Shown here piece after piece: positions 1 through 64,000 of a DNA stretch of 64,000 nt; position 1 is the first letter of the stretch; each line of letters opens with the position of its first letter. Origin of the DNA: Candidatus Saccharimonadota bacterium. GTDB taxonomy: Bacteria > Patescibacteriota > Saccharimonadia > Saccharimonadales > Saccharimonadaceae. The notes under the pieces were generated by a model. It was not told the origin of the DNA. It saw nothing but the letters and a program-made list of their open reading frames with translations, and searched no databases. The position numbers were made by a program, and so were the translations under genes. The stretch covers positions 62,001-126,000 of the forward strand of contig JAFWLO010000012.1 in the NCBI GenBank assembly GCA_017545595.1, written 5' to 3'.

Positions 1-102
1 CTCGGATATGAGGTTGTTAAACTGCATAGAATCGAATTTGGAAATTATAAACTGGAAAAACTCAAACCTGGGGAAATTATTGAGGTTTCTGGGGAGAATT
101 AG
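1..102 (+). CDS. RsuA/RluB-family pseudouridine synthase, C-terminal end (partial)
   Basis: The open frame enters from the left edge and ends with TAG at 100-102. Its last 33 residues have the tail typical of RsuA/RluB/RluF rRNA pseudouridine synthases: a GYEV segment, a Leu-x-Arg-Ile strand, a Gly-x-x-x-Leu turn and a Leu-x-Pro-Gly-Glu segment. Enzymes of this family isomerise uridine in rRNA. The catalytic domain is outside the window, so the exact member cannot be named. Confidence 0.65.
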   Translation, partial: LGYEVVKLHRIEFGNYKLEKLKPGEIIEVSGEN

Positions 103-185
103 ACTCCGCAGAGTAAAACGAAGGTTAGAGCTTTGATTTTTAACAACATAAGCTCAAATTTAATGTTTTTCTTAGAAAAATGTGT

Positions 186-197
186 TAAAATATATTC
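186..197 (+). promoter_or_regulatory. ftsA extended -10 promoter, leaderless type
   Basis: TG-T-TAAAAT has its hexamer at 186-191, and 6 bases separate it from the ATG at 198. RNA polymerase normally starts 6-8 bases after the -10 box, so the transcript should begin at or next to the AUG. No Shine-Dalgarno sequence is present. Confidence 0.6.
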
Positions 198-1526
198 ATG
201 AGCTTTATGAAGTCAGAAAAATCCTCGAAAAGCTCTAAAAAATCTGAGCTTTTTAAGACGATTTTAGCCCTTGATATTGGGACTGATTTTGTGCGTGCTG
301 TTTTAGCTGCACCGGTCGAGACCGAGAACGGGAAGAAATCTCGCGGAGGACTTACGGACGGCAACATGAAGATTTTGGCTTTTTCTAAAGTTCGTCAACT
401 TCCTGGAAATATGTCGAGAGGGGCGATTGCGAATATCAACGGAGTGATAAAAACCTGCGAAGAAGCGGTTTCTGAGATTGAGAAGAAATCTGGACGAAGC
501 GCAAAAAACGTTGTGGTTGGTATTTCTGGAGAGCACGCGAAGGGCGAAGTGACGACTATTCGGTATAGGCGAGATTCGCCAAATAAGACCATTACTAGCG
601 GAGAACTTGATGAACTGATGTCGAAAATCGAGACGAGGGCCGAGAAAAAGGTTAAAAACGAGATCTTGATGGAAATGGACAGTCCCGACGTCGAGTTGTC
701 GCTGGTTAATTCTGCGCTTGTTTCCCTGTCAATTGACGGGTACAAAATCAATAATCCGGTCGGTTTTAGAGGGGCGGAAGTGTTGATAGAATATTACACC
801 GCGTTTGCGCCGACGATTTCCGTCTCTGCGATTGAAAAAGTCTGTGTCGAGCTCGAACTCGAACTTCTTGCGGTCGCAGTTAATCCGTTTGCCGTTTGTC
901 GAGCTATTCTAGGAGATGAAATTGATGCGGATTTTTCTGCGGTTCTGGTTGACATTGGGGGCGGGACGACAGATATTGGAGTGATTGACGCTGGGGAAAT
1001 CTGCGGAACGAAGAGTCTGAACCTTGCGGGAATAGATTTTACGCATCAAATCGCAAATCTGCTCGGAGTGAGGCCGATTACTGCTGAAAAATACAAAATT
1101 AACCTAGAAAACGAAGATATTCTCTCCGACTCGGTTATCTCTAAAACCATGGGGGCGTCGAGGCAATCGCTTTCGATATGGCTCGCGGGGCTTTCGATTG
1201 CGCTCGAAGATTTTAGAAACGTTTCGAGGCTCCCGGAAGACATTTTTATTTCTGGAGGAAGCTCAAAATTCATTCCGCTCGAGGAAGCGCTCGCAACTTC
1301 GGATTGGTTCGGAGATTTATGCTTCGAAAAACGCCCAGTTATTCATCTTATAGATATTTTTAACCTCCCCAACTTCACATTTTCGGAAAATGAGGAGGAA
1401 AACATGGGGCTTGATGAAGGATTTTTGACGGCGCTCGGGCTAGTTAGGGTTGCGGTCGACACCGTGCTCGTTTCTCCCGAGAGTCATGGGCTTAAAGCTA
1501 AGATTTCTAGATTGCTCTCACACTAA
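198..1526 (+). CDS. ftsA: Cell division protein FtsA
   Basis: Actin-fold ATPase that tethers FtsZ polymers to the membrane at the division site. The phosphate 1 loop LALDIGTDFVRA lies near residue 25, the SHS2 (1C) region with VVVGISGEHAKG near residues 90-125, the phosphate 2 loop VDIGGGTTDIG near residue 250 and the adenosine motif ISGGSSKF near residue 350. At 442 residues it has normal FtsA length, and the C-terminal GLKAKISRLL could be the short amphipathic membrane helix. The start is chosen because an extended -10 lies exactly 6 bases upstream; a second ATG three codons on is also possible. ftsZ does not follow, and a terminator comes directly after the gene, so it is probably transcribed alone. 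PilM is the main alternative, but the SHS2 insertion favours FtsA. Confidence 0.85.
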   Translation: MSFMKSEKSSKSSKKSELFKTILALDIGTDFVRAVLAAPVETENGKKSRGGLTDGNMKILAFSKVRQLPGNMSRGAIANINGVIKTCEEAVSEIEKKSGRSAKNVVVGISGEHAKGEVTTIRYRRDSPNKTITSGELDELMSKIETRAEKKVKNEILMEMDSPDVELSLVNSALVSLSIDGYKINNPVGFRGAEVLIEYYTAFAPTISVSAIEKVCVELELELLAVAVNPFAVCRAILGDEIDADFSAVLVDIGGGTTDIGVIDAGEICGTKSLNLAGIDFTHQIANLLGVRPITAEKYKINLENEDILSDSVISKTMGASRQSLSIWLAGLSIALEDFRNVSRLPEDIFISGGSSKFIPLEEALATSDWFGDLCFEKRPVIHLIDIFNLPNFTFSENEEENMGLDEGFLTALGLVRVAVDTVLVSPESHGLKAKISRLLSH

Positions 1527-1529
1527 AAT

Positions 1530-1551
1530 CGGCTCACAGGGAGCCGTTTTT
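1530..1551 (+). terminator. ftsA terminator
   Basis: CGGCTC and GAGCCG form a 6-bp stem with a short loop, followed by a T run. It ends 25 bases after the ftsA stop. The reverse strand also ends in a short T run, so it may serve alaS too. Confidence 0.7.
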
Positions 1552-1631
1552 AGGGATGTTTGGAATTTGACGATTCTTAGGCGAGATTTAGAGTAGAAAG
1601 ATTCTTGAGCGACAACATATCTCTGTTAAAA

Positions 1632-3527
1632 CTACTCGAGAACAGCTTTTATGCGTCGAACGCCAGCGGAGGAGGATTCTTCTTTTTTGATTTTAAATTT
1701 CCCAAGAACGCCGGTGTGTTCGACGTGCGGACCGCCACAAACTTCGCGAGAAACAGGGGCGGATTCATCGCCAATTGTGTAAACTTTTAGAGTTTCGGGG
1801 TATTTTTCCCAGAACTGACCGTGGGCTTTCAAAACGTTTTTTGCGTATTCTTTATCATATTCAGCAAAAACAACGGGCAAATCAGCAGAAATCCACTCGT
1901 TGACCTGATTCTCTACGGTTTTTAATTCTTCGGCAGACATTTTATGGTCGAGATTGAAATCAAAACGAAGACGATCGGAGGTTATGTTCGAGCCTTTTTG
2001 AACAATGTCGGGAGAGATATGCTTTTGGAGGGCAGCGAGGAGGAGGTGGGTCGAGGTATGATATTTTGTTGTCATCTCACCATGATCCTCGAGACCACCT
2101 TTAAACATCCCTTTTGAAGCGGTCTTGGAGCGGTCACGTTGCTGTTTTAGGGCTTCTTCAAATTCTTCGCGCCAGTTCGAAGAGAGCTCAATTCCCTCGC
2201 GGTAGGCTTCTTCGACGGAAATTTCCATTGGGAAGCCGTAAGTGTCTTGGAGTTTAAAAATGTCGTAGCCTGACAAAGTAGTTGCTCGCTTGCGGTCGAC
2301 ACTTTTCGCCATTTTTTTCAATTCTCTGAGGCCTTTATTTAGCGTCTGGCGGAAGGCTTTTTCTTCTTTTTCGAGAACCTCAAGTGCGGACTCGCGAGAG
2401 GTCAGGACGGAATCGGGGAGGGAGAGATATTCTTTTTCTATGGTAGAAATAGTCTCTCGAAGGAAGTTTTGGGCAATTCCGAGGTCGAGAGCCTTCAAGA
2501 CGGCTCGACGAATTAGACGACGGAGAGCGTAACCCTGAGTCTTGTTCGAAGGGGTGAGCCCCTGGGCGGAGAGAAGGTAAGCCCCGCGGAGATGGTCGGC
2601 AATAATACGCATTTCGTCGGTGTTGTTTTCGTAGGACTTTCCAGAGAGGGATTCGAGTTTTTCGATAATCGGTTTCATCAGGGATATTTTGAACACATCG
2701 AAACTACCCATCGAAGCCGCCGCGAGACGCTCAAGGCCGCCACCAAAATCGACATTTTTCTTTTCTAGCTCAGAGAAGGAACCGTCAGGATTACGGCGAT
2801 ACTGCATGAAGACCTGATTCCCTATCTCCATAAAACGAGCGCCGTCTGAGGCAGGGTGGGACTTTCCGTATTTTTCGACATCTTGTTTATCTTCTCCGAA
2901 ATCATAAAAGACTTCGGAATCGGGGCCGCAAGGGTCGCCGATTGGGGTCGTTTCGATTCCGCCACCACGAGACCACCAGTTTTCCTTGTCGTCATAGAAG
3001 AAAATGCGCTCGCCGGGATTCAAGCCGCGTTTGTCGCCGTTTTCTGCGGAGCCAATTTCTGCGATTTTTGCGTCGATTCCGGCTTCTCTAAAAACTGTTT
3101 GCCAGATTTTCGCAGCTTCGTCGTCTCGAGGAATTCCGTATTTTTCGTTCCCGATGAAGCAAGTGACGAAGATTTTTTCGGGAGCGAGGCCGATTTCTTT
3201 TGTTAAAAATTCGAAATAATTACGGATTTGCTCTTCTTTGAAATAATCCCCGAGAGACCAGTTTCCGAGCATTTCGAAAACAGTCGTATGACGAGGGTCG
3301 CCGACGTCTTCGATGTCTTGAAGACGGAGACAAGGTTGAGAATCGGTCAAGCGAGAACCATCAGGGTGCTTTTCTCCTAAGAGATAGCGAAGGAGAGGTT
3401 GCATTCCAGAACCGGTAAAGAGGGTCGTCGGGTCGTTCTCGAGAACGAGTGGGGCTGGGGCGATAACCTTGTGGCCCTTTTTCTGTTGAAAATCTAGGTA
3501 TTTTTGACGGATTTCGCTTGCATTCAT
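1632..3527 (-). CDS. alaS: Alanyl-tRNA synthetase, short form
   Basis: Charges tRNA-Ala. The class II catalytic core is at the N terminus (start MNASEIRQKYLDF; then ENDPTTLFTGSGMQPL and the GWEITPI-equivalent ETTPIGDPCGPDSEV). The editing domain carries its four zinc ligands, HTSTH near residue 500 and CGGPH near residue 595. The protein is 631 residues; bacterial AlaRS is usually about 870. It stops just after the editing domain, so the oligomerisation helix and C-Ala (DHHA1) domain are absent. The stop is clean, with no reading-frame remnant downstream. ATG 3527 is preferred over an in-frame start 24 codons upstream because the extra residues do not resemble AlaRS and an extended -10 lies 7 bases before this ATG. 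Confidence 0.92.
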   Translation of the reverse strand: MNASEIRQKYLDFQQKKGHKVIAPAPLVLENDPTTLFTGSGMQPLLRYLLGEKHPDGSRLTDSQPCLRLQDIEDVGDPRHTTVFEMLGNWSLGDYFKEEQIRNYFEFLTKEIGLAPEKIFVTCFIGNEKYGIPRDDEAAKIWQTVFREAGIDAKIAEIGSAENGDKRGLNPGERIFFYDDKENWWSRGGGIETTPIGDPCGPDSEVFYDFGEDKQDVEKYGKSHPASDGARFMEIGNQVFMQYRRNPDGSFSELEKKNVDFGGGLERLAAASMGSFDVFKISLMKPIIEKLESLSGKSYENNTDEMRIIADHLRGAYLLSAQGLTPSNKTQGYALRRLIRRAVLKALDLGIAQNFLRETISTIEKEYLSLPDSVLTSRESALEVLEKEEKAFRQTLNKGLRELKKMAKSVDRKRATTLSGYDIFKLQDTYGFPMEISVEEAYREGIELSSNWREEFEEALKQQRDRSKTASKGMFKGGLEDHGEMTTKYHTSTHLLLAALQKHISPDIVQKGSNITSDRLRFDFNLDHKMSAEELKTVENQVNEWISADLPVVFAEYDKEYAKNVLKAHGQFWEKYPETLKVYTIGDESAPVSREVCGGPHVEHTGVLGKFKIKKEESSSAGVRRIKAVLE

Positions 3528-3534
3528 AGGGATA

Positions 3535-3540
3535 ATTATA
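3535..3540 (-). promoter_or_regulatory. alaS extended -10, leaderless type
   Basis: On the minus strand TG-A-TATAAT lies 7 bases before the alaS ATG. There is no room for a ribosome binding site. Confidence 0.6.
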
Positions 3541-3598
3541 TCATAAACACGAAATTTGGGGATTTTTAAGGTGTTTTGGGGCTTTTTCGGGTTTAGCA

Positions 3599-3627
3599 TT
3601 GACTTTTTAGCTTAAGTGTGCTATAAT
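3599..3627 (+). promoter_or_regulatory. Sigma70-type promoter for the Thr/Ser-rich secreted protein
   Basis: TTGACT (3599-3604) and TATAAT (3622-3627) are 17 bases apart, with TG-C before the -10. A 45-base leader follows, with the Shine-Dalgarno AGGGAGG at 3663-3669. Confidence 0.75.
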
Positions 3628-3678
3628 AAGGGTATAGAGACATTTTGATCTAGTTCTTTTAAAGGGAGGTTTAGCGTT

Positions 3679-4239
3679 ATGAAAAAATTTTTGTCCGCAA
3701 CTATAATACTTTTTCTGGCAATTTTTCTGATTGGAGCGCCGGTTTCGGCGGCATCAACCACGACAAAAAAGGTCGTCACGAAGACTGTCGTTTTGCCTTC
3801 TGGCAAGGTTACGGTCACGACGACTACAACTACGACGACAAAGAAGACGACAACAACGTCCTCAACGTCAAAAACTTCAACTTCAAGCTCTTCAACAAAG
3901 AAAACTTCCAGTTCTAGTTCAACGAAAGTCGCAGGAACGAGTAATATCTCGAAGTTGGCGAGAAAGACCACACCGCAGAAAAAAGTTTACAACAACTTGA
4001 AGACTCTCGATACGCTGGCTGGAAAGAATGGCTGGACAAAGAGAACCTATAAGACGGTTCAATCCGACAAAACTTGGATTGTCGTCCAAGTCACCTATGT
4101 TTCGAAGAATTACACCTTTACGTGGTATCTTTACAGACATAAGTCCGGGCAGTTTTTATACCGCCAAAGCGGAAAAAACCTTACAAAGGCAAGTATCCAG
4201 GCCGTTATAAAAAACCCGAAAAAATACGTCAAGAAATAA
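3679..4239 (+). CDS. Secreted Thr/Ser/Lys-rich protein with a small C-terminal domain
   Basis: No family is recognised. Residues 1-24 form a classic signal peptide (MKK, a hydrophobic core, cleavage near PVSA). Residues 25-90 are almost entirely Thr, Ser and Lys, as in a flexible cell-wall spacer or stalk. Residues 100-186 form a compact, Tyr-, Trp- and Lys-rich domain with the strands TWIVVQVTYV and YTFTWYLYRH. A near-consensus promoter and a strong ribosome binding site predict high expression, and a terminator follows. The low-complexity stretch is repetitive at DNA level (acg/aca triplets), so it may vary in length between strains. A role in the surface or in host contact is inferred only from the composition. 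Confidence 0.7.
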   Translation: MKKFLSATIILFLAIFLIGAPVSAASTTTKKVVTKTVVLPSGKVTVTTTTTTTTKKTTTTSSTSKTSTSSSSTKKTSSSSSTKVAGTSNISKLARKTTPQKKVYNNLKTLDTLAGKNGWTKRTYKTVQSDKTWIVVQVTYVSKNYTFTWYLYRHKSGQFLYRQSGKNLTKASIQAVIKNPKKYVKK

Positions 4240-4267
4240 TTGACGTAAAAAACTCAGGCCCTAACAG

Positions 4268-4318
4268 TCACGGCTTATACTCCATAGCAATTAGCCGATT
4301 GGCTGTTTGACATTTCAT
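4268..4318 (-). CDS. Possible 16-residue peptide with a strong Shine-Dalgarno site
   Basis: ATG at 4318 is preceded by AGGAGG at 4324-4329 with ideal spacing, and the frame runs 16 codons to TGA (MKCQTANRLIAMEYKP). No clear promoter is seen on this strand, and a GC-rich hairpin lies just upstream. It could be a small peptide, part of a short RNA, or chance. Confidence 0.25.
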   Translation of the reverse strand: MKCQTANRLIAMEYKP

Positions 4319-4336
4319 GTTTTCCTCCTTTACACT

Positions 4337-4362
4337 GCCGCCCTCCCAAGAGGGCGGCTTTT
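4337..4362 (+). terminator. Terminator of the Thr/Ser-rich gene
   Basis: GCCGCCCTC and GAGGGCGGC form a perfect 9-bp GC-rich stem with a CCAA loop, followed by TTTT. The reverse strand lacks a T tail. Confidence 0.8.
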
Positions 4363-4443
4363 AATTGTCTTGAAGCTAAAGCTTCTGGGCTTTTAGAAAA
4401 CAAAAACTGATGTTTAGAATAGTATGCTCGGGCGACAGAAGCG

Positions 4444-5628
4444 CTATTTTACAATTCCCCCGCCAAGACAGACATCGCCAGAATAAAATACAATGCTCTG
4501 ACCCGAGGCGGGGACTTTTATTTCTTCTTGGAGGATAACTCTACTTTCCGAGGGAATAAAAATAGCGGGAATAAGTGGAGCGCGGTGACGAATGCGAATT
4601 TTAATCGGGGAAGAAGCTTGTTCGGTTGACTTAGATTCTTGATTATTGTCTAGCTTTTTGTTGTTTCCCTGTTGTTCGGTTTTTTCTATTGCGTCGCGGA
4701 GAAAAATGTTTTCCAGTTCGATTTCTTTCGACCAGAGATTCTTTTCGTTGAGATTATTAGAGACATAGACGATGTTTTTCTCGAGGTCTTTTTTAACGAC
4801 GTAATATGGGAGACCTCCGCCGACATAGAGACCGTGGCGCTGGCCAAGAGTATAAAAAACTGTGCCGTCGTGAGTTCCGAGGACTTTTTCTGTCTCGATT
4901 TCTCGGATTTCTCCTGGTTTTATATCAATGTATTCTCTTAAAAAATCTTTCATGCCAACGTCGCCAACGAAGCAAACGCCCATAGACTCCTTTTTGTAGG
5001 CATTCGAGAGGCCGTTTTCTTTCGCGAAGGCTTTTACCTCGGGCTTTTTCATGTCAGAGAGAGGAAAAATGGTCTTTTTTAGAGCCTCTTTAGAGATGCG
5101 ATAGAGAAAATAGGTTTGATCTTTGTTTTCATCTTTGGCAAGCTTCAAAAGACCGTTTTCGGATTTTGCGTAATGGCCGGTGGCTATAAAATCGGCACCC
5201 CTGGCCAATGCCTCCTCGAAAAAGAGCTTGAATTTTATCTCTTCGTTGCACATAATGTCGGGGTTTGGGGTGCGGCCGGACTTAAACTCAGCAATCATAT
5301 AATCAACGACTTTTTCTTTATAGGCTTTTTCGAAATCAAAAATGAGAAAATCAAGGTCGAGCTTTGTCGCAACACGTTTAGCGTCGGCAAGATCTTCCGC
5401 CCAGGGGCATTTCATTCCGGGGAGGTCCTTAGACCAGTTTTTCATGTAGCATCCAACAACTTTATAACCTGCGTTTTTCAAGAGAATTGCAGAAACTGAA
5501 GAATCTACCCCTCCGGACATTCCGAGAAAGACAGTTTTTTGAGCTTTAGAGGCGCCTGAATTTTCTCGAACGAGGGTTTTTTGAGCAGATGATTCTTGAG
5601 TGGCGGTTTTTGCGCAATTTTTCATCAT
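4444..5628 (-). CDS. mnmA: tRNA-specific 2-thiouridylase MnmA
   Basis: Installs the 2-thio group on wobble uridine 34 of tRNA-Lys, -Glu and -Gln, using sulfur relayed from the cysteine desulfurase encoded just upstream. The PP-loop SGGVDSSV lies near residue 38, and both catalytic cysteines are visible, in MCNEEIKF and MGVCFVGD. Two oddities stand out: about 32 Ser/Ala/Lys-rich residues precede the core, and a Gln/Asn/Lys/Ser-rich insertion of about 25 residues lies in the C-terminal beta barrel. The start ATGATGA overlaps the nifS stop by a few bases, so the two genes are translationally coupled. An internal start closer to the PP-loop cannot be excluded. Confidence 0.9.
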   Translation of the reverse strand: MMKNCAKTATQESSAQKTLVRENSGASKAQKTVFLGMSGGVDSSVSAILLKNAGYKVVGCYMKNWSKDLPGMKCPWAEDLADAKRVATKLDLDFLIFDFEKAYKEKVVDYMIAEFKSGRTPNPDIMCNEEIKFKLFFEEALARGADFIATGHYAKSENGLLKLAKDENKDQTYFLYRISKEALKKTIFPLSDMKKPEVKAFAKENGLSNAYKKESMGVCFVGDVGMKDFLREYIDIKPGEIREIETEKVLGTHDGTVFYTLGQRHGLYVGGGLPYYVVKKDLEKNIVYVSNNLNEKNLWSKEIELENIFLRDAIEKTEQQGNNKKLDNNQESKSTEQASSPIKIRIRHRAPLIPAIFIPSESRVILQEEIKVPASGQSIVFYSGDVCLGGGIVK

Positions 5629-6815
5629 GAGCGAGAAATCCTTTCACATTCGTGATTAACGACTTCGACGAGGGCTTTTCCGGCTTCGCGGACGTTTTCT
5701 TCGGTGTTTAGGACACCGAGGGAAATGCGGAGAGAGCCGGCAATTTCCTCGGGAGAGAGGCCAATCGCGCGGAGAACATGAGAAGGTTTCCCCTTCGAGG
5801 CCGCACAAGCTGCGCCGGTCGAGAGGTATATTTCCCTTTCTTCAAGCTTGTAGATGATTCGCTCGGCATCGAGCCCCGGAAAGCAGAGAGGAAGGAAGTT
5901 TGAGAGCTTCGATTTTTTGTCGCCGAGGAAAAATGGAGGGATTTTCGAGTTTTCTAGCTCGGATTTAAGAATATCGGAGAGTTTTTTGTATTTTTTCGCA
6001 AGAGAGGCGGGATTTTTGAGTTGCTCACAGGCGGCCGCGAAGCCAATTACGCCTGGGATATTTTCTGTTCCGGAGCGAAGGTTTCTCTCTTGACCGCCAC
6101 CAAGGACTAGGGGGTTCAGACGAACGCCGTGACCGACATAGAGGGCGCCGACACCCTTCGGGCCGGAGATTTTAGCGGAATTTAAGGTTAAAAGATCGAC
6201 CCCAAGACGAGAAACGTTTATATCGAGCAGAGCGAGACCTTGAGAGGCGTCAGAATGAAGGAGAAGCTGATGAGGATTTCCGGATTTTAGGCGAGAGAGG
6301 CGTTCTTCTTTCAAGATTTGAGCAATTTCTGAAAGGGGTTGAATAGTCCCAAGTTCGTTATTTGCGAGAGAAACAGAGACCAGTTCGACCTCAGGCGAGA
6401 GTTTTTTCTTGAGGTCGAAGAGGTCGATAAGGCCGGTTTTTGTGACTTTTATAGTATCCCAAGCGTATTTTTTAGCGTTTTCTAGGACGGAAGCGTGTTC
6501 AGTCTCGAGAACGAGGACTTTCGGGGATTTTAAGGTATTTTTAAGGTTTTGTTCGGTTTCGAGATTATCCGGTGCGACAGCGGTGAAGGCAAGAGCGTTC
6601 GCTTCGGTCGCGCCGGAGGTGATTACCAGATCGTTCCCCTTTGCGCCTACGAGGTTTGCGATGGTTTGTTTTGCGGACTCGTAATCTTCTCTGACTCGTT
6701 TTGCAGAAAGATAAGGTGCAGAAGGATTAAAAAACTTCTCGGAAAAATACGGAAGCATTCTTTCGAGAACCTTTTTAGAAACAGGGGTGGCGGAAGCATG
6801 ATCGAGATAAATCAT
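5625..6815 (-). CDS. Cysteine desulfurase (NifS/IscS family)
   Basis: PLP enzyme that takes sulfur from cysteine and passes it on as a persulfide, here most likely to MnmA for tRNA thiolation. It starts MIYLDHASATP. The PLP lysine is in NSAKISGPKGVGALYV near residue 215; the usual His before this Lys (SAHK) is replaced by Ala. The persulfide cysteine is in STGAACAASKGKPSHVL near residue 340. It is 396 residues, normal for the family. The gene overlaps mnmA and has an extended -10 six bases before its ATG, so the pair should be a leaderless two-gene operon. Confidence 0.9.
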   Translation of the reverse strand: MIYLDHASATPVSKKVLERMLPYFSEKFFNPSAPYLSAKRVREDYESAKQTIANLVGAKGNDLVITSGATEANALAFTAVAPDNLETEQNLKNTLKSPKVLVLETEHASVLENAKKYAWDTIKVTKTGLIDLFDLKKKLSPEVELVSVSLANNELGTIQPLSEIAQILKEERLSRLKSGNPHQLLLHSDASQGLALLDINVSRLGVDLLTLNSAKISGPKGVGALYVGHGVRLNPLVLGGGQERNLRSGTENIPGVIGFAAACEQLKNPASLAKKYKKLSDILKSELENSKIPPFFLGDKKSKLSNFLPLCFPGLDAERIIYKLEEREIYLSTGAACAASKGKPSHVLRAIGLSPEEIAGSLRISLGVLNTEENVREAGKALVEVVNHECERISRS

Positions 6816-6821
6816 AAAAAT

Positions 6822-6827
6822 ATTATA
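6822..6827 (-). promoter_or_regulatory. nifS-mnmA extended -10, leaderless type
   Basis: TG-A-TATAAT on the minus strand lies 6 bases before the nifS ATG. No Shine-Dalgarno sequence is present. Confidence 0.65.
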
Positions 6828-6854
6828 TCATATTTTCGGGATTTTGCACAGAGG

Positions 6855-7325
6855 CTAATTCTCCGAGGGAGAGGCAGATTCGGGGGCGGTTTCTTCGGAC
6901 TGGGAGCCTAGCGGGAGAAAAACGGATTCCTTTTCGTCGGAATGGTTTTTGACGGAAAAGGACTTATTCTCGCGGTCTAGGTTGAAGTCGAAAGAATCGT
7001 TTAGTTCGTAGAACCATTTTGTATTAACAGAGAGAACGTCGCCTTTTAAAGTCCAAGTCATGTCGTAATAATTGTTTTTATTCGTCGTAATTTCGCCGGT
7101 CCCGTCAGGTCTAAAAACCCAAATAACAGAGGGAGAGCCTTGTTTTTCCCAGGATTCAACCTCAGCCAAAAAGCTCGCGTCGGGAACAATGACTTTTTCT
7201 TGGGGCTTTTTAAGAATGAAATAATAAACAAGAACGCCAGCAACAGAAAGAATAAGGACAGAAACAATCGCTATAATAAGAGGTTTTTTAGACTTTTTAT
7301 TAGAGAGAGATTGTTTTTCCTTCAT
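6855..7325 (-). CDS. Single-pass membrane protein of unknown function
   Basis: 156 residues: a Lys-rich cytoplasmic start, one membrane segment (about residues 15-37, LIIAIVSVLILSVAGVLVYY), then an external domain with a WVFRPDGTGEITT strand and a MTWTLKGDVLSV strand. This pattern recalls small lipocalin-like beta barrels that report residual fold rather than catalysis. The C terminus is Glu/Ser/Pro-rich. The start is fixed by an extended -10 six bases upstream. The function is not recognised. Confidence 0.7.
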   Translation of the reverse strand: MKEKQSLSNKKSKKPLIIAIVSVLILSVAGVLVYYFILKKPQEKVIVPDASFLAEVESWEKQGSPSVIWVFRPDGTGEITTNKNNYYDMTWTLKGDVLSVNTKWFYELNDSFDFNLDRENKSFSVKNHSDEKESVFLPLGSQSEETAPESASPSEN

Positions 7326-7331
7326 GCTTAA

Positions 7332-7337
7332 ATTATA
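7332..7337 (-). promoter_or_regulatory. Extended -10 of the 7325 gene, leaderless type
   Basis: TG-C-TATAAT on the minus strand lies exactly 6 bases before the ATG at 7325. Confidence 0.65.
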
Positions 7338-7344
7338 GCATGAG

Positions 7345-7692
7345 TTAGATTAAATACAATTGAGATTTGATGAGTTCAAGATATTTTTTGGTGGCTATAC
7401 GGAAGTTGTTTAGTTCGGCGCCTTCGAGTTTGACGTAAGGAGCGTTGTTTGCCATTTTATAGACGCCGTTCGGGCGAACTTCGTAGCGGATTGTAAGCTG
7501 ATGCTCGACGCCCAGTTCGGTCCATGATTCGTGCCAAATCCAGAGGTTTTTTCGGTGTTCAAAAAATTCACGCTGATGACCGGCGGGGATAGGACCGAAA
7601 ATCGTTCTTCCCAGCTCAGATTCGGCGTTTATAATGTCCTCGATTGTTCGAGGAGCTGGTTTTTTCTTTTCTAGGCGACGGAAGAACGACAT
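7345..7692 (-). CDS. Small conserved-looking protein of unknown function
   Basis: 115 residues, no signal peptide or membrane segment. A charged N terminus is followed by a Trp-rich middle (NLWIWHESWTELG) and strands with an RYEVRPNGVYKM motif. The reading frame and composition look like a real soluble protein. It follows tatD and a short overlapping frame on the same strand, so it may be co-transcribed with them. No function is recognised. Confidence 0.6.
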   Translation of the reverse strand: MSFFRRLEKKKPAPRTIEDIINAESELGRTIFGPIPAGHQREFFEHRKNLWIWHESWTELGVEHQLTIRYEVRPNGVYKMANNAPYVKLEGAELNNFRIATKKYLELIKSQLYLI

Positions 7693-7838
7693 CTTTCTAT
7701 CTCCTCGGCGATGGAGTTTAGCTCGTTATAAACTTCTAAATCTTCGTTCTCGGTCGCAGAAAAATTGTTCGCAGCAAAAGCAAGCTCGCTAGGATTGTTC
7801 GAGTTTGGGATTTGGAAGGTTAAAGATTTTGAGAACAT
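7671..7838 (-). CDS. Possible short protein bridging tatD and the next gene
   Basis: 55 codons from ATG 7838 (MFSKSLTFQIPNS) to a stop at 7671. It overlaps the tatD 3' end by 50 bases and the next gene's start by 22 bases, forming a chain of overlaps on one strand. The C-terminal half is acidic and helical in look. An earlier in-frame start at 7880 would lengthen the overlap with tatD. The overlaps are consistent with translational coupling but do not prove coding. Confidence 0.4.
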   Translation of the reverse strand: MFSKSLTFQIPNSNNPSELAFAANNFSATENEDLEVYNELNSIAEEIERCRSSVA

Positions 7839-8721
7839 TTTTAGTTGTTTTCTCGGCGATTTCTTGGCTCGAGACTCCAAATTTATCTGATAGCCACCGT
7901 GCGACGTGAATTACGTTGCTCGGTCTATTTATTTTACCACGATTTGGCGCTGGTGTCAAGAAGGGGGCGTCCGTTTCTAGGACGATTCGGTCGAGAAAAC
8001 AGGGGTCAAGGGATTTGTAGCAATCTAGGTTTGCGAAGGTCGCGAGACCGTTAATTCCGATAAAAAAGCCTTTTTCTAGAGCAATTTCGAGGTTTTGTTT
8101 CGAATCAGAGAAGGAATGAAGGACGGAGGGCTTCAATTTCGGAAAATTTGAGACGAGAGTAAAAAAGTCAGGGAGAGCGTCGCGAACATGGAAAGAACAG
8201 GGGAGATCGAGTGAGATTGCGAGGTCTATCATTCGTTCAAGGAGGTCAAATTGAGCGGATTTATCATAGCCGGGGTAGTGGTAATCGAGGCCGATTTCGC
8301 CGACGGCAACTAGGTTTGAAGACTTCGAAAGTTCTTTTTTCGTTTGGAAAAATTCAGTCGGATTTTTCTCGTCGTCCAGTCGGACTCCCACTCGATCAGC
8401 TAATCGTCCTTCGGACTCTACGCTTACTCGCAGTCGTCCGTGACCTTCTCGAGAAATCCGTGAATTTTCTTTAGTCACTTCAAAAAGACTTTTGAAGTCC
8501 TCTTTTTTAGTAGCCTCTTCTGGGTGGATGCCGTAGGTCCAGAAGACGTTTTCATGAGCCTCGGCGAAGGTTTTTGCGACAAGCGAGTCGGCGTGGGAAG
8601 TCCCGATACAGATGATTTGGCAGACGTTCGATTCGAACGCTTCTTTCAGGAATTCTATTTGCTGTGACGGGGTGAAAAACTCCGGATCGTGGAGGTGACA
8701 ATGAGAATCTACTAAATACAT
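7789..8721 (-). CDS. tatD: TatD-family metal-dependent hydrolase
   Basis: TIM-barrel nuclease of the TatD family (3'-5' DNA/RNA exonuclease or D-aminoacyl-tRNA-type activities are known). The metal motif DSHCHLHD is at residue 5, VGEIGLDYHY near residue 140, FHVRDA near residue 180 and ETDAPFLTP near residue 255. At 310 residues it is about 45 longer than usual; the extra residues (roughly 95-140) lie between the first and second strands and are encoded by a hairpin-rich stretch at 8359-8460 (see the repeat entry). The start follows an extended -10 by 6 bases. Confidence 0.85.
   Translation of the reverse strand: MYLVDSHCHLHDPEFFTPSQQIEFLKEAFESNVCQIICIGTSHADSLVAKTFAEAHENVFWTYGIHPEEATKKEDFKSLFEVTKENSRISREGHGRLRVSVESEGRLADRVGVRLDDEKNPTEFFQTKKELSKSSNLVAVGEIGLDYHYPGYDKSAQFDLLERMIDLAISLDLPCSFHVRDALPDFFTLVSNFPKLKPSVLHSFSDSKQNLEIALEKGFFIGINGLATFANLDCYKSLDPCFLDRIVLETDAPFLTPAPNRGKINRPSNVIHVARWLSDKFGVSSQEIAEKTTKNVLKIFNLPNPKLEQS
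8359..8460. repeat. Hairpin-rich in-frame insertion within tatD
   Basis: CGGATTTTTCTCG at 8359-8371 and CGAGAAATCCG at 8450-8460 are inverted copies that differ by a 2-base bulge. Inside them are two more hairpins, GTCC-AGTC-GGAC (8374-8385) and GTCC-TTC-GGAC (8406-8416), and three copies of TCGTCC. The block keeps the reading frame open and corresponds to the extra residues in TatD. Confidence 0.5.
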
Positions 8722-8727
8722 AAAAAT

Positions 8728-8733
8728 ATTATA
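8728..8733 (-). promoter_or_regulatory. tatD extended -10, leaderless type
   Basis: TG-C-TATAAT on the minus strand lies exactly 6 bases before the tatD ATG. Confidence 0.65.
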
Positions 8734-8782
8734 GCATTTTCGCGTTTATTTATGCTTTTTGGCGATTTTTATCATCTTTAGA

Positions 8783-10642
8783 TTAATATCGGTTTTCGCG
8801 CTTGCGTTTCGTAGGGTCAAGCTGACGCTTGCGGAGACGGAGGGATTTTGGAGTAACTTCGAGAAGTTCGTCATCGAGTAGAAAATCCAAACATTGTTCG
8901 AGAGAAAGCTGAGTATAGGGGGTGAGTTGGATAGCACCATCAGAGGCGTGTGTACGCATATTTGTAAGTTGTTTTTCTCGGCAAATGTTAAGGTCGATGT
9001 CTTCCTTTTTGTTCGAGAGGCCAACAATCATTCCCTGATAAACGGGAACCTGGGGCGGAATAAAGAGAGTTCCGCGAGCCTGAGCAGCGTCGAGAGCATA
9101 GGCGGTAGAAGTTCCAGACTCGAAGGCAATCAGGGCGCCGTTTCGTTCGGGCTTATATTTGGACTCGACTGGACGATAACCCTTGGGGATACTCGACATG
9201 ATGACAGTTCCCTTCGTAGCGGTCAGAAGATTATTTCGAAGACCAATCAGAGCGGCAGTGGTAATTTCGTATGTAAAACGAGTCGTCCCCGAGGAAGTGA
9301 TTTCAGTTGATTTTAGTTCGGCCTTGCGGATGCCGAGCTCTTGAGAGACTGGACCGACGTAGGCGGTTTCCACTTCGACGGTTAGAGATTCGTAAGGTTC
9401 GGATTTTACACCGTCGATTATTTTATAAACGACCTCTGGGCGACCAGCTTCGAGCTCGTATCCTTCTCGACGCATAGTTTCGATAAGAACGGAAAGGTGA
9501 AGTTCGCCTCGCCCGGAAACTTTATAACCGAGGCCGTCAGGGGAAATTTTTAGGGCAATATTTGTTTCAAGTTCTCGTTCCAGGCGCTCGGCGATTTGAC
9601 GGGAAGTCGTGAATTCACCCTCTTGACCCTTTAGTGGGCTGGTGTTTGGACCGATGTAAATCGAAAGCGTCGGAGGTTCAAGTTCGATGGTCGGGAGAGC
9701 CTCGGGATTATCTCCGGAAGCAATCGTGTCGCCGATGTTAGCTTTTGGAATTCCGGTTAGCGCAACAATGTCTCCTGCGAAAGCCTCAGGCGTCTCCTCT
9801 TTTCCGAGACCACGATAGGTGAAGAGTCTCTCGATTTTTGCTTGGGATGAGATGATATTTTTCGAGGAATCGGAACTGTCGGAGAGGCTGCCGGAAGAAA
9901 AATCAGTGTGGAGAAGCTTCACGGTTTCGCCTTTTTTAAGTTTTCCGCGGAAGATTTTTCCGATGGCGTATTTTCCGAGGTAGTTGTCGGCGGCTAGAGC
10001 AGCGACAAGAAGTTGAGCGCCTTTTCCCTCGTTTTCATCGATTGTTGGGGCAGGAATGTCATTTATAATGGAGTCGAAAATGACTTTGAGGTCGGAGTCG
10101 AGGTCGGTCGTCTTTCCTGCGCGGCCTTCGCGAGCGATTGCGTAGTAGATAGGGTAGTTTAGCTGGCTTTCGTCGGTCGCAAGCTCGAGAAAGAGGTCAG
10201 CAATTTCATCTTTGACTTCTTCAATTCGAGCAGCGGGCTTGTCGATCTTGTTAATGATAACAACCGGTTTAAGTTTTAAAGCGAGAGCTTTCGAGAGGAC
10301 AAATTTTGTTTGAGGCATCGGACCTTCTTGAGCATCAACAATAAGAAGAACGCCGTCAGCCATATTTAGCGTTCGTTCAACTTCGCCGGAGAAGTCAGCG
10401 TGGCCGGGAGTGTCGATAATGTTGATTTTATAGCCTTCGTAGAAAACAGAAGTTTGTTTCGCGGTTATCGTGATTCCACGTTCGTGTTCTTGGTCTCCAG
10501 AATCCATAATGAGAGTTTGGGACATTTCGGCTTGGTTGTCGCGAAAAGTGTGAGACTGCTTCAAAAGACCATCAACAAGAGTTGTTTTTCCGTGGTCAAC
10601 GTGAGCGATAATCGCGACATTTCTGATTCTGTTTCTATCCAT
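8783..10642 (-). CDS. typA: Translational GTPase BipA/TypA
   Basis: EF-G-like GTPase that binds ribosomes and helps 50S assembly and stress or cold growth. G1 is AHVDHGKTTLVDGLL at residue 13, followed by ERGITI (switch 1), DTPGHADF (G3) and NKIDKP (G4). The C-terminal BipA-specific region is present. It is 619 residues, close to the usual 610; a Ser-rich insert of about 15 residues lies in domain 2. A TTGAAA/TAAAAT promoter sits upstream, and the 8-base gap to the ATG leaves almost no leader. Confidence 0.93.
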   Translation of the reverse strand: MDRNRIRNVAIIAHVDHGKTTLVDGLLKQSHTFRDNQAEMSQTLIMDSGDQEHERGITITAKQTSVFYEGYKINIIDTPGHADFSGEVERTLNMADGVLLIVDAQEGPMPQTKFVLSKALALKLKPVVIINKIDKPAARIEEVKDEIADLFLELATDESQLNYPIYYAIAREGRAGKTTDLDSDLKVIFDSIINDIPAPTIDENEGKGAQLLVAALAADNYLGKYAIGKIFRGKLKKGETVKLLHTDFSSGSLSDSSDSSKNIISSQAKIERLFTYRGLGKEETPEAFAGDIVALTGIPKANIGDTIASGDNPEALPTIELEPPTLSIYIGPNTSPLKGQEGEFTTSRQIAERLERELETNIALKISPDGLGYKVSGRGELHLSVLIETMRREGYELEAGRPEVVYKIIDGVKSEPYESLTVEVETAYVGPVSQELGIRKAELKSTEITSSGTTRFTYEITTAALIGLRNNLLTATKGTVIMSSIPKGYRPVESKYKPERNGALIAFESGTSTAYALDAAQARGTLFIPPQVPVYQGMIVGLSNKKEDIDLNICREKQLTNMRTHASDGAIQLTPYTQLSLEQCLDFLLDDELLEVTPKSLRLRKRQLDPTKRKRENRY

Positions 10643-10650
10643 GAAGATTT

Positions 10651-10679
10651 ATTTTATCACTTTTTTGCTTATTTTTCAA
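10651..10679 (-). promoter_or_regulatory. bipA promoter
   Basis: On the minus strand TTGAAA (10674-10679) and TAAAAT (10651-10656) are 17 bases apart, with TG-A before the -10. The ATG is 8 bases after the -10. Confidence 0.65.
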
Positions 10680-10689
10680 GCGCTATTTT

Positions 10690-10720
10690 AAAATCCTGCC
10701 AGGTTTTCTGACAGGATTTT
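10690..10720 (-). terminator. Terminator of the thioredoxin-fold gene
   Basis: AAAATCCTG and CAGGATTTT pair around a 13-base loop. The T-rich end on the minus strand matches the gene ending at 10753. Confidence 0.65.
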
Positions 10721-10752
10721 GTTGGCTTTTATTAACTTAGTTTTCGAGAATT

Positions 10753-11508
10753 TTATTCGGAAACAGATTCTTTGACTTTTTCGAAATATGGAGAGACTTT
10801 TTCTTTCCAGGCGGAGATTCTTTCTTCAGTCCAGTATTCTTCGGGGGTTTCCGCATCGAGATGATCTTTTGAAGTCTCCCAGTCGTTTCCGACGATTTCT
10901 CCGTTAACGACAAACGTTACGTTCGGGACATAAAGATGATGATTGCCAACGTTATCGTATTGAAGGCGTTCGGATAGAAGAGAGGTGAGCTTTTTGTATT
11001 CTTCGGTGTCGTTTTTCCAATCGTCGTAAGTGTCGTGATAGTAAATTGTTTTAATGCCGTATTCTTTCGCTAGGTTATTTAGAAGCATGGCGTAGTTCTG
11101 ACACCAGGGGCAGGACGGGAAGCCGAGGAAGACGATGCCGGTTCCGTTTTCGATGACGTCGATAGCTTCTTTTCCGGTTTTATAGACATAGACGTTGTCT
11201 TCTCCGACGAGAGAATATTCAGAAGCGAAACGAGAAGCGTCGGTTTCGTTGCATTTTATAATATAAAATGCTAAGCCGGCAATCAAGAAAGCAGCAATAA
11301 TACAACACGCCAATAAAAGAACGAGGCCAAAGGCAGGATGAAATGGCTCGACCTTTTTCGCAGGCTTCGCTTTCGGCGCTCGAGACATAGAAGCTGATTT
11401 TGAGGATTTTTTAGCGACGGCTTTCGAAGTTTTCTTTGCGGAAACCTTCGCTGGAGAAGATTTTGTTGTTTTTTTGTTTTTCGCAGTTGAAGTTTTTTTA
11501 GTAACCAT
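10753..11508 (-). CDS. Membrane-anchored thioredoxin-fold protein with CPWC motif
   Basis: 251 residues. Residues 1-55 are a Lys/Ser/Ala-rich cytoplasmic tail, residues 62-90 a membrane helix, and the rest lies outside. The external part has GIVFLGFPSCPWCQNY with a redox-type CxxC and a VPNVTFVVNGE strand whose Pro resembles the cis-Pro of thioredoxins. It probably acts in disulfide exchange outside the membrane, but its substrates are unknown. ATG 11508 is chosen because TG-C-TATAAT is 6 bases upstream; a longer in-frame start would run into the tRNA-Lys gene. Confidence 0.75.
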   Translation of the reverse strand: MVTKKTSTAKNKKTTKSSPAKVSAKKTSKAVAKKSSKSASMSRAPKAKPAKKVEPFHPAFGLVLLLACCIIAAFLIAGLAFYIIKCNETDASRFASEYSLVGEDNVYVYKTGKEAIDVIENGTGIVFLGFPSCPWCQNYAMLLNNLAKEYGIKTIYYHDTYDDWKNDTEEYKKLTSLLSERLQYDNVGNHHLYVPNVTFVVNGEIVGNDWETSKDHLDAETPEEYWTEERISAWKEKVSPYFEKVKESVSE

Positions 11509-11514
11509 GTTTTT

Positions 11515-11520
11515 ATTATA
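11515..11520 (-). promoter_or_regulatory. Extended -10 of the thioredoxin-fold gene, leaderless type
   Basis: TG-C-TATAAT on the minus strand lies exactly 6 bases before the ATG at 11508. Confidence 0.65.
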
Positions 11521-11571
11521 GCATAAGCAGAATAAGGAATCAATAAAAATAGCCCTTTTGGGGCATTTTAT

Positions 11572-11648
11572 TGGTGAGTCGGGAGGGGCTCGAACCCTCG
11601 ACACCGGGCTTAAAAGGCCCGTGCTCTAACCAGCTGAGCTACCGACCC
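11572..11648 (-). tRNA. tRNA-Lys (TTT)
   Basis: Complete cloverleaf on the minus strand. The anticodon stem CGGGC/GCCCG encloses the loop CTTTTAA with anticodon TTT. The T arm and acceptor are intact and CCA is encoded. Confidence 0.95.
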
Positions 11649-11660
11649 AGAGGATATAAA

Positions 11661-11737
11661 TGGTGGACTCTAGAGGACTCGAACCTCTGACCTTTTCTAC
11701 GTCAAAGAAACGCTCTAGCCAACTGAGCTAAGAGTCC
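11661..11737 (-). tRNA. tRNA-Val (GAC)
   Basis: Complete cloverleaf on the minus strand. Stem TTTCT/AGAAA encloses TTGACGT with anticodon GAC. CCA is encoded. It lies 12 bases upstream of tRNA-Lys, and the two are probably co-transcribed. Confidence 0.95.
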
Positions 11738-11791
11738 GCCGACTTTTATTATATTAGCACATTTGTTTTTCATTTACAAGCCCGAACTTAA

Positions 11792-11826
11792 AAACGGGCA
11801 CCCTCGCAGTTTATGAGTGCCCGTTT
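11792..11826 (-). terminator. Terminator of the surface locus
   Basis: AAACGGGCAC and GTGCCCGTTT form a perfect 10-bp stem with a 15-base loop. It lies just after the last gene of the surface locus, which ends at 11843. Confidence 0.75.
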
Positions 11827-11842
11827 CGTCTAGAGTTTGACG

Positions 11843-12823
11843 TTATTTTTTTATTCTATAATTCTTTCGATAATCTTTTTTTCTTCTCGTAAGAATGACC
11901 GAGGAAATGATTAGAACCGCAGCGAATGCTATGATGCTAGTCATAATCAAATCGCTTTTTGTCGCATTGAGGTTTTTAAACAGCCCACCAGTGTCCGGGA
12001 TAGCGGGAGCATTAGGTTGAGTATAGCCGATTACGAAGATCGTCACCGGGCTTTCGATAAGAACATATTCCCATTCGCCTTCTGCATTCTGGACGTATTT
12101 ATATGTTTTTACGATGACGTTATATTCGCCAGATTCGAGACCATAGCTTGAGAAAGGAAGGGTTTTTATTATTTGTCCACCTTCGTATGGCTCGTCGATT
12201 TCGAAAACCATCGGGTCGCCGAGAATGGGATTGCCGTTTTTGTCCGTGACTGTCACTTCAATTTTCGCGACACCTTCGTCATAATCAATAACGATGACCG
12301 GATCGTTCGTTGTTTCGTCGGAAGCGCCCTGTTCGACTTTTGCAGGAACATAATTGAACTCAATCGTATCTTCAGCATAACCGATTGGGCTATAAGCCTT
12401 CGCGGTCAAAACGTAATTCGCATAAGAAAGACCAAGAGTATCTAAATTAATCGTTAATGTGTTCGATCCGGTGTCATAGTTGAAAGTCGGGTCGAGATTT
12501 TCCGGGTTAAATCTTGGGAGGGAAACTGTCTGAGGATTTCCATCCTCATCGACGTAAGCTAGTTCAAAATCTATATATTGAGTGTTTTCATAATCAAAAT
12601 TTACTGTGATGTCAGGAGAAACGGTCGAAGATTCGGACTCGGGGGAGGTGATTTTAACTACTGGATGTTTTTCTCTGTCATAGACCGTAACGCGGATTGT
12701 TTCCGTGACGGTATCTGGACCAGTGGCTCTCGCGCCTTCTGGCATAAAGTAGGCAACGGTCGTCATTATCGCGACAAATGATAGACCGAGAAGCCCAACA
12801 AGTTTTTTTCTTGTTTTTGTCAT
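11843..12823 (-). CDS. Surface protein with signal peptide and sortase-like C terminus
   Basis: 326 residues. An N-terminal signal peptide ends near residue 33 (ARA). The body is beta-rich, with two Ig-like segments (VKITSPESESSTVSPDITV and KIEVTVTDKNGNPI). The C terminus is IPDTGG, then a polar linker, a hydrophobic span and RRKK. This resembles an LPxTG cell-wall sorting signal with Ile for Leu, although no sortase gene lies in the window and the tail could simply be a membrane anchor. It is the last gene of a locus of six on one strand. No good Shine-Dalgarno precedes the ATG. Confidence 0.7.
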   Translation of the reverse strand: MTKTRKKLVGLLGLSFVAIMTTVAYFMPEGARATGPDTVTETIRVTVYDREKHPVVKITSPESESSTVSPDITVNFDYENTQYIDFELAYVDEDGNPQTVSLPRFNPENLDPTFNYDTGSNTLTINLDTLGLSYANYVLTAKAYSPIGYAEDTIEFNYVPAKVEQGASDETTNDPVIVIDYDEGVAKIEVTVTDKNGNPILGDPMVFEIDEPYEGGQIIKTLPFSSYGLESGEYNVIVKTYKYVQNAEGEWEYVLIESPVTIFVIGYTQPNAPAIPDTGGLFKNLNATKSDLIMTSIIAFAAVLIISSVILTRRKKDYRKNYRIKK

Positions 12824-12889
12824 AACTCTACACTCGCTTTTTATTTTTAGTTTTTGTTTGGACTCGCTCGGAGCGATTTTCTCGCCTCT

Positions 12890-13849
12890 CTACACAACTA
12901 GACGAGAGGAACGCTCTTTACGTTTCCTGAAAATCATTATACTCCAAACGATTATGCTTGTCAATAGCAAAAGCAGAATGACTATCATAAATGCAGGCAT
13001 AATTAAAATAAATCGAGAAACTTCCTGCTTTTGATCCATGGCCGTGACGGAGAAATTTGCTTTATAAATTCCAAAGAGAGGAGTTTCTGCCCAGTTCGTT
13101 GTGTATTTTCTTTCGGTTTGAGGGAGAACAACAAAATTGTCACTCATGGAATATAACGGAGTTCCAAAAATAGAATTAACGGCTAATGAATAAATTGCAA
13201 TAAAGTCAGTATTGCCGTTATTTTTAACTTTTACGTGAGCTTCGATATCTTTTGTGGTAAAGAACCCAGTTAGTCCAAAATCGGTAATTTCTGCGACATT
13301 TTCGGTCGTTCCATCGCCATGGCCGAGAACAATTAGGCTAACTCTAGAATGAGACTCAATGCCAATCGACGCCCCCTTAGACTCTTCGCCATCCTCTTTT
13401 ACGCTCTCTGCGAAAATCGTGCAGTACTGGCCACCTTCGGGAATACTGTCCGGGACGGAGACACGATAGATAATAGTGCGTTTTTCTCCAGCTTTAACCT
13501 TAAAGACCGGATTAGTAACAAAAGAACCAGAATCGTCCTGGAAGGTAATCCAGCGCATGATTTGATTGTAATTTGTTTCTTGAGAAAAGTCGGCGTCGTA
13601 ATCTTCGTTTGTAACGCTATATGGAGCAGTATAAAGCTTAAAAGAAAAATCTTCATCGCCGGCGTTTTCTACGGTGAATTGATAGTTTTGTTTGTTTCCT
13701 TCTTCAATGTAAACTTGGGTCGCGACGGGGCTGATTTTCATAACTGCACCCTTCGCGAAGGTGGAAGTTGTCCCGACAACTCCAAAGAAGACTGAAAAGA
13801 TCACTATTAGGAGAATGTTTTTTGGATTTATGACGAAATAATTTTTCAT
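12890..13849 (-). CDS. Membrane-anchored DUF916-like surface protein, paralogue 1
   Basis: 319 residues: signal peptide (cleavage near TFAKG), two beta-sandwich domains, and a C-terminal membrane helix with a basic tail. It shares landmarks with three other genes here: an ISP-type start of the mature protein, APYSV, YNQIMRWITF, VPDSIPEGGQY, an NNGN strand and a Trp-x-x-x-Pro-x-x-Gly-Ile-Tyr strand. The layout matches Firmicutes DUF916/DUF3324 proteins that bind peptidoglycan or WxL surface proteins. That link is by pattern, not database search. It begins 9 bases after its neighbour's stop, and no ribosome binding site is visible. Confidence 0.65.
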   Translation of the reverse strand: MKNYFVINPKNILLIVIFSVFFGVVGTTSTFAKGAVMKISPVATQVYIEEGNKQNYQFTVENAGDEDFSFKLYTAPYSVTNEDYDADFSQETNYNQIMRWITFQDDSGSFVTNPVFKVKAGEKRTIIYRVSVPDSIPEGGQYCTIFAESVKEDGEESKGASIGIESHSRVSLIVLGHGDGTTENVAEITDFGLTGFFTTKDIEAHVKVKNNGNTDFIAIYSLAVNSIFGTPLYSMSDNFVVLPQTERKYTTNWAETPLFGIYKANFSVTAMDQKQEVSRFILIMPAFMIVILLLLLTSIIVWSIMIFRKRKERSSRLVV

Positions 13850-13858
13850 ATTATTTTT

Positions 13859-14818
13859 TTATATATTAAAATTTTCTGAGCCACCTTGGGCACTTCGAGA
13901 ATTCGACCTTGTTCGACGATTATTGCGTTTCGCGGAGATTATTCTCGCAATAATTGCAAGAATAATCAGACAAATAATTGCAATGAACCAAATCGGACAG
14001 ATAATAACTATACGCGGAGAAACTTTCGCTTCGTCGAGGAATTCGGTGTTTAAAGTTACTTTAAGAACGCCAAGTCTCGGGACGTTACTCCAAGAAATGC
14101 TGAGTTCGCGAGTTGTCCCCGGGAGGACGGTTTTTTCTTGAGGGTCACTAGTCCCGTTGTAAATAACTTCGCCGGAGAAATAGTTCTCGATTTTTATAGA
14201 CATTTTCGCGTCAGAATCGACGTTCCCAGTGTTTTCGAAGGTTGCAGAAGCGTTGACTGGAGGAGCAAAGAGGAATTTAGGAATAGAGAGATTCGTGATT
14301 TCCCCGGTTAATCTTGTTTCTCCGGAAACTTTCGCAATAACAACCATGCCGGCCGTAGCAGAGACCTGGACGCTGTCGGGATTATCGGGCTTTTGGACAT
14401 CGGCAAAAATCACGGCATATTGGCCTCCGCCCGGGGCGTCTTCGGGGACGTTTATCGTGTAATTCACGACGAGATAGTTACTCGGTTCAATCGTCAAATC
14501 TTCTTCTTCAAAGCTAATCCAGTTTGAGATTTGAGTGTAGGCGTTTTTAACGGAATAAACTGGAGCATAAGAGATATCGTCAACGCTATACGGAGCGGCG
14601 GACATATGAAGGTTTAGAGTTTGAGACGTAGGGTTGTGGATGGTGACGTTGCCGTCATATTTCGCGCCAGGGTCAAGTTCAAGGCGCTTTACTCCTGGAG
14701 AAATCGAAAGGCCGAGGCTCGGGGTTTCTTCGGTTGCGAAGACATTTATCGAAGAAAAAAGAGAGACAAACAAACCGAAAAAGACGGCGAGCAAAACATG
14801 TTTCTTGAGATTATTCAA
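13859..14818 (-). CDS. Membrane-anchored DUF916-like surface protein, paralogue 2
   Basis: 319 residues, with the same plan as its neighbour: signal peptide ending near VFATE, GLSISPGVKRLELDPGAKY, APYSV, YTQISNWISF, VPEDAPGGGQYAVIF, an NTGNVDSDA strand, PGTTRELSISW, a membrane helix after ICPIWF and an Arg/Asn-rich tail. The start codon is TTG at 14816-14818, chosen because AGGAGG lies 6 bases before it and no ATG fits. A terminator separates it from the secreted-subunit gene upstream, so it may be expressed by partial read-through or from the TATAAT in the gap. It is probably a surface-located binding or assembly partner of the secreted subunits. Confidence 0.65.
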   Translation of the reverse strand: MNNLKKHVLLAVFFGLFVSLFSSINVFATEETPSLGLSISPGVKRLELDPGAKYDGNVTIHNPTSQTLNLHMSAAPYSVDDISYAPVYSVKNAYTQISNWISFEEEDLTIEPSNYLVVNYTINVPEDAPGGGQYAVIFADVQKPDNPDSVQVSATAGMVVIAKVSGETRLTGEITNLSIPKFLFAPPVNASATFENTGNVDSDAKMSIKIENYFSGEVIYNGTSDPQEKTVLPGTTRELSISWSNVPRLGVLKVTLNTEFLDEAKVSPRIVIICPIWFIAIICLIILAIIARIISAKRNNRRTRSNSRSAQGGSENFNI

Positions 14819-14864
14819 AACTTACCTCCTAAATTACTTAGATTATTATATATGAAGCACGCTA

Positions 14865-14895
14865 AAAAAACAACCGCTTTTCGCGGTTGTTTTTG
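14865..14895 (-). terminator. Terminator after secreted subunit B
   Basis: AAAAACAACCGC and GCGGTTGTTTTT form a 12-bp stem with a 5-base loop and a T-rich end. It lies between the 14917 stop and the TTG start at 14818. Confidence 0.75.
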
Positions 14896-14916
14896 TTACA
14901 AATCTAGAGAAGATTG

Positions 14917-15543
14917 TTAGATTTGAGGGGTAGCGACGTATTTAACTTCGCCTTCATACATACCAGCAATCTGGGATTCGGAAGCGGAAATACCGAAGTT
15001 TACGTAAACTTTATCATCGAAGCTACCGTTACTGGCATTGGTGTTGGTTTTTAGAGTGTCGCCACTTCCGCTGGCTTTGATCGTAGTCCAGTCCCCAGTG
15101 AATGAACCAGCAGTCTCAGAAGATTTATAGGCCCATGCGGAAGTGCCAGCCGCAACGCCGGTTCCGGTAGGGATTTTAATGTTAGTATCATAGCGATCCG
15201 CGTTGCCAAAAGCCTTGCTCGAATCTTTAACGAAGACCAAATCGGTCGAAGCACTAGCAGAAGAAAGCTTCAAGTTATAGCCACCATAGAGATTGCCCTT
15301 GACATTAGCGGTGTGAACCAAAGTGGTGTTAACTGTAGCTTTGTCGACATCAAGAGAGGTCGTATTGTCCTTTTCGATTTCGGTGTTGGAATCGACGGTA
15401 AGAGTAAAGACTTCAGCGACTGTCGTACGAACAACGTGGGTAACTTCTTGAGGGTCCGCAGCGTATGTCGTTAGAGGCATAAGAGAAGCTCCGAGACCGG
15501 CAACAACGCCGAGAGAAGCAATAACTTGTTTGGAATTGACCAT
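14917..15543 (-). CDS. Secreted subunit B, pilin/coat-like beta protein
   Basis: 208 residues with a signal peptide (cleavage near TYAAD), rich in Thr, Ser, Asp and Ala, with no membrane anchor. The mature part starts with a Val-rich strand, has a GGYNLKLSSAS strand mid-way and ends AGMYEGEVKYVATPQI. The same end (AGxYxGxVxYxx) and mid motif appear in the proteins at 16551 and 29819. This pattern recalls secreted pilin or spore-coat-U-like beta sandwiches. The gene has its own near-consensus promoter (TTGACT/TATAAT) and an SD-like AAAGGA, followed by a terminator, so it should be abundant. Its assembly into a polymer is an inference. Confidence 0.65.
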   Translation of the reverse strand: MVNSKQVIASLGVVAGLGASLMPLTTYAADPQEVTHVVRTTVAEVFTLTVDSNTEIEKDNTTSLDVDKATVNTTLVHTANVKGNLYGGYNLKLSSASASTDLVFVKDSSKAFGNADRYDTNIKIPTGTGVAAGTSAWAYKSSETAGSFTGDWTTIKASGSGDTLKTNTNASNGSFDDKVYVNFGISASESQIAGMYEGEVKYVATPQI

Positions 15544-15612
15544 TTTTATTTTCCTTTGTGTGTTAAGTTTTATATTTGTATTTATATTTATTTATGACCT
15601 TTTGTACTTTTC

Positions 15613-15641
15613 ATTATATGCTAACGCTTTTAAAAAGTCAA
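15613..15641 (-). promoter_or_regulatory. Promoter of secreted subunit B
   Basis: On the minus strand TTGACT (15636-15641) and TATAAT (15613-15618) are 17 bases apart. The -35 overlaps the end of the preceding anchor gene. A leader of about 65 bases follows. Confidence 0.75.
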
Positions 15642-16483
15642 GACTTTTTCAGCCTTTTTCTTGACCTTTTTTCGAATAAATATAAGATACAAGAGAACAA
15701 AAATGCAAAGCAAAGAATGAGGAGCCAAACCGGACAAACTACGACGAAAGAATCGGAAATGTTGACATCTTCTAAGTATTCAACTTCCTGACGGACTTTA
15801 AAGATTCCGAGTTCGGGGGTTTGATCCCAGACATATTCAGAATAGTGCGTCGTCCCGGGGATGACGATAACGGATTTTTCCTCTTCTTCGTTTGAGTAGA
15901 GTTCTTCCCCCGTTATAGCGGATTCAATAGACATCTTGAAACTTGCACCAGTATGAACGTTCCCTGTGTTCGTTAGGACTACATTCGACTTTATTGGTGA
16001 ACTTAAGAAAAAATGGCCGATTTTGTTTTCTATAACGGAACCGGATTTTTTTGTTTCTCCAGAAATTGTCGAATATAGAAGAACTGCAACTTGACTTTTA
16101 TTAGAAACAGAAACTCCGACTCGAGAATCTGATTCTTGAATGGTTGGACGAACGAGGAAAGCTGCATATTGACCGCCGGCAGGAGCATCTTCAGGAACAG
16201 TAATTCGATATTTTATAGATTTTTTTCCGCCGTTCTCTAGCTCTCCTTCTTTTTCTTCGAGCTCAATCCAATCGACGATTTGGTTATAATCCATCGGGTA
16301 GTCAAAATACACATCGTAAGTTTCATTTTCGAAACTTAGCGGAGCGACAGAAACGGTATAACTAACCGGCTCCTCATCATTCTTTGGATCAATAACAAAA
16401 AATTCTCCTTCGTAAACTTCGCCCGGAGATAGATTTACTTCCTGAAAACCAGTCGAAACAGCGATCGCTAAGTTTTTTGACAT
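15638..16483 (-). CDS. DUF916-like surface protein, paralogue 3, without visible signal peptide
   Basis: 281 residues. The frame starts directly at the mature-domain motif (STGFQEVNLSPGEVYEG), followed by APLSF, YNQIVDWIEL, VPEDAPAGGQYAAFL, NTGNVHTGA, PGTTHYSEYVW, a C-terminal membrane helix after VVCPVW and a basic tail. Unlike its three paralogues it has no signal peptide: an in-frame TAA lies four codons before the ATG, and neither other frame in the 67-base gap encodes a hydrophobic segment. It may have lost export, use another route, or be a decaying copy. The rest of the protein is intact. It sits just after the secreted subunit A gene. Confidence 0.65.
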   Translation of the reverse strand: MSKNLAIAVSTGFQEVNLSPGEVYEGEFFVIDPKNDEEPVSYTVSVAPLSFENETYDVYFDYPMDYNQIVDWIELEEKEGELENGGKKSIKYRITVPEDAPAGGQYAAFLVRPTIQESDSRVGVSVSNKSQVAVLLYSTISGETKKSGSVIENKIGHFFLSSPIKSNVVLTNTGNVHTGASFKMSIESAITGEELYSNEEEEKSVIVIPGTTHYSEYVWDQTPELGIFKVRQEVEYLEDVNISDSFVVVCPVWLLILCFAFLFSCILYLFEKRSRKRLKKS

Positions 16484-16550
16484 AAGTTTAGTTTAGCAGA
16501 TTTTGGAAGTTTTAGATTTCTTATTTTGGTTTTTATCCGTATCTCTGTTT

Positions 16551-17300
16551 CTAGCTAGCGTTGATATGAAGAGTGTAGATGACCGAGCCAGTATAAGAGC
16601 CGGCGACTGCGTCCATTCCAGCAGTAAAACCGTATTGAGCTTCAAAGGTTTCTGGGCCGATGTAAGTGTTAGCATGACCATTGACGGTTCTGAAGGTGTT
16701 TCCCGACGCAACGTTCGCGGAATTGTTCTTCGCGGGGATAAGATGAAAATTCCCAAAAGTTCCGACGGCGGAAGTCGAGAAAGATGAACCGCTGTAAGTT
16801 TTAGCGACGCCGTTGATTTTCATGAGCCAGTTCGCAGTTGTTCCGGAAAGGGGATTCGTCGCAGGATCGGTCGACTTAATTCGGTATGTTATGGCGTTGT
16901 CGGAGGGGATCATAGCGGCGTATCCGTCGGAGACATCTTCAGACTCAGCACTAACAGTCCAGCCATTAGAGCAATTTCCAGAGAGACGAGCGGAAGCGTC
17001 AGGATTTGGGTCGGAAATGTAGTTACACGTGACTTCGTAAGTGGTTTTTCCGAAGTTTTCTGTCGAGTCCATGAGAGAAAAAGTTCCGATATAAGAGTTT
17101 GTCACGTCGTCATAAGTCGAAACATTGGTATCGTAAGCATGATCAATAGCTGAAAAGGCGAGATAGCCGAGGACTGTCGCAGAGACGGTATCTTCTGAAT
17201 CAACAAGAAGGGTTCCGGCATAGGAGCGATTCGGTAAAGTAGCCACGGATAAACCGAGAACTATTCCTAGAGATAGCGCGAGTCTTGCGGACTTTAGCAT
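16551..17300 (-). CDS. Secreted subunit A, pilin/coat-like beta protein
   Basis: 249 residues with a signal peptide (cleavage near RSYAG). The mature protein contains a Cys pair (VTCNY and GNCSNGW) that could form a disulfide, a NGWTVSAESE strand and the C-terminal AGSYTGSVIYTLHINAS shared with subunits B and C. It has no membrane anchor. A TTGACA/TAAAAT promoter and an AGAGGTG ribosome binding site lie upstream. It is the first gene of the 17.3-11.8 kb surface locus. Its role is inferred from the pairing with anchor proteins. Confidence 0.65.
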   Translation of the reverse strand: MLKSARLALSLGIVLGLSVATLPNRSYAGTLLVDSEDTVSATVLGYLAFSAIDHAYDTNVSTYDDVTNSYIGTFSLMDSTENFGKTTYEVTCNYISDPNPDASARLSGNCSNGWTVSAESEDVSDGYAAMIPSDNAITYRIKSTDPATNPLSGTTANWLMKINGVAKTYSGSSFSTSAVGTFGNFHLIPAKNNSANVASGNTFRTVNGHANTYIGPETFEAQYGFTAGMDAVAGSYTGSVIYTLHINAS

Positions 17301-17338
17301 TATACCTTAATTCACCTCTTAATTATTTTCTTATGTTT

Positions 17339-17368
17339 ATTTTATCTCAAACCGGATATGTTTGTCAA
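17339..17368 (-). promoter_or_regulatory. Promoter of secreted subunit A and the surface locus
   Basis: On the minus strand TTGACA (17363-17368) and TAAAAT (17339-17344) are 18 bases apart. A leader of about 30 bases follows. Confidence 0.7.
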
Positions 17369-17376
17369 GAGCCTCA

Positions 17377-20300
17377 CTACTCCGAACGAAGAGCTTCTAC
17401 AGGGTCTTTTCTTGATGCGGTTTTTGCAGGAATTAATCCGCCAATCAATGTCAAAATGACGCTCAGAACTATGAGAATTATTGCGGAGGAGACAGCAAGG
17501 CTCGCGTTGAGCGGGATATTGCCGGTGAAGGAATGTATAACGGAATTGATGACCGGAATAAGTGCATAGGAAATACCAATTCCGAACAAACCGGAGAGAA
17601 GTCCTATAATGAAGGTTTCTGCGTTGAAAATGCTCGAGATATTATGTTTTGAGGCGCCGATCGCACGAAGAATGCCGATTTCTTTTGTTCGTTCATATAC
17701 GGAGATATAAGTTATGACACCAATCATGATGCTCGAGACGATAAGAGAAATGGATACAAAAGCAATAAGAACATAAGACACGGCGTCGACAATTACCTTT
17801 ACGCTCGACATAAGAATTCCAGTTGCATCGGAATAATTGATTTGTTTGTCTTTTTCTACGGAGTCGTTATAATTTTTGATAAAGGCGAGGAAATTATCTT
17901 TTCCTTCAAAACTCTCAAAATAAAGAGCAATATAAGTCGGAGCGTCGAGATCTTGATAACCTAGACTAATCAAATTAGTTTTTTGAGTTGTTTTCGTGTT
18001 GTTCATCATGCTCTGCATAACTCGCATGAGTTCGTCTTCGGAAAAGTTAAGCGTAAAAGCTGAAGTTATCGCCGAAGGATCAATGTTGAAACTTTTCGCG
18101 AAAGTTGAGGAAACGTATGCAACCAAATCTCCGACCTCAGTTAAAACTTCGGCCTTGATTTTTATCTCTGTCATGGTTTTTGCGAGCTCTTTTATCGTCG
18201 CAGAAAGTTCGGGGCTAGAAATAATTCCCTCTTTTATTGCGGAGTAAAGCATATCATTTTTCTTAGCGACGGGGTCTTCCGGATCTTCTGTTAAGCTCGG
18301 GTCGATTGTGCTATACGCGGCAACGTAGGGTTCATAAAAAGATTTCAAAATTCCAGAGAAAACGGTTTTTAGCGCCTCTTTTGGCATTTTGTAAGTTTGT
18401 TCCAAAGATGACAGTTTTTCTCCCGGCTCGAACTCGTTCAAGTATTTTTCTACGAATACGTCAGAATCAGATTTTTTGAAGGTTTCTGGAAGGGAGGAGT
18501 AGAACTGCTCAAGAAAAGTCTCTAAGGTCGATTTCAGCTCGGATTCGGCGGGGGTCGTGTCGATATTTATCGACTCGGCGATTTCAGTCATTCTGGTTTC
18601 GATTGCGCTCGAGAGAGCGGACTCGTCGATTGTAATGTTGAATGTTTGGGCTAGCTTTTCGTTATCAACAGAAACCAAGTCAGAAAAGCCATAGTCAAAG
18701 CGATTTTCTTCTTGGTCGAAGCGATTATTTGAGAAAACATCTATTTCGGGATTGTCAAGTTGCTTTTTGACGATTTCTGTGTTCTTGCTAGAATTTATTA
18801 TATACTCAATTAGCTCCGGACGGAAGTTGACACCTTCGTTTAATGATGCTGTGGTTGTTCCTTCTTTCCTAGAGACGATGCCAACGACTTTAAGTTTTAT
18901 TGACTTGTTATTATAAACGTTTTCTAAATAAGCCTTGTCTCCGGACATTTCTTCATAGGCGCTATATTTCTCGTTATAAGAATATAAGTCAGCGGGGAGA
19001 ATAAGTCGAAGGTCTAGGTTTAATAAATCTTCATAGCTGAGCTCAAGAGACTCGTTGTTTATCTCTACGCTTTCTCCAGAGAGAAGTTTCGTAACGAGAG
19101 TTGTGAGTTCTTTTGTGTCTTTAAGGCCGAGTTCGTAGGCGAGATAATCGCTTATAACACCCTTTGTGCTCAAATTTATAACGAGTTCATCATATTTTTC
19201 TGGCCAGCGCCCAGCGAGAACGTCGTATTGAGAATTTAAGGTTTCTTGGTCGGTATTTATTTGAGAATAGATAGATGAAAAAGTCGAGAAAGAACCCATC
19301 ATGGAATTTTCTCCAAACATTGAGGAGAAAAGGTCGCTCGGGTTCAATTTTACGACGGAGTTAGTTTTGTCGATTGTGTAAATATTCGGCTCGACAGAAT
19401 AACCGTAGCTTACGGAAGAAAGGTCATTCTTCAAACTTTCTCGGTTTTTCTCGAGGTGAGACTTGAAACTTTTTGTGTCATTCGTGCTGACGGATTTTAG
19501 GGTGTTGGCGAGAAGGGGATATTCGCGGACTTCGGAGTCAGAAGAATCGTTGTTATCAGCAGATTCTTCTAAAGCATCTTCATCTATCGGCGCAAGGAGA
19601 TTTTCTAAAGAGAAAGATTCCTCCATAATAGTCAGGGGATAAGATGAGAGTGTATCTTCTTGAATTGAATCGATGTATCTCTGGAAGCCGGTCGAGATAG
19701 CTAGAATAAGGGCAATACCAATTATTCCGATGCTTCCGGCGAAGGCGACGAGAACAGTTCTTCCCTTTTTCGTGAGAAGATTATTAAAAGATAGCGAGAG
19801 TGCCGTGAGAAAAGACATTTTCGTTTTCTTGTCTTTTTTTCGGGCTTTTGTAAATTTTTCTGGGTTTAGTTCGGGATTTTCTGGAGTTTTTTCGGAAAGT
19901 TTATGCTGTTTAGAATTATTTGTTTCGTCTTTTGTGATGACGCCGTCTTTGAGGTTAATAATCCGAGTGGAATATTTTTTCGCGAGATCGGGATTGTGCG
20001 TAACCATGATTATTAGTTTTTCCCGAGCGATAACACGAAGCAGTTCCATGATTTGGACGGAAGTTTCCGAATCGAGGGCGCCGGTCGGTTCGTCGGCAAG
20101 AATAATGTCGGGGTCATTCACGAGAGCTCGGGCGATTGCTACGCGTTGCATCTGACCGCCGGAAAGTTGGGCGGGGCGTTTGTTGATATGGTCGCCAAGC
20201 CCGACACTTTCGAGCGCCTTCTTTGCGCGACGCTTTCCTTCGCGCTTCGAAATGCCAGATAGAGTCAGAGCAAGACGGACGTTCGAAAGAATAGTCTGAT

Positions 20301-20589
20301 GAGAAATAAGGTTATAACTTTGAAAGACAAAACCGATACGATGATTGCGGTATGCGTCCCAATCGGAACTTTTGTAGTTTTTTGTCGAAACTCCGTCGAT
20401 GATAAGATCGCCAGAAGTGTAATGGTCGAGGCCGCCGATGATGTTCAAGAGAGTGGTCTTCCCAGAGCCGGAGGGACCGAGAATAGAAACAAAACCCGAA
20501 TCAGGAAAATCGAGAGAAACTTCCTTTAGCGCCTTTTGTTTGAGGTCGCCAAGGGTATAAATCTTGGTGATTTTATTTAACTTTAACAC
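17377..20589 (-). CDS. ABC transporter, ATPase fused to FtsX/MacB-type permease
   Basis: 1070 residues. The N-terminal ATPase has Walker A GPSGSGKTTL (residue 39), signature LSGGQMQR, Walker B IILADEPTGALD and the switch His in VTHNP. A linker leads to the first membrane helix (about residue 270). An external domain of roughly 640 residues follows, much longer than in typical MacB, and then three helices from about residue 940. This is the type VII (mechanotransmission) layout, which moves extracytoplasmic substrates such as lipoproteins, peptides or toxins rather than passing them through the membrane. The start is GTG at 20587-20589; an in-frame stop lies six codons upstream, and GGGAAGGG serves as ribosome binding site. 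No outer-membrane partner is expected in this cell type. Confidence 0.9.
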   Translation of the reverse strand: MLKLNKITKIYTLGDLKQKALKEVSLDFPDSGFVSILGPSGSGKTTLLNIIGGLDHYTSGDLIIDGVSTKNYKSSDWDAYRNHRIGFVFQSYNLISHQTILSNVRLALTLSGISKREGKRRAKKALESVGLGDHINKRPAQLSGGQMQRVAIARALVNDPDIILADEPTGALDSETSVQIMELLRVIAREKLIIMVTHNPDLAKKYSTRIINLKDGVITKDETNNSKQHKLSEKTPENPELNPEKFTKARKKDKKTKMSFLTALSLSFNNLLTKKGRTVLVAFAGSIGIIGIALILAISTGFQRYIDSIQEDTLSSYPLTIMEESFSLENLLAPIDEDALEESADNNDSSDSEVREYPLLANTLKSVSTNDTKSFKSHLEKNRESLKNDLSSVSYGYSVEPNIYTIDKTNSVVKLNPSDLFSSMFGENSMMGSFSTFSSIYSQINTDQETLNSQYDVLAGRWPEKYDELVINLSTKGVISDYLAYELGLKDTKELTTLVTKLLSGESVEINNESLELSYEDLLNLDLRLILPADLYSYNEKYSAYEEMSGDKAYLENVYNNKSIKLKVVGIVSRKEGTTTASLNEGVNFRPELIEYIINSSKNTEIVKKQLDNPEIDVFSNNRFDQEENRFDYGFSDLVSVDNEKLAQTFNITIDESALSSAIETRMTEIAESINIDTTPAESELKSTLETFLEQFYSSLPETFKKSDSDVFVEKYLNEFEPGEKLSSLEQTYKMPKEALKTVFSGILKSFYEPYVAAYSTIDPSLTEDPEDPVAKKNDMLYSAIKEGIISSPELSATIKELAKTMTEIKIKAEVLTEVGDLVAYVSSTFAKSFNIDPSAITSAFTLNFSEDELMRVMQSMMNNTKTTQKTNLISLGYQDLDAPTYIALYFESFEGKDNFLAFIKNYNDSVEKDKQINYSDATGILMSSVKVIVDAVSYVLIAFVSISLIVSSIMIGVITYISVYERTKEIGILRAIGASKHNISSIFNAETFIIGLLSGLFGIGISYALIPVINSVIHSFTGNIPLNASLAVSSAIILIVLSVILTLIGGLIPAKTASRKDPVEALRSE

Positions 20590-20724
20590 TAAAAACTCGC
20601 AGTTTTAGCCCTTCCCTTTTGTACTATGTATATTATATATGTCGAGGCGAAGGAAGACAAGGAGGAAGTTTGAAGTTTTCGAATTTTTAATGATATTAGA
20701 CTGCAAAATGAGCATAGAAACAAA

Positions 20725-20747
20725 AATAATCCCCTCGGGGGATTTTT
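20725..20747 (-). terminator. tRNA-Leu terminator
   Basis: AATCCCC and GGGGATT pair around a 3-base loop; the minus strand ends in ATTATTTTTG. Confidence 0.7.
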
Positions 20748-20748
20748 C

Positions 20749-20838
20749 TGGTGCGCCTGACTAGACTCGAACTAGCACAGCACTAAAATGGCCACTACCA
20801 CCTCAAGGTAGCGTGTCTACCAATTCCACCACAGGCGC
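20749..20838 (-). tRNA. tRNA-Leu (GAG)
   Basis: Class II tRNA with a long variable arm. Stem CTACC/GGTAG encloses TTGAGGT with anticodon GAG. CCA is encoded. Confidence 0.95.
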
Positions 20839-20939
20839 AAATTATAAATGAACTTCTTTATTATAACATACTTTTTTGGATTTTTGGAGGATTTTTTAGA
20901 AAATATGGATTTTTGTCAAGTTTTTTACCATTTTTCACA

Positions 20940-20960
20940 TAATATATATATATATATATT
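20940..20960. repeat. TA dinucleotide run
   Basis: About nine AT/TA units in a row, 13 bases after the end of the oligopeptide-binding gene on its strand. It is self-complementary and prone to slippage. No regulatory role is evident. Confidence 0.8.
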
Positions 20961-20972
20961 CAGATTTTAATT

Positions 20973-22703
20973 TTACGGAGTGCGGTTTTTTCTGGTTTTC
21001 TCGACACCCCAGTATTTTACGTCAACAAAACGATCGGTCGGAGAGACAAGGGTAACATCTTCGGAGAAAGGTTTGACATTTTTGTCGAAATAGTAGCTCA
21101 TATTGACTTGATAGAGGCCTATCGACGGAGCGTCCTCTATCCACCTCTTTAAGAATGCCTCGTATTTTTGCTTCTTTTGGTTTAAGTCGGCAGTTTCTCG
21201 AGCAGAAAGAATCATATCGTCAGCGATTGAACTGTTGTAGTTAGAAAGGTTGAGACCGGACTGGTTTGCTTGAGATGAGTGATAATAGACTAAGAGGTCG
21301 GGGTTTGCGCCGAGCTCGATCTCATAGATAAGGAGGTCATAACTTCGGTTTGCGATGACGTTCACGACGAATTCTTGGCCTGGGTCGTATGTCTGGAGAT
21401 TCACCTTAAAACCGAGGGATTCGAGCTGACCAGAGATATCCTCGGCGAGGCTCGGAAAATAGCCCGTGTTAATTGTGACGAGGTTAAGAGTTTTCTCTTC
21501 GGAACTAGAGACGATATTTCTAGCAGATTCGACATCAAGGGCGGGAAGTTCGGGCCAGGTTTCGAGCTCGAGCTGAGACTTCAGAATAGGGTAATCTAGG
21601 GGTTGCTCATCACCAATAGTCGAGCGAACTTCGTTTACGTCAAGGCCGGATTGAATTGCCTTCCGCAGGCTCTTATTTTTAAGAGCGCCATTTCGAGTGT
21701 TCATGAATAGAAAAACGCCAGAATTGATCTTTGTTTGCTTTTCATAGATGGTTTTTGAAGAAATCTCTTTCGAGTCGGTCGGGAGAAGCTCGGCGGTTGC
21801 GGTCGCTGAGCCGGATTTTATGGCGGATTTTATATCGTCGGTCGTCAAATAAGCATGAACGACAAAATTTTCAATTTTAGGCTCACCACGGTAATAATGT
21901 TCGTTCGCGGATAAATAAATCATAGACTCACCAGTTGAACCGACGACCTGAGAAGCGTTATGGGAAAAAGGCCCAGAAGAGACGGGACTCGAAGAGAAAC
22001 TCGATTCGAGAAGAGTCGAAGGATCGACATTTTCTAAAATGTGTTTTGGCAAAATCGGGAAGTCGAGAGCAGAGGCAAACTCAGAATAAACCGCAGGAAG
22101 TTCAAAAACAATTTCCCCAGAAGCGTTCTCGGAAACCTGGACGCGATTGAGGTTAGAAGAGTAGTTCGAAACTACGTTTGGATTTTTGATTAAGTTAGCT
22201 GTAAAAATTACGTCTTCACTTGTTAGCGGTTCTCCATCAGACCATTTTAGATTATCTCGGAGCTTGACTGTCCAGGTTTTTCCGGAGCCATCGGAGCGAA
22301 CGGATTTCGCGAGGGCGTTTCCGACGTGACCGGAAGAATCGGAAGTTGTCAGTCCAGAGAAGAGGAGTTTCGAGAGAACCTTTTCGCTGTTTGTTGAGGC
22401 AAAGAGAGGGTTCAGGGAGCTGACCTTTCCGAGAGTGGCTTCGGTGTAAGTTCCGCCGTAAGTGTAAGCTTCGACGGAATAAGAATCAGAAAACCACAAA
22501 CTCTGAGTCACCGCGAGCATGAACAGGGCAATAACAATTAAAGCCCATTCAAGAACAAAAAGACGAACATCGCCAATATGGGGAAGGCGCTTCAGAAAGT
22601 TCTCCTTGATATGGCGCTCGCCAGAAAGAGCGGCTTGCTCAGAAAAGAGATGAAGTCGCTGCCTTGAAGATTGTTGCCCACGCTTTTTGAAAGGAGTTTT
22701 CAT
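20973..22703 (-). CDS. Membrane-anchored oligopeptide-binding protein (SBP family 5)
   Basis: 576 residues. A cytoplasmic N-terminal tail of about 50 residues is followed by one membrane helix (WALIVIALFMLAVTQSLWF) and a large external domain. Family signatures include SLNPLFAS, a WTVKLRDNLKWSDGEPLTSEDVIF-type stretch near residue 140, GPFSHN, and a C-terminal region with VNVIANRSYDLLIYE. OppA/DppA-like proteins bind peptides for uptake. No permease or ATPase genes adjoin, so the partner is elsewhere or the protein acts as a peptide scavenger or receptor. It is anchored by a helix rather than by a lipobox. It starts one base after the secG stop and is co-transcribed with it. Confidence 0.88.
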   Translation of the reverse strand: MKTPFKKRGQQSSRQRLHLFSEQAALSGERHIKENFLKRLPHIGDVRLFVLEWALIVIALFMLAVTQSLWFSDSYSVEAYTYGGTYTEATLGKVSSLNPLFASTNSEKVLSKLLFSGLTTSDSSGHVGNALAKSVRSDGSGKTWTVKLRDNLKWSDGEPLTSEDVIFTANLIKNPNVVSNYSSNLNRVQVSENASGEIVFELPAVYSEFASALDFPILPKHILENVDPSTLLESSFSSSPVSSGPFSHNASQVVGSTGESMIYLSANEHYYRGEPKIENFVVHAYLTTDDIKSAIKSGSATATAELLPTDSKEISSKTIYEKQTKINSGVFLFMNTRNGALKNKSLRKAIQSGLDVNEVRSTIGDEQPLDYPILKSQLELETWPELPALDVESARNIVSSSEEKTLNLVTINTGYFPSLAEDISGQLESLGFKVNLQTYDPGQEFVVNVIANRSYDLLIYEIELGANPDLLVYYHSSQANQSGLNLSNYNSSIADDMILSARETADLNQKKQKYEAFLKRWIEDAPSIGLYQVNMSYYFDKNVKPFSEDVTLVSPTDRFVDVKYWGVEKTRKNRTP

Positions 22704-22704
22704 G

Positions 22705-22932
22705 TTATGAAGGAATTAGTAATAGTCCTAGAATAGAGAGAATAAAAATGACGGCGACGACTATGGTCGCGTTAAAGAGGGATTTGTCGAGACCACGACG
22801 AGTCGTGTAGAGTTCGCCGGAGCCACCGAGGCCAGCCCCGAGAGAAGCGCCGCGCTGTTGAAGCAGAACCAAAAGAACAACGAGGACAGCGGAGATGAGA
22901 ATTGTTACTTGTAAAACAGGAACTAGATTCAT
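22705..22932 (-). CDS. secG: Preprotein translocase subunit SecG
   Basis: 75 residues with two membrane helices (about 5-25 and 50-73) separated by the typical loop LLQQRGASLGAGLGGSGE. SecG assists SecYE in protein export. A promoter with TTGAAT and TATAAT lies 9 bases before the ATG. The oligopeptide-binding gene follows after a single base. Confidence 0.9.
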   Translation of the reverse strand: MNLVPVLQVTILISAVLVVLLVLLQQRGASLGAGLGGSGELYTTRRGLDKSLFNATIVVAVIFILSILGLLLIPS

Positions 22933-22941
22933 AATGTATTA

Positions 22942-22970
22942 ATTATAAATAATTTCTCTTAAATATTCAA
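22942..22970 (-). promoter_or_regulatory. secG promoter
   Basis: On the minus strand TTGAAT (22965-22970) and TATAAT (22942-22947) are 17 bases apart. Confidence 0.65.
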
Positions 22971-23058
22971 GTTTTTTAGCGTTTCTCGGATTGCTAACAG
23001 AGAAAGACGGAGATTTTAGAGAACTTTTCGTGATTTGATTCAGTCTAGAGAATTTTAA

Positions 23059-24456
23059 TTAGCGACCAAGGAGACGTTTGCGTTTGAGAAGAGTGTGGTA
23101 GGTGATAGCAAAACGGTGGGCTTCTTCGTCGATTCGAGCGATTAGGCGAGCGACGTGAGAACTCGGGGCGAAGCGAACGGTTTTAAAATATGGTTTCTCG
23201 GAATTGTCGAGATTTTCTGGGTTGGAGGGTTTTTGCGTAAATTCCTGGGCCGAGAGAGAGACTTCCGATTCGGCGCTTTCGACAAATTCGGGGGCTTTCG
23301 GAGCGGACTTTCGACGCTTTTTTACTGGGACGATGATTTTGACTGGGGCGGATTTTGAGTGATCGCCGGATTTGTCGCGGCCAATCACAGGGATTTTAAG
23401 GTCTTTTAGAAGGGGTAAAATAGCGGAGACCTGAGGAGCGCCACCGTCGAGAATGATTAGGTCGGGAAGTTCCCATTCGGAGTGTTTTAGACGACGAGAG
23501 ATGACTTCTTTGAGGGAGGCAGTGTCATTGTTTTGTTGGTTTTTCAATTTGAACTTTCGGTATTCTGAGCGGTCGGAGACGCCGTTCACGAAGACAACCA
23601 TAGAGGCGACGACGTCTTCGCCGGATTGATGAGAGATGTCGTAGCCTTCGATTCGGCGAGGAGGGTCGCTCAACTTCAAGAGACGTTTCAGCTCGAGGAG
23701 AGCTTGATCGGAAGAGATGTCAAGAAATTCCTTATCAGAGAAAACTATTTTGTTTTTTAGGCCTTTGAGCCCGAAGAGTTCGTTGCGAAGCTCCGCGGCG
23801 CGTTCGAAATTTCCCTTTTTGGCCTCGAATTTCATTTCTCGTTCGAGGTCTTTCAAGAGTTCGTCGCGTTCGCCCTCGAGATAGCGAATGAGACTTTGGA
23901 GACTTTTTTTATATTCTTCTGGGGTTGTTTTTCCAATTTCTATACCAGGGGTGAGGCCAAGGTCGGTCTCGAGAGATTTTTTGCCGGTGTAAGGTTTTAT
24001 GTAGTGAGGAAAGATTTTTCTAAGAATGCGGAGAGCGACGGCAATAGAGTGTTTTGCGTAGAAAGGGCCGATGTACGTCGCGTCGTCGCCGAGAGGTTGG
24101 CGAGTCATAGAGACGTAGGGAATCTCCGAGTCCATATCGATTCTGACGTAAGAAACGGTTTTGTCGTCACGGAGGAGAATGTTCCACTTCGGCATATAGC
24201 GCTTTATCATTTCGCTCTCAAGAAAGAGAGCATCCATCTCAGTATCAACAACAATCCAATCGGTCGTATAGATTTCGTCAACTAAGGCAGAAGTTTTGAC
24301 GTCGCGATCCTTTGGGTTTTGGAAATAACTGCGGACGCGGTTTTTGAGGACGGCGGCCTTTCCGACATAGATAATTTCGCCAGACTTGTTCTTATGAAAA
24401 TATACCCCTGGGGCCGAGGGGAGAGTTTTTAATTTTTTCTTCAAGGCTTCATTCAT
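23059..24456 (-). CDS. uvrC: UvrC excinuclease subunit, C-terminally short
   Basis: Nucleotide excision repair nuclease that cuts both sides of a lesion with UvrB. The GIY-YIG domain is at the N terminus (APGVYFHKNKSGEIIYVGKA), the UVR motif (KGNFERAAELRNE) near residue 215 and the RNase H-like domain from about residue 265 (RIEGYDISHQSGED, DLIILDGGAPQ). It is 465 residues; UvrC is usually about 600. The tail after the RNase H-like domain is a short basic helix ending KRKRLLGR, so the tandem helix-hairpin-helix region that helps the 5' cut is missing. The Cys cluster found in many UvrCs is also absent. It lies 18 bases after a small membrane-protein gene and probably shares its transcript. 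Confidence 0.9.
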   Translation of the reverse strand: MNEALKKKLKTLPSAPGVYFHKNKSGEIIYVGKAAVLKNRVRSYFQNPKDRDVKTSALVDEIYTTDWIVVDTEMDALFLESEMIKRYMPKWNILLRDDKTVSYVRIDMDSEIPYVSMTRQPLGDDATYIGPFYAKHSIAVALRILRKIFPHYIKPYTGKKSLETDLGLTPGIEIGKTTPEEYKKSLQSLIRYLEGERDELLKDLEREMKFEAKKGNFERAAELRNELFGLKGLKNKIVFSDKEFLDISSDQALLELKRLLKLSDPPRRIEGYDISHQSGEDVVASMVVFVNGVSDRSEYRKFKLKNQQNNDTASLKEVISRRLKHSEWELPDLIILDGGAPQVSAILPLLKDLKIPVIGRDKSGDHSKSAPVKIIVPVKKRRKSAPKAPEFVESAESEVSLSAQEFTQKPSNPENLDNSEKPYFKTVRFAPSSHVARLIARIDEEAHRFAITYHTLLKRKRLLGR

Positions 24457-24474
24457 GTTTGTTTTTGAGGAAAA

Positions 24475-25068
24475 TTAGGTTTCTTTAACCATTATATCAT
24501 AGTCTTCTGTTTTTGTCAAGGTATTTTCGTATTCGGAGAGCAGTTCGGAGAGGTTTTTATACTCTGATGGGGCAGGAGAAGAGGCTGAATCACCCCTGTT
24601 TTCTTCGAAATTATAGTCTTCGTCGAGGTTAAAAATGGTTTTAAGGGTTTTTAGCTCCTCAGGGGAAGATTTTACCCAGACTTCCTCGAGAGAGGCAGCG
24701 AGTGTAACCTTTGTCTCTATTTCAAAAATCTCGTCTTTAGAAAGATATTCGGAGACGTTTTTGTACTCTTCTTCGGGAACGCCGAGGGATTTTAGGCGAG
24801 ATTCGAGCTGAGACTCGACAACCTCGAGAAGACCGGAGATATAATAAAATGAGCCGTCGGAAGTTTCGGAATTGTTAGAGGTTTTTGAGTTTTCGGAGAC
24901 GGAGGTTTTTTCGGAACCTTCTGTAGCTTCGACTGTTTCGATTTTAGAGACGACGCGACGCGTCGGGAGTTTTTCTAGGACAATAATAACAAGGACGACC
25001 GCAAGGACGGCGAGAACAATTCGGAGAGGACGAAGTTTCTTCGCTTTTTCATCTAGAGGTTTCGGCAT
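24475..25068 (-). CDS. Single-pass membrane protein of unknown function
   Basis: 197 residues: a basic cytoplasmic start, one helix (about residues 16-34), a Ser/Thr/Glu-rich linker and an external acidic helical domain with repeated SEYLSKDEIF and LSELLSEYEN type segments. No catalytic motif is visible. AAGGGA precedes the ATG. The gene is divergent from eno and precedes uvrC on the same strand. Confidence 0.65.
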   Translation of the reverse strand: MPKPLDEKAKKLRPLRIVLAVLAVVLVIIVLEKLPTRRVVSKIETVEATEGSEKTSVSENSKTSNNSETSDGSFYYISGLLEVVESQLESRLKSLGVPEEEYKNVSEYLSKDEIFEIETKVTLAASLEEVWVKSSPEELKTLKTIFNLDEDYNFEENRGDSASSPAPSEYKNLSELLSEYENTLTKTEDYDIMVKET

Positions 25069-25122
25069 AATTCCCTTCTTTCACTTTTTATAATTATACT
25101 ACAAAACTTGCAAAATGTTTGG

Positions 25123-25128
25123 TATAAT
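25123..25128 (+). promoter_or_regulatory. eno extended -10, leaderless type
   Basis: TG-G-TATAAT lies 7 bases before the eno ATG at 25136. No Shine-Dalgarno sequence lies in between. Confidence 0.65.
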
Positions 25129-25135
25129 ACTTCTT

Positions 25136-26416
25136 ATGGATAATTTTATAATTTCTAATATAAAAGCGAGGCAGATTCTTGATTCGCGAGGAAATCCGAC
25201 GGTCGAGGCGGATGTTTTTCTTGAATCTGGCCAGGCTGGGCGGGCCGCAGTCCCGTCGGGAGCTTCGACTGGGGCGGGCGAGGCGCTCGAGCTTCGAGAC
25301 GGAGACAAAGGATATTACGGCGGAAAAAGCGTATTGAAGGCCGTTTGGAACATAAACTCTAAGATTAAGGACGTCCTCGTCGGAAATACTGCGGAACAGG
25401 GGCTCGTCGATAAAATCCTCTTAGAGCTAGACGGGACAGAAAACAAGTCTCGGCTTGGAGCGAACGCGATTCTTGCGGTTTCTCTTGCGACGGCGAAGGC
25501 GGTTGCACGGGCAAAACGTCTGCCGTTTTATGGATACGTCGCAGAGCTCGGCGGAACGATGGGAGAAATGTCGCTTCCGATGCCGATGATGAATGTGATG
25601 AACGGAGGCGAACATGCGGATTGGGCGACGGACTTTCAGGAATACATGATAATCCCGAAGGGGGCGGAAAATATCTCAGATGCAGTCAGGATGGGGGCGG
25701 AGATTTTTCACGCGCTGAAAGACGTTTTGAAGGAGCGCGGATATCCCGTGACGGTTGGGGACGAAGGTGGATATGCGCCGAAAGTTCGCGACGGAAATAA
25801 TGAGCCGCTCGAATGTATCAAACTCGCGATTGAGCGCGCAGGATATAAGCCTGGGACTGATGTCGTAATGGCGATGGATATTGCGTCGAGTGAGTTTTTC
25901 GACAAGGATCATTATGTTTTGAAGACGAACGGAGATTGGAAGTCGGCCGACGACTTAACGAATTGGTACACTTGGATTATTGATAATTACCCTGTTGTTT
26001 CTATCGAAGACGGATTGGCGGAAAATGATTGGGCAGGGTGGAAGATGATGACCGAAAGACTCGGGAAGAGAGTCCAGCTCGTCGGAGACGATTTATTCGT
26101 GACAAACTCAAAGTTGCTCAAAAAAGGAATTGAAGAGAAAGCCGGAAATGCTATTCTCATCAAGCCAAACCAAATCGGCACGCTTTCAGAGACGATTGAC
26201 GCAGTTCTCATGGCAAAGAAGGCGGGATATAGAACAATTATCTCTCATCGCTCGGGAGAGACGGAAGATGTTTCTATCGCACATATCGCCGTCGGGCTCG
26301 GAGCGGGGCAAATAAAAACCGGTTCGCTCTCGAGAAGCGAGAGAATTGCAAAATATAATGAGCTGATTAGGATTGCGGAGGGGAATTCGAGATTAGGACT
26401 AAAGAGTCCGTTCTGA
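25136..26416 (+). CDS. eno: Enolase
   Basis: Converts 2-phosphoglycerate to phosphoenolpyruvate in glycolysis. It is 426 residues, the normal length. [14 protein letters not shown] is at the N terminus, [11 protein letters not shown] near residue 38, [11 protein letters not shown] near residue 290, and the active-site segment [15 protein letters not shown] plus SHRSGETED near residues 340-370. An in-frame ATG seven codons upstream lies across the -10 box, so ATG 25136 is the start. A shared terminator lies between this gene and the convergent PIN gene. Confidence 0.95.
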
Positions 26417-26487
26417 AAATTTAGGTCAACAAGATTTTTTAATGGTTAGGTTTTGAGCTCGAAATTTCAGAATCTAATTCCGCTGTC

Positions 26488-26517
26488 AAAAATAGCTCCC
26501 TCCAGGGAGCTATTTTA
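26488..26517. terminator. Bidirectional terminator between eno and the PIN gene
   Basis: AAAATAGCTCCC and GGGAGCTATTTT form a 12-bp stem with a 4-base loop, with T-rich ends on both strands. Confidence 0.8.
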
Positions 26518-27063
26518 GTTGTCGAATTTTGATAGGGTTTTGTCTAAAATTTCTGGGGGCTGGAGAGCATAAAAACCGTGAGTTCTGATTATGTTGCCGG
26601 TATCATAAGCGATGATGCTTTCGCGCTTTAAAAGACCTTTAGGCATGTCTTCGTAGTTTGCGGTTAGGAGTTTTATGTCATTTCTCTCTTTGTTTTTATA
26701 TAGGCACATAGCTAGTTTCGTGTCAGTTAGACTGGCGTGCTTAGCGAGATTGTTATAGGCTACAACGAAAGCCGATGATTCTTTCGATTTTGTTTCCGAG
26801 ACTAACTTGTTTCCTATTATGTCTCTAAAAAGTTTGAGACATTGGTCGTACTGAGTTGTGGTTTTTGAGCCTCTAACAAATTCTTGAAAAACATCCATAA
26901 TTGTCGTTATGACACAGTCGTTTTGTTTGAGCAGGTTCAAAAAATTAAGGAGTTCATCATCGTCATCCTTGCTGAGATCAATAAGATAAGTGTTATCCAG
27001 CAAGATGAACTGACCTCTGAGATTTTCTATATAATCTTTATCGCAAACCAGGCTCTTTGACAT
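26515..27063 (-). CDS. PIN-like domain protein, candidate toxin of a toxin-antitoxin pair
   Basis: 182 residues. Acidic landmarks resemble a PIN ribonuclease: LLDNTYLIDL near residue 25, a Glu in FQEFVRGS near residue 65, SLTDTKLAMCLYK near residue 115 and KLLTANYEDM near residue 135. PIN nucleases (VapC type) cut RNA with a metal held by such Asp/Glu residues. The ATG at 27063 overlaps the end of a 51-residue reading frame on the same strand by 26 bases, the usual layout of antitoxin followed by toxin. No Shine-Dalgarno sequence lies before it, which fits translational coupling. The PIN call rests on spaced acidic motifs only. Confidence 0.55.
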   Translation of the reverse strand: MSKSLVCDKDYIENLRGQFILLDNTYLIDLSKDDDDELLNFLNLLKQNDCVITTIMDVFQEFVRGSKTTTQYDQCLKLFRDIIGNKLVSETKSKESSAFVVAYNNLAKHASLTDTKLAMCLYKNKERNDIKLLTANYEDMPKGLLKRESIIAYDTGNIIRTHGFYALQPPEILDKTLSKFDN

Positions 27064-27193
27064 AGTCAATTATCGAATCTTGTATTTGATTTATTATTTT
27101 TCTCGCTTTTTTGATATCGATTGGTGTTTGTTTTTGCTTTTTCACACCATCTTCGATATCGATAAACTCGAATTGTTCAGTTTTTGATGGCAT
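27038..27193 (-). CDS. Small charged protein, candidate antitoxin
   Basis: 51 residues (start MPSKTEQFEFIDIEDG), with an acidic N terminus and a basic helix rich in Lys, Ile and Gln. AAAGGA precedes the ATG at 27193 with good spacing. It overlaps the following PIN-like gene by 26 bases in another frame. The size, position and charge pattern suit an antitoxin that wraps around a PIN toxin, but no known antitoxin fold is recognised. Confidence 0.5.
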   Translation of the reverse strand: MPSKTEQFEFIDIEDGVKKQKQTPIDIKKARKIINQIQDSIIDYVKEPGLR

Positions 27194-27332
27194 ATTTTTT
27201 CCTTTTTGTGAATGATGACCTTAATTTTATTTTATCACAAAAAATATCGTTACTTAATAAAAAAGAAGTCTCGCGCTCTGTCAAGCGGAGGGATTCTGAA
27301 CTATTAGGACCTGATAGACAATTTTGAGCAGT

Positions 27333-27809
27333 TCAGGAAATAAAGTCTAGCTCGATTACAAAGAAGACGTTTTGAGTGGCTTCTTCGTTTTGTTTTTTGT
27401 TCGGCTGTTTGTTAGAGTCTTTGATGGGTTCTTCGTCTTGTCTTTTGTTCGGTTCTTTGTTTGGTTCTTTATTTGGTTCTTCATCAATTCTAGAATATGA
27501 ATATCTTCCGGTTCTGATTTTTCCGAGAAGGCCGTTTAGTGCGAAAAAACTACGCGCGGTAATATATCCTCCACTGTCTCCTCCGGAAGTTTTGGAGATT
27601 TTAAAGCCTCGCTTGTCTAAAGTGTCCTTAAATTCGATTCCGACTTTCGAATCCTTTTCGTCGTAATACAACAAAACAGATTTTTTGTCTTCGACTTTGT
27701 TTATCTTGCAGAAGGCGGATGGGAAATTTATTAGGTAGTTTTTTGTAATGGTGATTTTATTAACGATTTTAACTGATTTTTCGTTATTGAACAGTACAAA
27801 ATTTTCCAT
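27333..27809 (-). CDS. AbrB-like protein with a repeat-derived Pro-Asn-Lys insert
   Basis: 158 residues from ATG 27809, which follows a very strong AAGGAGGAG site. Strands such as KSVKIVNKITITKNYLINFP and LLYYDEKDSKVGIEF resemble swapped-hairpin AbrB/SpoVT-type DNA-binding folds, followed by GYITARSFFALNGL. Between GRYSYS and the final FFVIELDFIS lies a block of about 35 residues made of EPNK-type units. At DNA level these are near-identical 12-base units (27445-27480), suggesting recent expansion by slippage. A DNA-binding role is only a guess from the fold pattern. Confidence 0.5.
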   Translation of the reverse strand: MENFVLFNNEKSVKIVNKITITKNYLINFPSAFCKINKVEDKKSVLLYYDEKDSKVGIEFKDTLDKRGFKISKTSGGDSGGYITARSFFALNGLLGKIRTGRYSYSRIDEEPNKEPNKEPNKRQDEEPIKDSNKQPNKKQNEEATQNVFFVIELDFIS

Positions 27810-27837
27810 ATCTCCTCCTTTGTGATAATTATAACAC

Positions 27838-27843
27838 ATTAAA
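27838..27843 (-). promoter_or_regulatory. Extended -10 of the AbrB-like gene
   Basis: TG-T-TATAAT on the minus strand is followed after about 20 bases by AAGGAGGAG and the ATG at 27809. The leader is short. Confidence 0.55.
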
Positions 27844-27922
27844 CCGCCGGAGATGGGGCGGAACAACTAAATGCTAAATGTATTTTTCTTACTATATGAA
27901 TAATTATAAAATATTGATATCA

Positions 27923-27949
27923 AAAACTCCCCATTTTTTGGGGAGTTTT
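27923..27949 (-). terminator. Terminator of surface locus 2
   Basis: AAAACTCCCC and GGGGAGTTTT form a 10-bp stem with a 7-base loop and a T-rich end on the minus strand, just after the anchor gene ending at 27960. Confidence 0.8.
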
Positions 27950-27959
27950 CTCGTTTCGG

Positions 27960-28871
27960 CTACTTTTTTTCTTTCTTTCCTGTGAAGAGGATTTTAAAGA
28001 GAATCAGGAAAACGATAGCTAGAATAATTATGAGGAGCCAGATGGGGCAGATGATGACGTGTTTTTCGATCTTCTTTTCTACGCCTTCGAAATTAATCGT
28101 ATATATTACCTTAAATATCCCAACCGGTGGTGATTGTTCCCAAGAAGTTGAAGTATATACAGTATTGCCCGGCATAATCCAAGCTTCTTTGGGATTTTCT
28201 TCGTTAGTATAGATTTCTTCTTTAGAAAAAAGCGGAAAAACTTGAAGCGTTTGGGTTGCTTTCGAGTGGACGTTTCCTTCGTTTACTATCTGAACGCTTC
28301 CGTCAATGTCTCCAGAAAAGAGAAAGCTGGGAACCTTTGCATTTTCTATAACTCCCTTGCGAGTAGTTTCGCCGGCAACTTCAGCGTAGATGAGATGAGA
28401 AGCTTCGTATTTTTCTCGTAAATCTACCTGCGTATTATCGACGCGATATTCTTCAGAGGATACTACAATAGCGGCGTATTGACCGCCGGCCGCTGCGTTT
28501 TCCGGAACATTAATAGTGAAACGTATTTCTTGATTATCATTCGGCGAAACTATTCCTTCGGTCCTGGAAAGTTCAATCCAGTCAACGATTTGATTATAAT
28601 CACCGTTAGCGGTGAAGCTAAGATTGTCCAGCCCCTCAACAGAGAAAGGCTCCACTTTAACCGTATAGCGAAAGTCGATAATATTGTCGCCGGGGTTGAC
28701 AACTTCAAAATTGCCAACATACGATTCGCCCGGTGTCAGCGTAATTTGTTGATACATAGGCGAAAGTGCAAATTGCCCAATGGCACTAGCTGGTGTAGTG
28801 ACCACAAAAGACATTAGGGGCACTATAAATACAGTGATAGCGACTTTTATTTTCTTGATAAGCTTTGACAT
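27960..28871 (-). CDS. Membrane-anchored DUF916-like surface protein, paralogue 4
   Basis: 303 residues: signal peptide (cleavage near PASAI), FALSPMYQQITLTPGESY, YNQIVDWIEL, VPENAAAGGQYAAIV, NEGNVHSKA, PGNTVYTSTSW, a C-terminal membrane helix after ICPIWL and a Lys-rich end. It is closest in wording to the paralogue at 15638 but keeps its signal peptide. ATG 28871 is preferred over one four codons upstream because GGAG then sits at proper spacing before it. It is the last gene of the second surface locus, after a TM protein and secreted subunit C. Confidence 0.65.
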   Translation of the reverse strand: MSKLIKKIKVAITVFIVPLMSFVVTTPASAIGQFALSPMYQQITLTPGESYVGNFEVVNPGDNIIDFRYTVKVEPFSVEGLDNLSFTANGDYNQIVDWIELSRTEGIVSPNDNQEIRFTINVPENAAAGGQYAAIVVSSEEYRVDNTQVDLREKYEASHLIYAEVAGETTRKGVIENAKVPSFLFSGDIDGSVQIVNEGNVHSKATQTLQVFPLFSKEEIYTNEENPKEAWIMPGNTVYTSTSWEQSPPVGIFKVIYTINFEGVEKKIEKHVIICPIWLLIIILAIVFLILFKILFTGKKEKK

Positions 28872-28889
28872 GGTTTTCTCCATTTTTTG

Positions 28890-29555
28890 TTAATCTGTAG
28901 TCGAGACGCAGAAAAAGCCCTGCTGTTCATAGTTTTGACGGTATTCGGGCAACGTGGACGGAAGTTTATTATCGCCGTCATTGTAGTTTAATAGTAAATA
29001 GCTTCTAGTGGTTTCGTTTATTTCGTTTTTAGTTGAAAAATTCAAGACAACAACCAGCTCATTGTCAATGATAGAAAATTTATTATTGAATTTCGAAACA
29101 TCAAAACCGAGTTCTTGAAGGCCGAGATTAAACTGAGCGTGCGATATCGCTTCGGCGTCATGAGCTTCGTCGTAGGACGAATATTTTAGCGTGTATTTTA
29201 AACTGCCCGAAGATAAGGTCTCTTTACCATTAAATATCATACTAATTACAAGTTCTTTGCTATCGGTTTTTACCTGATTGATTTTCTCGTAGATTATGCT
29301 GTCGCTTTTACAAACGAGCGATTCGTTTTTGATATTCTCTGGATATTGACCATTAGTGGTAGTTTTTTCATGAAGTAGCCAGAACAAAACGGCAGTAATA
29401 ATCATTACGAAAAAACAAAAAACTAGCCACTTTAATGTTTTATGTTTTACTTCCAATTTTTCTTTTTTAGTGGGTCTAGAAAGCGATCCTGGTTTTTCTG
29501 GATGCTTTTTATTCCTCCCGTAGTCCGCGGGAGTAAAATATAGTTTTTCTTCCAA
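28890..29555 (-). CDS. Single-pass membrane protein of surface locus 2
   Basis: 221 residues. A cytoplasmic tail of about 42 residues is followed by one helix (WLVFCFFVMIITAVLFWLL) and an external domain with an SLVCKSDSIIYEK start and a final FFCVSTTD. The two external Cys could pair. The start codon is TTG at 29553-29555, chosen because AGGAGG is placed at proper distance and no ATG is available. It lies between secreted subunit C and its DUF916-like partner; this gene has no counterpart in locus 1. No family is recognised. Confidence 0.6.
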   Translation of the reverse strand: MEEKLYFTPADYGRNKKHPEKPGSLSRPTKKEKLEVKHKTLKWLVFCFFVMIITAVLFWLLHEKTTTNGQYPENIKNESLVCKSDSIIYEKINQVKTDSKELVISMIFNGKETLSSGSLKYTLKYSSYDEAHDAEAISHAQFNLGLQELGFDVSKFNNKFSIIDNELVVVLNFSTKNEINETTRSYLLLNYNDGDNKLPSTLPEYRQNYEQQGFFCVSTTD

Positions 29556-29633
29556 AATACCTCCTGGTCTTTTTTATTATATATCAATATGACAGAATAA
29601 TAAAGACTTGACCGAAGTATATAGCGAGATTTT

Positions 29634-29753
29634 TTAGTCTTCGAATTCTTTCATTTTTTCTTCGAAAAGTTTCGAAAGTTCCTTAATTAAAGTATCAAAC
29701 TTTTCTTCCTTATTACTATTTCGTGCTACTTTTTTCGTGTAATAAACTTCCAA
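29634..29753 (-). CDS. Doubtful 39-residue charged reading frame
   Basis: A frame from TTG 29753 to TAA 29634 encodes a Lys/Glu-rich helical peptide (KELSKLFEEKMKEFED at its end). It has no convincing ribosome binding site. It fills the gap between the terminator of secreted subunit C and the next gene. It could be a remnant or chance. Confidence 0.2.
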   Translation of the reverse strand: MEVYYTKKVARNSNKEEKFDTLIKELSKLFEEKMKEFED

Positions 29754-29766
29754 GTTCTATAGTTAA

Positions 29767-29793
29767 AAATCCCCCGAAGTATCGGAGGATTTT
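29767..29793 (-). terminator. Terminator of secreted subunit C
   Basis: AAATCC-CCGA and TCGG-GGATTT pair with one bulge or mismatch each side around a 4-base loop. The minus strand ends in a T run. Confidence 0.65.
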
Positions 29794-29818
29794 ATATAGG
29801 CTTTGTTTCTTAGTTAAA

Positions 29819-30556
29819 CTAAGATCCGAGTTGCTGGACGAGGGTATAGACAACGTCACCTGTATAGGTAGCAGCTTTCTGAGACGGAGCTACACCGATA
29901 CCGTAGGTGTAAGTATAGTGATCGCCAGTAGCAGCAGATGCGGCGTTGCGGGTTACAGTAGCTAGCTTAGTAGCATCAGTAACTTGGGCAAGCGTCACAC
30001 TCTCGCGGCTATCATCATTAGCAACGGTAATAGTATAACCGGTCGCACTTGCGGAAGCATTACCAGCAGCTACGATATTGATAGTTTCGGTACCCTCAGA
30101 GAGGTTAGCCGCTTGCGTAAAGATTTTATAACCGTTGTTTTGATTGCAGACGACAGTAAGAGTAGTAGAACCCATATTATCGTCAGCAGTGCCGGCGTAG
30201 ATGCTATATGTGGCGGTATGTAAAGACGGATGTTCTGTTTGTTCAGCTGCGTCAGGAGTCATACCAAGCATATCGTCAGCTACAACTGGAGACTCTCCTG
30301 TTGTAGTCCACGTTGCGGCGTTAGTGGTATTAACGAGCGGAGTATTCGACGCTGCATTATGCGTAACGCCTGCAATCGCGGGATTAGCGTTAGCTGCGCC
30401 AAAAGCACAAGTCGGGAGAACCGTAACATTTAATCTATCCGTGTGAATGTCAGAATTATAAGTTGCATCTGCAGCAAAAGTTGCCATAGGAGCGGCAGCG
30501 ACGCCGAAGCTAGCAACAATACTAAGAGCGGCGATAGCTTTGTTTGTTTTGGACAT
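29819..30556 (-). CDS. Secreted subunit C, pilin/coat-like beta protein
   Basis: 245 residues with a signal peptide (cleavage near TFAAD), very rich in Ala, Thr and Asn. Mature landmarks are LNVTVLPTCAFG, LTVVCNQNNGYKIFTQA and the C-terminal AATYTGDVVYTLVQQLGS; the two Cys could form a disulfide. These match the subunits at 14917 and 16551. It has a near-perfect TTGACA/TAAAAT promoter, an AAAGGA site and its own terminator, implying high and separate expression. It has no anchor of its own. Confidence 0.65.
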   Translation of the reverse strand: MSKTNKAIAALSIVASFGVAAAPMATFAADATYNSDIHTDRLNVTVLPTCAFGAANANPAIAGVTHNAASNTPLVNTTNAATWTTTGESPVVADDMLGMTPDAAEQTEHPSLHTATYSIYAGTADDNMGSTTLTVVCNQNNGYKIFTQAANLSEGTETINIVAAGNASASATGYTITVANDDSRESVTLAQVTDATKLATVTRNAASAATGDHYTYTYGIGVAPSQKAATYTGDVVYTLVQQLGS

Positions 30557-30604
30557 GTTTAATTAATCCTTTATGTTAAATTTTGTTTGACCTTTGTATC
30601 TATT

Positions 30605-30633
30605 ATTTTACACAAGCGGAATGAGTTTGTCAA
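30605..30633 (-). promoter_or_regulatory. Promoter of secreted subunit C
   Basis: On the minus strand TTGACA (30628-30633) and TAAAAT (30605-30610) are 17 bases apart. Confidence 0.75.
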
Positions 30634-30660
30634 GAACGAGTTTATGGTTAAAAATCGAAA

Positions 30661-30687
30661 AAAATAACTCCGGAGGAGCTATTTTTA
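30661..30687 (-). terminator. Terminator of the second PIN locus
   Basis: AATA-CTCC and GGAG-TATT form an interrupted stem around GG/AG with T-rich ends. It lies about 50 bases after the stop at 30738 on the minus strand. Confidence 0.5.
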
Positions 30688-30737
30688 GGGAAAGTTTTAG
30701 GAGAGGTCTTAAAGCACTTATGTAAATAATCTGAAGA

Positions 30738-31298
30738 CTAGGATTTGAGACGTTCCAGTGTAGTCGAGCAAACACCTTTTTCTAAGAGATAGTCCACAAA
30801 TACACTATCCGACGATAAAAATGCTAAATTCTTTTCTTTAACTCCTTTTACGAATGATAAATCTGGAAAACCATACTCTATTATTTCTTTTGGGCTAAAG
30901 TCGGAAACAATATCCTCGGTCGGGGAATAGATTTCTTCGCTCGCTACGTTTTTGAGAAACTTTATCGTTATTCCGAATAGATTACCGTATCTCGAGAGAG
31001 GTTTCACGATTGAACTTTCTTCTTCATGCTTTTTTCTTCGAGGGTCGAAGCCTAGCAAGAACAACGCTTCTGTCATTGAATGCGGGGTCACGAAAACCGT
31101 CTCGTCTCGAGCGATTTTTGCCAGACTTTTTACATATCTAAAATCGTCCTCCGAATATTCTTTTATTCTCGGAACTCTTCTGGTTCTTCCGCCAGCGGCT
31201 TCCCCGAGAAGTAAAAGAATCAACATATTTGTATCTAGCGAAAGACCACTTGTTCTACATTTCCGTTCGAATTCCTCTGGTGTTATTGAATTCTTCAT
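30738..31298 (-). CDS. PIN-like domain protein, second locus
   Basis: 186 residues. LSLDTNMLILLLLG near residue 20 is a typical first PIN strand with its Asp; a Glu follows in TPHSMTEALFLLGF near residue 77, then Asp in GFPDLSFVKG near residue 145 and SSDSVFVDYLL near residue 165. A metal-dependent RNase is the likely fold. The gene follows a 106-residue gene by 15 bases, so they form one unit. It resembles a toxin-antitoxin or defence-type pair, but the upstream partner is not a known antitoxin. Confidence 0.6.
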   Translation of the reverse strand: MKNSITPEEFERKCRTSGLSLDTNMLILLLLGEAAGGRTRRVPRIKEYSEDDFRYVKSLAKIARDETVFVTPHSMTEALFLLGFDPRRKKHEEESSIVKPLSRYGNLFGITIKFLKNVASEEIYSPTEDIVSDFSPKEIIEYGFPDLSFVKGVKEKNLAFLSSDSVFVDYLLEKGVCSTTLERLKS

Positions 31299-31313
31299 AA
31301 AACAACAATTAAG

Positions 31314-31634
31314 CTAAACTAAATTCGTAAGAGAAATTAGTTCGCCAGATTCTGAATCGACTTCAAAAGTTTGATATTGTTTTTTGTTATAAATCGCATC
31401 AAGGACGGTCGTTTCTTTTTCTTCGGAAGCTTCTTTTTCTCTAGAATTGGCTTCGTAGCTGAAAGAAACTTTCCAGATTGAGTCTTTTTCGTTTTTTATG
31501 GATTCAATTCTAACGGAGTTTGTGTCGACTTCTTTACTCAGTTCGTTATTTGTTTTTACTAACCAAGCGTATGCGATTTTTAAGGCCTTGTTTATTGAAG
31601 CCTCGTCCATTTTTTGTCGTTGCTCGTTAGTCAT
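31314..31634 (-). CDS. Small protein paired with the PIN gene
   Basis: 106 residues, soluble and acidic. SINKALKIAYAWLVKTNNEL at the N terminus, IWKVSFSYEA mid-way and YQTFEVDSESGELISLTNLV at the end resemble a PepSY- or cystatin-like alpha-beta fold. The Shine-Dalgarno AAAGGAG is at ideal spacing. It may neutralise or regulate the PIN protein encoded 15 bases downstream, which is an inference from position. Confidence 0.55.
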   Translation of the reverse strand: MTNEQRQKMDEASINKALKIAYAWLVKTNNELSKEVDTNSVRIESIKNEKDSIWKVSFSYEANSREKEASEEKETTVLDAIYNKKQYQTFEVDSESGELISLTNLV

Positions 31635-31736
31635 ATAACTCCTTTAATTGCTTATATTTTACCATAATTTTGTAAAATATGCAAATGACAGTTTGTTTTT
31701 AGTGTTTGTTTTATTGTTTTACAGTTTTATGATAAC

Positions 31737-33743
31737 TTATTTCCCGATTAGTTTCAAGAAATCTGATTCGGAGAGGGTTTTTATGCCTAGAGAATTAGCT
31801 TTTTTGAGCTTTGAAGCGCCTGGTTTTTCTCCGAGAATGAGAGCGGTCGTGGTTTTCGTTACGGATTTTGTGATGGTCGCGCCGAACGCGCGGAGCTTAT
31901 CCTCGGCTTCTTCCCTGCCATAACTGTCCAGCGTTCCGGAAATAATATAACTATTTCCCGCAAGCGGAGCAGAAGACAAATCTTCAAAAACAGGAGAAAC
32001 TCCGAGACCTTCTAACTCGGAAAGCATCTTAAGGTTGTCTTCGTCGGCAAAATATGCAAGAACCGACTCCGCAACAACTTCACCAATGTCGGGAATAGCG
32101 AGGAGGTCGTCTTTTTCTGCATTTTTTAGAGCGTCGATAGACTTGAACTTATTTGCGAGAGCAATAGAGGTTTGAGCGCCGACATGACGAATCCCGAGAG
32201 AGGTAATGAATTTGTTCAGAGGGGGAGTTTTTGACTTGTTTAGGTTTTCTATCAGCTTTCCGGCGGAAACATCGGCGAATCGTTCGAGAGAAGAAACCTT
32301 TTGTTTCGTCAGACGATAAAGGTCGGGGAGGGATTTTACGAGCCCAGATTCAACAAGGAGCGCAACGTTTTTTTCTCCGAGACCTTCGATGTTTAGGGCG
32401 GGTTTTGACGCATAATATTCAATGCTACGCTTCAAGATAAAATCAGAAGATTCGCCCTTTACACGATAAACTACTTCGCCGAAGGGACGCTCGAAGGAGA
32501 GGTCGGGATATTGGGACTTTAACGCCGATTCGTAGTCGAAGGGTTCGGTTCCTTCTGGACGGAGAGGCGCGAGAACCTCCTTTATCTGAGGGATAATGTC
32601 GCCGGCTTTATAGACGATAACAGTATCACCGATTCGAACATCAAGGCGAGCGATTTCGTCGGCGTTGTGAAGAGAGGCATGACGGACGGTCGAACCAGCA
32701 ACTTCAACGGGGTCAAGAATCGCAACGGGAGTAGCAGCGCCAGTACGGCCGATTGAAATAACAATATCTCGAACCTTTGTCGTTGATTCTTCGGCAGGGA
32801 ATTTGAAGGCGACAGCTCCGCGAGGAGTTTTTCCGACAATGCCGAGACTGTCGTAGATTTTTCGGTCGTTGATTTTTATAACCATGCCGTCGGTGTTAAA
32901 GGGGAGCGACTTCCGGTAGTCGTCGAGGTTTTTTATGTAGTCAAAAAGTTGCTTCATCTCGGAATTCGAGAAAACTTTATCCTCGTTAGAGGTGCGGAAG
33001 CCGAGCTCGCGCAGTTTTTCGTAAGCCTCAGAGTGGGTCGGAAGGTCAGGAGAAACAAGATCGTAGGCCATGAACTTCAGATTTCTCGAGGCAGCAACTT
33101 TAGGGTCGAGCTGACGGATTGTTCCAGCGGCGAGGTTGCGAGGGTTTGCAAATTCTTTTTCTCCGCTTTTTCTCTGTTTTTCTTGGATTTCTTCAAAATC
33201 TTTTTTGAACAGAATAATTTCTCCGCGGACCTCAACGTCGCCAAGCTCGGAGATTTTTAGGGGGATATTTTCTATCGTTCGGACGTTCAAGGTGACATCC
33301 TCCCCAACGAGTCCGTCGCCACGCGTAACAGCTTGGACAAAGAGACCGTTCTTGTATTTCAGAGAACAGGCGAGACCGTCCATCTTGATGTCTGTGAAAA
33401 ATTCTTTTATAACTCCGCCCGGAACGAGTTTTTCGTTCCGAGAAATCCAGTCTTTTATTTCTTCTTCAGAGAAAACATCCGCGAGAGAAATCATGCGTTT
33501 TTTATGCACAACTTTTTCGAATTTGTCGAGAGGCTTCCCGGCGACACGTTGAGTCGGAGAGTCGGGGGTGATTAGCTCGGGAAATTGTTCTTCGAGAAGA
33601 GAAAGTTCATGCTTGAGGGAGTCCGCGGCGGCTTCAGACATAATCGACTCGTCGAGGACATGATAATGGTAACGATAGTCGTTTATGATTTCTCGTAATT
33701 TTATAATTCTCTCTTCGGCTTCGGATTTATTTATCGTCTTCAT
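31737..33743 (-). CDS. ligA: NAD-dependent DNA ligase LigA, zinc finger degenerate
   Basis: Seals nicks in replication and repair using NAD. The Ia domain is N-terminal (YRYHYHVLDE); the adenylation lysine is in FTDIKMDGLACSL (a KxDG motif) near residue 115, followed by TRGDG and VEVRGEI-type motifs, the OB domain (AFKFPAEE, GRTGAATPVA), helix-hairpin-helix repeats and a C-terminal BRCT (residues 590-668). It is 668 residues, the normal length. The zinc-finger segment after the OB domain (about residues 400-445) has none of the four usual Cys. AGGAGGG precedes the ATG. The gene overlaps the end of the upstream membrane-protein gene by 17 bases. Confidence 0.93.
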   Translation of the reverse strand: MKTINKSEAEERIIKLREIINDYRYHYHVLDESIMSEAAADSLKHELSLLEEQFPELITPDSPTQRVAGKPLDKFEKVVHKKRMISLADVFSEEEIKDWISRNEKLVPGGVIKEFFTDIKMDGLACSLKYKNGLFVQAVTRGDGLVGEDVTLNVRTIENIPLKISELGDVEVRGEIILFKKDFEEIQEKQRKSGEKEFANPRNLAAGTIRQLDPKVAASRNLKFMAYDLVSPDLPTHSEAYEKLRELGFRTSNEDKVFSNSEMKQLFDYIKNLDDYRKSLPFNTDGMVIKINDRKIYDSLGIVGKTPRGAVAFKFPAEESTTKVRDIVISIGRTGAATPVAILDPVEVAGSTVRHASLHNADEIARLDVRIGDTVIVYKAGDIIPQIKEVLAPLRPEGTEPFDYESALKSQYPDLSFERPFGEVVYRVKGESSDFILKRSIEYYASKPALNIEGLGEKNVALLVESGLVKSLPDLYRLTKQKVSSLERFADVSAGKLIENLNKSKTPPLNKFITSLGIRHVGAQTSIALANKFKSIDALKNAEKDDLLAIPDIGEVVAESVLAYFADEDNLKMLSELEGLGVSPVFEDLSSAPLAGNSYIISGTLDSYGREEAEDKLRAFGATITKSVTKTTTALILGEKPGASKLKKANSLGIKTLSESDFLKLIGK

Positions 33744-34791
33744 ATGCTAGAACCCTCCTGTAATATAGATATAAATAGGTTGTTGAGTAAATTATACTTA
33801 AAATTGTCATGATTTGGAGAAAAACTGGAATAACAGGCCAGCCTTCGAGCCAAGCGAAGCGGGATTTTAAGAAGAGGTCGATTGTGATGATTGGGAGCAT
33901 AATAATCGCCCAAACAACCCCAATGAAGAGAAGAAGATAAACTATTCGAATGAGAAAACGGATTCGTCGGCCTGCCATGAGGTCGCTTGCGGTTTTTAAG
34001 GCGGTCATAGGATAAAGACCTGGAGCGGAGACAGCTATCAAGGCGATAATTGTACTCGAGAGAAGGTAAGCCGAGAGAATAAGAAGAAGCGAGGCGAAAA
34101 TAAAGAAAACGAGAGCATAAAACGGAGTCGAGAGGAAGTCGGTTTGGACGGCAGCGGAGTAAGCTATAACGAAGATGAAAATCGGGATAGACTGGAGAAC
34201 TCCGACTATAAAGACTACGAAGGTTGAAAGAAGAGGCGTTAGAGCGTTATAAAATCCGTCACGGAGCTTGACTTTTTTCCCTGCGAGAAGATGGCGAAGG
34301 AGGTAGATGGTTATGAGCCAGAGGAGAAGGATAATAATAATGGCAAAGATAATCTGGACTTCGCTTAGCCCGGAAGTGAGGCCTCCGCTCGTGATGGTCG
34401 AAACGAGGATAAGGCCGGATTTTGCAAGATTTCCGAGCTCACCCGAAGCAAGGCTGGAAGGAGAATTTTCTAGGGCCTCTTGAAAGTTGACGTAAGATTC
34501 CTCGGACATAAGGCCGACGAGAAGGCAGTTGAAGCCGACAGCAAAAATCACGAACGGGACAAACAGTTTCCAGTTTTTTACGAGAAGGAGAGCGGAATCG
34601 ACAGCGTGATGAAGGAGACCAGGAACTTCGAGCTTTCTCGCGTAATCCTCACGATAACTGCGCTTAAAACTCCTATGGAGGCGAATCCGAGCGCGTTTTT
34701 TCTTCCAGATTTTTTCGCGATATTTTTCGAAGGATTCTTTGAAGGCGGATTTAAATGGGGATTTTTCACGGCTAGAATTTTGTTTTGCCAT
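33727..34791 (-). CDS. Polytopic membrane protein of unknown function
   Basis: 354 residues. A very basic cytoplasmic N terminus of about 65 residues is followed by about six membrane helices, and loops carry a conserved-looking APGLYPMTALKTASDLMAGRR segment. It overlaps htpX (20 bases) and ligA (17 bases), so the four genes lemA, htpX, this one and ligA form a tight run. The amphipathic segment between helices 4 and 5 resembles small membrane-integrity proteins, but no family is named with confidence. Confidence 0.7.
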   Translation of the reverse strand: MAKQNSSREKSPFKSAFKESFEKYREKIWKKKRARIRLHRSFKRSYREDYARKLEVPGLLHHAVDSALLLVKNWKLFVPFVIFAVGFNCLLVGLMSEESYVNFQEALENSPSSLASGELGNLAKSGLILVSTITSGGLTSGLSEVQIIFAIIIILLLWLITIYLLRHLLAGKKVKLRDGFYNALTPLLSTFVVFIVGVLQSIPIFIFVIAYSAAVQTDFLSTPFYALVFFIFASLLLILSAYLLSSTIIALIAVSAPGLYPMTALKTASDLMAGRRIRFLIRIVYLLLFIGVVWAIIMLPIITIDLFLKSRFAWLEGWPVIPVFLQIMTILSIIYSTTYLYLYYRRVLAYEDDK

Positions 34792-35656
34792 TTTCTAGTC
34801 TTTCGATGCGCTTTTCTATCGGGGGGTGAGTCGAAAAAAGATTGTTTAGGCCATGTTTTTTGAGAGGGCTAGAGATAAACATGGCCTCGGTCGCTGGATT
34901 TTGTTGTTTCATTGGGCGAGAGTGAACTTCGAGCTTTTTTAGGGCGGAAATCATACCTTCGGGATAACGAGTCAGGAGAACAGCGCTCGAGTCGGCGAGA
35001 TATTCCCTCTCGCGAGAGACGGCCATCTGGGCGAGGCTGGCGATGATAGGGGCGAGAATAGAGGTGACGAGAACCATGATGAGAGCAACTGGGCTAGAAT
35101 CTTCGTCGTTTCGGCGATGAGAAAAATAAGTCATGCGCCACCCCATATCAGCGATAAAACCAATCAAGCAGACAAGACCAAACACGAGCGTCGAGACACG
35201 GATGTCGTAGTTTTTTACGTGAGACATTTCGTGGGCCATGACAGCGGTCAACTCCTTGTCGTTCATGATGTCGAGAAGGCCGGTCGTCGCACAAACAAGG
35301 GCGTGGCTAGGGTCACGTCCGGCGGCAAAGGCGTTCGGAGCGGAATCTTCAATAATATAGACTTCCGGCATAGGCAAGCCAGCTGTTAGGGATAAGTTTT
35401 CTACGATGTTATATAGGCGAGGATTTTCTTTTTTCTCGATTTTTTTCGCGCCCGTCATAGAGACAGCGACTCGGCTGGCGAAGAAATATTGAAATGCGAC
35501 ATAGCCGAATGCGAATACCATGTACCAGATGAAAATCTGAGGATTAAACTGCCAATCAGGAGAAGAAAGAAAAACCCCGATCGCAGCCACAAAAAGGAGA
35601 AAGCCTATAATAACTAGAACCGTATTCCTTTTGTTAGCTGCGATATTTTTATACAT
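34772..35656 (-). CDS. htpX: Membrane zinc metalloprotease HtpX
   Basis: M48-family protease that degrades misfolded membrane proteins. It has two N-terminal membrane helices (about residues 13-30 and 42-60), the catalytic VMAHEMSHVKNYD near residue 140, two more helices, and the third zinc ligand Glu in SREREYLADSSAV near residue 212. It ends with FSTHPPIEKRIERL, typical of the family. It is 294 residues. It follows lemA by 20 bases, a pairing common in many bacteria. Confidence 0.93.
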   Translation of the reverse strand: MYKNIAANKRNTVLVIIGFLLFVAAIGVFLSSPDWQFNPQIFIWYMVFAFGYVAFQYFFASRVAVSMTGAKKIEKKENPRLYNIVENLSLTAGLPMPEVYIIEDSAPNAFAAGRDPSHALVCATTGLLDIMNDKELTAVMAHEMSHVKNYDIRVSTLVFGLVCLIGFIADMGWRMTYFSHRRNDEDSSPVALIMVLVTSILAPIIASLAQMAVSREREYLADSSAVLLTRYPEGMISALKKLEVHSRPMKQQNPATEAMFISSPLKKHGLNNLFSTHPPIEKRIERLENGKTKF

Positions 35657-35676
35657 TTATCGTTTAGATGAGGGAT

Positions 35677-36243
35677 TTAGAATTTTACTTCGGGGGCGTC
35701 GTTTATTCTTGCACGTTCACTCTCGGCGACTTCGAAATAGTCACGGGTTTTGAAGTGACCAACGATGTTATTGATGATGTTCGTCGGGAAGGTTTTTATC
35801 TTCGTGTTGAGTTCTTTCGCGCCGGAGTTATAGAAGCGACGAGCGGCTTGGACCTTGTCCTCGACGTCTTGAAGCTGTTCTTGGAGTTTCTGGAAATTTG
35901 TGTTGGCTTTCAGCTCAGGATAAGCTTCGGCGATCGCGAAGACTTTCGAGAGGGCATTGTTCATCTCGGCTTCGGCTTTTGCGGCGCTTTTGACGGTTTT
36001 TGCGCCCATGACAGCGGAGCGAGCTTCGGTTACGCCTTGAAAAACTTCTTTTTCGTGCTTAGCGTAGCCCTTGACGGTTTCGACAACATTCGGGATGAGG
36101 TCGGCGCGATATTTGAGCTGAACAGTGATGTCAGACCAGGCTTCGTTGACGCGTTCGTCGAGCTTCACGAGAGAGTTGTAAGTCGACCAAAATGCGGCGA
36201 TGATGGCGAGTAAAATTAGTAAGATTATTATTATAGGGGTCAT
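35677..36243 (-). CDS. lemA: LemA family protein
   Basis: 188 residues: an N-terminal membrane helix (about residues 3-20) and an external four-helix domain with YNSLVKLDERVNEAWSDI, QLKYRADLIPNVVETVKGY, AYPELKANTNF and RRFYNSGAKELNT, all hallmarks of LemA. Its exact role is unknown, though it is regularly encoded with HtpX. AAGGAG lies before the ATG, and a TATAAT lies about 20 bases further up. Confidence 0.92.
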   Translation of the reverse strand: MTPIIIILLILLAIIAAFWSTYNSLVKLDERVNEAWSDITVQLKYRADLIPNVVETVKGYAKHEKEVFQGVTEARSAVMGAKTVKSAAKAEAEMNNALSKVFAIAEAYPELKANTNFQKLQEQLQDVEDKVQAARRFYNSGAKELNTKIKTFPTNIINNIVGHFKTRDYFEVAESERARINDAPEVKF

Positions 36244-36321
36244 TATTTTCTCCTTTTATACATTTCCATTATAACTTTTTAGACGTGGTTCGTAAAGGGG
36301 GGAGGAAGTAAAAACAAAAAA

Positions 36322-36431
36322 TGGTGCGAGCGAAGAGACTCTAACTCTCGACTGCGCCCCTTCGGGGCACGGAAGCGCCGTATTGACCAACTCGGGCATT
36401 CGCCCTCGGCAGACAACTGAGCTACGCTCGC
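36322..36431 (-). tRNA. tRNA-Gly-like gene with a D-loop insertion, probably not a normal tRNA
   Basis: Its acceptor stem, D-stem start, T arm and encoded CCA are identical to the intact tRNA-Gly next to it, but it is 107 bases plus CCA instead of 74. About 33 extra bases after the D-loop start contain a GGGC-GAAT-GCCC hairpin, and the anticodon stem CTTCC/GAAGG has a C-A mismatch around GTGCCCC (GCC in anticodon position). A further hairpin GCCCC-GAA-GGGGC overlaps the variable region. It could be a pseudogene or an RNA that mimics tRNA. Confidence 0.45.
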
Positions 36432-36450
36432 ATTTTTTAGACAAAAAAAA

Positions 36451-36527
36451 TGGTGCGAGCGAAGAGACTCTAACTCTCGACCTCTTCCTTGGCAAGGAAG
36501 CGCTCTAAACAACTGAGCTACGCTCGC
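36451..36527 (-). tRNA. tRNA-Gly (GCC)
   Basis: Complete cloverleaf on the minus strand. Stem CTTCC/GGAAG encloses TTGCCAA with anticodon GCC. CCA is encoded. Confidence 0.95.
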
Positions 36528-36656
36528 ACGATGTGCAGGTTTATTGTAGCAGATTGAAGGCTGTTTTGCAAGGAGATTTGAGCGCGATTTCGCGGGGGGG
36601 TGCTCAGAGGGGTGTTGTTTCGCGGGGAGTTTTTATGTGGTAAAATAAAAGTGTTT

Positions 36657-37112
36657 ATGAAAAAGTTTTTGCTCAAACTAGTTTTCTTGGGGCTGGTTTT
36701 TGGGGCGGGGTTTTTAACTTGTTATACGATAAAAGTTGATCCGGCTTGGTTTAGAGGAACAAAAATCGGAAAAACTATAAAGCTCGCGACGAATGATTGT
36801 GATGTAGTTATTGATGAAATTAATAAATACGACTGGGATGCAAAAGTCGCCACAGCGGTCATGAAGGCGGAGAGTAAGTGTGATACAAAAATAAAGGGTG
36901 ACACAGACTTAGTTTATGAAGAAAACGGAAGAGAATATGGTTATTCGGTCGGGGCGTTCCAGATAAGAATTTTGCCCGGAAGAGAAGATTGCGACACGTT
37001 CGACCTCGAGAAAAATGTTTCTTGCGCATATAATATATATCTTGGTGCGGGGAGAAAATTTACGGATTGGTCGATGTTCGTGAATGCAAAATATCGAGAA
37101 TACCTGGAATAA
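36657..37112 (+). CDS. Membrane-anchored lysozyme-like protein
   Basis: 151 residues. An N-terminal signal anchor (about residues 5-25) leads to an external domain with DWDAKVATAVMKAESKCDT, where Glu is the likely acid catalyst, then YGYSVGAFQIRILPGREDC and ITDWSMF-like FTDWSMFVNAKYREYL. This matches small transglycosylase/lysozyme folds that cleave peptidoglycan. Two Cys pairs could stabilise it. Such an enzyme could act on its own wall or on a host's wall. TAAAAT lies 10 bases before the ATG; a GTG two codons upstream is possible. Confidence 0.7.
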   Translation: MKKFLLKLVFLGLVFGAGFLTCYTIKVDPAWFRGTKIGKTIKLATNDCDVVIDEINKYDWDAKVATAVMKAESKCDTKIKGDTDLVYEENGREYGYSVGAFQIRILPGREDCDTFDLEKNVSCAYNIYLGAGRKFTDWSMFVNAKYREYLE

Positions 37113-37150
37113 AACTTTATAAAGTTTGTCAAAGTTTATAAAGTTTTATT
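37111..37150. terminator. AT-rich terminator between the lysozyme-like and slipin genes
   Basis: AAAACTTTATAAA (37111-37123) and TTTATAAAGTTTT (37135-37147) form a perfect 13-bp stem with an 11-base loop, between two converging genes. Confidence 0.65.
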
Positions 37151-37182
37151 TTGGGCTTTTCTCTTGGATTTGTTTTAGGGAT

Positions 37183-37932
37183 TTATAAAGAGCCGAGTTT
37201 TCCGGCGAGGTCGGTCGGGAGAAGAACAACGGTTTTCTGGGATGGGTCGGAAGAGATTTTTTCTAGAGTTTGGAGAGTGCGGATATTGAGACCACCTGGA
37301 GTAGAGGCGAGAAGACTGGCAGCTTCGGACACGGCGCGAGCAGCAGCCTTTTCTCCGTCGGCGGAAATAATCGCGGCGCGACGCTCGCGTTCTGCTTCGG
37401 CCTGTTTAGCCATAGCGCGCTTCATGTCAGAGGGGAGCTCGATATTTTGAAGTTTTACGGATTCGATGTCGATTCCCCATTTGTCGGTCTGAACGTCAAC
37501 AATTTCTCGGATTTTAATGGAGATCTCATCACGCTTTGATAGAAGTTCGTCGAGATCGAAGTTTCCAGTCACATCACGAAGAGCGGTTTGAGCGAAGGTT
37601 GAGGTCGCGTAACGGTAATCGGTCGTCTCAAGAACGGCTTTCTGAGGGTTTATCACGCGAGCATAAACGACGGCATCGACATTCACTGTGACGTTGTCTC
37701 GAGTGATGACTTCTTGTTTAGGGATATCCATGGGGCGAGTGCGGACGTCAACCTTTATGACCTTATCGAAAAACGGATTGACGACGTTGAGGCCTGGCTC
37801 GAGCGTACGTTTGAACCGACCAAGACGAAGAACCACTCCTCGCTCATATTGATTGATGATTCGGATACCGTTTATTGTTATGACGGCGAGAACTATCACT
37901 AAGAAAGATAGCATGACGATTGCGAAATCCAT
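37183..37932 (-). CDS. Slipin, SPFH/Band 7 membrane protein
   Basis: 249 residues: a hairpin-like N-terminal membrane segment (about 5-27), then the SPFH domain with IINQYERGVVLRLGRF, GLNVVNPFFDKV, VDVRTRPMDIP and a coiled-coil Ala/Glu/Arg-rich region (about 165-205), ending in a short conserved tail. Slipins and stomatins scaffold membrane microdomains and are often paired with an NfeD-type protease, which is not nearby. TG-T-TATAAT and AAGGAG lie upstream. Confidence 0.9.
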   Translation of the reverse strand: MDFAIVMLSFLVIVLAVITINGIRIINQYERGVVLRLGRFKRTLEPGLNVVNPFFDKVIKVDVRTRPMDIPKQEVITRDNVTVNVDAVVYARVINPQKAVLETTDYRYATSTFAQTALRDVTGNFDLDELLSKRDEISIKIREIVDVQTDKWGIDIESVKLQNIELPSDMKRAMAKQAEAERERRAAIISADGEKAAARAVSEAASLLASTPGGLNIRTLQTLEKISSDPSQKTVVLLPTDLAGKLGSL

Positions 37933-37987
37933 AAAACTCCTTTTTTGTTATTATAACATCAAAAACTGTTTTTATCGACTTTCAATT

Positions 37988-39676
37988 CTAAAATCGTCTG
38001 TTTATAGGGGCGTAGCCGGTGTTCGGAGCCTTGGGGGTTTCTTCTGGAATTAAACTTTTCAGAATGGGCATTATGCTCTCTGGGATATGCCCGATAACTA
38101 AATTCTCGGCGTTCGAGGCGAGACTGTAAGTGTAGAATAGTGAGTAATTTTCTCCGTAAGTTTCTTGAGTGTATTTTGCGTCGGCGACAATAATCGGGGC
38201 GAGGGCCTTAACTAACTTCGGGAGGTTCTCTTTTAGGGTGGCGAATTCTTCCTCAGAAACGGCCGGTTCTTCTCCGAGGTAATATTCATAATCTTCGTAG
38301 TTCATCATATAAGTTGTTAAATATGAGAGAAAATCATCGATGTCAGCTTCGACCGCTGTCCCCTTCAGAATTTTTACGAGATCTTGGTAGGGAGGATAGT
38401 TGTCGAGGATTTCTTCTAGACTACTACCGGGATAGTTTCCACTCAAAAGGTCGCTAAAGGCTCTCCCGGCGACCATGGCGGCGAGGCATTTATCTGTGTC
38501 GGTTATGAAACCAGTAAGTTCGCCTTGTTTGTCGAGAGTTCGAGACTGATAGGCTTTCATGATGGCGGAGAGAGGAGGTTTGACCTCGGAGTCGAAGTAT
38601 TCGCGCGTCAGACCGTTTTCTACCACGAAACTAAGCCAGTTATCCATAAATTCTTTTCCGTTCATGGAACCGACGTCTTCTGTGAGACCCTCGTTTGTCG
38701 CGAGAAGACCGAGAGCTCGAGAGCTATCGGCGAGGTCGGAAATATTGACGACCGAGGTCATAATTTCTAAATCTGCTGGGTGAATTTCTTCGTAAGTCCC
38801 GGTATTATAGAATCCCCAGGCTTCGGGAAAAAGATAGCCGAGAAGGAGATCATTTCCATCTTTTACGTCATGAATATTAGAGAAATTTGTTTCTGTAATA
38901 CTCGCACGGGGCGCTCCGAAGGTATAGGCATAAAAATCATCCGGAACTAGACTATAGTTCTCGATGTTTTCGTTGATTGCCTTTGAGAAAAGATCAACTA
39001 CTGCGCCGCCCCTGGAATATCCGACGACCCAGAGTTTATAATTGGAAAAATTGTTGCTCTCGACATATTCGTTGAAACGTTCAGTGATTAAATTCGCCGA
39101 TTCGGAGAAGCCGGCGTGGTCTCCGGAAGTACCGACATTAAAATTGGATAGCCATTCCGTGAGATAATTGTAGTTTCTCGGAGCAATCACAATGAGATCT
39201 CGGCCACTCGAAAGGGTTTTATGGCCGATTGTCGTCCCCATAGAATGACCATTTTCTTCGGAGGTAATATCCCAGCTAGAGAAGTTAGAAAAACCCATTT
39301 GAGTTAACATATCGTATAACTTTGGGTTCGGGTTCGAAGGGTCGGAAGGATAACCATCGGCTTGGTTTTCGTAGCCGGCGAGAGCTAAAGCATAGGAGAG
39401 GGCGCGAAGTTTAGGATGGTCGCCAGGAGAGGGGTCTTCGAAAAAGGTGTCACTATATTGAACTTCGCCAGTTTCGTCGAGGGCATCATAGACGGTCGCC
39501 CAAGGGTTTTCCGGATCTTCGACAAAGCCATAATATGGATAAGTTATCGTAATCTCTTCTTGAGACTCGGCGTTTGCGATGCTCATAAAAGGAGCGCTAA
39601 GTTGAGACAGTATCAACGAAAAAACACAAATTGATGCAAGAAATAAAGATTTTGGCGCTGGCTTTTGTCGCCTCAT
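37988..39676 (-). CDS. Secreted class 3 lipase-like alpha/beta hydrolase
   Basis: 562 residues. A signal peptide (cleavage near ANAES) is followed by a large extracellular protein. The nucleophile elbow WVVGYSRGGAV (GxSxG) lies near residue 215, the DFYAYTFGAPRAS strand near residue 250 and HDVKDGNDLLLGYL with a candidate catalytic Asp near residue 275. A His in YEEIHPADLE may complete the triad. The protein ends KAPNTGYAPINRRF, an LPxTG-like motif but with no following membrane span. ATG 39676 is preferred because AAGGAGG precedes it; a start seven codons earlier overlaps that site. Its substrate, lipid or ester, is unknown. Confidence 0.75.
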   Translation of the reverse strand: MRRQKPAPKSLFLASICVFSLILSQLSAPFMSIANAESQEEITITYPYYGFVEDPENPWATVYDALDETGEVQYSDTFFEDPSPGDHPKLRALSYALALAGYENQADGYPSDPSNPNPKLYDMLTQMGFSNFSSWDITSEENGHSMGTTIGHKTLSSGRDLIVIAPRNYNYLTEWLSNFNVGTSGDHAGFSESANLITERFNEYVESNNFSNYKLWVVGYSRGGAVVDLFSKAINENIENYSLVPDDFYAYTFGAPRASITETNFSNIHDVKDGNDLLLGYLFPEAWGFYNTGTYEEIHPADLEIMTSVVNISDLADSSRALGLLATNEGLTEDVGSMNGKEFMDNWLSFVVENGLTREYFDSEVKPPLSAIMKAYQSRTLDKQGELTGFITDTDKCLAAMVAGRAFSDLLSGNYPGSSLEEILDNYPPYQDLVKILKGTAVEADIDDFLSYLTTYMMNYEDYEYYLGEEPAVSEEEFATLKENLPKLVKALAPIIVADAKYTQETYGENYSLFYTYSLASNAENLVIGHIPESIMPILKSLIPEETPKAPNTGYAPINRRF

Positions 39677-39735
39677 TAAGCAAACCTCCTTAAACATAAC
39701 TGTTTTGAACTATTATAGCATAATTGTTTTAAGTT

Positions 39736-39764
39736 TTGGAAAAAATAGCAAAATACCGTATAAT
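39736..39764 (+). promoter_or_regulatory. Promoter of the DUF1653 gene
   Basis: TTGGAA (39736-39741) and TATAAT (39759-39764) are 17 bases apart. Confidence 0.65.
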
Positions 39765-39789
39765 GATTATCATAATAGGAACGTTAGTG

Positions 39790-40035
39790 ATGCAACAAGT
39801 TAAGATTCATGGCATATATAAACACTTTAAAGGAAATCTTTATTTAGTCGAGGACATAGTTTATCATTCTGAAACTAAGGAAAAAATGGTAGCGTATCGC
39901 GCATTATATGGAGATGCTCGTTTGTGGTGTCGTCCTTATGATATGTTTATTTCTGAAGTTGACCACGAGAAATACCCTGATGTAAAACAAAAATATCGCT
40001 TCGAACTTCAAAGGATAGAGAGTCTCGCCCTATGA
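39790..40035 (+). CDS. DUF1653 family protein
   Basis: 81 residues: [21 protein letters not shown], then [18 protein letters not shown], the hallmarks of DUF1653, a small beta-rich domain of unknown function, often fused or solo. ATG 39790 fits the promoter, which lies within the longer in-frame extension. A strong terminator follows. Confidence 0.85.
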
Positions 40036-40053
40036 TGATGGAAGTCCGGGTAC

Positions 40054-40097
40054 AAATAAGCCTCGCCTATTCGTGATTGGCGGGGTTTATTTTTTTG
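40054..40097 (+). terminator. DUF1653 terminator
   Basis: AAATA-CC-CGCC and GGCG-GG-TTATTT form a long interrupted stem, followed by seven Ts. Confidence 0.8.
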
Positions 40098-40148
40098 CAA
40101 GGTGTGCAACATTATTGCAGGATGCTTAACAGAAATCTGCCACTAAAA

Positions 40149-40169
40149 AAATCGGCCGTTTGCCGATTA
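40149..40169 (-). terminator. tRNA-Phe terminator
   Basis: AATCGGC and GCCGATT form a 7-bp stem with a 5-base loop; the minus strand ends in seven Ts. Confidence 0.75.
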
Positions 40170-40179
40170 AGATACGCTT

Positions 40180-40255
40180 TGGTGGTTCCGGCTGGACTTG
40201 AACCAGCGACACAAGGCTCTTCAGGCCTCTGCTCTACCAACTGAGCTACAGAACC
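40180..40255 (-). tRNA. tRNA-Phe (GAA)
   Basis: Complete 76-base cloverleaf on the minus strand. The anticodon loop CTGAAGA has anticodon GAA. CCA is encoded. Confidence 0.95.
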
Positions 40256-40262
40256 AACTTCG

Positions 40263-40290
40263 TTGATTATAACACAAGATATGATAAAAT
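40263..40290 (+). promoter_or_regulatory. hisS promoter, leaderless type
   Basis: TTGATT (40263-40268) and TG-A-TAAAAT (hexamer 40285-40290) are 16 bases apart. The ATG at 40297 is exactly 6 bases on. Confidence 0.7.
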
Positions 40291-40296
40291 AAAAGT

Positions 40297-41586
40297 ATGA
40301 AAAAATTGAACACTTCTCCGATTTCTGGCATGCAGGAATTATTGCCTTCTGAGCAGGCTATTTTTGATAACTTTAAGAGAAAAATCGAAGAAGTTTATCA
40401 TAGGTTCGGGTTCTTAAGAATAGAAACTCCACTTATTGATCGTTCTGAGATACTTTTTGCGAAAGCAGGAGGAGAAACAGAAAAACAGATTTATAAAGTT
40501 GTTAAAACCGAGGAGACGGCGGATTCAGCAGATCAGGCGCTTAGGTTTGATCATACCGTTCCTCTCGCGAGATATGTCGCAGAACACGAAAACGAGCTTC
40601 AATTCCCTTTTAGGGTTAGTCAGGTCGGGAGAAACTATCGCGGAGAGCGCGCACAGAAGGGACGATTCCGCGAGTTTTACCAACTCGACATTGACGTTGT
40701 CGGAAGGAACTCACTCCCGATTGAATACGACGCCGAGGTTATTTCTGCTCTTGTTTCTGCGCTCGAAGAATTAAAACTGCCTAATATTCTCGTTCGCATT
40801 TCTAACAGAAAAATACTTTCTGGTTTTCTCGAGGCGCTTAACTTAAATCATCTTTCTGGTGAGATTTTTAGCATTATCGACCACGCCGAGAAGGTTCCGG
40901 AAGAAAAAACAAGAGAGAAACTAGTCGGACTTAATATTGGTGATGAGAATGTTGTAAAAATTACAACATTTATTGGGATTTGCGGGAGTTTAGAGGGGGT
41001 TCAGGAAAAGTTCACTGAGCTCGGGATAGAAAACGAAAAATTCTCGGAAGGAATAGAAGAACTTAAGAAAGTAGTTGAATTGCTTAAACTTCAGGGGTTC
41101 GATAAACAAGTTTCTGTCGATATGAAAATTGTTAGAGGACTAGATTATTATACCGGGACGGTGTTTGAGACGGTCCTTTCTGAGCATAGAGAAATTGGCT
41201 CGATCTGTTCTGGTGGAAGATATGAAAATCTCGCTGGGCTTTATACGGACCAAATTCTTCCTGGAGTTGGAGGCTCGATTGGACTTACGAGACTGTTTTT
41301 CTTGATGCGAGAGCTCGGCCTTGTCGAGGAAAACGCCGAGAAATCTGTCGAAATCGCGATAATTCCCTTCTCTGAGGAGCATTTTAATTACTGTTTTGAG
41401 CTTGCGAAAAAGTTCAGAGAAAAAGGAAAAAGCGTCGATCTCGTATTTGTCGATAAAAAATTATCAGACAAAATGAAATATGCTTCGAAAGTCGCAAGAT
41501 TTGGGATTGTTATTGGAGATAACGAAATAAAAACCGGAAAACTTTCCATTAAAAACTTCGAGACTGGCGAGCAGGCCGAGCTTTAA
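40297..41586 (+). CDS. hisS: Histidyl-tRNA synthetase
   Basis: Class II synthetase for tRNA-His. It is 429 residues. Motif 1 is at the N terminus (GFLRIETPLID); motif 2 is RNYRGERAQKGRFREFYQLDID near residues 110-130. The histidine-specific RGLDYYTGTVFET lies near residue 277 and CSGGRYENL near residue 307. The anticodon-binding domain is at the C terminus. The last bases overlap the convergent DsbA-like gene by 4 bases. Confidence 0.95.
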   Translation: MKKLNTSPISGMQELLPSEQAIFDNFKRKIEEVYHRFGFLRIETPLIDRSEILFAKAGGETEKQIYKVVKTEETADSADQALRFDHTVPLARYVAEHENELQFPFRVSQVGRNYRGERAQKGRFREFYQLDIDVVGRNSLPIEYDAEVISALVSALEELKLPNILVRISNRKILSGFLEALNLNHLSGEIFSIIDHAEKVPEEKTREKLVGLNIGDENVVKITTFIGICGSLEGVQEKFTELGIENEKFSEGIEELKKVVELLKLQGFDKQVSVDMKIVRGLDYYTGTVFETVLSEHREIGSICSGGRYENLAGLYTDQILPGVGGSIGLTRLFFLMRELGLVEENAEKSVEIAIIPFSEEHFNYCFELAKKFREKGKSVDLVFVDKKLSDKMKYASKVARFGIVIGDNEIKTGKLSIKNFETGEQAEL

Positions 41587-42269
41587 AGACCGGCCTCGAG
41601 CATTTCTTTGGTTTCTGACCAGCCCCAAGTCGAGTCGAAGCCTCCGGTTGCGTATTTTCCAAAAACAAAGTATGGCAGACCGGAAGCTTGCGCGGAGGCG
41701 CGATAGGTGTTCTCCGTAACTTGGCTTAAAGCTTTTTCTTCGTCGAAACAATTCTCAAAAGATTCTCCGAGGCCAACTTCTTTTCCGATTTCTTTCCAAT
41801 AGGAAGTCGGAAGATTGGTGATTTTCGGGGCGGTTTTTGAGTTTCCGAGACCTTTTGAATAATAATCTTCGAAGATGGAATCGACGGCGAGGTGATAATA
41901 GTCCCAGAATTTGTTTTCTCTTGCGGCACAGTAAGCTCCCTCGGCGGCTGGGCGAGAGAAAGCGACATCGGAGGACTCGTAGAGCATATCCGTCACGCGA
42001 ACTTCGTAGGCGATTTTGTGATCGGAGAGAAACTTCTCAAACTCTTCTTCGTTGTCACTAATGGTTTTTGCGTAATAATTGCAATATGGACACATGAGGT
42101 CAGTATAGACGATGTAGTGACGCGTCGCATTTTCAACGTCACCGAGAGTCATAGCGTCGTTCCAAATTTTTGACTCGATTTCTGGAGGCTTTACGGAACT
42201 GGAAATTATAGCGAGGAGAATAACTCCAAAAATTCCGGCAAGTATCAGTATTCTAGCAAATTTCGGCAT
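41583..42269 (-). CDS. DsbA-like thiol oxidoreductase, membrane anchored
   Basis: 228 residues. An N-terminal anchor (about residues 5-25) is followed by a DsbA-type thioredoxin fold with YTDLMCPYCNYYAK near residue 58 and the cis-Pro loop ASGLPYFVFG near residue 200. It catalyses formation or exchange of disulfides in secreted proteins; several nearby secreted proteins have paired Cys. Its start overlaps the end of a gene for a membrane protein with a CPTC motif by 17 bases, suggesting a redox pair. Confidence 0.85.
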   Translation of the reverse strand: MPKFARILILAGIFGVILLAIISSSVKPPEIESKIWNDAMTLGDVENATRHYIVYTDLMCPYCNYYAKTISDNEEEFEKFLSDHKIAYEVRVTDMLYESSDVAFSRPAAEGAYCAARENKFWDYYHLAVDSIFEDYYSKGLGNSKTAPKITNLPTSYWKEIGKEVGLGESFENCFDEEKALSQVTENTYRASAQASGLPYFVFGKYATGGFDSTWGWSETKEMLEAGL

Positions 42270-42927
42270 GAGATTTTTCCTTCTTTTTCTCGCGTTGTTC
42301 GCTTTTGATTATAGCATAGGTCTCGAAACCAAGTTTTTTGAAAACAAAAATCGCGAGAATAATTGCGAAGATATTTAAGAAAAGAGATATTCCTCCCGCG
42401 AGACGCACGGAACTCGAGGCTCCCGAGAGAAGCGTCCCGAGAAGCGGAGCGAGAAGAGTCGTTCCGCAAGTCGGACAACCGGAGCCGAGAACAGCGAGTC
42501 CCGCGACAATTGCAGAAGACTCAAGACCGGAGTTATTAGGCTCTTTTTCTGGACTATTTTTCTTGATTTTTTCTTTTTTATTATGCTTTGCGACGAGAAC
42601 AACGAGAGAAATTAAAATTGACTGCAAAATTATCAGAAAAAAGTTTAAAATCCAGTCAGAAAACTCCTTTTTTATGCCAAAAATTGCTAAAAATGCGTTT
42701 TTTATGATGTTTAGGGCGCCAAAAATGTTTCCGGATTTTATACTTTGTCCTATCAGACTGAACGAGGCGAATCCGCTGGAAAGGAGATTTAGTAATGTCC
42801 CGAAAATTATAAATGTAATTATAAACGGAATCCAAAAGGATCTCTTCTTTGTCGCGAGAAGAAGTCCTCTCGTAGCGAGACCAAACTCATCAAACCATCT
42901 TTCTAGTTTCGGACGAATTTCTTTCAT
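42253..42927 (-). CDS. Membrane protein with intramembrane CPTC motif, candidate redox partner of DsbA
   Basis: 224 residues with four or five membrane helices. VLGSGCPTCGTTLLAPLLG lies at the start of a helix near residue 150. A CxxC next to or inside a membrane helix is typical of proteins that recycle thioredoxin-fold partners (DsbB, DsbD/CcdA, VKOR), but the sequence fits none of them well. It is translationally coupled to the DsbA-like gene. An extended -10 TG-A-TAAAAT (42935-42940) lies 7 bases before its ATG, inside the end of the preceding gene. Confidence 0.65.
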   Translation of the reverse strand: MKEIRPKLERWFDEFGLATRGLLLATKKRSFWIPFIITFIIFGTLLNLLSSGFASFSLIGQSIKSGNIFGALNIIKNAFLAIFGIKKEFSDWILNFFLIILQSILISLVVLVAKHNKKEKIKKNSPEKEPNNSGLESSAIVAGLAVLGSGCPTCGTTLLAPLLGTLLSGASSSVRLAGGISLFLNIFAIILAIFVFKKLGFETYAIIKSEQREKKKEKSHAEIC

Positions 42928-42932
42928 TGAAA

Positions 42933-44093
42933 CTATTTTATCACGGCATTTCCGACGACTTGACCATCGACGGAGATTTCGTAATTCCCTGTTTCTAGAG
43001 AAGGAACGCTAAAGACGAGAGTTTTGAACGCGGATTCGGCCTTAAAATTAACTATTTTATTCGTGTCGGTGTTTTTGACATAGACTGTCGAACCAAGCGC
43101 GACGGTCCGACTAAGCTCGGCTGATAAGAACTTCTGACTAGAACCCTCGGCGGGCGCCTCTAGCATTCCGCTCCCGAGAGCGACGAGATTACCACCGTTC
43201 ACGGTTACACCTTTGTCGCTATCAATCGCACTGTTGTCAGAAGAATTCGACATAGCAAGAATGTTCCCGCCGTTTATTTCTATGCTATTATTCGAATCTA
43301 TTCCATCTCCTTCGGCGCGAATCCAAAGAATCCCGCCATTTATCGTGAGTTTTCCGGCATTATCCCCGCCGGCGTTTAGACCGTCGTCATTGCTTGTAAT
43401 CATGATTTTCCCGGAGTTTATCGAGAGAGGAGCATTGTTCGTGGCGATTCCTTCACCGCCATCTTGGCGTCCAGAGACGATTAGAGTTCCGAAGGATTTT
43501 TCTTCGCCGAGAGAGGAGATAGAAAGCGGGCCGTTCGAGAAAATCGCGCCGTCGAATTCGCTTTCTCCGCCGTCAGTGAGGGTGTTTGTTGTATTTTCCA
43601 TGAGAATAATGTCGAGGGAATTTGTCGAACGGTTAGCAATTGCGGAGCTTTCAGAACTGGAAACGGTGATTCCGTTCAATTTTAATGTGACGGGGCCATC
43701 AGAATCGACAAAAATGGAGTAGTTCAAAATTCCGCTCAGGGTATGTTCGCCAGAGGCGGTGATAGTGATGTTGGAATCGTAATTTGTTAAATCTATTTCC
43801 GAATCATTCACGATAACTCCGTCAGAAAGATTCTCGGCAGAGGTTTTTGATTTTTCTTCGGTTCTAGGAATGACGGAATCCATGCTGTCACGGTTTATCT
43901 TGAGGTCGTCTCGGCGAGAAAAGAGGAGCCAGCCAATGCACGCAAAAGAAACAAGAAGCATACAGGCAAGGATAACTATCCAAACCGAACGAGTCTTATC
44001 CGAAGGCGAGATAGACTTCTTTTCTTCGAACTTGTTAGGTTCGAGTTCGTCTTGTTTTTTCATTTCAGGAAGTGAATCCGGCATTTTTTCCAT
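42933..44093 (-). CDS. Membrane-anchored Cthe_2159-like (DUF4353) carbohydrate-binding protein
   Basis: 386 residues. A cytoplasmic N terminus and one helix (about residues 40-60) are followed by a repetitive beta-helix domain. Tell-tale rungs are GVIVNDSEIDLTNYDSNITI, TLSGILNYSIFVD, a DDGLNAGG loop, INGGILWIRAEGDGIDSNN and VNGGNLVALGSGM. Cthe_2159-type proteins bind cellulose or acidic glycans. GGAG sits before ATG 44093; a TTG four codons earlier is less likely. The gene precedes the CPTC and DsbA genes on the same strand. Confidence 0.75.
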   Translation of the reverse strand: MEKMPDSLPEMKKQDELEPNKFEEKKSISPSDKTRSVWIVILACMLLVSFACIGWLLFSRRDDLKINRDSMDSVIPRTEEKSKTSAENLSDGVIVNDSEIDLTNYDSNITITASGEHTLSGILNYSIFVDSDGPVTLKLNGITVSSSESSAIANRSTNSLDIILMENTTNTLTDGGESEFDGAIFSNGPLSISSLGEEKSFGTLIVSGRQDGGEGIATNNAPLSINSGKIMITSNDDGLNAGGDNAGKLTINGGILWIRAEGDGIDSNNSIEINGGNILAMSNSSDNSAIDSDKGVTVNGGNLVALGSGMLEAPAEGSSQKFLSAELSRTVALGSTVYVKNTDTNKIVNFKAESAFKTLVFSVPSLETGNYEISVDGQVVGNAVIK

Positions 44094-44143
44094 AAAATAC
44101 TCCAAAATAAAATTACATAACCATTATAACATATATTTTATGA

Positions 44144-44149
44144 TAAAAT
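44144..44149 (+). promoter_or_regulatory. Phosphoesterase extended -10, leaderless type
   Basis: TG-A-TAAAAT lies exactly 6 bases before the ATG at 44156. Confidence 0.65.
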
Positions 44150-44155
44150 AATTAA

Positions 44156-45151
44156 ATGAATTTTAAGGAACCGGTTTTTTGTTGTGTCAAGAGGTACAAA
44201 ATGCCGTTTTTTGAGAGTTTTTCTGATAATTCTTCTGATTCTTTTTCTTGCACTTCTGGAGATAGGGCCGAAAAAGTTAAGACTAAAATGCCTTCCGAGG
44301 ATAAAAAGCACATGAGTGTCGCACTGATAGGAGATCTGCACATAAACCCCGCGAGTTCTGAGAAACAACTTGGCTTTTTGAAGAAACATTTAGGAGAAAT
44401 TCGTCCAGATTTAGTAATTATTCATGGGGATTTGGTCGATTCGGCGGAATATATTGATGATAAAAAATGCAGAAAGATGCTCATTCGGGAGCTAAAGACT
44501 TGCTCGGAAGTTGCAAAAACAGTCGGGGTACTCGGAAATCATGATATTGTTTTGGCGTCGGCCCTAAAAGGGCGAAAAAAGAAGAAGCCTGAGTTTTTCT
44601 CGGAGGCGGAAGAAAAATGGAAAAAAATTTTTAACGAAGCGGGGGCAAAATTACTTGTTGATGAGTGGTTTGAGATGGGAAAATTAAGGATTTTTGGATT
44701 TTTTCAGGACGAGAAATGTTTAGTTAAAGGCGAGAAAGCTCAGGGGAATTTTCTTGAAATACGAAAGAAAATTGAGCTTCTTAAAAAAGATAGGAAGCTC
44801 ACAACCGAGGCGGGGAAAGTCAATTGGTTTGTTTCTCATATCCCGATTGAGGAGCTTGTCTCAATGAAAGAGCTTAAAGGTTTTGAGCTGTTCAGCTTTG
44901 GACATACGCACGGAGGTTGCGTGCCGGTCGGAGTGGATAGGATTGTCGATAAAATTGGTTGGAACGGGGGCGTAATTAGCCCGAGAAAAAAGCTGTTCCC
45001 TAAAAAGCAGACACGAGGCGTGGAGATTTTGCCGAACAGAGCGAGAGTAATTGTGAATTCTGGGATGACTGGAATCGGGACTACAGCTTATCTACCGTTT
45101 CAGTATCTCAACCCTCTAAAGGCAGCAGAGATAGGCGTGGTGGAGTTTTAG
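44156..45151 (+). CDS. Metallophosphoesterase
   Basis: 331 residues of the calcineurin-like superfamily. Metal motifs in order: VALIGDLHINP near residue 48, IIHGDLVDSAEY near residue 83, VGVLGNHD near residue 122, FVSHIP near residue 225 and FSFGHTHGG near residue 248. Two metals would be bound. The first 45 residues are Ser-rich and precede the domain. Its substrate cannot be told; related enzymes act on nucleotides, lipids or nucleic acids. The start follows an extended -10 by 6 bases. Confidence 0.85.
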   Translation: MNFKEPVFCCVKRYKMPFFESFSDNSSDSFSCTSGDRAEKVKTKMPSEDKKHMSVALIGDLHINPASSEKQLGFLKKHLGEIRPDLVIIHGDLVDSAEYIDDKKCRKMLIRELKTCSEVAKTVGVLGNHDIVLASALKGRKKKKPEFFSEAEEKWKKIFNEAGAKLLVDEWFEMGKLRIFGFFQDEKCLVKGEKAQGNFLEIRKKIELLKKDRKLTTEAGKVNWFVSHIPIEELVSMKELKGFELFSFGHTHGGCVPVGVDRIVDKIGWNGGVISPRKKLFPKKQTRGVEILPNRARVIVNSGMTGIGTTAYLPFQYLNPLKAAEIGVVEF

Positions 45152-45171
45152 GGGGGAAGATAAACAATTAT

Positions 45172-45201
45172 AAAAAAGGAGACTGCGATGCGTCTCTTTG
45201 G
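45172..45201 (-). terminator. tRNA-Leu/tRNA-Cys terminator
   Basis: GAGAC and GTCTC pair around an 8-base loop; the minus strand continues into six Ts. Confidence 0.65.
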
Positions 45202-45219
45202 TTTTGAGGAGGCTTAATT

Positions 45220-45304
45220 TGGTGCCCGAGATGGGACTTGAACCCATATGAGTTTCCTCATTCGATTTTAAGTCGAACGCGTATACCAATTCCGCCACTC
45301 GGGC
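45220..45304 (-). tRNA. tRNA-Leu (TAA)
   Basis: Class II cloverleaf of 85 bases on the minus strand. Stem TTCGA/TCGAA encloses CTTAAAA with anticodon TAA. CCA is encoded. Confidence 0.95.
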
Positions 45305-45389
45305 ATATTTTTAGGCTAAGAAGCGCGTGAAAAGATTTGAGATTCTTGTCCGTTAGCTCGAAGCCGGAGTTTTAAGCTATAAAACGATT

Positions 45390-45463
45390 TGGAGGCGCCG
45401 ACCGGAATTGAACCGGTGTACAAGGTTTTGCAGACCTCTGCGTAACCACTCCGCCACAGCGCC
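45390..45463 (-). tRNA. tRNA-Cys (GCA)
   Basis: Complete 74-base cloverleaf on the minus strand with anticodon loop CTGCAAA. CCA is encoded. A TG-A-TATAAT box lies just upstream. Confidence 0.95.
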
Positions 45464-45496
45464 GTCGAAATAATTATATCATAGAAAACATTTAAA

Positions 45497-45640
45497 AAGA
45501 AAAAATGCGCCCGGCGAGACGCATTTTGATGTTTATTTTCGGTTTTAGTGTTTTTTGTAGGTTATATACAAAAACAGGAAATATATCACCCACCTCCGAA
45601 ATTCAGACGACTCTCAACGTGGTCTTCGCCCGAATTTCAT
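45497..45640 (-). ncRNA. Candidate small RNA with promoter, stem-loop and terminator
   Basis: A stand-alone transcription unit of about 144 bases. A TTGACG/TAAAAT promoter (45647-45674) drives it and a terminator hairpin (45502-45526) ends it. Near the 5' end, GAAATTCGGGCGA can pair with TCGTCTGAATTTC over 13 positions with G-U pairs and a 15-base loop. A GGAGGTGGGTG segment follows, which could be a Shine-Dalgarno site for a short hydrophobic frame (GTG start, 14 codons). It does not match SRP RNA, tmRNA or RNase P in what I can recognise. It could be a regulatory RNA, 6S-like RNA or a tiny type I toxin gene. Confidence 0.5.
45502..45526 (-). terminator. Terminator of the candidate small RNA
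   Basis: AAAATGCG and CGCATTTT form an 8-bp stem; the minus strand continues into a T-rich tail. Confidence 0.7.
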
Positions 45641-45646
45641 GATTCT

Positions 45647-45674
45647 ATTTTATCACAAGCAAAATGGTCGTCAA
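45647..45674 (-). promoter_or_regulatory. Promoter of the candidate small RNA
   Basis: On the minus strand TTGACG (45669-45674) and TG-A-TAAAAT (hexamer 45647-45652) are 16 bases apart. Confidence 0.7.
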
Positions 45675-45846
45675 TATTGATTTTTGTAATTTTTATGGTT
45701 TTATCCGTTCATTTCCCTGTTCGGGTTGTTCGGTTTTTTAGAACATTTTTTCAAGAATTCGCAAATAGATGGTCCAGTCATTGGTACGGCTGGGAGTTTT
45801 TGACTTAAATAGCCGTCCCCGAATCTGATTGAGAGGATTCTTAGAT
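45675..45846. other. Gap without a recognised gene
   Basis: AT-rich spacer between the small-RNA promoter and the terminator of the YcaO operon. An ACGGCT/AGCCGT inverted pair near 45787-45815 is the only structure seen. Reading frames here are short and unconvincing. Confidence 0.5.
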
Positions 45847-45879
45847 ATAAAAAAGACCCGGAGAACCGAGTCTTTTTTT
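45847..45879 (-). terminator. Terminator of the YcaO operon
   Basis: AAAAAGAC-CGG and CCG-GTCTTTTT form a stem with one mismatch and a 4-base loop; both strands end in T runs. It lies just after the Gly-rich gene (stop at 45883). Confidence 0.8.
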
Positions 45880-45882
45880 GAG

Positions 45883-46203
45883 TTACATCAGAAAACGTCC
45901 GAGGAGCAGAGCCAGAAGCGGAACGCCAATAATGAGCGCGAGCGAAAGCAGACAACTTGAGAAAATCGAAGCCTTTTTCGGGGCGCGCACAAAGGGCGGA
46001 ATCCTTCCGTCGGTACATCCAAAGCCCGGCCCGAAGAAGCCGTGGAATCCGTGAGAACCGTAGCTCGGCCCCATTCCTCCTGGACCTAAGCTAGGGCCGA
46101 ATCCTCTTCCAAATCCAGGACCTCCGGGACCGCCTGGGCCAAAACCTGGTCCACCGAATCCACCTGGCCCGGGACCCGGACCAAATCCAAATCCTCCGAA
46201 CAT
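45883..46203 (-). CDS. Gly/Pro/Phe-rich membrane-anchored protein, candidate YcaO substrate
   Basis: 106 residues. Residues 1-62 are almost only Gly, Pro and Phe with a few Ser, Tyr, His and Arg (MFGGFGFGPGPGPGGFGG at the start). A FGCTDGRIPP junction follows, and then a C-terminal membrane helix (about residues 80-104). There is no signal peptide. AAAGGAG precedes the ATG with ideal spacing. The gene starts 22 bases after the YcaO gene and shares its terminator, so the two form an operon. YcaO enzymes modify Cys, Ser, Thr or backbone amides of peptides, and Gly-rich substrates are known (microcin B17), so this protein is a plausible substrate. The role itself is inferred. Confidence 0.7.
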   Translation of the reverse strand: MFGGFGFGPGPGPGGFGGPGFGPGGPGGPGFGRGFGPSLGPGGMGPSYGSHGFHGFFGPGFGCTDGRIPPFVRAPKKASIFSSCLLSLALIIGVPLLALLLGRFLM

Positions 46204-46225
46204 ATTTTCTCCTTTCTCCGTAAAA

Positions 46226-47380
46226 TTACGGGAAGAAATGCGGAATATTCGATTCTTCCAAAGGCTCCTTAAAGGCGGGATGTCTCCACGGGAAGGCGCT
46301 TGAACCGAAAGTTATCGGAACAAGTTTGTCGGTTACGACGCGAATGACACGGAGCGGATGCTCGGCGGGATTATCAAGGCTAACCGTAATAAGGTCGAGG
46401 GCGCGATAAATCTCGTCGAGATTATCGTATTCCATAGTCCTTACCGGGAGATGTTTTTCCGAATCTTCGGGAAAGTTCAGGTATTTCCGGTTTTCCGGAT
46501 TACAGTAGAACAACCCGTGGAGATTCGCCTGGGTGCAATCCTCGGGAGAAAAGTCTGCAAACATCATGTTGTCATAACAGTTGAAATTGCCTTCGGCTTC
46601 TTCGATAGCTTTTTCTATCGCGAGAAGGCGCTCGCCTCTCATGGTCGAGCCTGCGCCACAAACGAAGGCAGGCCAGGAGTTGCCAGTTATCGTTGCGAGA
46701 AAAACTTCTCCGTAGGGCGAGGGGAGCTGAAAAACTTCAAGCTTCCGGCCAACGGATTTATAGAGATATTCCTTGTCTTTGACGAGGTTAATATCGCTGA
46801 TTTTTGCGACGATTTTTCTCTCGGGGTCGGCCCAGAAATGCATCAGGGCGTCCCGTTCAATAAGCTCTTTCACGGCGTTCTCAGTCGCGACATGCTTGTC
46901 GAAATGAGCAGCGACACCAGAGCTGGTTGCATGAAACAGACGACTTCGAGTTTTGAACCCGAAATAAACGAGATCAACAGGGACAAGACAGGTCTTGTCG
47001 GTCCAGAAACGGCGTCCGACCACCCACGGGATAGACTGGTTACGGCTAAACTTTTTAAGTTTAGCCTTTTTCCGCGCATCTTCAGAGAGCGGAGCGTAGT
47101 TCGTCGGATCGAAACAATCGTGGCTGGCGATTTTAAGGTCGCGCATTTTTCCGGTGACAACGTTCTTCGGAGGAATCGAGCAGATATAACGCTCAAAAGC
47201 CTCGCTTATCGCCTTGGTTTTTGCCTCGGCGATGGTTTTTCCGGTTGCATAAGCAGCCTCAAGATGTTCGCCATAGACGGCGACGCCGATAAATAACTGA
47301 GGATTAACTGCGGAGCGATAAACTCGCACCCCAGTAATCGGTTTTCCGTTTCCAACAACTTCAAGTAACCTTTCGTTCAT
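46226..47380 (-). CDS. YcaO-domain protein
   Basis: 384 residues. YcaO enzymes use ATP to activate peptide backbone amides, forming azolines, thioamides or amidines in RiPPs, or modifying proteins. ATP-site landmarks in order are AISEAFERYICS near residue 65, ATENAVKELIERDALMHFW near residue 165 and AIEKAIEEAEGNF near residue 260. The C-terminal part has PLRVIRVVTDKLVPITFG and ends NIPHFFP, a Pro-containing tail that is weakly like the PxPxP end of azoline-forming members. No ocin-ThiF/E1-like partner, TfuA or dehydrogenase is nearby, only the Gly-rich protein gene downstream. AAAGGAGGGG fixes ATG 47380; a promoter 70 bases upstream is near consensus. Confidence 0.85.
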   Translation of the reverse strand: MNERLLEVVGNGKPITGVRVYRSAVNPQLFIGVAVYGEHLEAAYATGKTIAEAKTKAISEAFERYICSIPPKNVVTGKMRDLKIASHDCFDPTNYAPLSEDARKKAKLKKFSRNQSIPWVVGRRFWTDKTCLVPVDLVYFGFKTRSRLFHATSSGVAAHFDKHVATENAVKELIERDALMHFWADPERKIVAKISDINLVKDKEYLYKSVGRKLEVFQLPSPYGEVFLATITGNSWPAFVCGAGSTMRGERLLAIEKAIEEAEGNFNCYDNMMFADFSPEDCTQANLHGLFYCNPENRKYLNFPEDSEKHLPVRTMEYDNLDEIYRALDLITVSLDNPAEHPLRVIRVVTDKLVPITFGSSAFPWRHPAFKEPLEESNIPHFFP

Positions 47381-47454
47381 ATTCCCCTCCTTTGAACAAA
47401 ACAAATGTAACATCAAAAAGTAAAGGTGCGCCACAGATAAGTGGCTCAATCTTC

Positions 47455-47483
47455 ATTATAGCACACTTCGGCAAAAAAGTCAA
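47455..47483 (-). promoter_or_regulatory. Promoter of the YcaO operon
   Basis: On the minus strand TTGACT (47478-47483) and TG-C-TATAAT (hexamer 47455-47460) are 17 bases apart. The leader of about 70 bases holds a GCCAC/GTGGC hairpin. Confidence 0.75.
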
Positions 47484-47549
47484 GCTTTATAGGGGTATGT
47501 AGCGATTCTCATAGAGAAAAGCTATGGTTTTTGTGGTTCCAGAAGGGGT

Positions 47550-48842
47550 TTAGGATTGTTCTGAGGCTTCTAGAGTTTCCCCCTCTAGCTCGGCGAATTT
47601 TTGAGACATGGTTGGGTTGTTTCGAGTAAGTTTTTTAATCGTGAGGTCGTCGGCTTTGTTATTTGCGAGGCGGAGGTTATTCTCGCTCGAGACGAGGGCG
47701 TCTTTGATTTTTTGGAGATGGTCGATGGTTTTATCGATTTCTTCGATTGCGGTCTTGAATTTGTCGGAGGCGAGACGATAGTTCCTCGCGAAGGCAGATT
47801 TGAACTTGTTTATGTCTTCTTCGAAGTGGGTAATATCGAGGTTTTGGTTGCGAACTTCTGCGAGTTCGGTTTTATATTTGAGGGAATTCAAGGCAGCGTT
47901 TCTCAGGAGCGTAATCATTGGGATAAAAAATTGAGGGCGGATGACATACATCTTGTCGAAACGGTGAGAGACGTCGACGATACCGGAGTTATAAAGTTCG
48001 GAATCCGATTCGAGGAGAGAAACAAGAACGGCATATTCGCAATTTTTCTCCTTTCGGTCTTTGTCGAGTTCTTTGAAGAAATCTTCGTTTTTATGCTTTG
48101 TCGCGGTTGTTTCGTTCTCGTTTTTCATCTCAAACATGATCGAGATGATTTCTGTGCCGTTTTTGTCGGCTTCACGATAAATGAAGTCACCCTTCGAACC
48201 TGAAGAACGAGAGACCGCGTTGTCCTTCTCGAAATACGCGTTTTTGAAGGCGGTTGCGCGGAGACGATTGAACTCATTTTCGCAATGCTGTTCAAGAGTC
48301 TCTCCGACCATTTTCGTTGAGAGGCGAGCCTTGAGATCTTTCAAACGCTCAATTTCTTCATCTTTCAGCTTCAGTGCGGATTCGTATTTATCCTTCGTGG
48401 AGATTTCGCGGGTTTTTGACTCGGATTCTTTGAGTTTTAACTCGTTTTCGAGGGAAGAAACGGTTTTTTCGAGATTTGCGGTCGCGGTCGAGACGGCAAG
48501 AGCTTTCTCTGTCTCGGACTTTTCGGACAGGGACTTCAATTTGAGCCGGAGCTCAGATATTTCGGAATCTTTTTCAGTTTTAAGCTTTAAGATTTCCGAC
48601 TCTTTTTCGGTTTTTAGCCTAGAAATCTCGGATTCTTTTTCGGTCTTGAGTTTTATGTATTCGGAGCGAGCGGAATTTAGGCTAGCTTCGGATTTTAGTT
48701 TGTTTACTTCTTCGAGAGAATGAAGACGAGCTTCGAGCTCTTTAGAAAATTCAGCATCGCGAATTTGTTGAGAAATGTCGGCGTAACTTGTTTCGTTGAT
48801 TTCGAACTCTTTCCCGCAGTTCGGACATTTTATTTCTGGCAT
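47550..48842 (-). CDS. DUF2130 protein with zinc ribbon and coiled coil
   Basis: 430 residues. [12 protein letters not shown] half-zinc-ribbon is at the N terminus, followed by a long coiled coil (about residues 30-190) containing repeated [10 protein letters not shown] units. The DUF2130 domain follows, with [21 protein letters not shown] and [18 protein letters not shown]. It looks related to restriction-endonuclease-like folds (an E-x-K in FEMKNE). Its function is unknown; nucleic-acid processing is a possibility. AGGAGG precedes the ATG. Confidence 0.8.
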
Positions 48843-48923
48843 CTTTCCTCCTGTTTTTTATATTTTATAATATTTTGGAACAGGAGGAAAGGGTGAGGGG
48901 ATTGGATTTTAAGAGGAGGCAGA

Positions 48924-51900
48924 TTAGAAATCGTCGTTTGTTTCTTCTTCGGCGTAGCGCTTATGAGTTTTTCTGATAATGATTATAAATGAGCCAACGA
49001 TGAAGAAAGTTGTGATGCTCCACCAGAAGACGTCGAGCGTCTCGAACGCGTAGATGAGCGGAGAACCTTCAAGAAATGCACGGTAGGCTTCGATGACAGC
49101 TTTGTATTTTGCCATGAGGCTCGGCCCGACGAGAGTTTTTCCGTATTCAGAGAGATTATTGTAGGCAATTTGAGCGGCCTTGACGGCGGTTCTTGAATTG
49201 TAGTTTATCTGGTCGGGGTTCGGAAGTTTCGAGACCATATTCTCAAACTCGGCGACTTGGTCGAGGAGGTCGAGGGCGGAATTTATAATGGAAATTCTGC
49301 CGTTGATGTTGAAGAGGTCGCTTAGGGAGAAGTTTCCATCAAACACACCGAGAGCCTCTGCATAGCCAGACATCGCATCTTCGAGAGTAGTTTGGTCTTC
49401 GGGGCGGACGTTTTCTGGGGTGATTTCGGTCGCATGGTCATTGTTTTTGGCCTCTTCGAGAGCTTTTTCAGCTTCTTCGACGGTTTTTTCGAGGTCGTTC
49501 AACTTGTCTTCGAGGTCTTTGAGATGTTCTTTTTCTGGTTCGGTCGTATTTCCGCTATTTATAAGAGTTTCGATTTCTTCTTTCAAATCTTCGATGTCGT
49601 CTAAATCGTCTTTGTTGACGTGTTCTTTGTCGTATTCGTCAACTTTTTCTTCGACATCTTCGATTTGTTCTTTGATTTCTTCGATTCTCTGTTTGTCGCG
49701 ATTAAGACTATCAAGAATTTCTTCTAGCCTTCTCTTTTCTTCTTCAGTTAAGTGGTTGTAGTTTTCTTCTTTTATCGTGCCGATCGCGTCGAGGAGAGCG
49801 TCGATTTTTTCTTCATCATCAGAAGTTACGTGATCGACATCGGGAATCGTAGCGTAAGATTCTTCGATGATTTGCATACGCTCTTCAGCTTCATCGATTT
49901 CTTCGATTGTTTCTTCGTATTCTTCTAGCTTTTCTTCGATCAGTTCTTTCTCGGCACTTTCTGGATTTTCTCCTGAGATTGTTTCGAGATTCTCGATTTC
50001 TTGTTGAATAGCAGGTTTATCGTTGATGGTTTTATGTTCGAGGTCGTCGAGGAAGTTGATTTTTCCGGTTTTTATGGTGAGTTCACTCACGTTTCCGGCC
50101 ATATCCGTCACGGTTATCGTATTTGCGGAATCCTGATTCCCTGTGATATTAACTATTCCTGTCTCGGAATTTATAACTTCGCCGTTTAGCTTAATCTCTT
50201 TAATAACTTTATTGTCGGTTATGACGAGAGTTTGAGTCAGGTAATAAGTTTTTTCCGGTTCGAGTTCGTAAGTTTCTCCATTAGCAAGACCGAGGATGAC
50301 TGGAGCAGTAACGTCAAGCACGATTCCGTTGGTGTTTATGATAACTTCATTTCCAGCATTGTCGGTTATTTTATAATAGACGAGAAAATCTTTTTCTGGT
50401 TCGACGGAAACCTTCCCAGAGACTGGAGTCCAAGCGATATTTTGGAGCTCTTCTTCGGTTGGTTCGTTCAAAAGTACGGCGTAATCAACAGTTCTAACGC
50501 CAGACAAATCGTCGCTTGCGGAGATTTCGAAATCTGTCGTTTTGTTCGCAAAAATTCCGAAGGTAATGTTGTTTATAAACTTTGTCCAGGAATTTTCTTC
50601 GCTAGTGATTTCTCCGGAAGGGGCGGTGCGGTCGATTTTCACTTCAGCGCTTACGATTTCGCTCTCAAGCCCGGCGGAGCTTACGGCTTTATATTCGTAA
50701 ACTGTCGAATCGGTTTCTTCAACAAGGATTATTTCGTGATAATCTTTCCATTCTTCAGTTCCGGCTTCTCGGACATAAAGAGTAACAGGGCTCAGATTTT
50801 CAGCAACATTTCTCGCAGTCAAATCAACAGCTTCATTCGTCCAGGTCCCGAGTTCGTAACCGTGAGAATCAACTTCAACAACAGGTCTCACAGGATCTAT
50901 GTTTCTATATGTTACGACTTTGTCTGTCGTGTTTCCAAAGGAGTTTGTTGCGCGGAAGATATAAGTTCCATTCTCCGTGATGTCTGCAACGGTGTTTTCT
51001 CCATCAGTCAACTTCTCCCAAGTCTGGCCGCCATCTTTCGAGACGGAGATTTCGGAGACTTCAAAACGGTTGGACGCGGTTATGCTCGCTTCATCGAACG
51101 GAATCCATCTTTCAGTTTCGGAGACAACGTTGATTTCAGGGAAAGTTGTTCGACGGATTTCTTCCTCTTCTTGTTCGGCGATGTCGTCCAAAGCGTTTTC
51201 GATTTGCTCAATCTTTTCGAGGATTTCTTCGATTTCTTCGTCGGTATAGTTAGTCCCGAACTCGTCGAGGGCGTTTTCGAGGTCTTCCTTAGCTTTTTCT
51301 AAATCTTCCTTGTCGTCTCGGGTGTATCCTTCGGGGATAATTGGATCGACCTTGTTAATATTTTCGGTATGTTCGGCTTCGACTGCGTCGTCTATTCGGT
51401 CGAGAAGTTCGTTGATTTTGTCGAGTTCTTCTTGGACTGTTTCTCTTTCTTCGTCGGTTAAGTTATCTCCGCCGAGAAGCCCCTCTGCGATTTCCTTCAG
51501 GTCTTCTAGTTCTTCTTTGTCACTGGTTTTAATAACTTCTGTGTCGGTGTCGTTGACGATGTCGAGTTGTTCTTCTTTTTCTTCGACTTCGTCGAGGCGT
51601 TTCAACTTTTCTTCGAGTTCTTCTTTTTCGGTTACGAGATTGTTGATTTCTTCAACAGTCAAGTGGTTCCCGTCTTCATCCAACGTATCTTTAACTTCTT
51701 CAAGAAGGTTCTCGATTGTTTCGCGGTCGTCAGAGGTAACATGATCTATATCTGGAATCTCTTCCCCTCGATTATGCTCGTCTTTAATCTCTTCTTCGAG
51801 TTGATTGATTTTATCGACGAGATTTTCGTAAAGCTCTTCTAGTTCGTCGATAACTTCTTTTTCTTCGTCGGAAGCATGATCCCCTTCGTTATCTTCGATT

Positions 51901-54197
51901 TCTTCAAGCTTCGTTATGACTTCTTCAAGGGCTGGTTTATTGTCGGTTTTATAATTATCTTCGTTAATACCGAGGTCGTAATCGCCAATATTTCCGAGGT
52001 TTATTGTTAAAGTTGTTTCGTTCCCGGCTTTATCGAAGGCTACGATATTATATTTTCCATCTTCGGCTCCGGAAAGGTGAATAATGTTTGTTTCACTTAG
52101 CGGGGTCTCTGTGCCGTTAATAACGATTTTTTCAAGAGCCTTATTGTCGGTCACGATAATATCATGAGCGAGATAATATGTTTTTCCGTCTTCGAGGTCG
52201 TAGATATTTTCTGCGTTAGCATAACCTTGAATAAGCGCTTTCGTCGTGTCGAGGACAATTCCGTCGGTGTTTATGACGGAAACATTTCCAGCATTGTCGG
52301 TTATTTTATAATAGAGGATAAAATCTTTCTCAGGATTAATTCCGACGGGTTGTTCGGAGACATCTCGCCAACCTTCGGCGGACTCGGCGGATTCTTTACT
52401 ATTAAAGACTTCTTCAGAAACGAGATATTCAACCTTATTCACGCCTGACAGCTCGTCATTCGGGGCGATTTCGAAATATGTGGTTTTGTTAAAGAAGAGT
52501 CCGAAAGTGATTTGGTTTAAGAATTTATTCCAGGAATTTTCTTCGCTGGAGATTTCTCCGGTCGGAGCGGTTGAATCCTTCTTCAAAAGAACTTCAACGA
52601 CATCGCTTTCGATTCCCGCCTCGCTAACGGCTTTGAAATAGTATCTTTCTCCTTCGACAGAAGTTTCTCCGTTATAGACAACTTCTTTTCCTTCAACCCA
52701 ATTAACTTGGTCGGTCGAATGGTAATACTTCGTTTCGCCAACATTAACCGTTACGCTTTCTGCGGTTAGAGTTATTGGCTGGTTTGTCCAGGTTCCTTCT
52801 TCGTAACCGTGAGTGTTTACGGTTATAATCGGTTTCTTAGTATCAAGACTATTGTAAGTTATACAAGATTTATCGCTAACATTATCATAGATATCGGTCG
52901 CACGATAACAATAGGTCGCGTTCTCGGTAACATCTTTCTCGGCTCTGTCTCCTTCGACGATAACATTCCATGTTTCCCCGCCGTCAAGGGACTCTTCAAT
53001 GTTTTTAACTCCGGAAATGTCGGTCGCGGTAATTATAAGATGATCGCTGATTTGAATAATGTTTGGTTTTCCGTCAAGCGTAACTTCTGGAGGGACGGTT
53101 TCGTTCAAAGTATGAAAGTCGACAACTTGACTACTGATGCTCTGGCCTTCATTGTTTTCGGCCCTAACACGGGTGTAATAAGTTGTATCTCCCGTCAACC
53201 CTTCAGCAACTAGATTCGTTGAGTTGACTAATCGGTTATTGTAATCTGGCAAAATGTTTTTGAACTCTGGATCGAGAGCTACATCAAGACGATAACTTGT
53301 TGCGTTCGGGACGGCATCCCAAAAGATATTCGCGGTTGTTTCTGTAACATTATTGACGTAAATTACTTCGACTGGATTCGGCGCAGAAACGTTGACCATG
53401 CCGGTTATGGCGTAAATGCCACAATAAATTCCGGAAATGTTGCTAGAATCGTTCCTTCCGGTCAAAACAAGATCGATGGAACTGACAAGCTTTTTAGAGT
53501 CCACGCGAATGTTTGCGGATTGGAGGTACGGAGCGCCGTCGGTCTCACCCTCATAAATATAGGAGGAAGATGTAGAGCTCGAACCTCTCCCAGAGCTACC
53601 CGAAGAACTTTTTACAACTTGGCGACGGGCGAGATTCGGCCATTTATAAACACCTTCGACAGGGGTCGAATCGTACCAGTCATAGAGGCGATAAGATGTT
53701 TCGTCGACGGAGCCGTCGGTGTAGTTGACGCGGACGGCAAAGTTCGCATAGTTCCCTTCTCCGGGACCGCCGGCTGTTCCAAGAACGTAAAGTTTTTCGT
53801 AAGCACCAATAGTGTCGAGATTAATCGTGGTGGAGGCGTGATTTTCGTAGAGGCGAATAGTGTCATTCCCGTCGTAGTTGCTGGGTCCAGTCCAGCTCAT
53901 ATTATAAGGAACACCATCAATAGAAAGAGAACCGGATGGGTCAAGCCCGCCGGCGGACTTTTGAGAGGCAGAATAGAAGGCAGCCCAAGCGTCGAGACCT
54001 TTCGCAGCGACGACAGTATCGAAGCTTTCAGACGCACCCCAAATCGAGTTTCCGTTCAAAGAATTGGAAGAGATTTTAAGGGATTCGTAATGGCTACTCG
54101 CGGCAGTCGAGGGTCTTTTCTTAAAAACAAAAAGCGACCCAAAAATAAGGCCGACCGCTAAAAATGATAATAAAATGGTTTTTATTCTTTGTTTCAT
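48924..54197 (-). CDS. Giant surface protein with a duplicated Ig-like/helical module
   Basis: 1757 residues. A signal peptide or anchor (about residues 5-25) is followed by an N-terminal lectin-like jelly-roll (WTGPSNYDGNDTIRL), a Ser-rich linker, a fibronectin type III domain (TETTANIFWDAVPNATSYRL) and then two copies of a large unit. Each unit has Ig-like domains (HGYEEGTWTN / HGYELGTWTN; YYKITDNAGN in both; FLNQITFGLF / FINNITFGIF) and a long acidic helical region. A further helical domain and a C-terminal membrane helix with a charged tail follow. It probably projects from the cell and binds a partner. The ATG at 54197 follows GGAGG. It has its own TTGACA/TACAAT promoter. The acidic codons create long antisense frames that are not genes. 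Confidence 0.85.
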   Translation of the reverse strand: MKQRIKTILLSFLAVGLIFGSLFVFKKRPSTAASSHYESLKISSNSLNGNSIWGASESFDTVVAAKGLDAWAAFYSASQKSAGGLDPSGSLSIDGVPYNMSWTGPSNYDGNDTIRLYENHASTTINLDTIGAYEKLYVLGTAGGPGEGNYANFAVRVNYTDGSVDETSYRLYDWYDSTPVEGVYKWPNLARRQVVKSSSGSSGRGSSSTSSSYIYEGETDGAPYLQSANIRVDSKKLVSSIDLVLTGRNDSSNISGIYCGIYAITGMVNVSAPNPVEVIYVNNVTETTANIFWDAVPNATSYRLDVALDPEFKNILPDYNNRLVNSTNLVAEGLTGDTTYYTRVRAENNEGQSISSQVVDFHTLNETVPPEVTLDGKPNIIQISDHLIITATDISGVKNIEESLDGGETWNVIVEGDRAEKDVTENATYCYRATDIYDNVSDKSCITYNSLDTKKPIITVNTHGYEEGTWTNQPITLTAESVTVNVGETKYYHSTDQVNWVEGKEVVYNGETSVEGERYYFKAVSEAGIESDVVEVLLKKDSTAPTGEISSEENSWNKFLNQITFGLFFNKTTYFEIAPNDELSGVNKVEYLVSEEVFNSKESAESAEGWRDVSEQPVGINPEKDFILYYKITDNAGNVSVINTDGIVLDTTKALIQGYANAENIYDLEDGKTYYLAHDIIVTDNKALEKIVINGTETPLSETNIIHLSGAEDGKYNIVAFDKAGNETTLTINLGNIGDYDLGINEDNYKTDNKPALEEVITKLEEIEDNEGDHASDEEKEVIDELEELYENLVDKINQLEEEIKDEHNRGEEIPDIDHVTSDDRETIENLLEEVKDTLDEDGNHLTVEEINNLVTEKEELEEKLKRLDEVEEKEEQLDIVNDTDTEVIKTSDKEELEDLKEIAEGLLGGDNLTDEERETVQEELDKINELLDRIDDAVEAEHTENINKVDPIIPEGYTRDDKEDLEKAKEDLENALDEFGTNYTDEEIEEILEKIEQIENALDDIAEQEEEEIRRTTFPEINVVSETERWIPFDEASITASNRFEVSEISVSKDGGQTWEKLTDGENTVADITENGTYIFRATNSFGNTTDKVVTYRNIDPVRPVVEVDSHGYELGTWTNEAVDLTARNVAENLSPVTLYVREAGTEEWKDYHEIILVEETDSTVYEYKAVSSAGLESEIVSAEVKIDRTAPSGEITSEENSWTKFINNITFGIFANKTTDFEISASDDLSGVRTVDYAVLLNEPTEEELQNIAWTPVSGKVSVEPEKDFLVYYKITDNAGNEVIINTNGIVLDVTAPVILGLANGETYELEPEKTYYLTQTLVITDNKVIKEIKLNGEVINSETGIVNITGNQDSANTITVTDMAGNVSELTIKTGKINFLDDLEHKTINDKPAIQQEIENLETISGENPESAEKELIEEKLEEYEETIEEIDEAEERMQIIEESYATIPDVDHVTSDDEEKIDALLDAIGTIKEENYNHLTEEEKRRLEEILDSLNRDKQRIEEIKEQIEDVEEKVDEYDKEHVNKDDLDDIEDLKEEIETLINSGNTTEPEKEHLKDLEDKLNDLEKTVEEAEKALEEAKNNDHATEITPENVRPEDQTTLEDAMSGYAEALGVFDGNFSLSDLFNINGRISIINSALDLLDQVAEFENMVSKLPNPDQINYNSRTAVKAAQIAYNNLSEYGKTLVGPSLMAKYKAVIEAYRAFLEGSPLIYAFETLDVFWWSITTFFIVGSFIIIIRKTHKRYAEEETNDDF
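49450..53100. repeat. Internal duplication in the giant surface protein gene
   Basis: Two units, roughly 51160-53100 and 49450-51155, encode the same order of Ig-like and helical domains about 650 residues apart. Both keep an identical 18-base stretch (CCAGGAATTTTCTTCGCT) near 52530 and 50585. Divergence between the copies shows an old duplication. Confidence 0.75.
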
Positions 54198-54224
54198 TTT
54201 ACCTCCAAAATACTCCACATGTTT

Positions 54225-54253
54225 ATTGTATATAAATCCTTAAAAAGTGTCAA
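54225..54253 (-). promoter_or_regulatory. Promoter of the giant surface protein gene
   Basis: On the minus strand TTGACA (54248-54253) and TACAAT (54225-54230) are 17 bases apart. A short leader contains GGAGG before the ATG at 54197. Confidence 0.75.
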
Positions 54254-54284
54254 CGCTTTTAAAAAACGCGAAAATATGATATTA

Positions 54285-54296
54285 TATATAATATAT
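54285..54296 (+). promoter_or_regulatory. Probable rarA -10 region
   Basis: A TATATAATATAT stretch lies directly before the ATG at 54297. TATATA ends 6 bases before the ATG and TATAAT ends 4 bases before it, so the exact box is ambiguous. The position fits the leaderless pattern. Confidence 0.4.
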
Positions 54297-55508
54297 ATGA
54301 ACAGAGTTCCACTTGCGGAGAGAATGAGACCTGAAAAACTTTCTGATGTCGTCGGACAGGACGAAATTATTGGCGACGGGAAAATTTTAACAGAAATCTT
54401 GCGCAAGGGAGAACCGGTTAACTTGATTTTTTGGGGGCCGCCTGGAACCGGAAAAACTACGATGGCGAAAATCCTCGCGAAAGAATACAATGCGGATTTT
54501 GTTGAGATTTCTGCAGTTACGAGCGGAAAAAAGGATATAGAGCAGGTTGTTGAGCGAGCAAAACAAAATTGGAATCTAAAAATTCGCACAGTTCTGTTTG
54601 TGGACGAAATTCACAGGTTTAATAAGGCGCAACAAGATGCGTTTTTGCCTCATGTTGAGTCGGGTTTGATAATCCTCATCGGGGCAACGACAGAAAATCC
54701 GAGTTTTGAAGTTATTTCTCCGCTTCTTTCGAGGTCGAGGGTCGTCGTTGTTTCTCCACTTTCTAAAGAAGCGATAAAACAAGTTATACGACGCGCCGGA
54801 GAGAAAGAAGGATTCTCGGATAAGTTGACGGAGGAAGGAATAGATTATCTCGCTGAGCTTTCCGGAGGAGACGCTAGGAGTGCGCTCGGAGATTTAGAAC
54901 TTGCACTCAGCCTCGCAGAAGACAAAATCGACGCTGAAGTCGTCAAGACCGCTGCGGGGAAAAAGTTGCCTGGATACGACAAGAAGGGCGACATGCATTA
55001 TGACAATATTTCCGCTTTCATTAAGTCTATGCGAGGAAGCGACGTTGATGCTGCGCTTTATTATCTTGCGAGAATGGTTCAGGCGGGAGAAGACCCGAAG
55101 TTTATCGCGAGAAGAATGGTTATATTTGCAAGCGAAGACATCGGACTTGCTGGGAATGGAGCACTTTCGCTCGCTACAGCTTGTTTTCAGGCGGTCGAGA
55201 GGGTCGGGATGCCGGAGTCGGGACTTATTTTAGCGCATACAGCCATCGCTCTAGCGAAGTCAAAGAAGAATAGAGACAGCGCGAACGCGTGGTTTGCAGC
55301 GCAGAGCCTTGCAAAAAAATCGATGGGGCTTCCGGTTCCGATTTGGCTTAGGAACGCTCCGACAAAGCTCATGAAAGAACTCGGGTATGGCGAGGGGCAA
55401 AAATGGGAGGCTGGATTTCATCTCGACAAGAATTATCTCCCTGATGAGATAAAAAACGAAAAGTTGTTTGTTCCGAGCGGACCAGACAAAGACCCGAACC
55501 ATTCCTAG
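54297..55508 (+). CDS. rarA: AAA+ ATPase RarA/MgsA
   Basis: Acts at stalled replication forks, related to clamp-loader and RuvB-type ATPases. It is 403 residues. [19 protein letters not shown] is at the N terminus, Walker [12 protein letters not shown] near residue 43, Walker [19 protein letters not shown] near residue 100, sensor 1 GATTENPSF and the C-terminal MgsA region ([19 protein letters not shown]). An in-frame extension of 36 codons lies across the promoter region and is rejected. Confidence 0.92.
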
Positions 55509-55518
55509 ATTCCTGATT

Positions 55519-55547
55519 TTGACGTCACAGAAAATATAGATTATAAT
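55519..55547 (+). promoter_or_regulatory. ppa promoter
   Basis: TTGACG (55519-55524) and TATAAT (55542-55547) are 17 bases apart. A leader of about 60 bases ends in AGGAG before the ATG at 55615. Confidence 0.75.
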
Positions 55548-55614
55548 AAGTTTACCTTAGACCCGTTTGGGCCTGACAGTATATATATTATATATAACAA
55601 GTTAGGAGAAAAAA

Positions 55615-56256
55615 ATGGCTGATTTTAACAAAGTGTTGACGCCTGGAGATTATGAAAAAGGCGAGCTTAACGTCGTTATCGAAATCCCGACAGGCTCGAA
55701 TCATAAAATTGAGTGGGATCGAGAGCACGCTTGTTTTATGCTCGATAGAGTTGAGCCGATTGCTTTTGCGAAGCCTTGCAACTATGGATTTATTCCACAA
55801 ACTATCGATGAAGACGGTGACGAACTCGACGCGCTCGTTATTACTGATCAGCCACTCACGACTGGGATTTGGCTCAAGACTAGGATTCTTGGGGTTATGA
55901 AATTTGTTGACGGCGGGGAAGTTGACGACAAAATCATCGTTGTTCCAGAAGACGACAGAAACAACGGAGACAAATATCAGACGCTTGAAGATTTGCCAAA
56001 ACAACTTATTGAACAAATTAAATTCCACTTTAACCACTATAAAGATTTAAAGAAACCTGGAACGACCGAGGTTAAAGAATTCGCTGACGTAAAAACCGCG
56101 AAAAAGGTCATCAAGGATTCTATCGAGCGATATATCGAGGCGCACCCAGAACTTAGGGTTAAAAAAGAGTTCGATGCGACTGTTGACGACGCAAAGGAAG
56201 CGCTCAAAAACGGAATAGATGCCGCGAAAAAAGCAATAAAAGAAGCAACAAAATAA
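55615..56256 (+). CDS. ppa: Inorganic pyrophosphatase, family I
   Basis: Hydrolyses pyrophosphate and drives biosynthesis forward. It is 213 residues; the core is about 170. NVVIEIPTGSNHKIEWD is near the N terminus, NYGFIPQTIDEDGDELDALV (metal-binding Asp residues) near residues 55-75 and PEDDRNNGDKYQTLEDLP near residue 120. About 40 extra C-terminal residues form a Lys/Ala-rich amphipathic helix not usual for the family. It has its own promoter and a bidirectional terminator. Confidence 0.92.
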   Translation: MADFNKVLTPGDYEKGELNVVIEIPTGSNHKIEWDREHACFMLDRVEPIAFAKPCNYGFIPQTIDEDGDELDALVITDQPLTTGIWLKTRILGVMKFVDGGEVDDKIIVVPEDDRNNGDKYQTLEDLPKQLIEQIKFHFNHYKDLKKPGTTEVKEFADVKTAKKVIKDSIERYIEAHPELRVKKEFDATVDDAKEALKNGIDAAKKAIKEATK

Positions 56257-56257
56257 A

Positions 56258-56288
56258 AAAATAATCCCCTCCGGGGGATTATTTTTTA
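56258..56288. terminator. Bidirectional terminator between ppa and glyS
   Basis: AAAAATAATCCCC and GGGGATTATTTTT form a 13-bp stem with a 4-base loop; it overlaps the glyS stop. Confidence 0.85.
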
Positions 56289-57650
56289 TAGTTCGGAGAT
56301 TTTAACGCGTATTTGAGAGGCGGTGTCACGGTCGCGGACGGTTACGGTGTCATCTTCGAGAGAATCAAAGTCAACAACGACGCATTTAGGGGTGCCGATT
56401 TCGTCTTGCTTTCGGTAGCGCTTTCCGATATTCCCGGAATCGTCCCAGGTTACGAAAGTGTATTTCTGTTTAATCTGATCATAGACAGCCTTGGCCTTTT
56501 CAACGAGTTCGGGCTTGTTTTTCAGGAGCGGAGAAACGCAGAATTTATATGGGGCGAGAGCTTCGGGAAGCTTCAGAACGGTGCGGGTTTCGTCCTTTCC
56601 TTCGACTTTTTCTTCGGAGTAGGCGGAAGAGAGAATGGCAAGCAGAACACGCTCGACGCCAATCGACGGTTCGATAACATGAGGAACAAAAGCTTCTTTC
56701 GTGAGTTTGTCGCGATATTCCATAGACTTTCCTGAGGCGCGCTCGATGTTTTTAAGGTCGAAATCGGTGCGGTAGGCGAGACCCATCAATTCTTCTTCGC
56801 CGTTAGGATAGTTAAACATGATATCGACAGTTCGATCGGAATAATGCGCACGGTCAGAAGCTTCAACTTCGACGTCGGTCAAGTCGGAAGGAGAGAGGCC
56901 AAAGATATTCTCGAGAAAATCGTGCGTTTCTTTCAGGAGTTTTTCGAACTCGGGTTTCCAGGAATCGGGACGAACGAAATATTCGATTTCCATTTGGGAA
57001 CATTCGCGGTCGCGGAGAATAAAATCGCGGGGAGAGATTTCGTTGCGGAAGGCCTTTCCCTGTTGAGCAATCCCGAAGGGAATATCAGGATAGAGTGTGT
57101 CAACGATGTTTTTATAGTTTGTGAAAATTCCTTGAGCAGTCTCGGGGCGGAGGTAGGCGGTGGACTTTTCGACAAGAGCCTTCGAATCTTCACTGGAAAA
57201 ATCATCAGGAAGCACAGCGCCGACGTGAGTCGAGAACATCATGTTGAACTTACGGATTTCTCCCCAGTTTTCTTTCCCACAAGTCGGGCATTTTAGATGG
57301 AGAGAACGAAATTCGTCGGTCGAAACGGATTCGGAGAGTCCGTCGGCGAGTTTATCTGCGCGAAAACGGCCGTGACATTCTTTACATTCGACTAGAGGGT
57401 CGGCGAAGGTCTTCGTGTGGCCGGAAGCAACCCAAGTTTGAGGGTTCATGAGGATTGCGGCATCGACACCAAAGATGTCGTCGCGCTTTTCTACCCAGAA
57501 ATTCCACCAGAGATCCATGATATTCTTTTTTAGCATGACGCCGAGAGGCCCAAAGTCCCATGTTCCAGCGAAACCTCCATAAATATCGGAGCCGGGAAAA
57601 ATAAATCCACGACGTTTGCAGAGACTAACAATATTATCCATTTTTGACAT
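56286..57650 (-). CDS. glyS: Glycyl-tRNA synthetase, single-chain class II type
   Basis: Charges tRNA-Gly; two tRNA-Gly-like genes are present at 36.3 kb. It is 454 residues, of the homodimeric type. GFIFPGSDIYGGFAGTWDFGPLG is near the N terminus (residues 16-38), a zinc-type Cys set in VECKECHG and LKCPTCGKE, motif 2 FRNEISPRDFILRDRECSQMEIE around residues 200-225 and motif 3 PSIGVERVLLAIL near residue 330. The C-terminal anticodon-binding domain is complete. ATG 57650 follows TATAAT by exactly 6 bases; a start six codons upstream lies on the -10 box. Confidence 0.94.
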   Translation of the reverse strand: MSKMDNIVSLCKRRGFIFPGSDIYGGFAGTWDFGPLGVMLKKNIMDLWWNFWVEKRDDIFGVDAAILMNPQTWVASGHTKTFADPLVECKECHGRFRADKLADGLSESVSTDEFRSLHLKCPTCGKENWGEIRKFNMMFSTHVGAVLPDDFSSEDSKALVEKSTAYLRPETAQGIFTNYKNIVDTLYPDIPFGIAQQGKAFRNEISPRDFILRDRECSQMEIEYFVRPDSWKPEFEKLLKETHDFLENIFGLSPSDLTDVEVEASDRAHYSDRTVDIMFNYPNGEEELMGLAYRTDFDLKNIERASGKSMEYRDKLTKEAFVPHVIEPSIGVERVLLAILSSAYSEEKVEGKDETRTVLKLPEALAPYKFCVSPLLKNKPELVEKAKAVYDQIKQKYTFVTWDDSGNIGKRYRKQDEIGTPKCVVVDFDSLEDDTVTVRDRDTASQIRVKISEL

Positions 57651-57656
57651 ATATAT

Positions 57657-57662
57657 ATTATA
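57657..57662 (-). promoter_or_regulatory. glyS -10, leaderless type
   Basis: TATAAT on the minus strand lies exactly 6 bases before the ATG at 57650. The upstream promoter part overlaps the end of recO. Confidence 0.6.
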
Positions 57663-57670
57663 TAACAATT

Positions 57671-58366
57671 TTAGGGATTGTGGGAGTTGCTAATCCGGTT
57701 TATTGTTTTTCCGATATGAAGGATGGTCGGGAGTTTTGTCGAGATGTCGTTCACTCGAGAAACGGTTTTTAAGTCGGAGCTTAAAATCAAGCGCATGAGT
57801 TTTATCTCTTCGGGACCGACATTTCCTCCGAGCTGTTTCCTGAGGGCGGATTCGGTCGAGTCCCAGACGTAGGAGCAGAACGGATCGAGCTTTGCGCCTT
57901 CGACGTCTTTTATGAGGTTTATCTGTTCTCCGCCGACCCGGGCGAAGTTGAACCAAAACCAAGTTTCGACAAGTTCGGGATTTACACCGGCGTTCAGAGC
58001 GGCGAGAATTTGTTCCAGGAGGTCAAAATATTCCGGCCCAGAGGCGTTTTCGCAGGCGGAACCGATTTTTTTCATGACGAAAGAGGCAAGTTCTAGCTCG
58101 GAAAGGTTATAAACGATGTTTCCGAAGTGTTCGAGCATACGCGCGGAGGTCAAAACGCAGAGGCGATTGTTCAGACCTTCGTGGAGGGTGATTTCTGAGA
58201 CGCAAAAAAGTTCAACTCCGCCCGCGAGCTTTGACTTTTCCTTCCGGACACCCTTCGCTATCGCCGAAACGGGGCCTTCTTTCGTGAGGAAATTAATAAT
58301 TCGGTCAGCTTCGCCAAAATTAGTGCGCCTGAGAACAATTGCACGCGTTCGTATATCGTTCGACAT
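57671..58366 (-). CDS. recO: DNA repair protein RecO
   Basis: Loads RecA on SSB-coated DNA with RecR. It is 231 residues. The N-terminal OB fold has TRAIVLRRTNFGEADRIINFLT and ISAIAKGVRKEKSKL-type strands, and the C-terminal helical domain has the typical layout. The zinc-cysteine set of some RecO proteins is absent. The ATG at 58366 lies 47 bases inside the end of the preceding receiver gene, so it is read from the same transcript. Confidence 0.85.
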   Translation of the reverse strand: MSNDIRTRAIVLRRTNFGEADRIINFLTKEGPVSAIAKGVRKEKSKLAGGVELFCVSEITLHEGLNNRLCVLTSARMLEHFGNIVYNLSELELASFVMKKIGSACENASGPEYFDLLEQILAALNAGVNPELVETWFWFNFARVGGEQINLIKDVEGAKLDPFCSYVWDSTESALRKQLGGNVGPEEIKLMRLILSSDLKTVSRVNDISTKLPTILHIGKTINRISNSHNP

Positions 58367-58733
58367 AAAGTTTAACTTCTTCCGGTTTCATTTCTTCTTT
58401 ATTTAGTATAGCTCTTATCCCGTAAAGTTTCAAATTGAACTCAACCAGCCTCAAGCTTGTCACGAGAATAATGGGAATTTTCGAGGTGTCGGGATAGGAC
58501 GAGATTTCGTTCAAAAACGTAAAGCCATCGGGGCCGGGGAGGAGAACATCAAGAAAGATTAGGCTCGGGAGCGGGGCTTCGAGGGCGTTCATGGCGTCGA
58601 TTGCGTTTTTGAAAATATCTACTTTTAGGTTTTTTGAGACTTTTTTTACGGAATTTTTTATGCACTCAGCAAAAAGTTCATCGTCGTCGATTATGAAAAT
58701 TCTTTCCTTCGAGTTTTTTAAACTTGTTGTCAT
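58320..58733 (-). CDS. Single-domain response regulator receiver
   Basis: 137 residues, only a receiver domain. The acidic pocket is in IFIIDDDELF, the phosphoacceptor Asp in LIFLDVLLPGPDG near residue 65, the Thr/Ser in ILVTSLR and the Lys in ILNKEEMKPEEV. There is no output domain, so it acts by protein contact like CheY/Spo0F types. It starts 22 bases after the kinase stop and its end overlaps recO. Upstream in-frame codons are antisense-free but lie inside the kinase gene and are rejected. Confidence 0.85.
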   Translation of the reverse strand: MTTSLKNSKERIFIIDDDELFAECIKNSVKKVSKNLKVDIFKNAIDAMNALEAPLPSLIFLDVLLPGPDGFTFLNEISSYPDTSKIPIILVTSLRLVEFNLKLYGIRAILNKEEMKPEEVKLYVERYTNACNCSQAH

Positions 58734-58755
58734 GATTTTTAAATTTGAGGTTATG

Positions 58756-59439
58756 TTAGAAAAGCCGAGCTTGGCGGGAAACTGGGAGGTCAACAAAAAA
58801 ACTGGTCCCGTCGCGATGACGGATAGCGCCGAGGCGCGCGTGCATGAAATCGGCAAATTTTGAGGCAATAAAAAGTCCAAGCCCAGACGAATCAGGACGA
58901 AAGGAGATGTCAACTGGAGCGCGGAGAGAGCCGGAAGTAAACTCGCGATAAACGTTCGCGGGGAGACTGGGGCCATAATCGCGAACAAGAACGCGGACAG
59001 ACTGATTCTTATCCTTGATAATGAGGCGAGAAGTCGATTCGGAACTGGAATATTTGACGGCGTTCGAACAGAAATTGTAGATGATAGAAAACAGAAGGTC
59101 GTGGTTTGCGACGACGAGCCGAGAGCGGTTCGAATAGGCTCGCTCGAGCTTCTTTGAGTTTGAGAGAAAAAGATTTTCTAGTTCCCTTTCGACCTCGTCG
59201 CAGACGTTGCGGACTGCGACGGGTTCGGTTTCGAACAGACCTTCTTCGAGGCGGGCGATTTTCGCTAGGTCGGAAACCTGCTTCAAAGTTCGTTCGGAAA
59301 CTGAGACGATTTTTTTCTGATATTTTTCGACTTCTTTAGGGTCGTTTGGATCGAGACAGAGGGCGAGTTGACGCATGAGCACCAGGGGCGCTTTCAGTTC
59401 GTGCGCCGCAACAAGAATACCATTTACCTCCAAATCCAT
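58756..59439 (-). CDS. Soluble sensor histidine kinase
   Basis: 227 residues. The HisKA-like helix is VAAHELKAPLVLMRQLAL with the phospho-His near residue 13, and the ATPase has N box NFCSNAVKYSSS, G1 VRDYGPSL and G2 SSGLGLFIASKF. No sensor domain or membrane helix is present, so the signal must be sensed inside the cell or through a partner. It probably phosphorylates the receiver encoded 22 bases downstream. TG-C-TATAAT is 7 bases before the ATG. Confidence 0.85.
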   Translation of the reverse strand: MDLEVNGILVAAHELKAPLVLMRQLALCLDPNDPKEVEKYQKKIVSVSERTLKQVSDLAKIARLEEGLFETEPVAVRNVCDEVERELENLFLSNSKKLERAYSNRSRLVVANHDLLFSIIYNFCSNAVKYSSSESTSRLIIKDKNQSVRVLVRDYGPSLPANVYREFTSGSLRAPVDISFRPDSSGLGLFIASKFADFMHARLGAIRHRDGTSFFVDLPVSRQARLF

Positions 59440-59446
59440 GTATTTT

Positions 59447-59452
59447 ATTATA
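59447..59452 (-). promoter_or_regulatory. Histidine kinase extended -10, leaderless type
   Basis: TG-C-TATAAT on the minus strand lies 7 bases before the ATG at 59439. Confidence 0.65.
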
Positions 59453-59469
59453 GCACGCTAGAGGGGAAA

Positions 59470-60162
59470 CTAGCTGATGATTTTATCGATGATTCCGTAA
59501 GCAAGAGCTTCTTCGGCAGACATCCAGTTGTCGCGATCCATATCTTTTTCTACCTGCTTCAAATCTTTTCCGGTGTTCTTCGCGAACATTTCGGCGAGGC
59601 GTTTTTTAAGGAAGATGCCTTCTTTAAGCATAATCTCTTGGTCGGTGATTTTCCCCTCTGTTCCGGAGGAAGGTTGGTGAATCATGATGCGGGCGTTCGG
59701 AAGACAATAGCGATGACCCTTTGCGCCAGAGGAAAGGAGCATAGCTCCCATGGAGGCTTGGAGGCCGATACCGATGGTTTCGACGTCAGGCTCGACGTAG
59801 TTCATCGTGTCGATAATAGCGAGGCCGTCATAAACAGAGCCGCCGGGAGAGTTGATGTAGAGTTTGATAGGCTTTTTCGGGTCTTCGTGGGCGAGAAAGA
59901 GAAGTTGGGCGACGACGAGGTTCGCTGTGTGGGAGTTTACGTCTTCGCCGAGAAAAATGATTCGGTCGTTTAGGAGACGGGAATAAATATCATAGGCACG
60001 TTCACCGCGGTTTGTTTCTTCGACGACGGTCGGGACGAGATAATCACTCGTCGTCGAGTTTTTAAAGTTTGTCGACGTGTTTTTAAAACTCGAGGGTGAG
60101 TTTTTGAAACTTGCCGACGTGTTTTTGAAGTTTGTTGAGTAGTTTTTTAAGCTAGTCATCAT
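59470..60162 (-). CDS. clpP: ClpP protease with a repeat-built N-terminal extension
   Basis: Serine protease chamber that works with Clp ATPases; clpC lies two genes upstream. It is 230 residues against about 195 usual. The catalytic Ser is in [14 protein letters not shown] near residue 133, His in [11 protein letters not shown] near residue 158 and Asp in [13 protein letters not shown] near residue 208. The first 36 residues consist of about five 7-residue units (FKNTSxx), encoded by near-identical 21-base units (60060-60150). These would project at the entry pore side. AAAGGAA precedes the ATG. A shorter start is not available before the core. Confidence 0.93.
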
Positions 60163-60177
60163 GTTCCTTTCTTTGAG

Positions 60178-61149
60178 TTAGTTTAGCGATTCGGGCTTTG
60201 AATTTGAGTTTACGAGATTTTGGAGGTTGTTGCTACGGAGGATGTTTGAATTGTATTCGTCAACCTTAGCGTTGTATGCTTCGATTAGACGGCCGAGTTC
60301 GGAATAAAGCGCGTCGAGCTCACTCGCGGTCGCGAGAAGTTCGTTCCGACGAGTATTAAACTCATAATCCGAGGAAAAACAGCCCGGAATGTTTGCGCAA
60401 GCGTTGAAGGAATCGACTTCGGAGTTAAACGCGTAGGAGCGGGATTCGTATTCGGCGGATTTTTGGTCGATTTCGAGTTTTTCCGACTCAAGAGCAGAGC
60501 CTAGGGATTCGATTTTTTCGTTCAGTTCTTCGAACGGGGCGATATAGGAGTTATAAAAATCGACGATAGAATCTTGGTCGGTGAAGATTTCGGAGTAATG
60601 CGACTCGAGCTCGGCAGGAAGGGTTTTTATTTGGGTCGCGGAGCGGACATAGAGCTCGTCGATACGCTCGGATTCGTCGTAAGTCGCGAGAGAATCTTTA
60701 AGGGCGGATTCGTTGAGAGAGTAGGTTTCTTCGAGAAGAGGGATAAGGCGGGATTTTTCCGCGTCGGAGAGACGATACCAGACTGCATGAAGGAGCTCGT
60801 GGGCGGTCGTCGCTTCGCGAAAGCCGGCGAGCTCGGGGTCGGAGATGTTATAGACGAAAATCTTGTCGGAAGTATAACAGCCATAAACGGCGATGTCGGG
60901 GTCGGACGAGCTACAGTCGGAGTTGAATTCGTCGCGAGAATCGAGGCGAGGGTGGGTCGCGTTAAAAATTCGGAGAGCGCGAGGAGTCAGGCCGAGACTG
61001 TCGCGGATTTCTTGCATATCGGCAGAGGGGGAGTAGGACGAGGCTTTTACAAAATCGAGGAGAGGAATTCGGTTGAAATAGAGCGCGACTAGAACGACAA
61101 GGAGAAAAATCGAGAAGAAAACCGAGAAAAAATGAGACTTTTTAGGCAT
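60178..61149 (-). CDS. Membrane-anchored HExxH metallopeptidase
   Basis: 323 residues. An N-terminal helix (about residues 7-27) anchors an external domain with TTAHELLHAVWYRL (zinc motif) near residue 120, a following ERIDELYVRSATQ with a possible third ligand, and LESHYSEIFTD. The C-terminal third is coiled-coil-like. Cys pairs (CSSSDPDIAVYGC) could form disulfides. The zinc-binding call is firm in pattern, but the family and substrate are not recognised. The gene overlaps clpC by 8 bases and precedes clpP, giving a proteolysis-related run. Confidence 0.7.
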   Translation of the reverse strand: MPKKSHFFSVFFSIFLLVVLVALYFNRIPLLDFVKASSYSPSADMQEIRDSLGLTPRALRIFNATHPRLDSRDEFNSDCSSSDPDIAVYGCYTSDKIFVYNISDPELAGFREATTAHELLHAVWYRLSDAEKSRLIPLLEETYSLNESALKDSLATYDESERIDELYVRSATQIKTLPAELESHYSEIFTDQDSIVDFYNSYIAPFEELNEKIESLGSALESEKLEIDQKSAEYESRSYAFNSEVDSFNACANIPGCFSSDYEFNTRRNELLATASELDALYSELGRLIEAYNAKVDEYNSNILRSNNLQNLVNSNSKPESLN

Positions 61150-63697
61150 GTTCGACTCCGAGTTTTAGAGTTTTCGTCGCGGGGGTTTCGGACGGAAGTT
61201 TAAGCTCGGAAGATGAGGTTGGAGTTGAAGATTTTTTGGACTTTTCTTTTTCGAGGGAGATGACGGCAACGTCGCCTTTTTTAAGGTCGCCCTTTATAAT
61301 GGCTTCGGAAAGGAGAGATTCGACATTGTCTTCGATTGCGCGACGGAGCGGGCGAGCGCCGTTTTTGTGGTCGTAGCCGAGACTGATAAGGTAGTCTTTT
61401 ACGCCGTCTTCAAGCTTTAGGCCGAGGTTTTTCGAGCCGAGACGCTTTTTAAGGTCGGAAATGAGGTTATCGAAGATGCGGTTGACGTCTTTTTCTTCGA
61501 GAGCGCGGAAGACGAGAATAGAATCGAGACGGTTGATGAGTTCGGGGCGCATGGATTTTTTTAGGGCTTTCATGGCGTATTCTTTCGACTCTTCGTATTC
61601 GCGGTCGAGTTCGGCTCTCGACTTCTTTCCGGATTTCTTCTCCATAAAGCCGAAGGAATCTTCGCGATAAGCTTCGTTTGCGCCGAGGTTTGAAGTTAGG
61701 ATAATAATCGTGTTGTTGAACTTGACTTTTGTGCCTTGACCGTCGGTCAGGACGCCGTCCTCGAGAATTTGGAGGAGCATGTTGAAGACGTCGGGGTGGG
61801 CCTTTTCGATTTCGTCGAAGAGAACGACGGAATAGGGGCGACGTCGGACGGATTCGGTCAATTTTCCGCCGTCGTCATAACCAACATAGCCAGCAGGGGC
61901 GCCAACGAGACGAGAAACATTGTGTTTTTCTCCAAATTCGGACATATCGATTTTTATGAGGGCGTTTTCTCCTCCAAAAACTTCGCGAGCGATAACTCGG
62001 GCGAGTTCGGTTTTTCCGACGCCGGTCGGACCCATGAAGAGGAAGGAACCGATTGGGCGAGAAGGGCTAGCGATTCCGGAGCGTCCACGACGAATAGCTT
62101 TCGAAACAGCAGAGACGGCTTCGTCTTGACCGATGATAGACTGTTTTAGGTGGTCCTCGAGGTGGGCGAGGAGTTCCATTTCGTCTCCGTGGACTTTAGA
62201 GACGGGAATTCCGGTTTTAAGGGAGACGGCAGTCGCGAGGTTTTCTTCGGTCAGAACAGGGGTTTCTTCGTCGGTTATGCCCTTTTTCTCGAGTTCTTTG
62301 ATTTTTTCTTCGACACGAGAAAGCTCGGTTTTATACTCGGCGGCCTTTTTGTAATCGTCCTTCTCGGCGGAAGCGGTCATTTTTTCTTCGAGAGAGCCAC
62401 GTTCGATTTTAAGCTTTTTAAGTTCTCCGCCACCCTTTTTGTCGGCTTCGACCTTAGCAATCGCAGAAGCCTCGTCGATAATGTCGATAACTTTGTCGGG
62501 CATGAAGCGGTCGTTGATGTAACGGCCGGACATGGTGATTGCGGTCTCGAGGATTTCGTCAGGAATGACGACGGAATGGTGTTTTTCGTAATGAGACTTG
62601 ATTCCTTTTAAGATTCGGAGGGTAATAAGCGGGGAAGGTTCTTCGACGATGACGGTCTGGAAGCGACGGGAGAGGGCTTTGTCTTTCTCGATTCCCTTTC
62701 GATATTCGTCGAGAGTCGTCGCGCCGATCAAACAGAGTTTTCCGCGAGAGAGGGCAGGCTTTAAGATGTTCGCAGCATCCATCGTTCCTTCGGAGGAGCC
62801 AGCGCCAGAGAGGAGGTGAAGTTCGTCGATGAAAAGGATAACAGAATCGTCAGAGACAGCTTCTTCAATAATGCCGTTTATACGTTCTTCGAATTCGCCA
62901 CGGAATTTTGTGCCGGCGAGAAGAGAGGAAAGATCAACTTGATAAATGTGCTTTCCGATAAGATGGGAGGGGACGTTGTTTTTGACGATTCGTTCGGCGA
63001 GACCTTCGACAATGGCGGTTTTCCCGACACCTGCTTCGCCAATCAAGACGGGGTTCGACTTTGTTCGGCGAGAGAGGACGGTGATTACGCGTTCGATTTC
63101 GCGGTCACGGCCAATGACGTTGTCGAGCTTTCCAGCGCGAGCGAGCTCGGTCAAGTCTTCTCCGAAGCGAGAAAGCCAGCGAAGAGAGGATTTTTTAGCG
63201 TATTTTTTCTTTTCTTTTTCGTTTTTTATCTTTTCAGCGGCTTTTTCGGAAAGATCTTCGATTTCTTGAGCGAGCTCGTCGAGGTCGACTCCGGCGCGGG
63301 AGAGCATATTCGCGGCGTTGGAATTTGTTTGATTGATGATGGCGTAGAGGATATGTTCGGTTCCAATCGTTTCGAGGCCGGCCTCTTGGACGAAATTATG
63401 AGCCATGCGAAGAGTCAAAAGGGCGGATTCGGAAAGGGACATCATCGCCATCATGCCTTCTTTAGGCGTGTCGACGGGGGTGCGGTTGAGAGCTTTTTCT
63501 AGGTCGGAGAGGGAGACGTTCCAGGAGAAGAGCAGGCGAGCAGCTTCGGAAGTGTCTTGGGCGAGGACGCCAAGAAGAAGATATTCGGTCCCCATGAAAC
63601 CGTTGTTGTAGCGTTTTGAGTAATAATCGGCCTTTTGGAGAGCGAAACGGGCGTTCTCGGAAAGTTGATTCATGATTTCAGAAAATTCATCTTGCAT
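61142..63697 (-). CDS. clpC: ClpC-type AAA+ unfoldase
   Basis: Unfolds proteins and feeds ClpP. It is 851 residues. Two Clp-N repeats (residues 1-145; [21 protein letters not shown]), first ATPase [15 protein letters not shown] near residue 225, UVR-type middle region [19 protein letters not shown], and second ATPase [15 protein letters not shown] near residue 565 with [14 protein letters not shown] are all present. A ClpP-docking loop is expected in the second ATPase but I did not verify it. The start at 63697 follows TATAAT by exactly 6 bases; 12 in-frame codons upstream lie across the promoter. A CIRCE operator overlaps the promoter. Confidence 0.94.
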
Positions 63698-63703
63698 AAC
63701 CCT

Positions 63704-63733
63704 ATTATAACAAAAATAAATTAGCACTGTCAA
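63704..63733 (-). promoter_or_regulatory. clpC promoter, leaderless type
   Basis: On the minus strand TTGACA (63728-63733) and TG-T-TATAAT (hexamer 63704-63709) are 18 bases apart. The ATG is exactly 6 bases on. Confidence 0.8.
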
Positions 63734-63747
63734 GCGGAGAGTGCTAA
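63721..63747 (-). promoter_or_regulatory. CIRCE operator for HrcA
   Basis: Read on the minus strand: TTAGCACTC, 9 bases, CAGTGCTAA. The first half matches the CIRCE consensus exactly and the second differs at one base (consensus GAGTGCTAA). It overlaps the clpC -35 box, so bound HrcA would block transcription until heat shock releases it. Confidence 0.85.
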
Positions 63748-63761
63748 TTTATTTATAAAAC

Positions 63762-63792
63762 AAAAATCCCCCCTCTTCAGGGGGATTTTGGG
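63762..63792. terminator. tuf terminator
   Basis: AAATCCCC and GGGGATTT form a stem with a loop of about 9 bases, followed by T-rich sequence on the minus strand, 10 bases after the tuf stop. Confidence 0.75.
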
Positions 63793-63799
63793 AAAGTTG

Positions 63800-64000
63800 T
63801 TATTTGATAACTTTCGTAATAACGCCAGAACCGACGGTTTTTCCGCCTTCGCGGATAGCGAAGCGGTCTTGTTCGTTCATCGCGACAGGGGCGAGAAGTT
63901 TGACGTTGAAGGTGACTTGGTCGCCTGGCATGACAATTTCTTTGTCTGCAGGAAGTTCGACTTCACCAGTGACGTCGGTCGTACGGAAGTAGAACTGAGG
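63800..64000 (-). CDS. tuf: Elongation factor Tu, C-terminal end (partial)
   Basis: The frame enters from the right edge and ends with TAA at 63800. The last 66 residues read as EF-Tu domain 3: [33 protein letters not shown] and the end [19 protein letters not shown]-Tu brings aminoacyl-tRNA to the ribosome. The GTPase domain is outside the window. Confidence 0.95.

Follow-up and report, generated by a model that had tools for sequence, protein, structure and literature searches.

A lone YcaO enzyme encoded with a Gly-rich, predicted membrane-anchored protein: a candidate minimal two-gene RiPP-type system in Saccharibacteria

YcaO systems closest to the locus

On the prevailing view, a YcaO enzyme cannot locate its substrate without a partner that binds the leader. 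The locus described here, found in a 64,000-nucleotide stretch of the genome of a very small gut bacterium of the Saccharibacteria (the window), consists of a ycaO gene and the gene of a Gly-rich protein with a predicted C-terminal membrane helix, and it can be compared with several known systems. In the TOMM (linear azol(in)e) family, the YcaO is accompanied by a C protein (E1-like/ocin-ThiF with an RRE) or occurs as a CD fusion, an FMN dehydrogenase is optional, and a small precursor rich in Gly and Cys/Ser/Thr is encoded near the YcaO. Neither the C protein, the CD fusion nor the dehydrogenase was found in the window's own genome, and a precursor of this kind is present in the corresponding operon of a relative (genome G656) but only weakly represented in the window. 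Following PMC4603692, the window pair is countable only if the Gly-rich partner is accepted as the precursor. Microcin B17 (McbA and McbBCD) resembles the pair in its Gly-rich core with Gly-Cys and Gly-Ser runs and in the similar fold of McbD (Foldseek, 2e-12), but McbA is composed of a leader and a soluble core, and the window is without equivalents of McbB (RRE/E1-like) and McbC (dehydrogenase). In YcaO-TfuA thioamidation (thioviridamide type, McrA glycine), the YcaO fold is shared and Gly can be the modified residue, whereas the window genome is without TfuA and the window YcaO lies in the SagD-like azoline clade. The streptamidine-type stand-alone YcaOs of actinobacteria are likewise unfused, have a Pro-containing C-terminus and are encoded near a small precursor gene, but these systems include the cryptic RRE/E1-like partner AmiB, a hydrolase, a dehydrogenase and a leader, none of which the window pair has (PMC8442711).

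Bottromycin is the closest case in arrangement, since its YcaOs work without a partner on a core-first precursor (PMC8442711, PMC4603692, PMC7136475). There, as at the present locus, no E1-like or TfuA partner accompanies the YcaO, the leaderless core lies at the extreme N-terminus, and the C-terminal region may act as a follower. However, bottromycin involves two YcaOs, methyltransferases, hydrolases and the small soluble precursor BtmD, whereas the window has one YcaO and a partner with a C-terminal transmembrane helix; the likeness is one of arrangement rather than of demonstrated sequence kinship. The RRE-SagB-YcaO fusions of Saccharibacteria, Lactococcus fujiensis and others share with the window enzyme the YcaO clade, a C-terminus of PH[FY]F type and a Gly-rich partner next door. 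These fusions carry their own RRE and FMN dehydrogenase, and are associated with small soluble peptides of leader and Gly/Cys core, their putative substrates, and often with a DUF2268 protease; in the window, the YcaO stands alone (without two of the three domains), no DUF2268 gene lies beside it, and the partner is membrane-anchored and leaderless. In the open-access literature, no precedent was found for a membrane-anchored YcaO precursor, nor was any description of a YcaO peptide system in Saccharibacteria, one soil survey touching both subjects. The initial annotation of this DNA had suggested that a minimal pair with a membrane-tethered substrate would be a new arrangement. A partnerless YcaO acting on a core-first precursor has its precedent in bottromycin, but a membrane-anchored partner and a descent from RRE-SagB-YcaO fusions seem new.

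The operon and its two products

The two genes form a compact minus-strand operon that fills a 1.6-kb stretch, with 22 nt between them. The features, from upstream to downstream, are as follows:

47455..47483, minus strand: sigma-70-type promoter TTGACT-17 nt-TATAAT with extended -10 TG, 11/12 consensus matches
47386..47393, minus strand: strong Shine-Dalgarno sequence AAAGGAGG of the ycaO gene, read from the sequence
46226..47380, minus strand: lone YcaO, ATG 47380 to stop 46226, 384 aa, identified by PF02624, AF2, Foldseek and motifs
46209..46215, minus strand: strong Shine-Dalgarno sequence AAAGGAG of the Gly-rich gene, read from the sequence
45883..46203, minus strand: Gly/Pro/Phe-rich protein, ATG 46203 to stop 45883, 106 aa, the proposed substrate; counterpart at the same operon position in G656 (L059:7088-7390)
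about 45849..45879, minus strand: intrinsic terminator common to both genes, hairpin and U-tract, -18.6 kcal/mol, z -6.0

Re-reading of the sequence agreed with the initial annotation in the coordinates, the gene lengths, the 22-nt gap, the near-consensus promoter and the shared terminator after the Gly-rich gene. The operon contains no further gene, no processing or export gene was seen in it, and no other precursor candidate was seen at the window locus.

By sequence and structure model, the product of 47380-46226 (-) is a genuine YcaO enzyme. The comparison with the YcaO profile, which the initial annotation had named as a check, gave a strong match to Pfam PF02624 (E = 7.4e-30, 105 bits, cut-off 25.7). 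The best NCBIfam model was TIGR03604 (SagD) with 99 bits, under its 219-bit cut-off, and the McrA-glycine thioamidation model gave a sub-threshold match (50 bits, cut-off 365). An AlphaFold (AF2) model built with 18 relatives reached a mean pLDDT of 89.1; its Foldseek matches were LynD (8e-20), MusD, the Methanopyrus (M. kandleri) YcaO, TruD, the Methanocaldococcus YcaO, McbD and E. coli YcaO, and all matches below 0.001 were YcaO proteins. The ATP-site motifs and the Pro-containing end noticed earlier are both in place: the ATP/Mg-site motifs ExxER (E60, E63, R64) and ELIERD (E172, E175, R176) are intact and align with EAVER and ELVERD of LynD, and the C-terminus is PHFFP. The 384-aa chain is without an N-terminal domain, RRE, E1-like domain or dehydrogenase domain, and it is the sole YcaO of its own genome. 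A housekeeping role of the S12/RimO type was ruled out, since the S12 model gave a score of 12 (cut-off 700) and just 13 of the 174 genus genomes encode any YcaO. A phage origin was likewise ruled out, with neither a phage nor a viral-contig match, and so was a plasmid origin, the plasmid matches being distant YcaOs only (24-30% identity).

The lack of an E1-like or TfuA partner, already remarked on at the locus, holds for the whole genome (745 kb, 98.8% complete), where the dehydrogenase is missing as well. No ThiF/E1-family protein was found in this genome by profile search, no TfuA (PF07812; the control Methanosarcina was positive) and no PF00881 nitroreductase-type dehydrogenase (14/14 control genomes were positive). 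Since the genome is without a nitroreductase-family dehydrogenase, azoles (-20 Da) are unlikely products, and azolines (-18 Da) or amidines are possible.

The second product, as the initial annotation described it, is a 106-residue protein with a Gly/Pro/Phe tract, a Cys-Thr-Asp junction and a C-terminal helix. The tract extends from residue 2 to about residue 63 and is followed by a short basic stretch and one predicted membrane helix at 84-102 (mean hydropathy 2.65), with Cys63-Thr64-Asp65 at the tract junction. The protein contains 33 Gly (31% overall), 2 Cys, 7 Ser and 1 Thr; one Cys belongs to the tract and the second sits in the helix, and the heterocyclizable residues in the tract number four to five (Ser38, Ser47, Ser50, Cys63, Thr64). 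It is the only one of the 136 window ORFs of at least 80 aa to have at least 20% Gly. The tract uses mixed Gly, Phe and Pro codons and is therefore no simple DNA repeat; the reading frame offers no start codon further upstream, so the protein is without an N-terminal leader. Based on the basic residues before the helix and the positive-inside rule, the tract is predicted to face the cytoplasm. Profile searches gave no family match for this protein, and a search for sequence-level homologues among 99 genus genomes, of a type insensitive by nature, returned noise only.

Recurrence in a relative and probable origin of the enzyme

A search with the window YcaO through the full set of 174 genus genomes revealed one relative, G656 (public record JAFRJG010000003.1, goat jejunum Saccharibacteria RGIG2520), with this operon in the corresponding slot. 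The gene order there is a surface protein of about 1720 aa, promoter, YcaO, 25 nt, a 100-aa protein, a terminator-like hairpin, tRNA-Cys and tRNA-Leu. The promoter matches the consensus at 12/12 positions and occupies the same place as in the window, and the 428-aa YcaO is 39% identical to the window enzyme and also ends in PHFFP. The partner begins MPGGCAGGCAGGCAGGCGFGCGFGCGGC and contains 37 Gly and 14 Cys in its 100 aa, with a C-terminal hydrophobic segment. Its tract is rich in Gly and Cys and resembles a thiazole-peptide precursor, whereas the window tract has Phe and Pro where G656 has Cys. The tail is less clearly a membrane helix: its best 19-residue segment, at 82-100, scores 2.43, compared with 2.65 for the window helix, and under a stricter segment finder the peak was weaker and lay at 73-91. 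As 28 of 500 shuffles that kept the tract/tail architecture aligned as well as the two Gly-rich proteins themselves, we infer their homology from position and layout rather than from demonstrable sequence similarity. Since a relative carries the same pair, the enzyme probably modifies its membrane-anchored partner in place rather than making a free antibiotic-like peptide.

The locus is marked by a 1764-aa fn3-like, acidic coiled-repeat surface protein with a C-terminal anchor (window 48924-54218), close orthologues of which occur in only 10 of the 174 genus genomes. The slot beside it was read in all ten orthologue-bearing genomes, which replaced the insensitive sequence search with the Gly-rich protein. 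An intact YcaO with the Gly-rich protein is present in two of the ten slots (window and G656). In the G560 slot (L030:3382-4221) the YcaO is truncated at 279 aa, and in the G581 slot (L031:7685-8887) it has lost ExxER and ERD but keeps a full-length frame and a good Shine-Dalgarno sequence; the Gly-rich gene is absent from both. The other six slots have neither YcaO nor Gly-rich gene and run on to tRNA genes, with just a DUF2130 gene between in G652. The recurrence in relatives proposed earlier as a check was thus borne out by G656, with the same locus and the same order, and no orphan Gly-rich gene (one without an intact YcaO) was found in the eight other slots. The Gly-rich gene therefore occurs in 2/2 slots with an intact YcaO and in 0/8 without (Fisher p = 0.022, from small numbers uncorrected for shared ancestry). 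In the window, a DUF2130 gene (47550-48842) separates ycaO from the surface-protein gene, as also in G560 and G652; it is absent from that place in G656 and G581 and is an independent insertion or loss in the same locus.

YcaO proteins are encoded in the 13 genomes mentioned above as five lone enzymes (window, G656, G560, G581 and G621) and otherwise as long fusions, that of G644 being split in the assembly. The lone YcaO of G621 lies at another locus, has no visible partner and carries Lys in place of the first motif Glu. From N- to C-terminus, the fusions of the genus are composed of a domain of about 110 residues, a SagB-type nitroreductase that scores above the cut-off, and YcaO. At the sequence level, the N-terminal domain matched nothing significantly in the PDB, but its model (pLDDT 84) had PbtF RRE and TruD as best matches, followed among others by TigE, McbB, MibB and MccB; the E-values are individually weak (1.6e-3 at best), and most of the top matches are RRE-bearing RiPP enzymes. 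This domain thus models as an RRE. Small precursors such as MKKLLDVKRTPYDVNVAAAGNCGGAGCGSGCGGGCGG (leader and Gly/Cys core, McbA-like) adjoin the fusions, often together with a DUF2268 protease gene, and the Saccharibacteria fusions with their adjoining precursors are apparently complete thiazole-peptide clusters in few genes.

In the YcaO-domain tree, which contains several long branches and some nodes of moderate support, all lone enzymes group in a single clade (94/84) within a backbone of fusions, and the window and G656 enzymes are sisters (99/85). In the simplest reading, RRE and dehydrogenase apparently disappeared from the enzyme, and the substrate shed its leader and acquired a membrane tail.

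The fusion family comprises L033, L034, L035, L036, L037, L061 and L062 in the genus, L038-L041 in the family, and L090, L094, L096 and L097, together with L095 from Lactococcus fujiensis, L098 from Tenericutes and L099 from Propionibacterium. In L094, two different Gly/Cys-rich precursor genes on opposite strands (2687-2866 and 5907-6134) flank one RRE-SagB-YcaO synthetase and a DUF2268-like gene. Operons of C-A-D-B type were observed in other families or genera of the order (L126, L128, L129, L130, L083), where a SagA-like precursor (MKALxTQFDDxRLSNAVATPTCSSCCCCCCCLATS...) is extended by a domain of some 150 residues in which several membrane helices are predicted. Such precursors would be membrane-fused TOMM precursors and a second, independent case of an anchored substrate in the same lineage.

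Proposed mechanism and alternative explanations

The explanation that we favor, with somewhat better than even confidence, is that a YcaO without RRE and dehydrogenase modifies a leaderless, membrane-tethered substrate, which would make the pair a minimal two-gene RiPP-type system. The C-terminal helix would take the newly made Gly-rich protein into the membrane while the tract stays in the cytoplasm, and the YcaO translated from the same mRNA would activate backbone amides of the tract with ATP. The likeliest chemistry would be azoline formation (-18 Da per site) at Cys, Ser or Thr next to Gly. Up to about a dozen such sites may exist in the Gly-Cys repeats of G656; in the window, S38, S47, S50, C63 and T64 would be the only ones unless the chemistry is that of a thioamide or amidine. 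The system would have arisen inside the clade of single-chain RRE-SagB-YcaO synthetases, with the recognition of a leader by an RRE replaced by operon co-translation and membrane tethering, or by direct recognition of tract or tail. Without RRE and leader, recognition would have to lie in the tract, in the tail as a follower, or in proximity.

The pairing proposed by the initial annotation is strengthened by the profile match, the recurrence in G656 and the missing partners; the modification of the Gly-rich protein is what we infer on this basis. The weakest point is the small number of candidate sites in the window. Because the window tract is almost without Cys, azoline chemistry is much more plausible for the G656 protein than for that of the window. 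Further observations count against the favored explanation: the complete pair is present in only two of the 174 genus genomes; the alignment of the two Gly-rich proteins does not exceed that of architecture-keeping shuffles; the operon shows no gene for processing or export; the lone YcaO of G621 has no visible partner, though its first motif Glu is Lys; and a lone YcaO is normally low in activity without its partner, the C protein potentiating the reaction by orders of magnitude (PMC4603692).

The scarcity of sites is also the point on which an unlikely alternative rests, namely that the pair is a decaying TOMM remnant, whose ancestor had a Cys-rich substrate as G656 still has, and whose window substrate lost its cysteines and left the enzyme with little or nothing to do. 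It accords with the damage in three of the five lone YcaOs of the genus (G560 truncated, G581 without ExxER/ERD, G621 with E to K) and with the Phe and Pro of the window tract at the places of the G656 cysteines. However, the window enzyme is untruncated, keeps both motifs and the conserved PHFFP end, and is preceded by a near-consensus promoter and a good Shine-Dalgarno sequence; the Gly-rich gene shows no damage either, its tract being regular and its codons mixed. In a 745-kb genome, an unselected substrate should erode quickly.

It is still less likely that the YcaO modifies another protein or peptide and that the Gly-rich protein serves as its membrane anchor, as an immunity or export factor, or as a chaperone. 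In its favor, the Gly-rich protein is identified as the substrate by adjacency and composition, its window tract contains little Cys, Ser and Thr, and some TOMM precursors are encoded away from their enzyme (PMC4603692); but the G656 partner resembles a TOMM core in its Gly/Cys composition, the Gly/Cys precursor of the fusion relatives directly adjoins the enzyme gene, and the window locus offers no rival precursor candidate.

A different chemistry on the same tract, in which backbone thioamides or amidines (+16 Da or -18 Da without Cys) are installed and Cys is not needed, appears very unlikely. Both thioamides (McrA) and amidines (bottromycin, klebsazolicin, streptamidine) are known products of YcaOs (PMC8442711), Gly predominates in the window and G656 tracts alike, and the sub-threshold match of the window YcaO to the McrA-glycine thioamidation model points the same way. 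Against this, the genome has no TfuA, the nearest clade is of SagD/azoline type with Gly/Cys precursors, and the amidine reaction requires a nearby free amine. Chance neighbourhood of an unmodified Gly-rich membrane protein and an unrelated YcaO, which would fit a protein without a family match or a sequence-level homologue among the 99 genus genomes, was rejected, because the two genes lie 22 nt apart between one promoter and one terminator, G656 repeats the layout with a YcaO 39% identical, and no orphan Gly-rich gene was found in the eight other slots.

In the favored explanation, partner domain and leader are gone together and a membrane anchor is there instead, which makes the pair a natural test of the minimal needs of a YcaO enzyme. 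More tentatively, YcaO substrates may include a class of proteins that stay in the membrane and are not released as peptides. An RRE-free YcaO would then locate the leaderless Gly-rich domain of such a protein by tethering and operon proximity, and the product would be a permanently modified component of the membrane or envelope of an epibiotic bacterium. If true, RiPP chemistry would reach beyond secreted peptides to proteins fixed in the membrane, here in epibiotic bacteria of ultra-small size.
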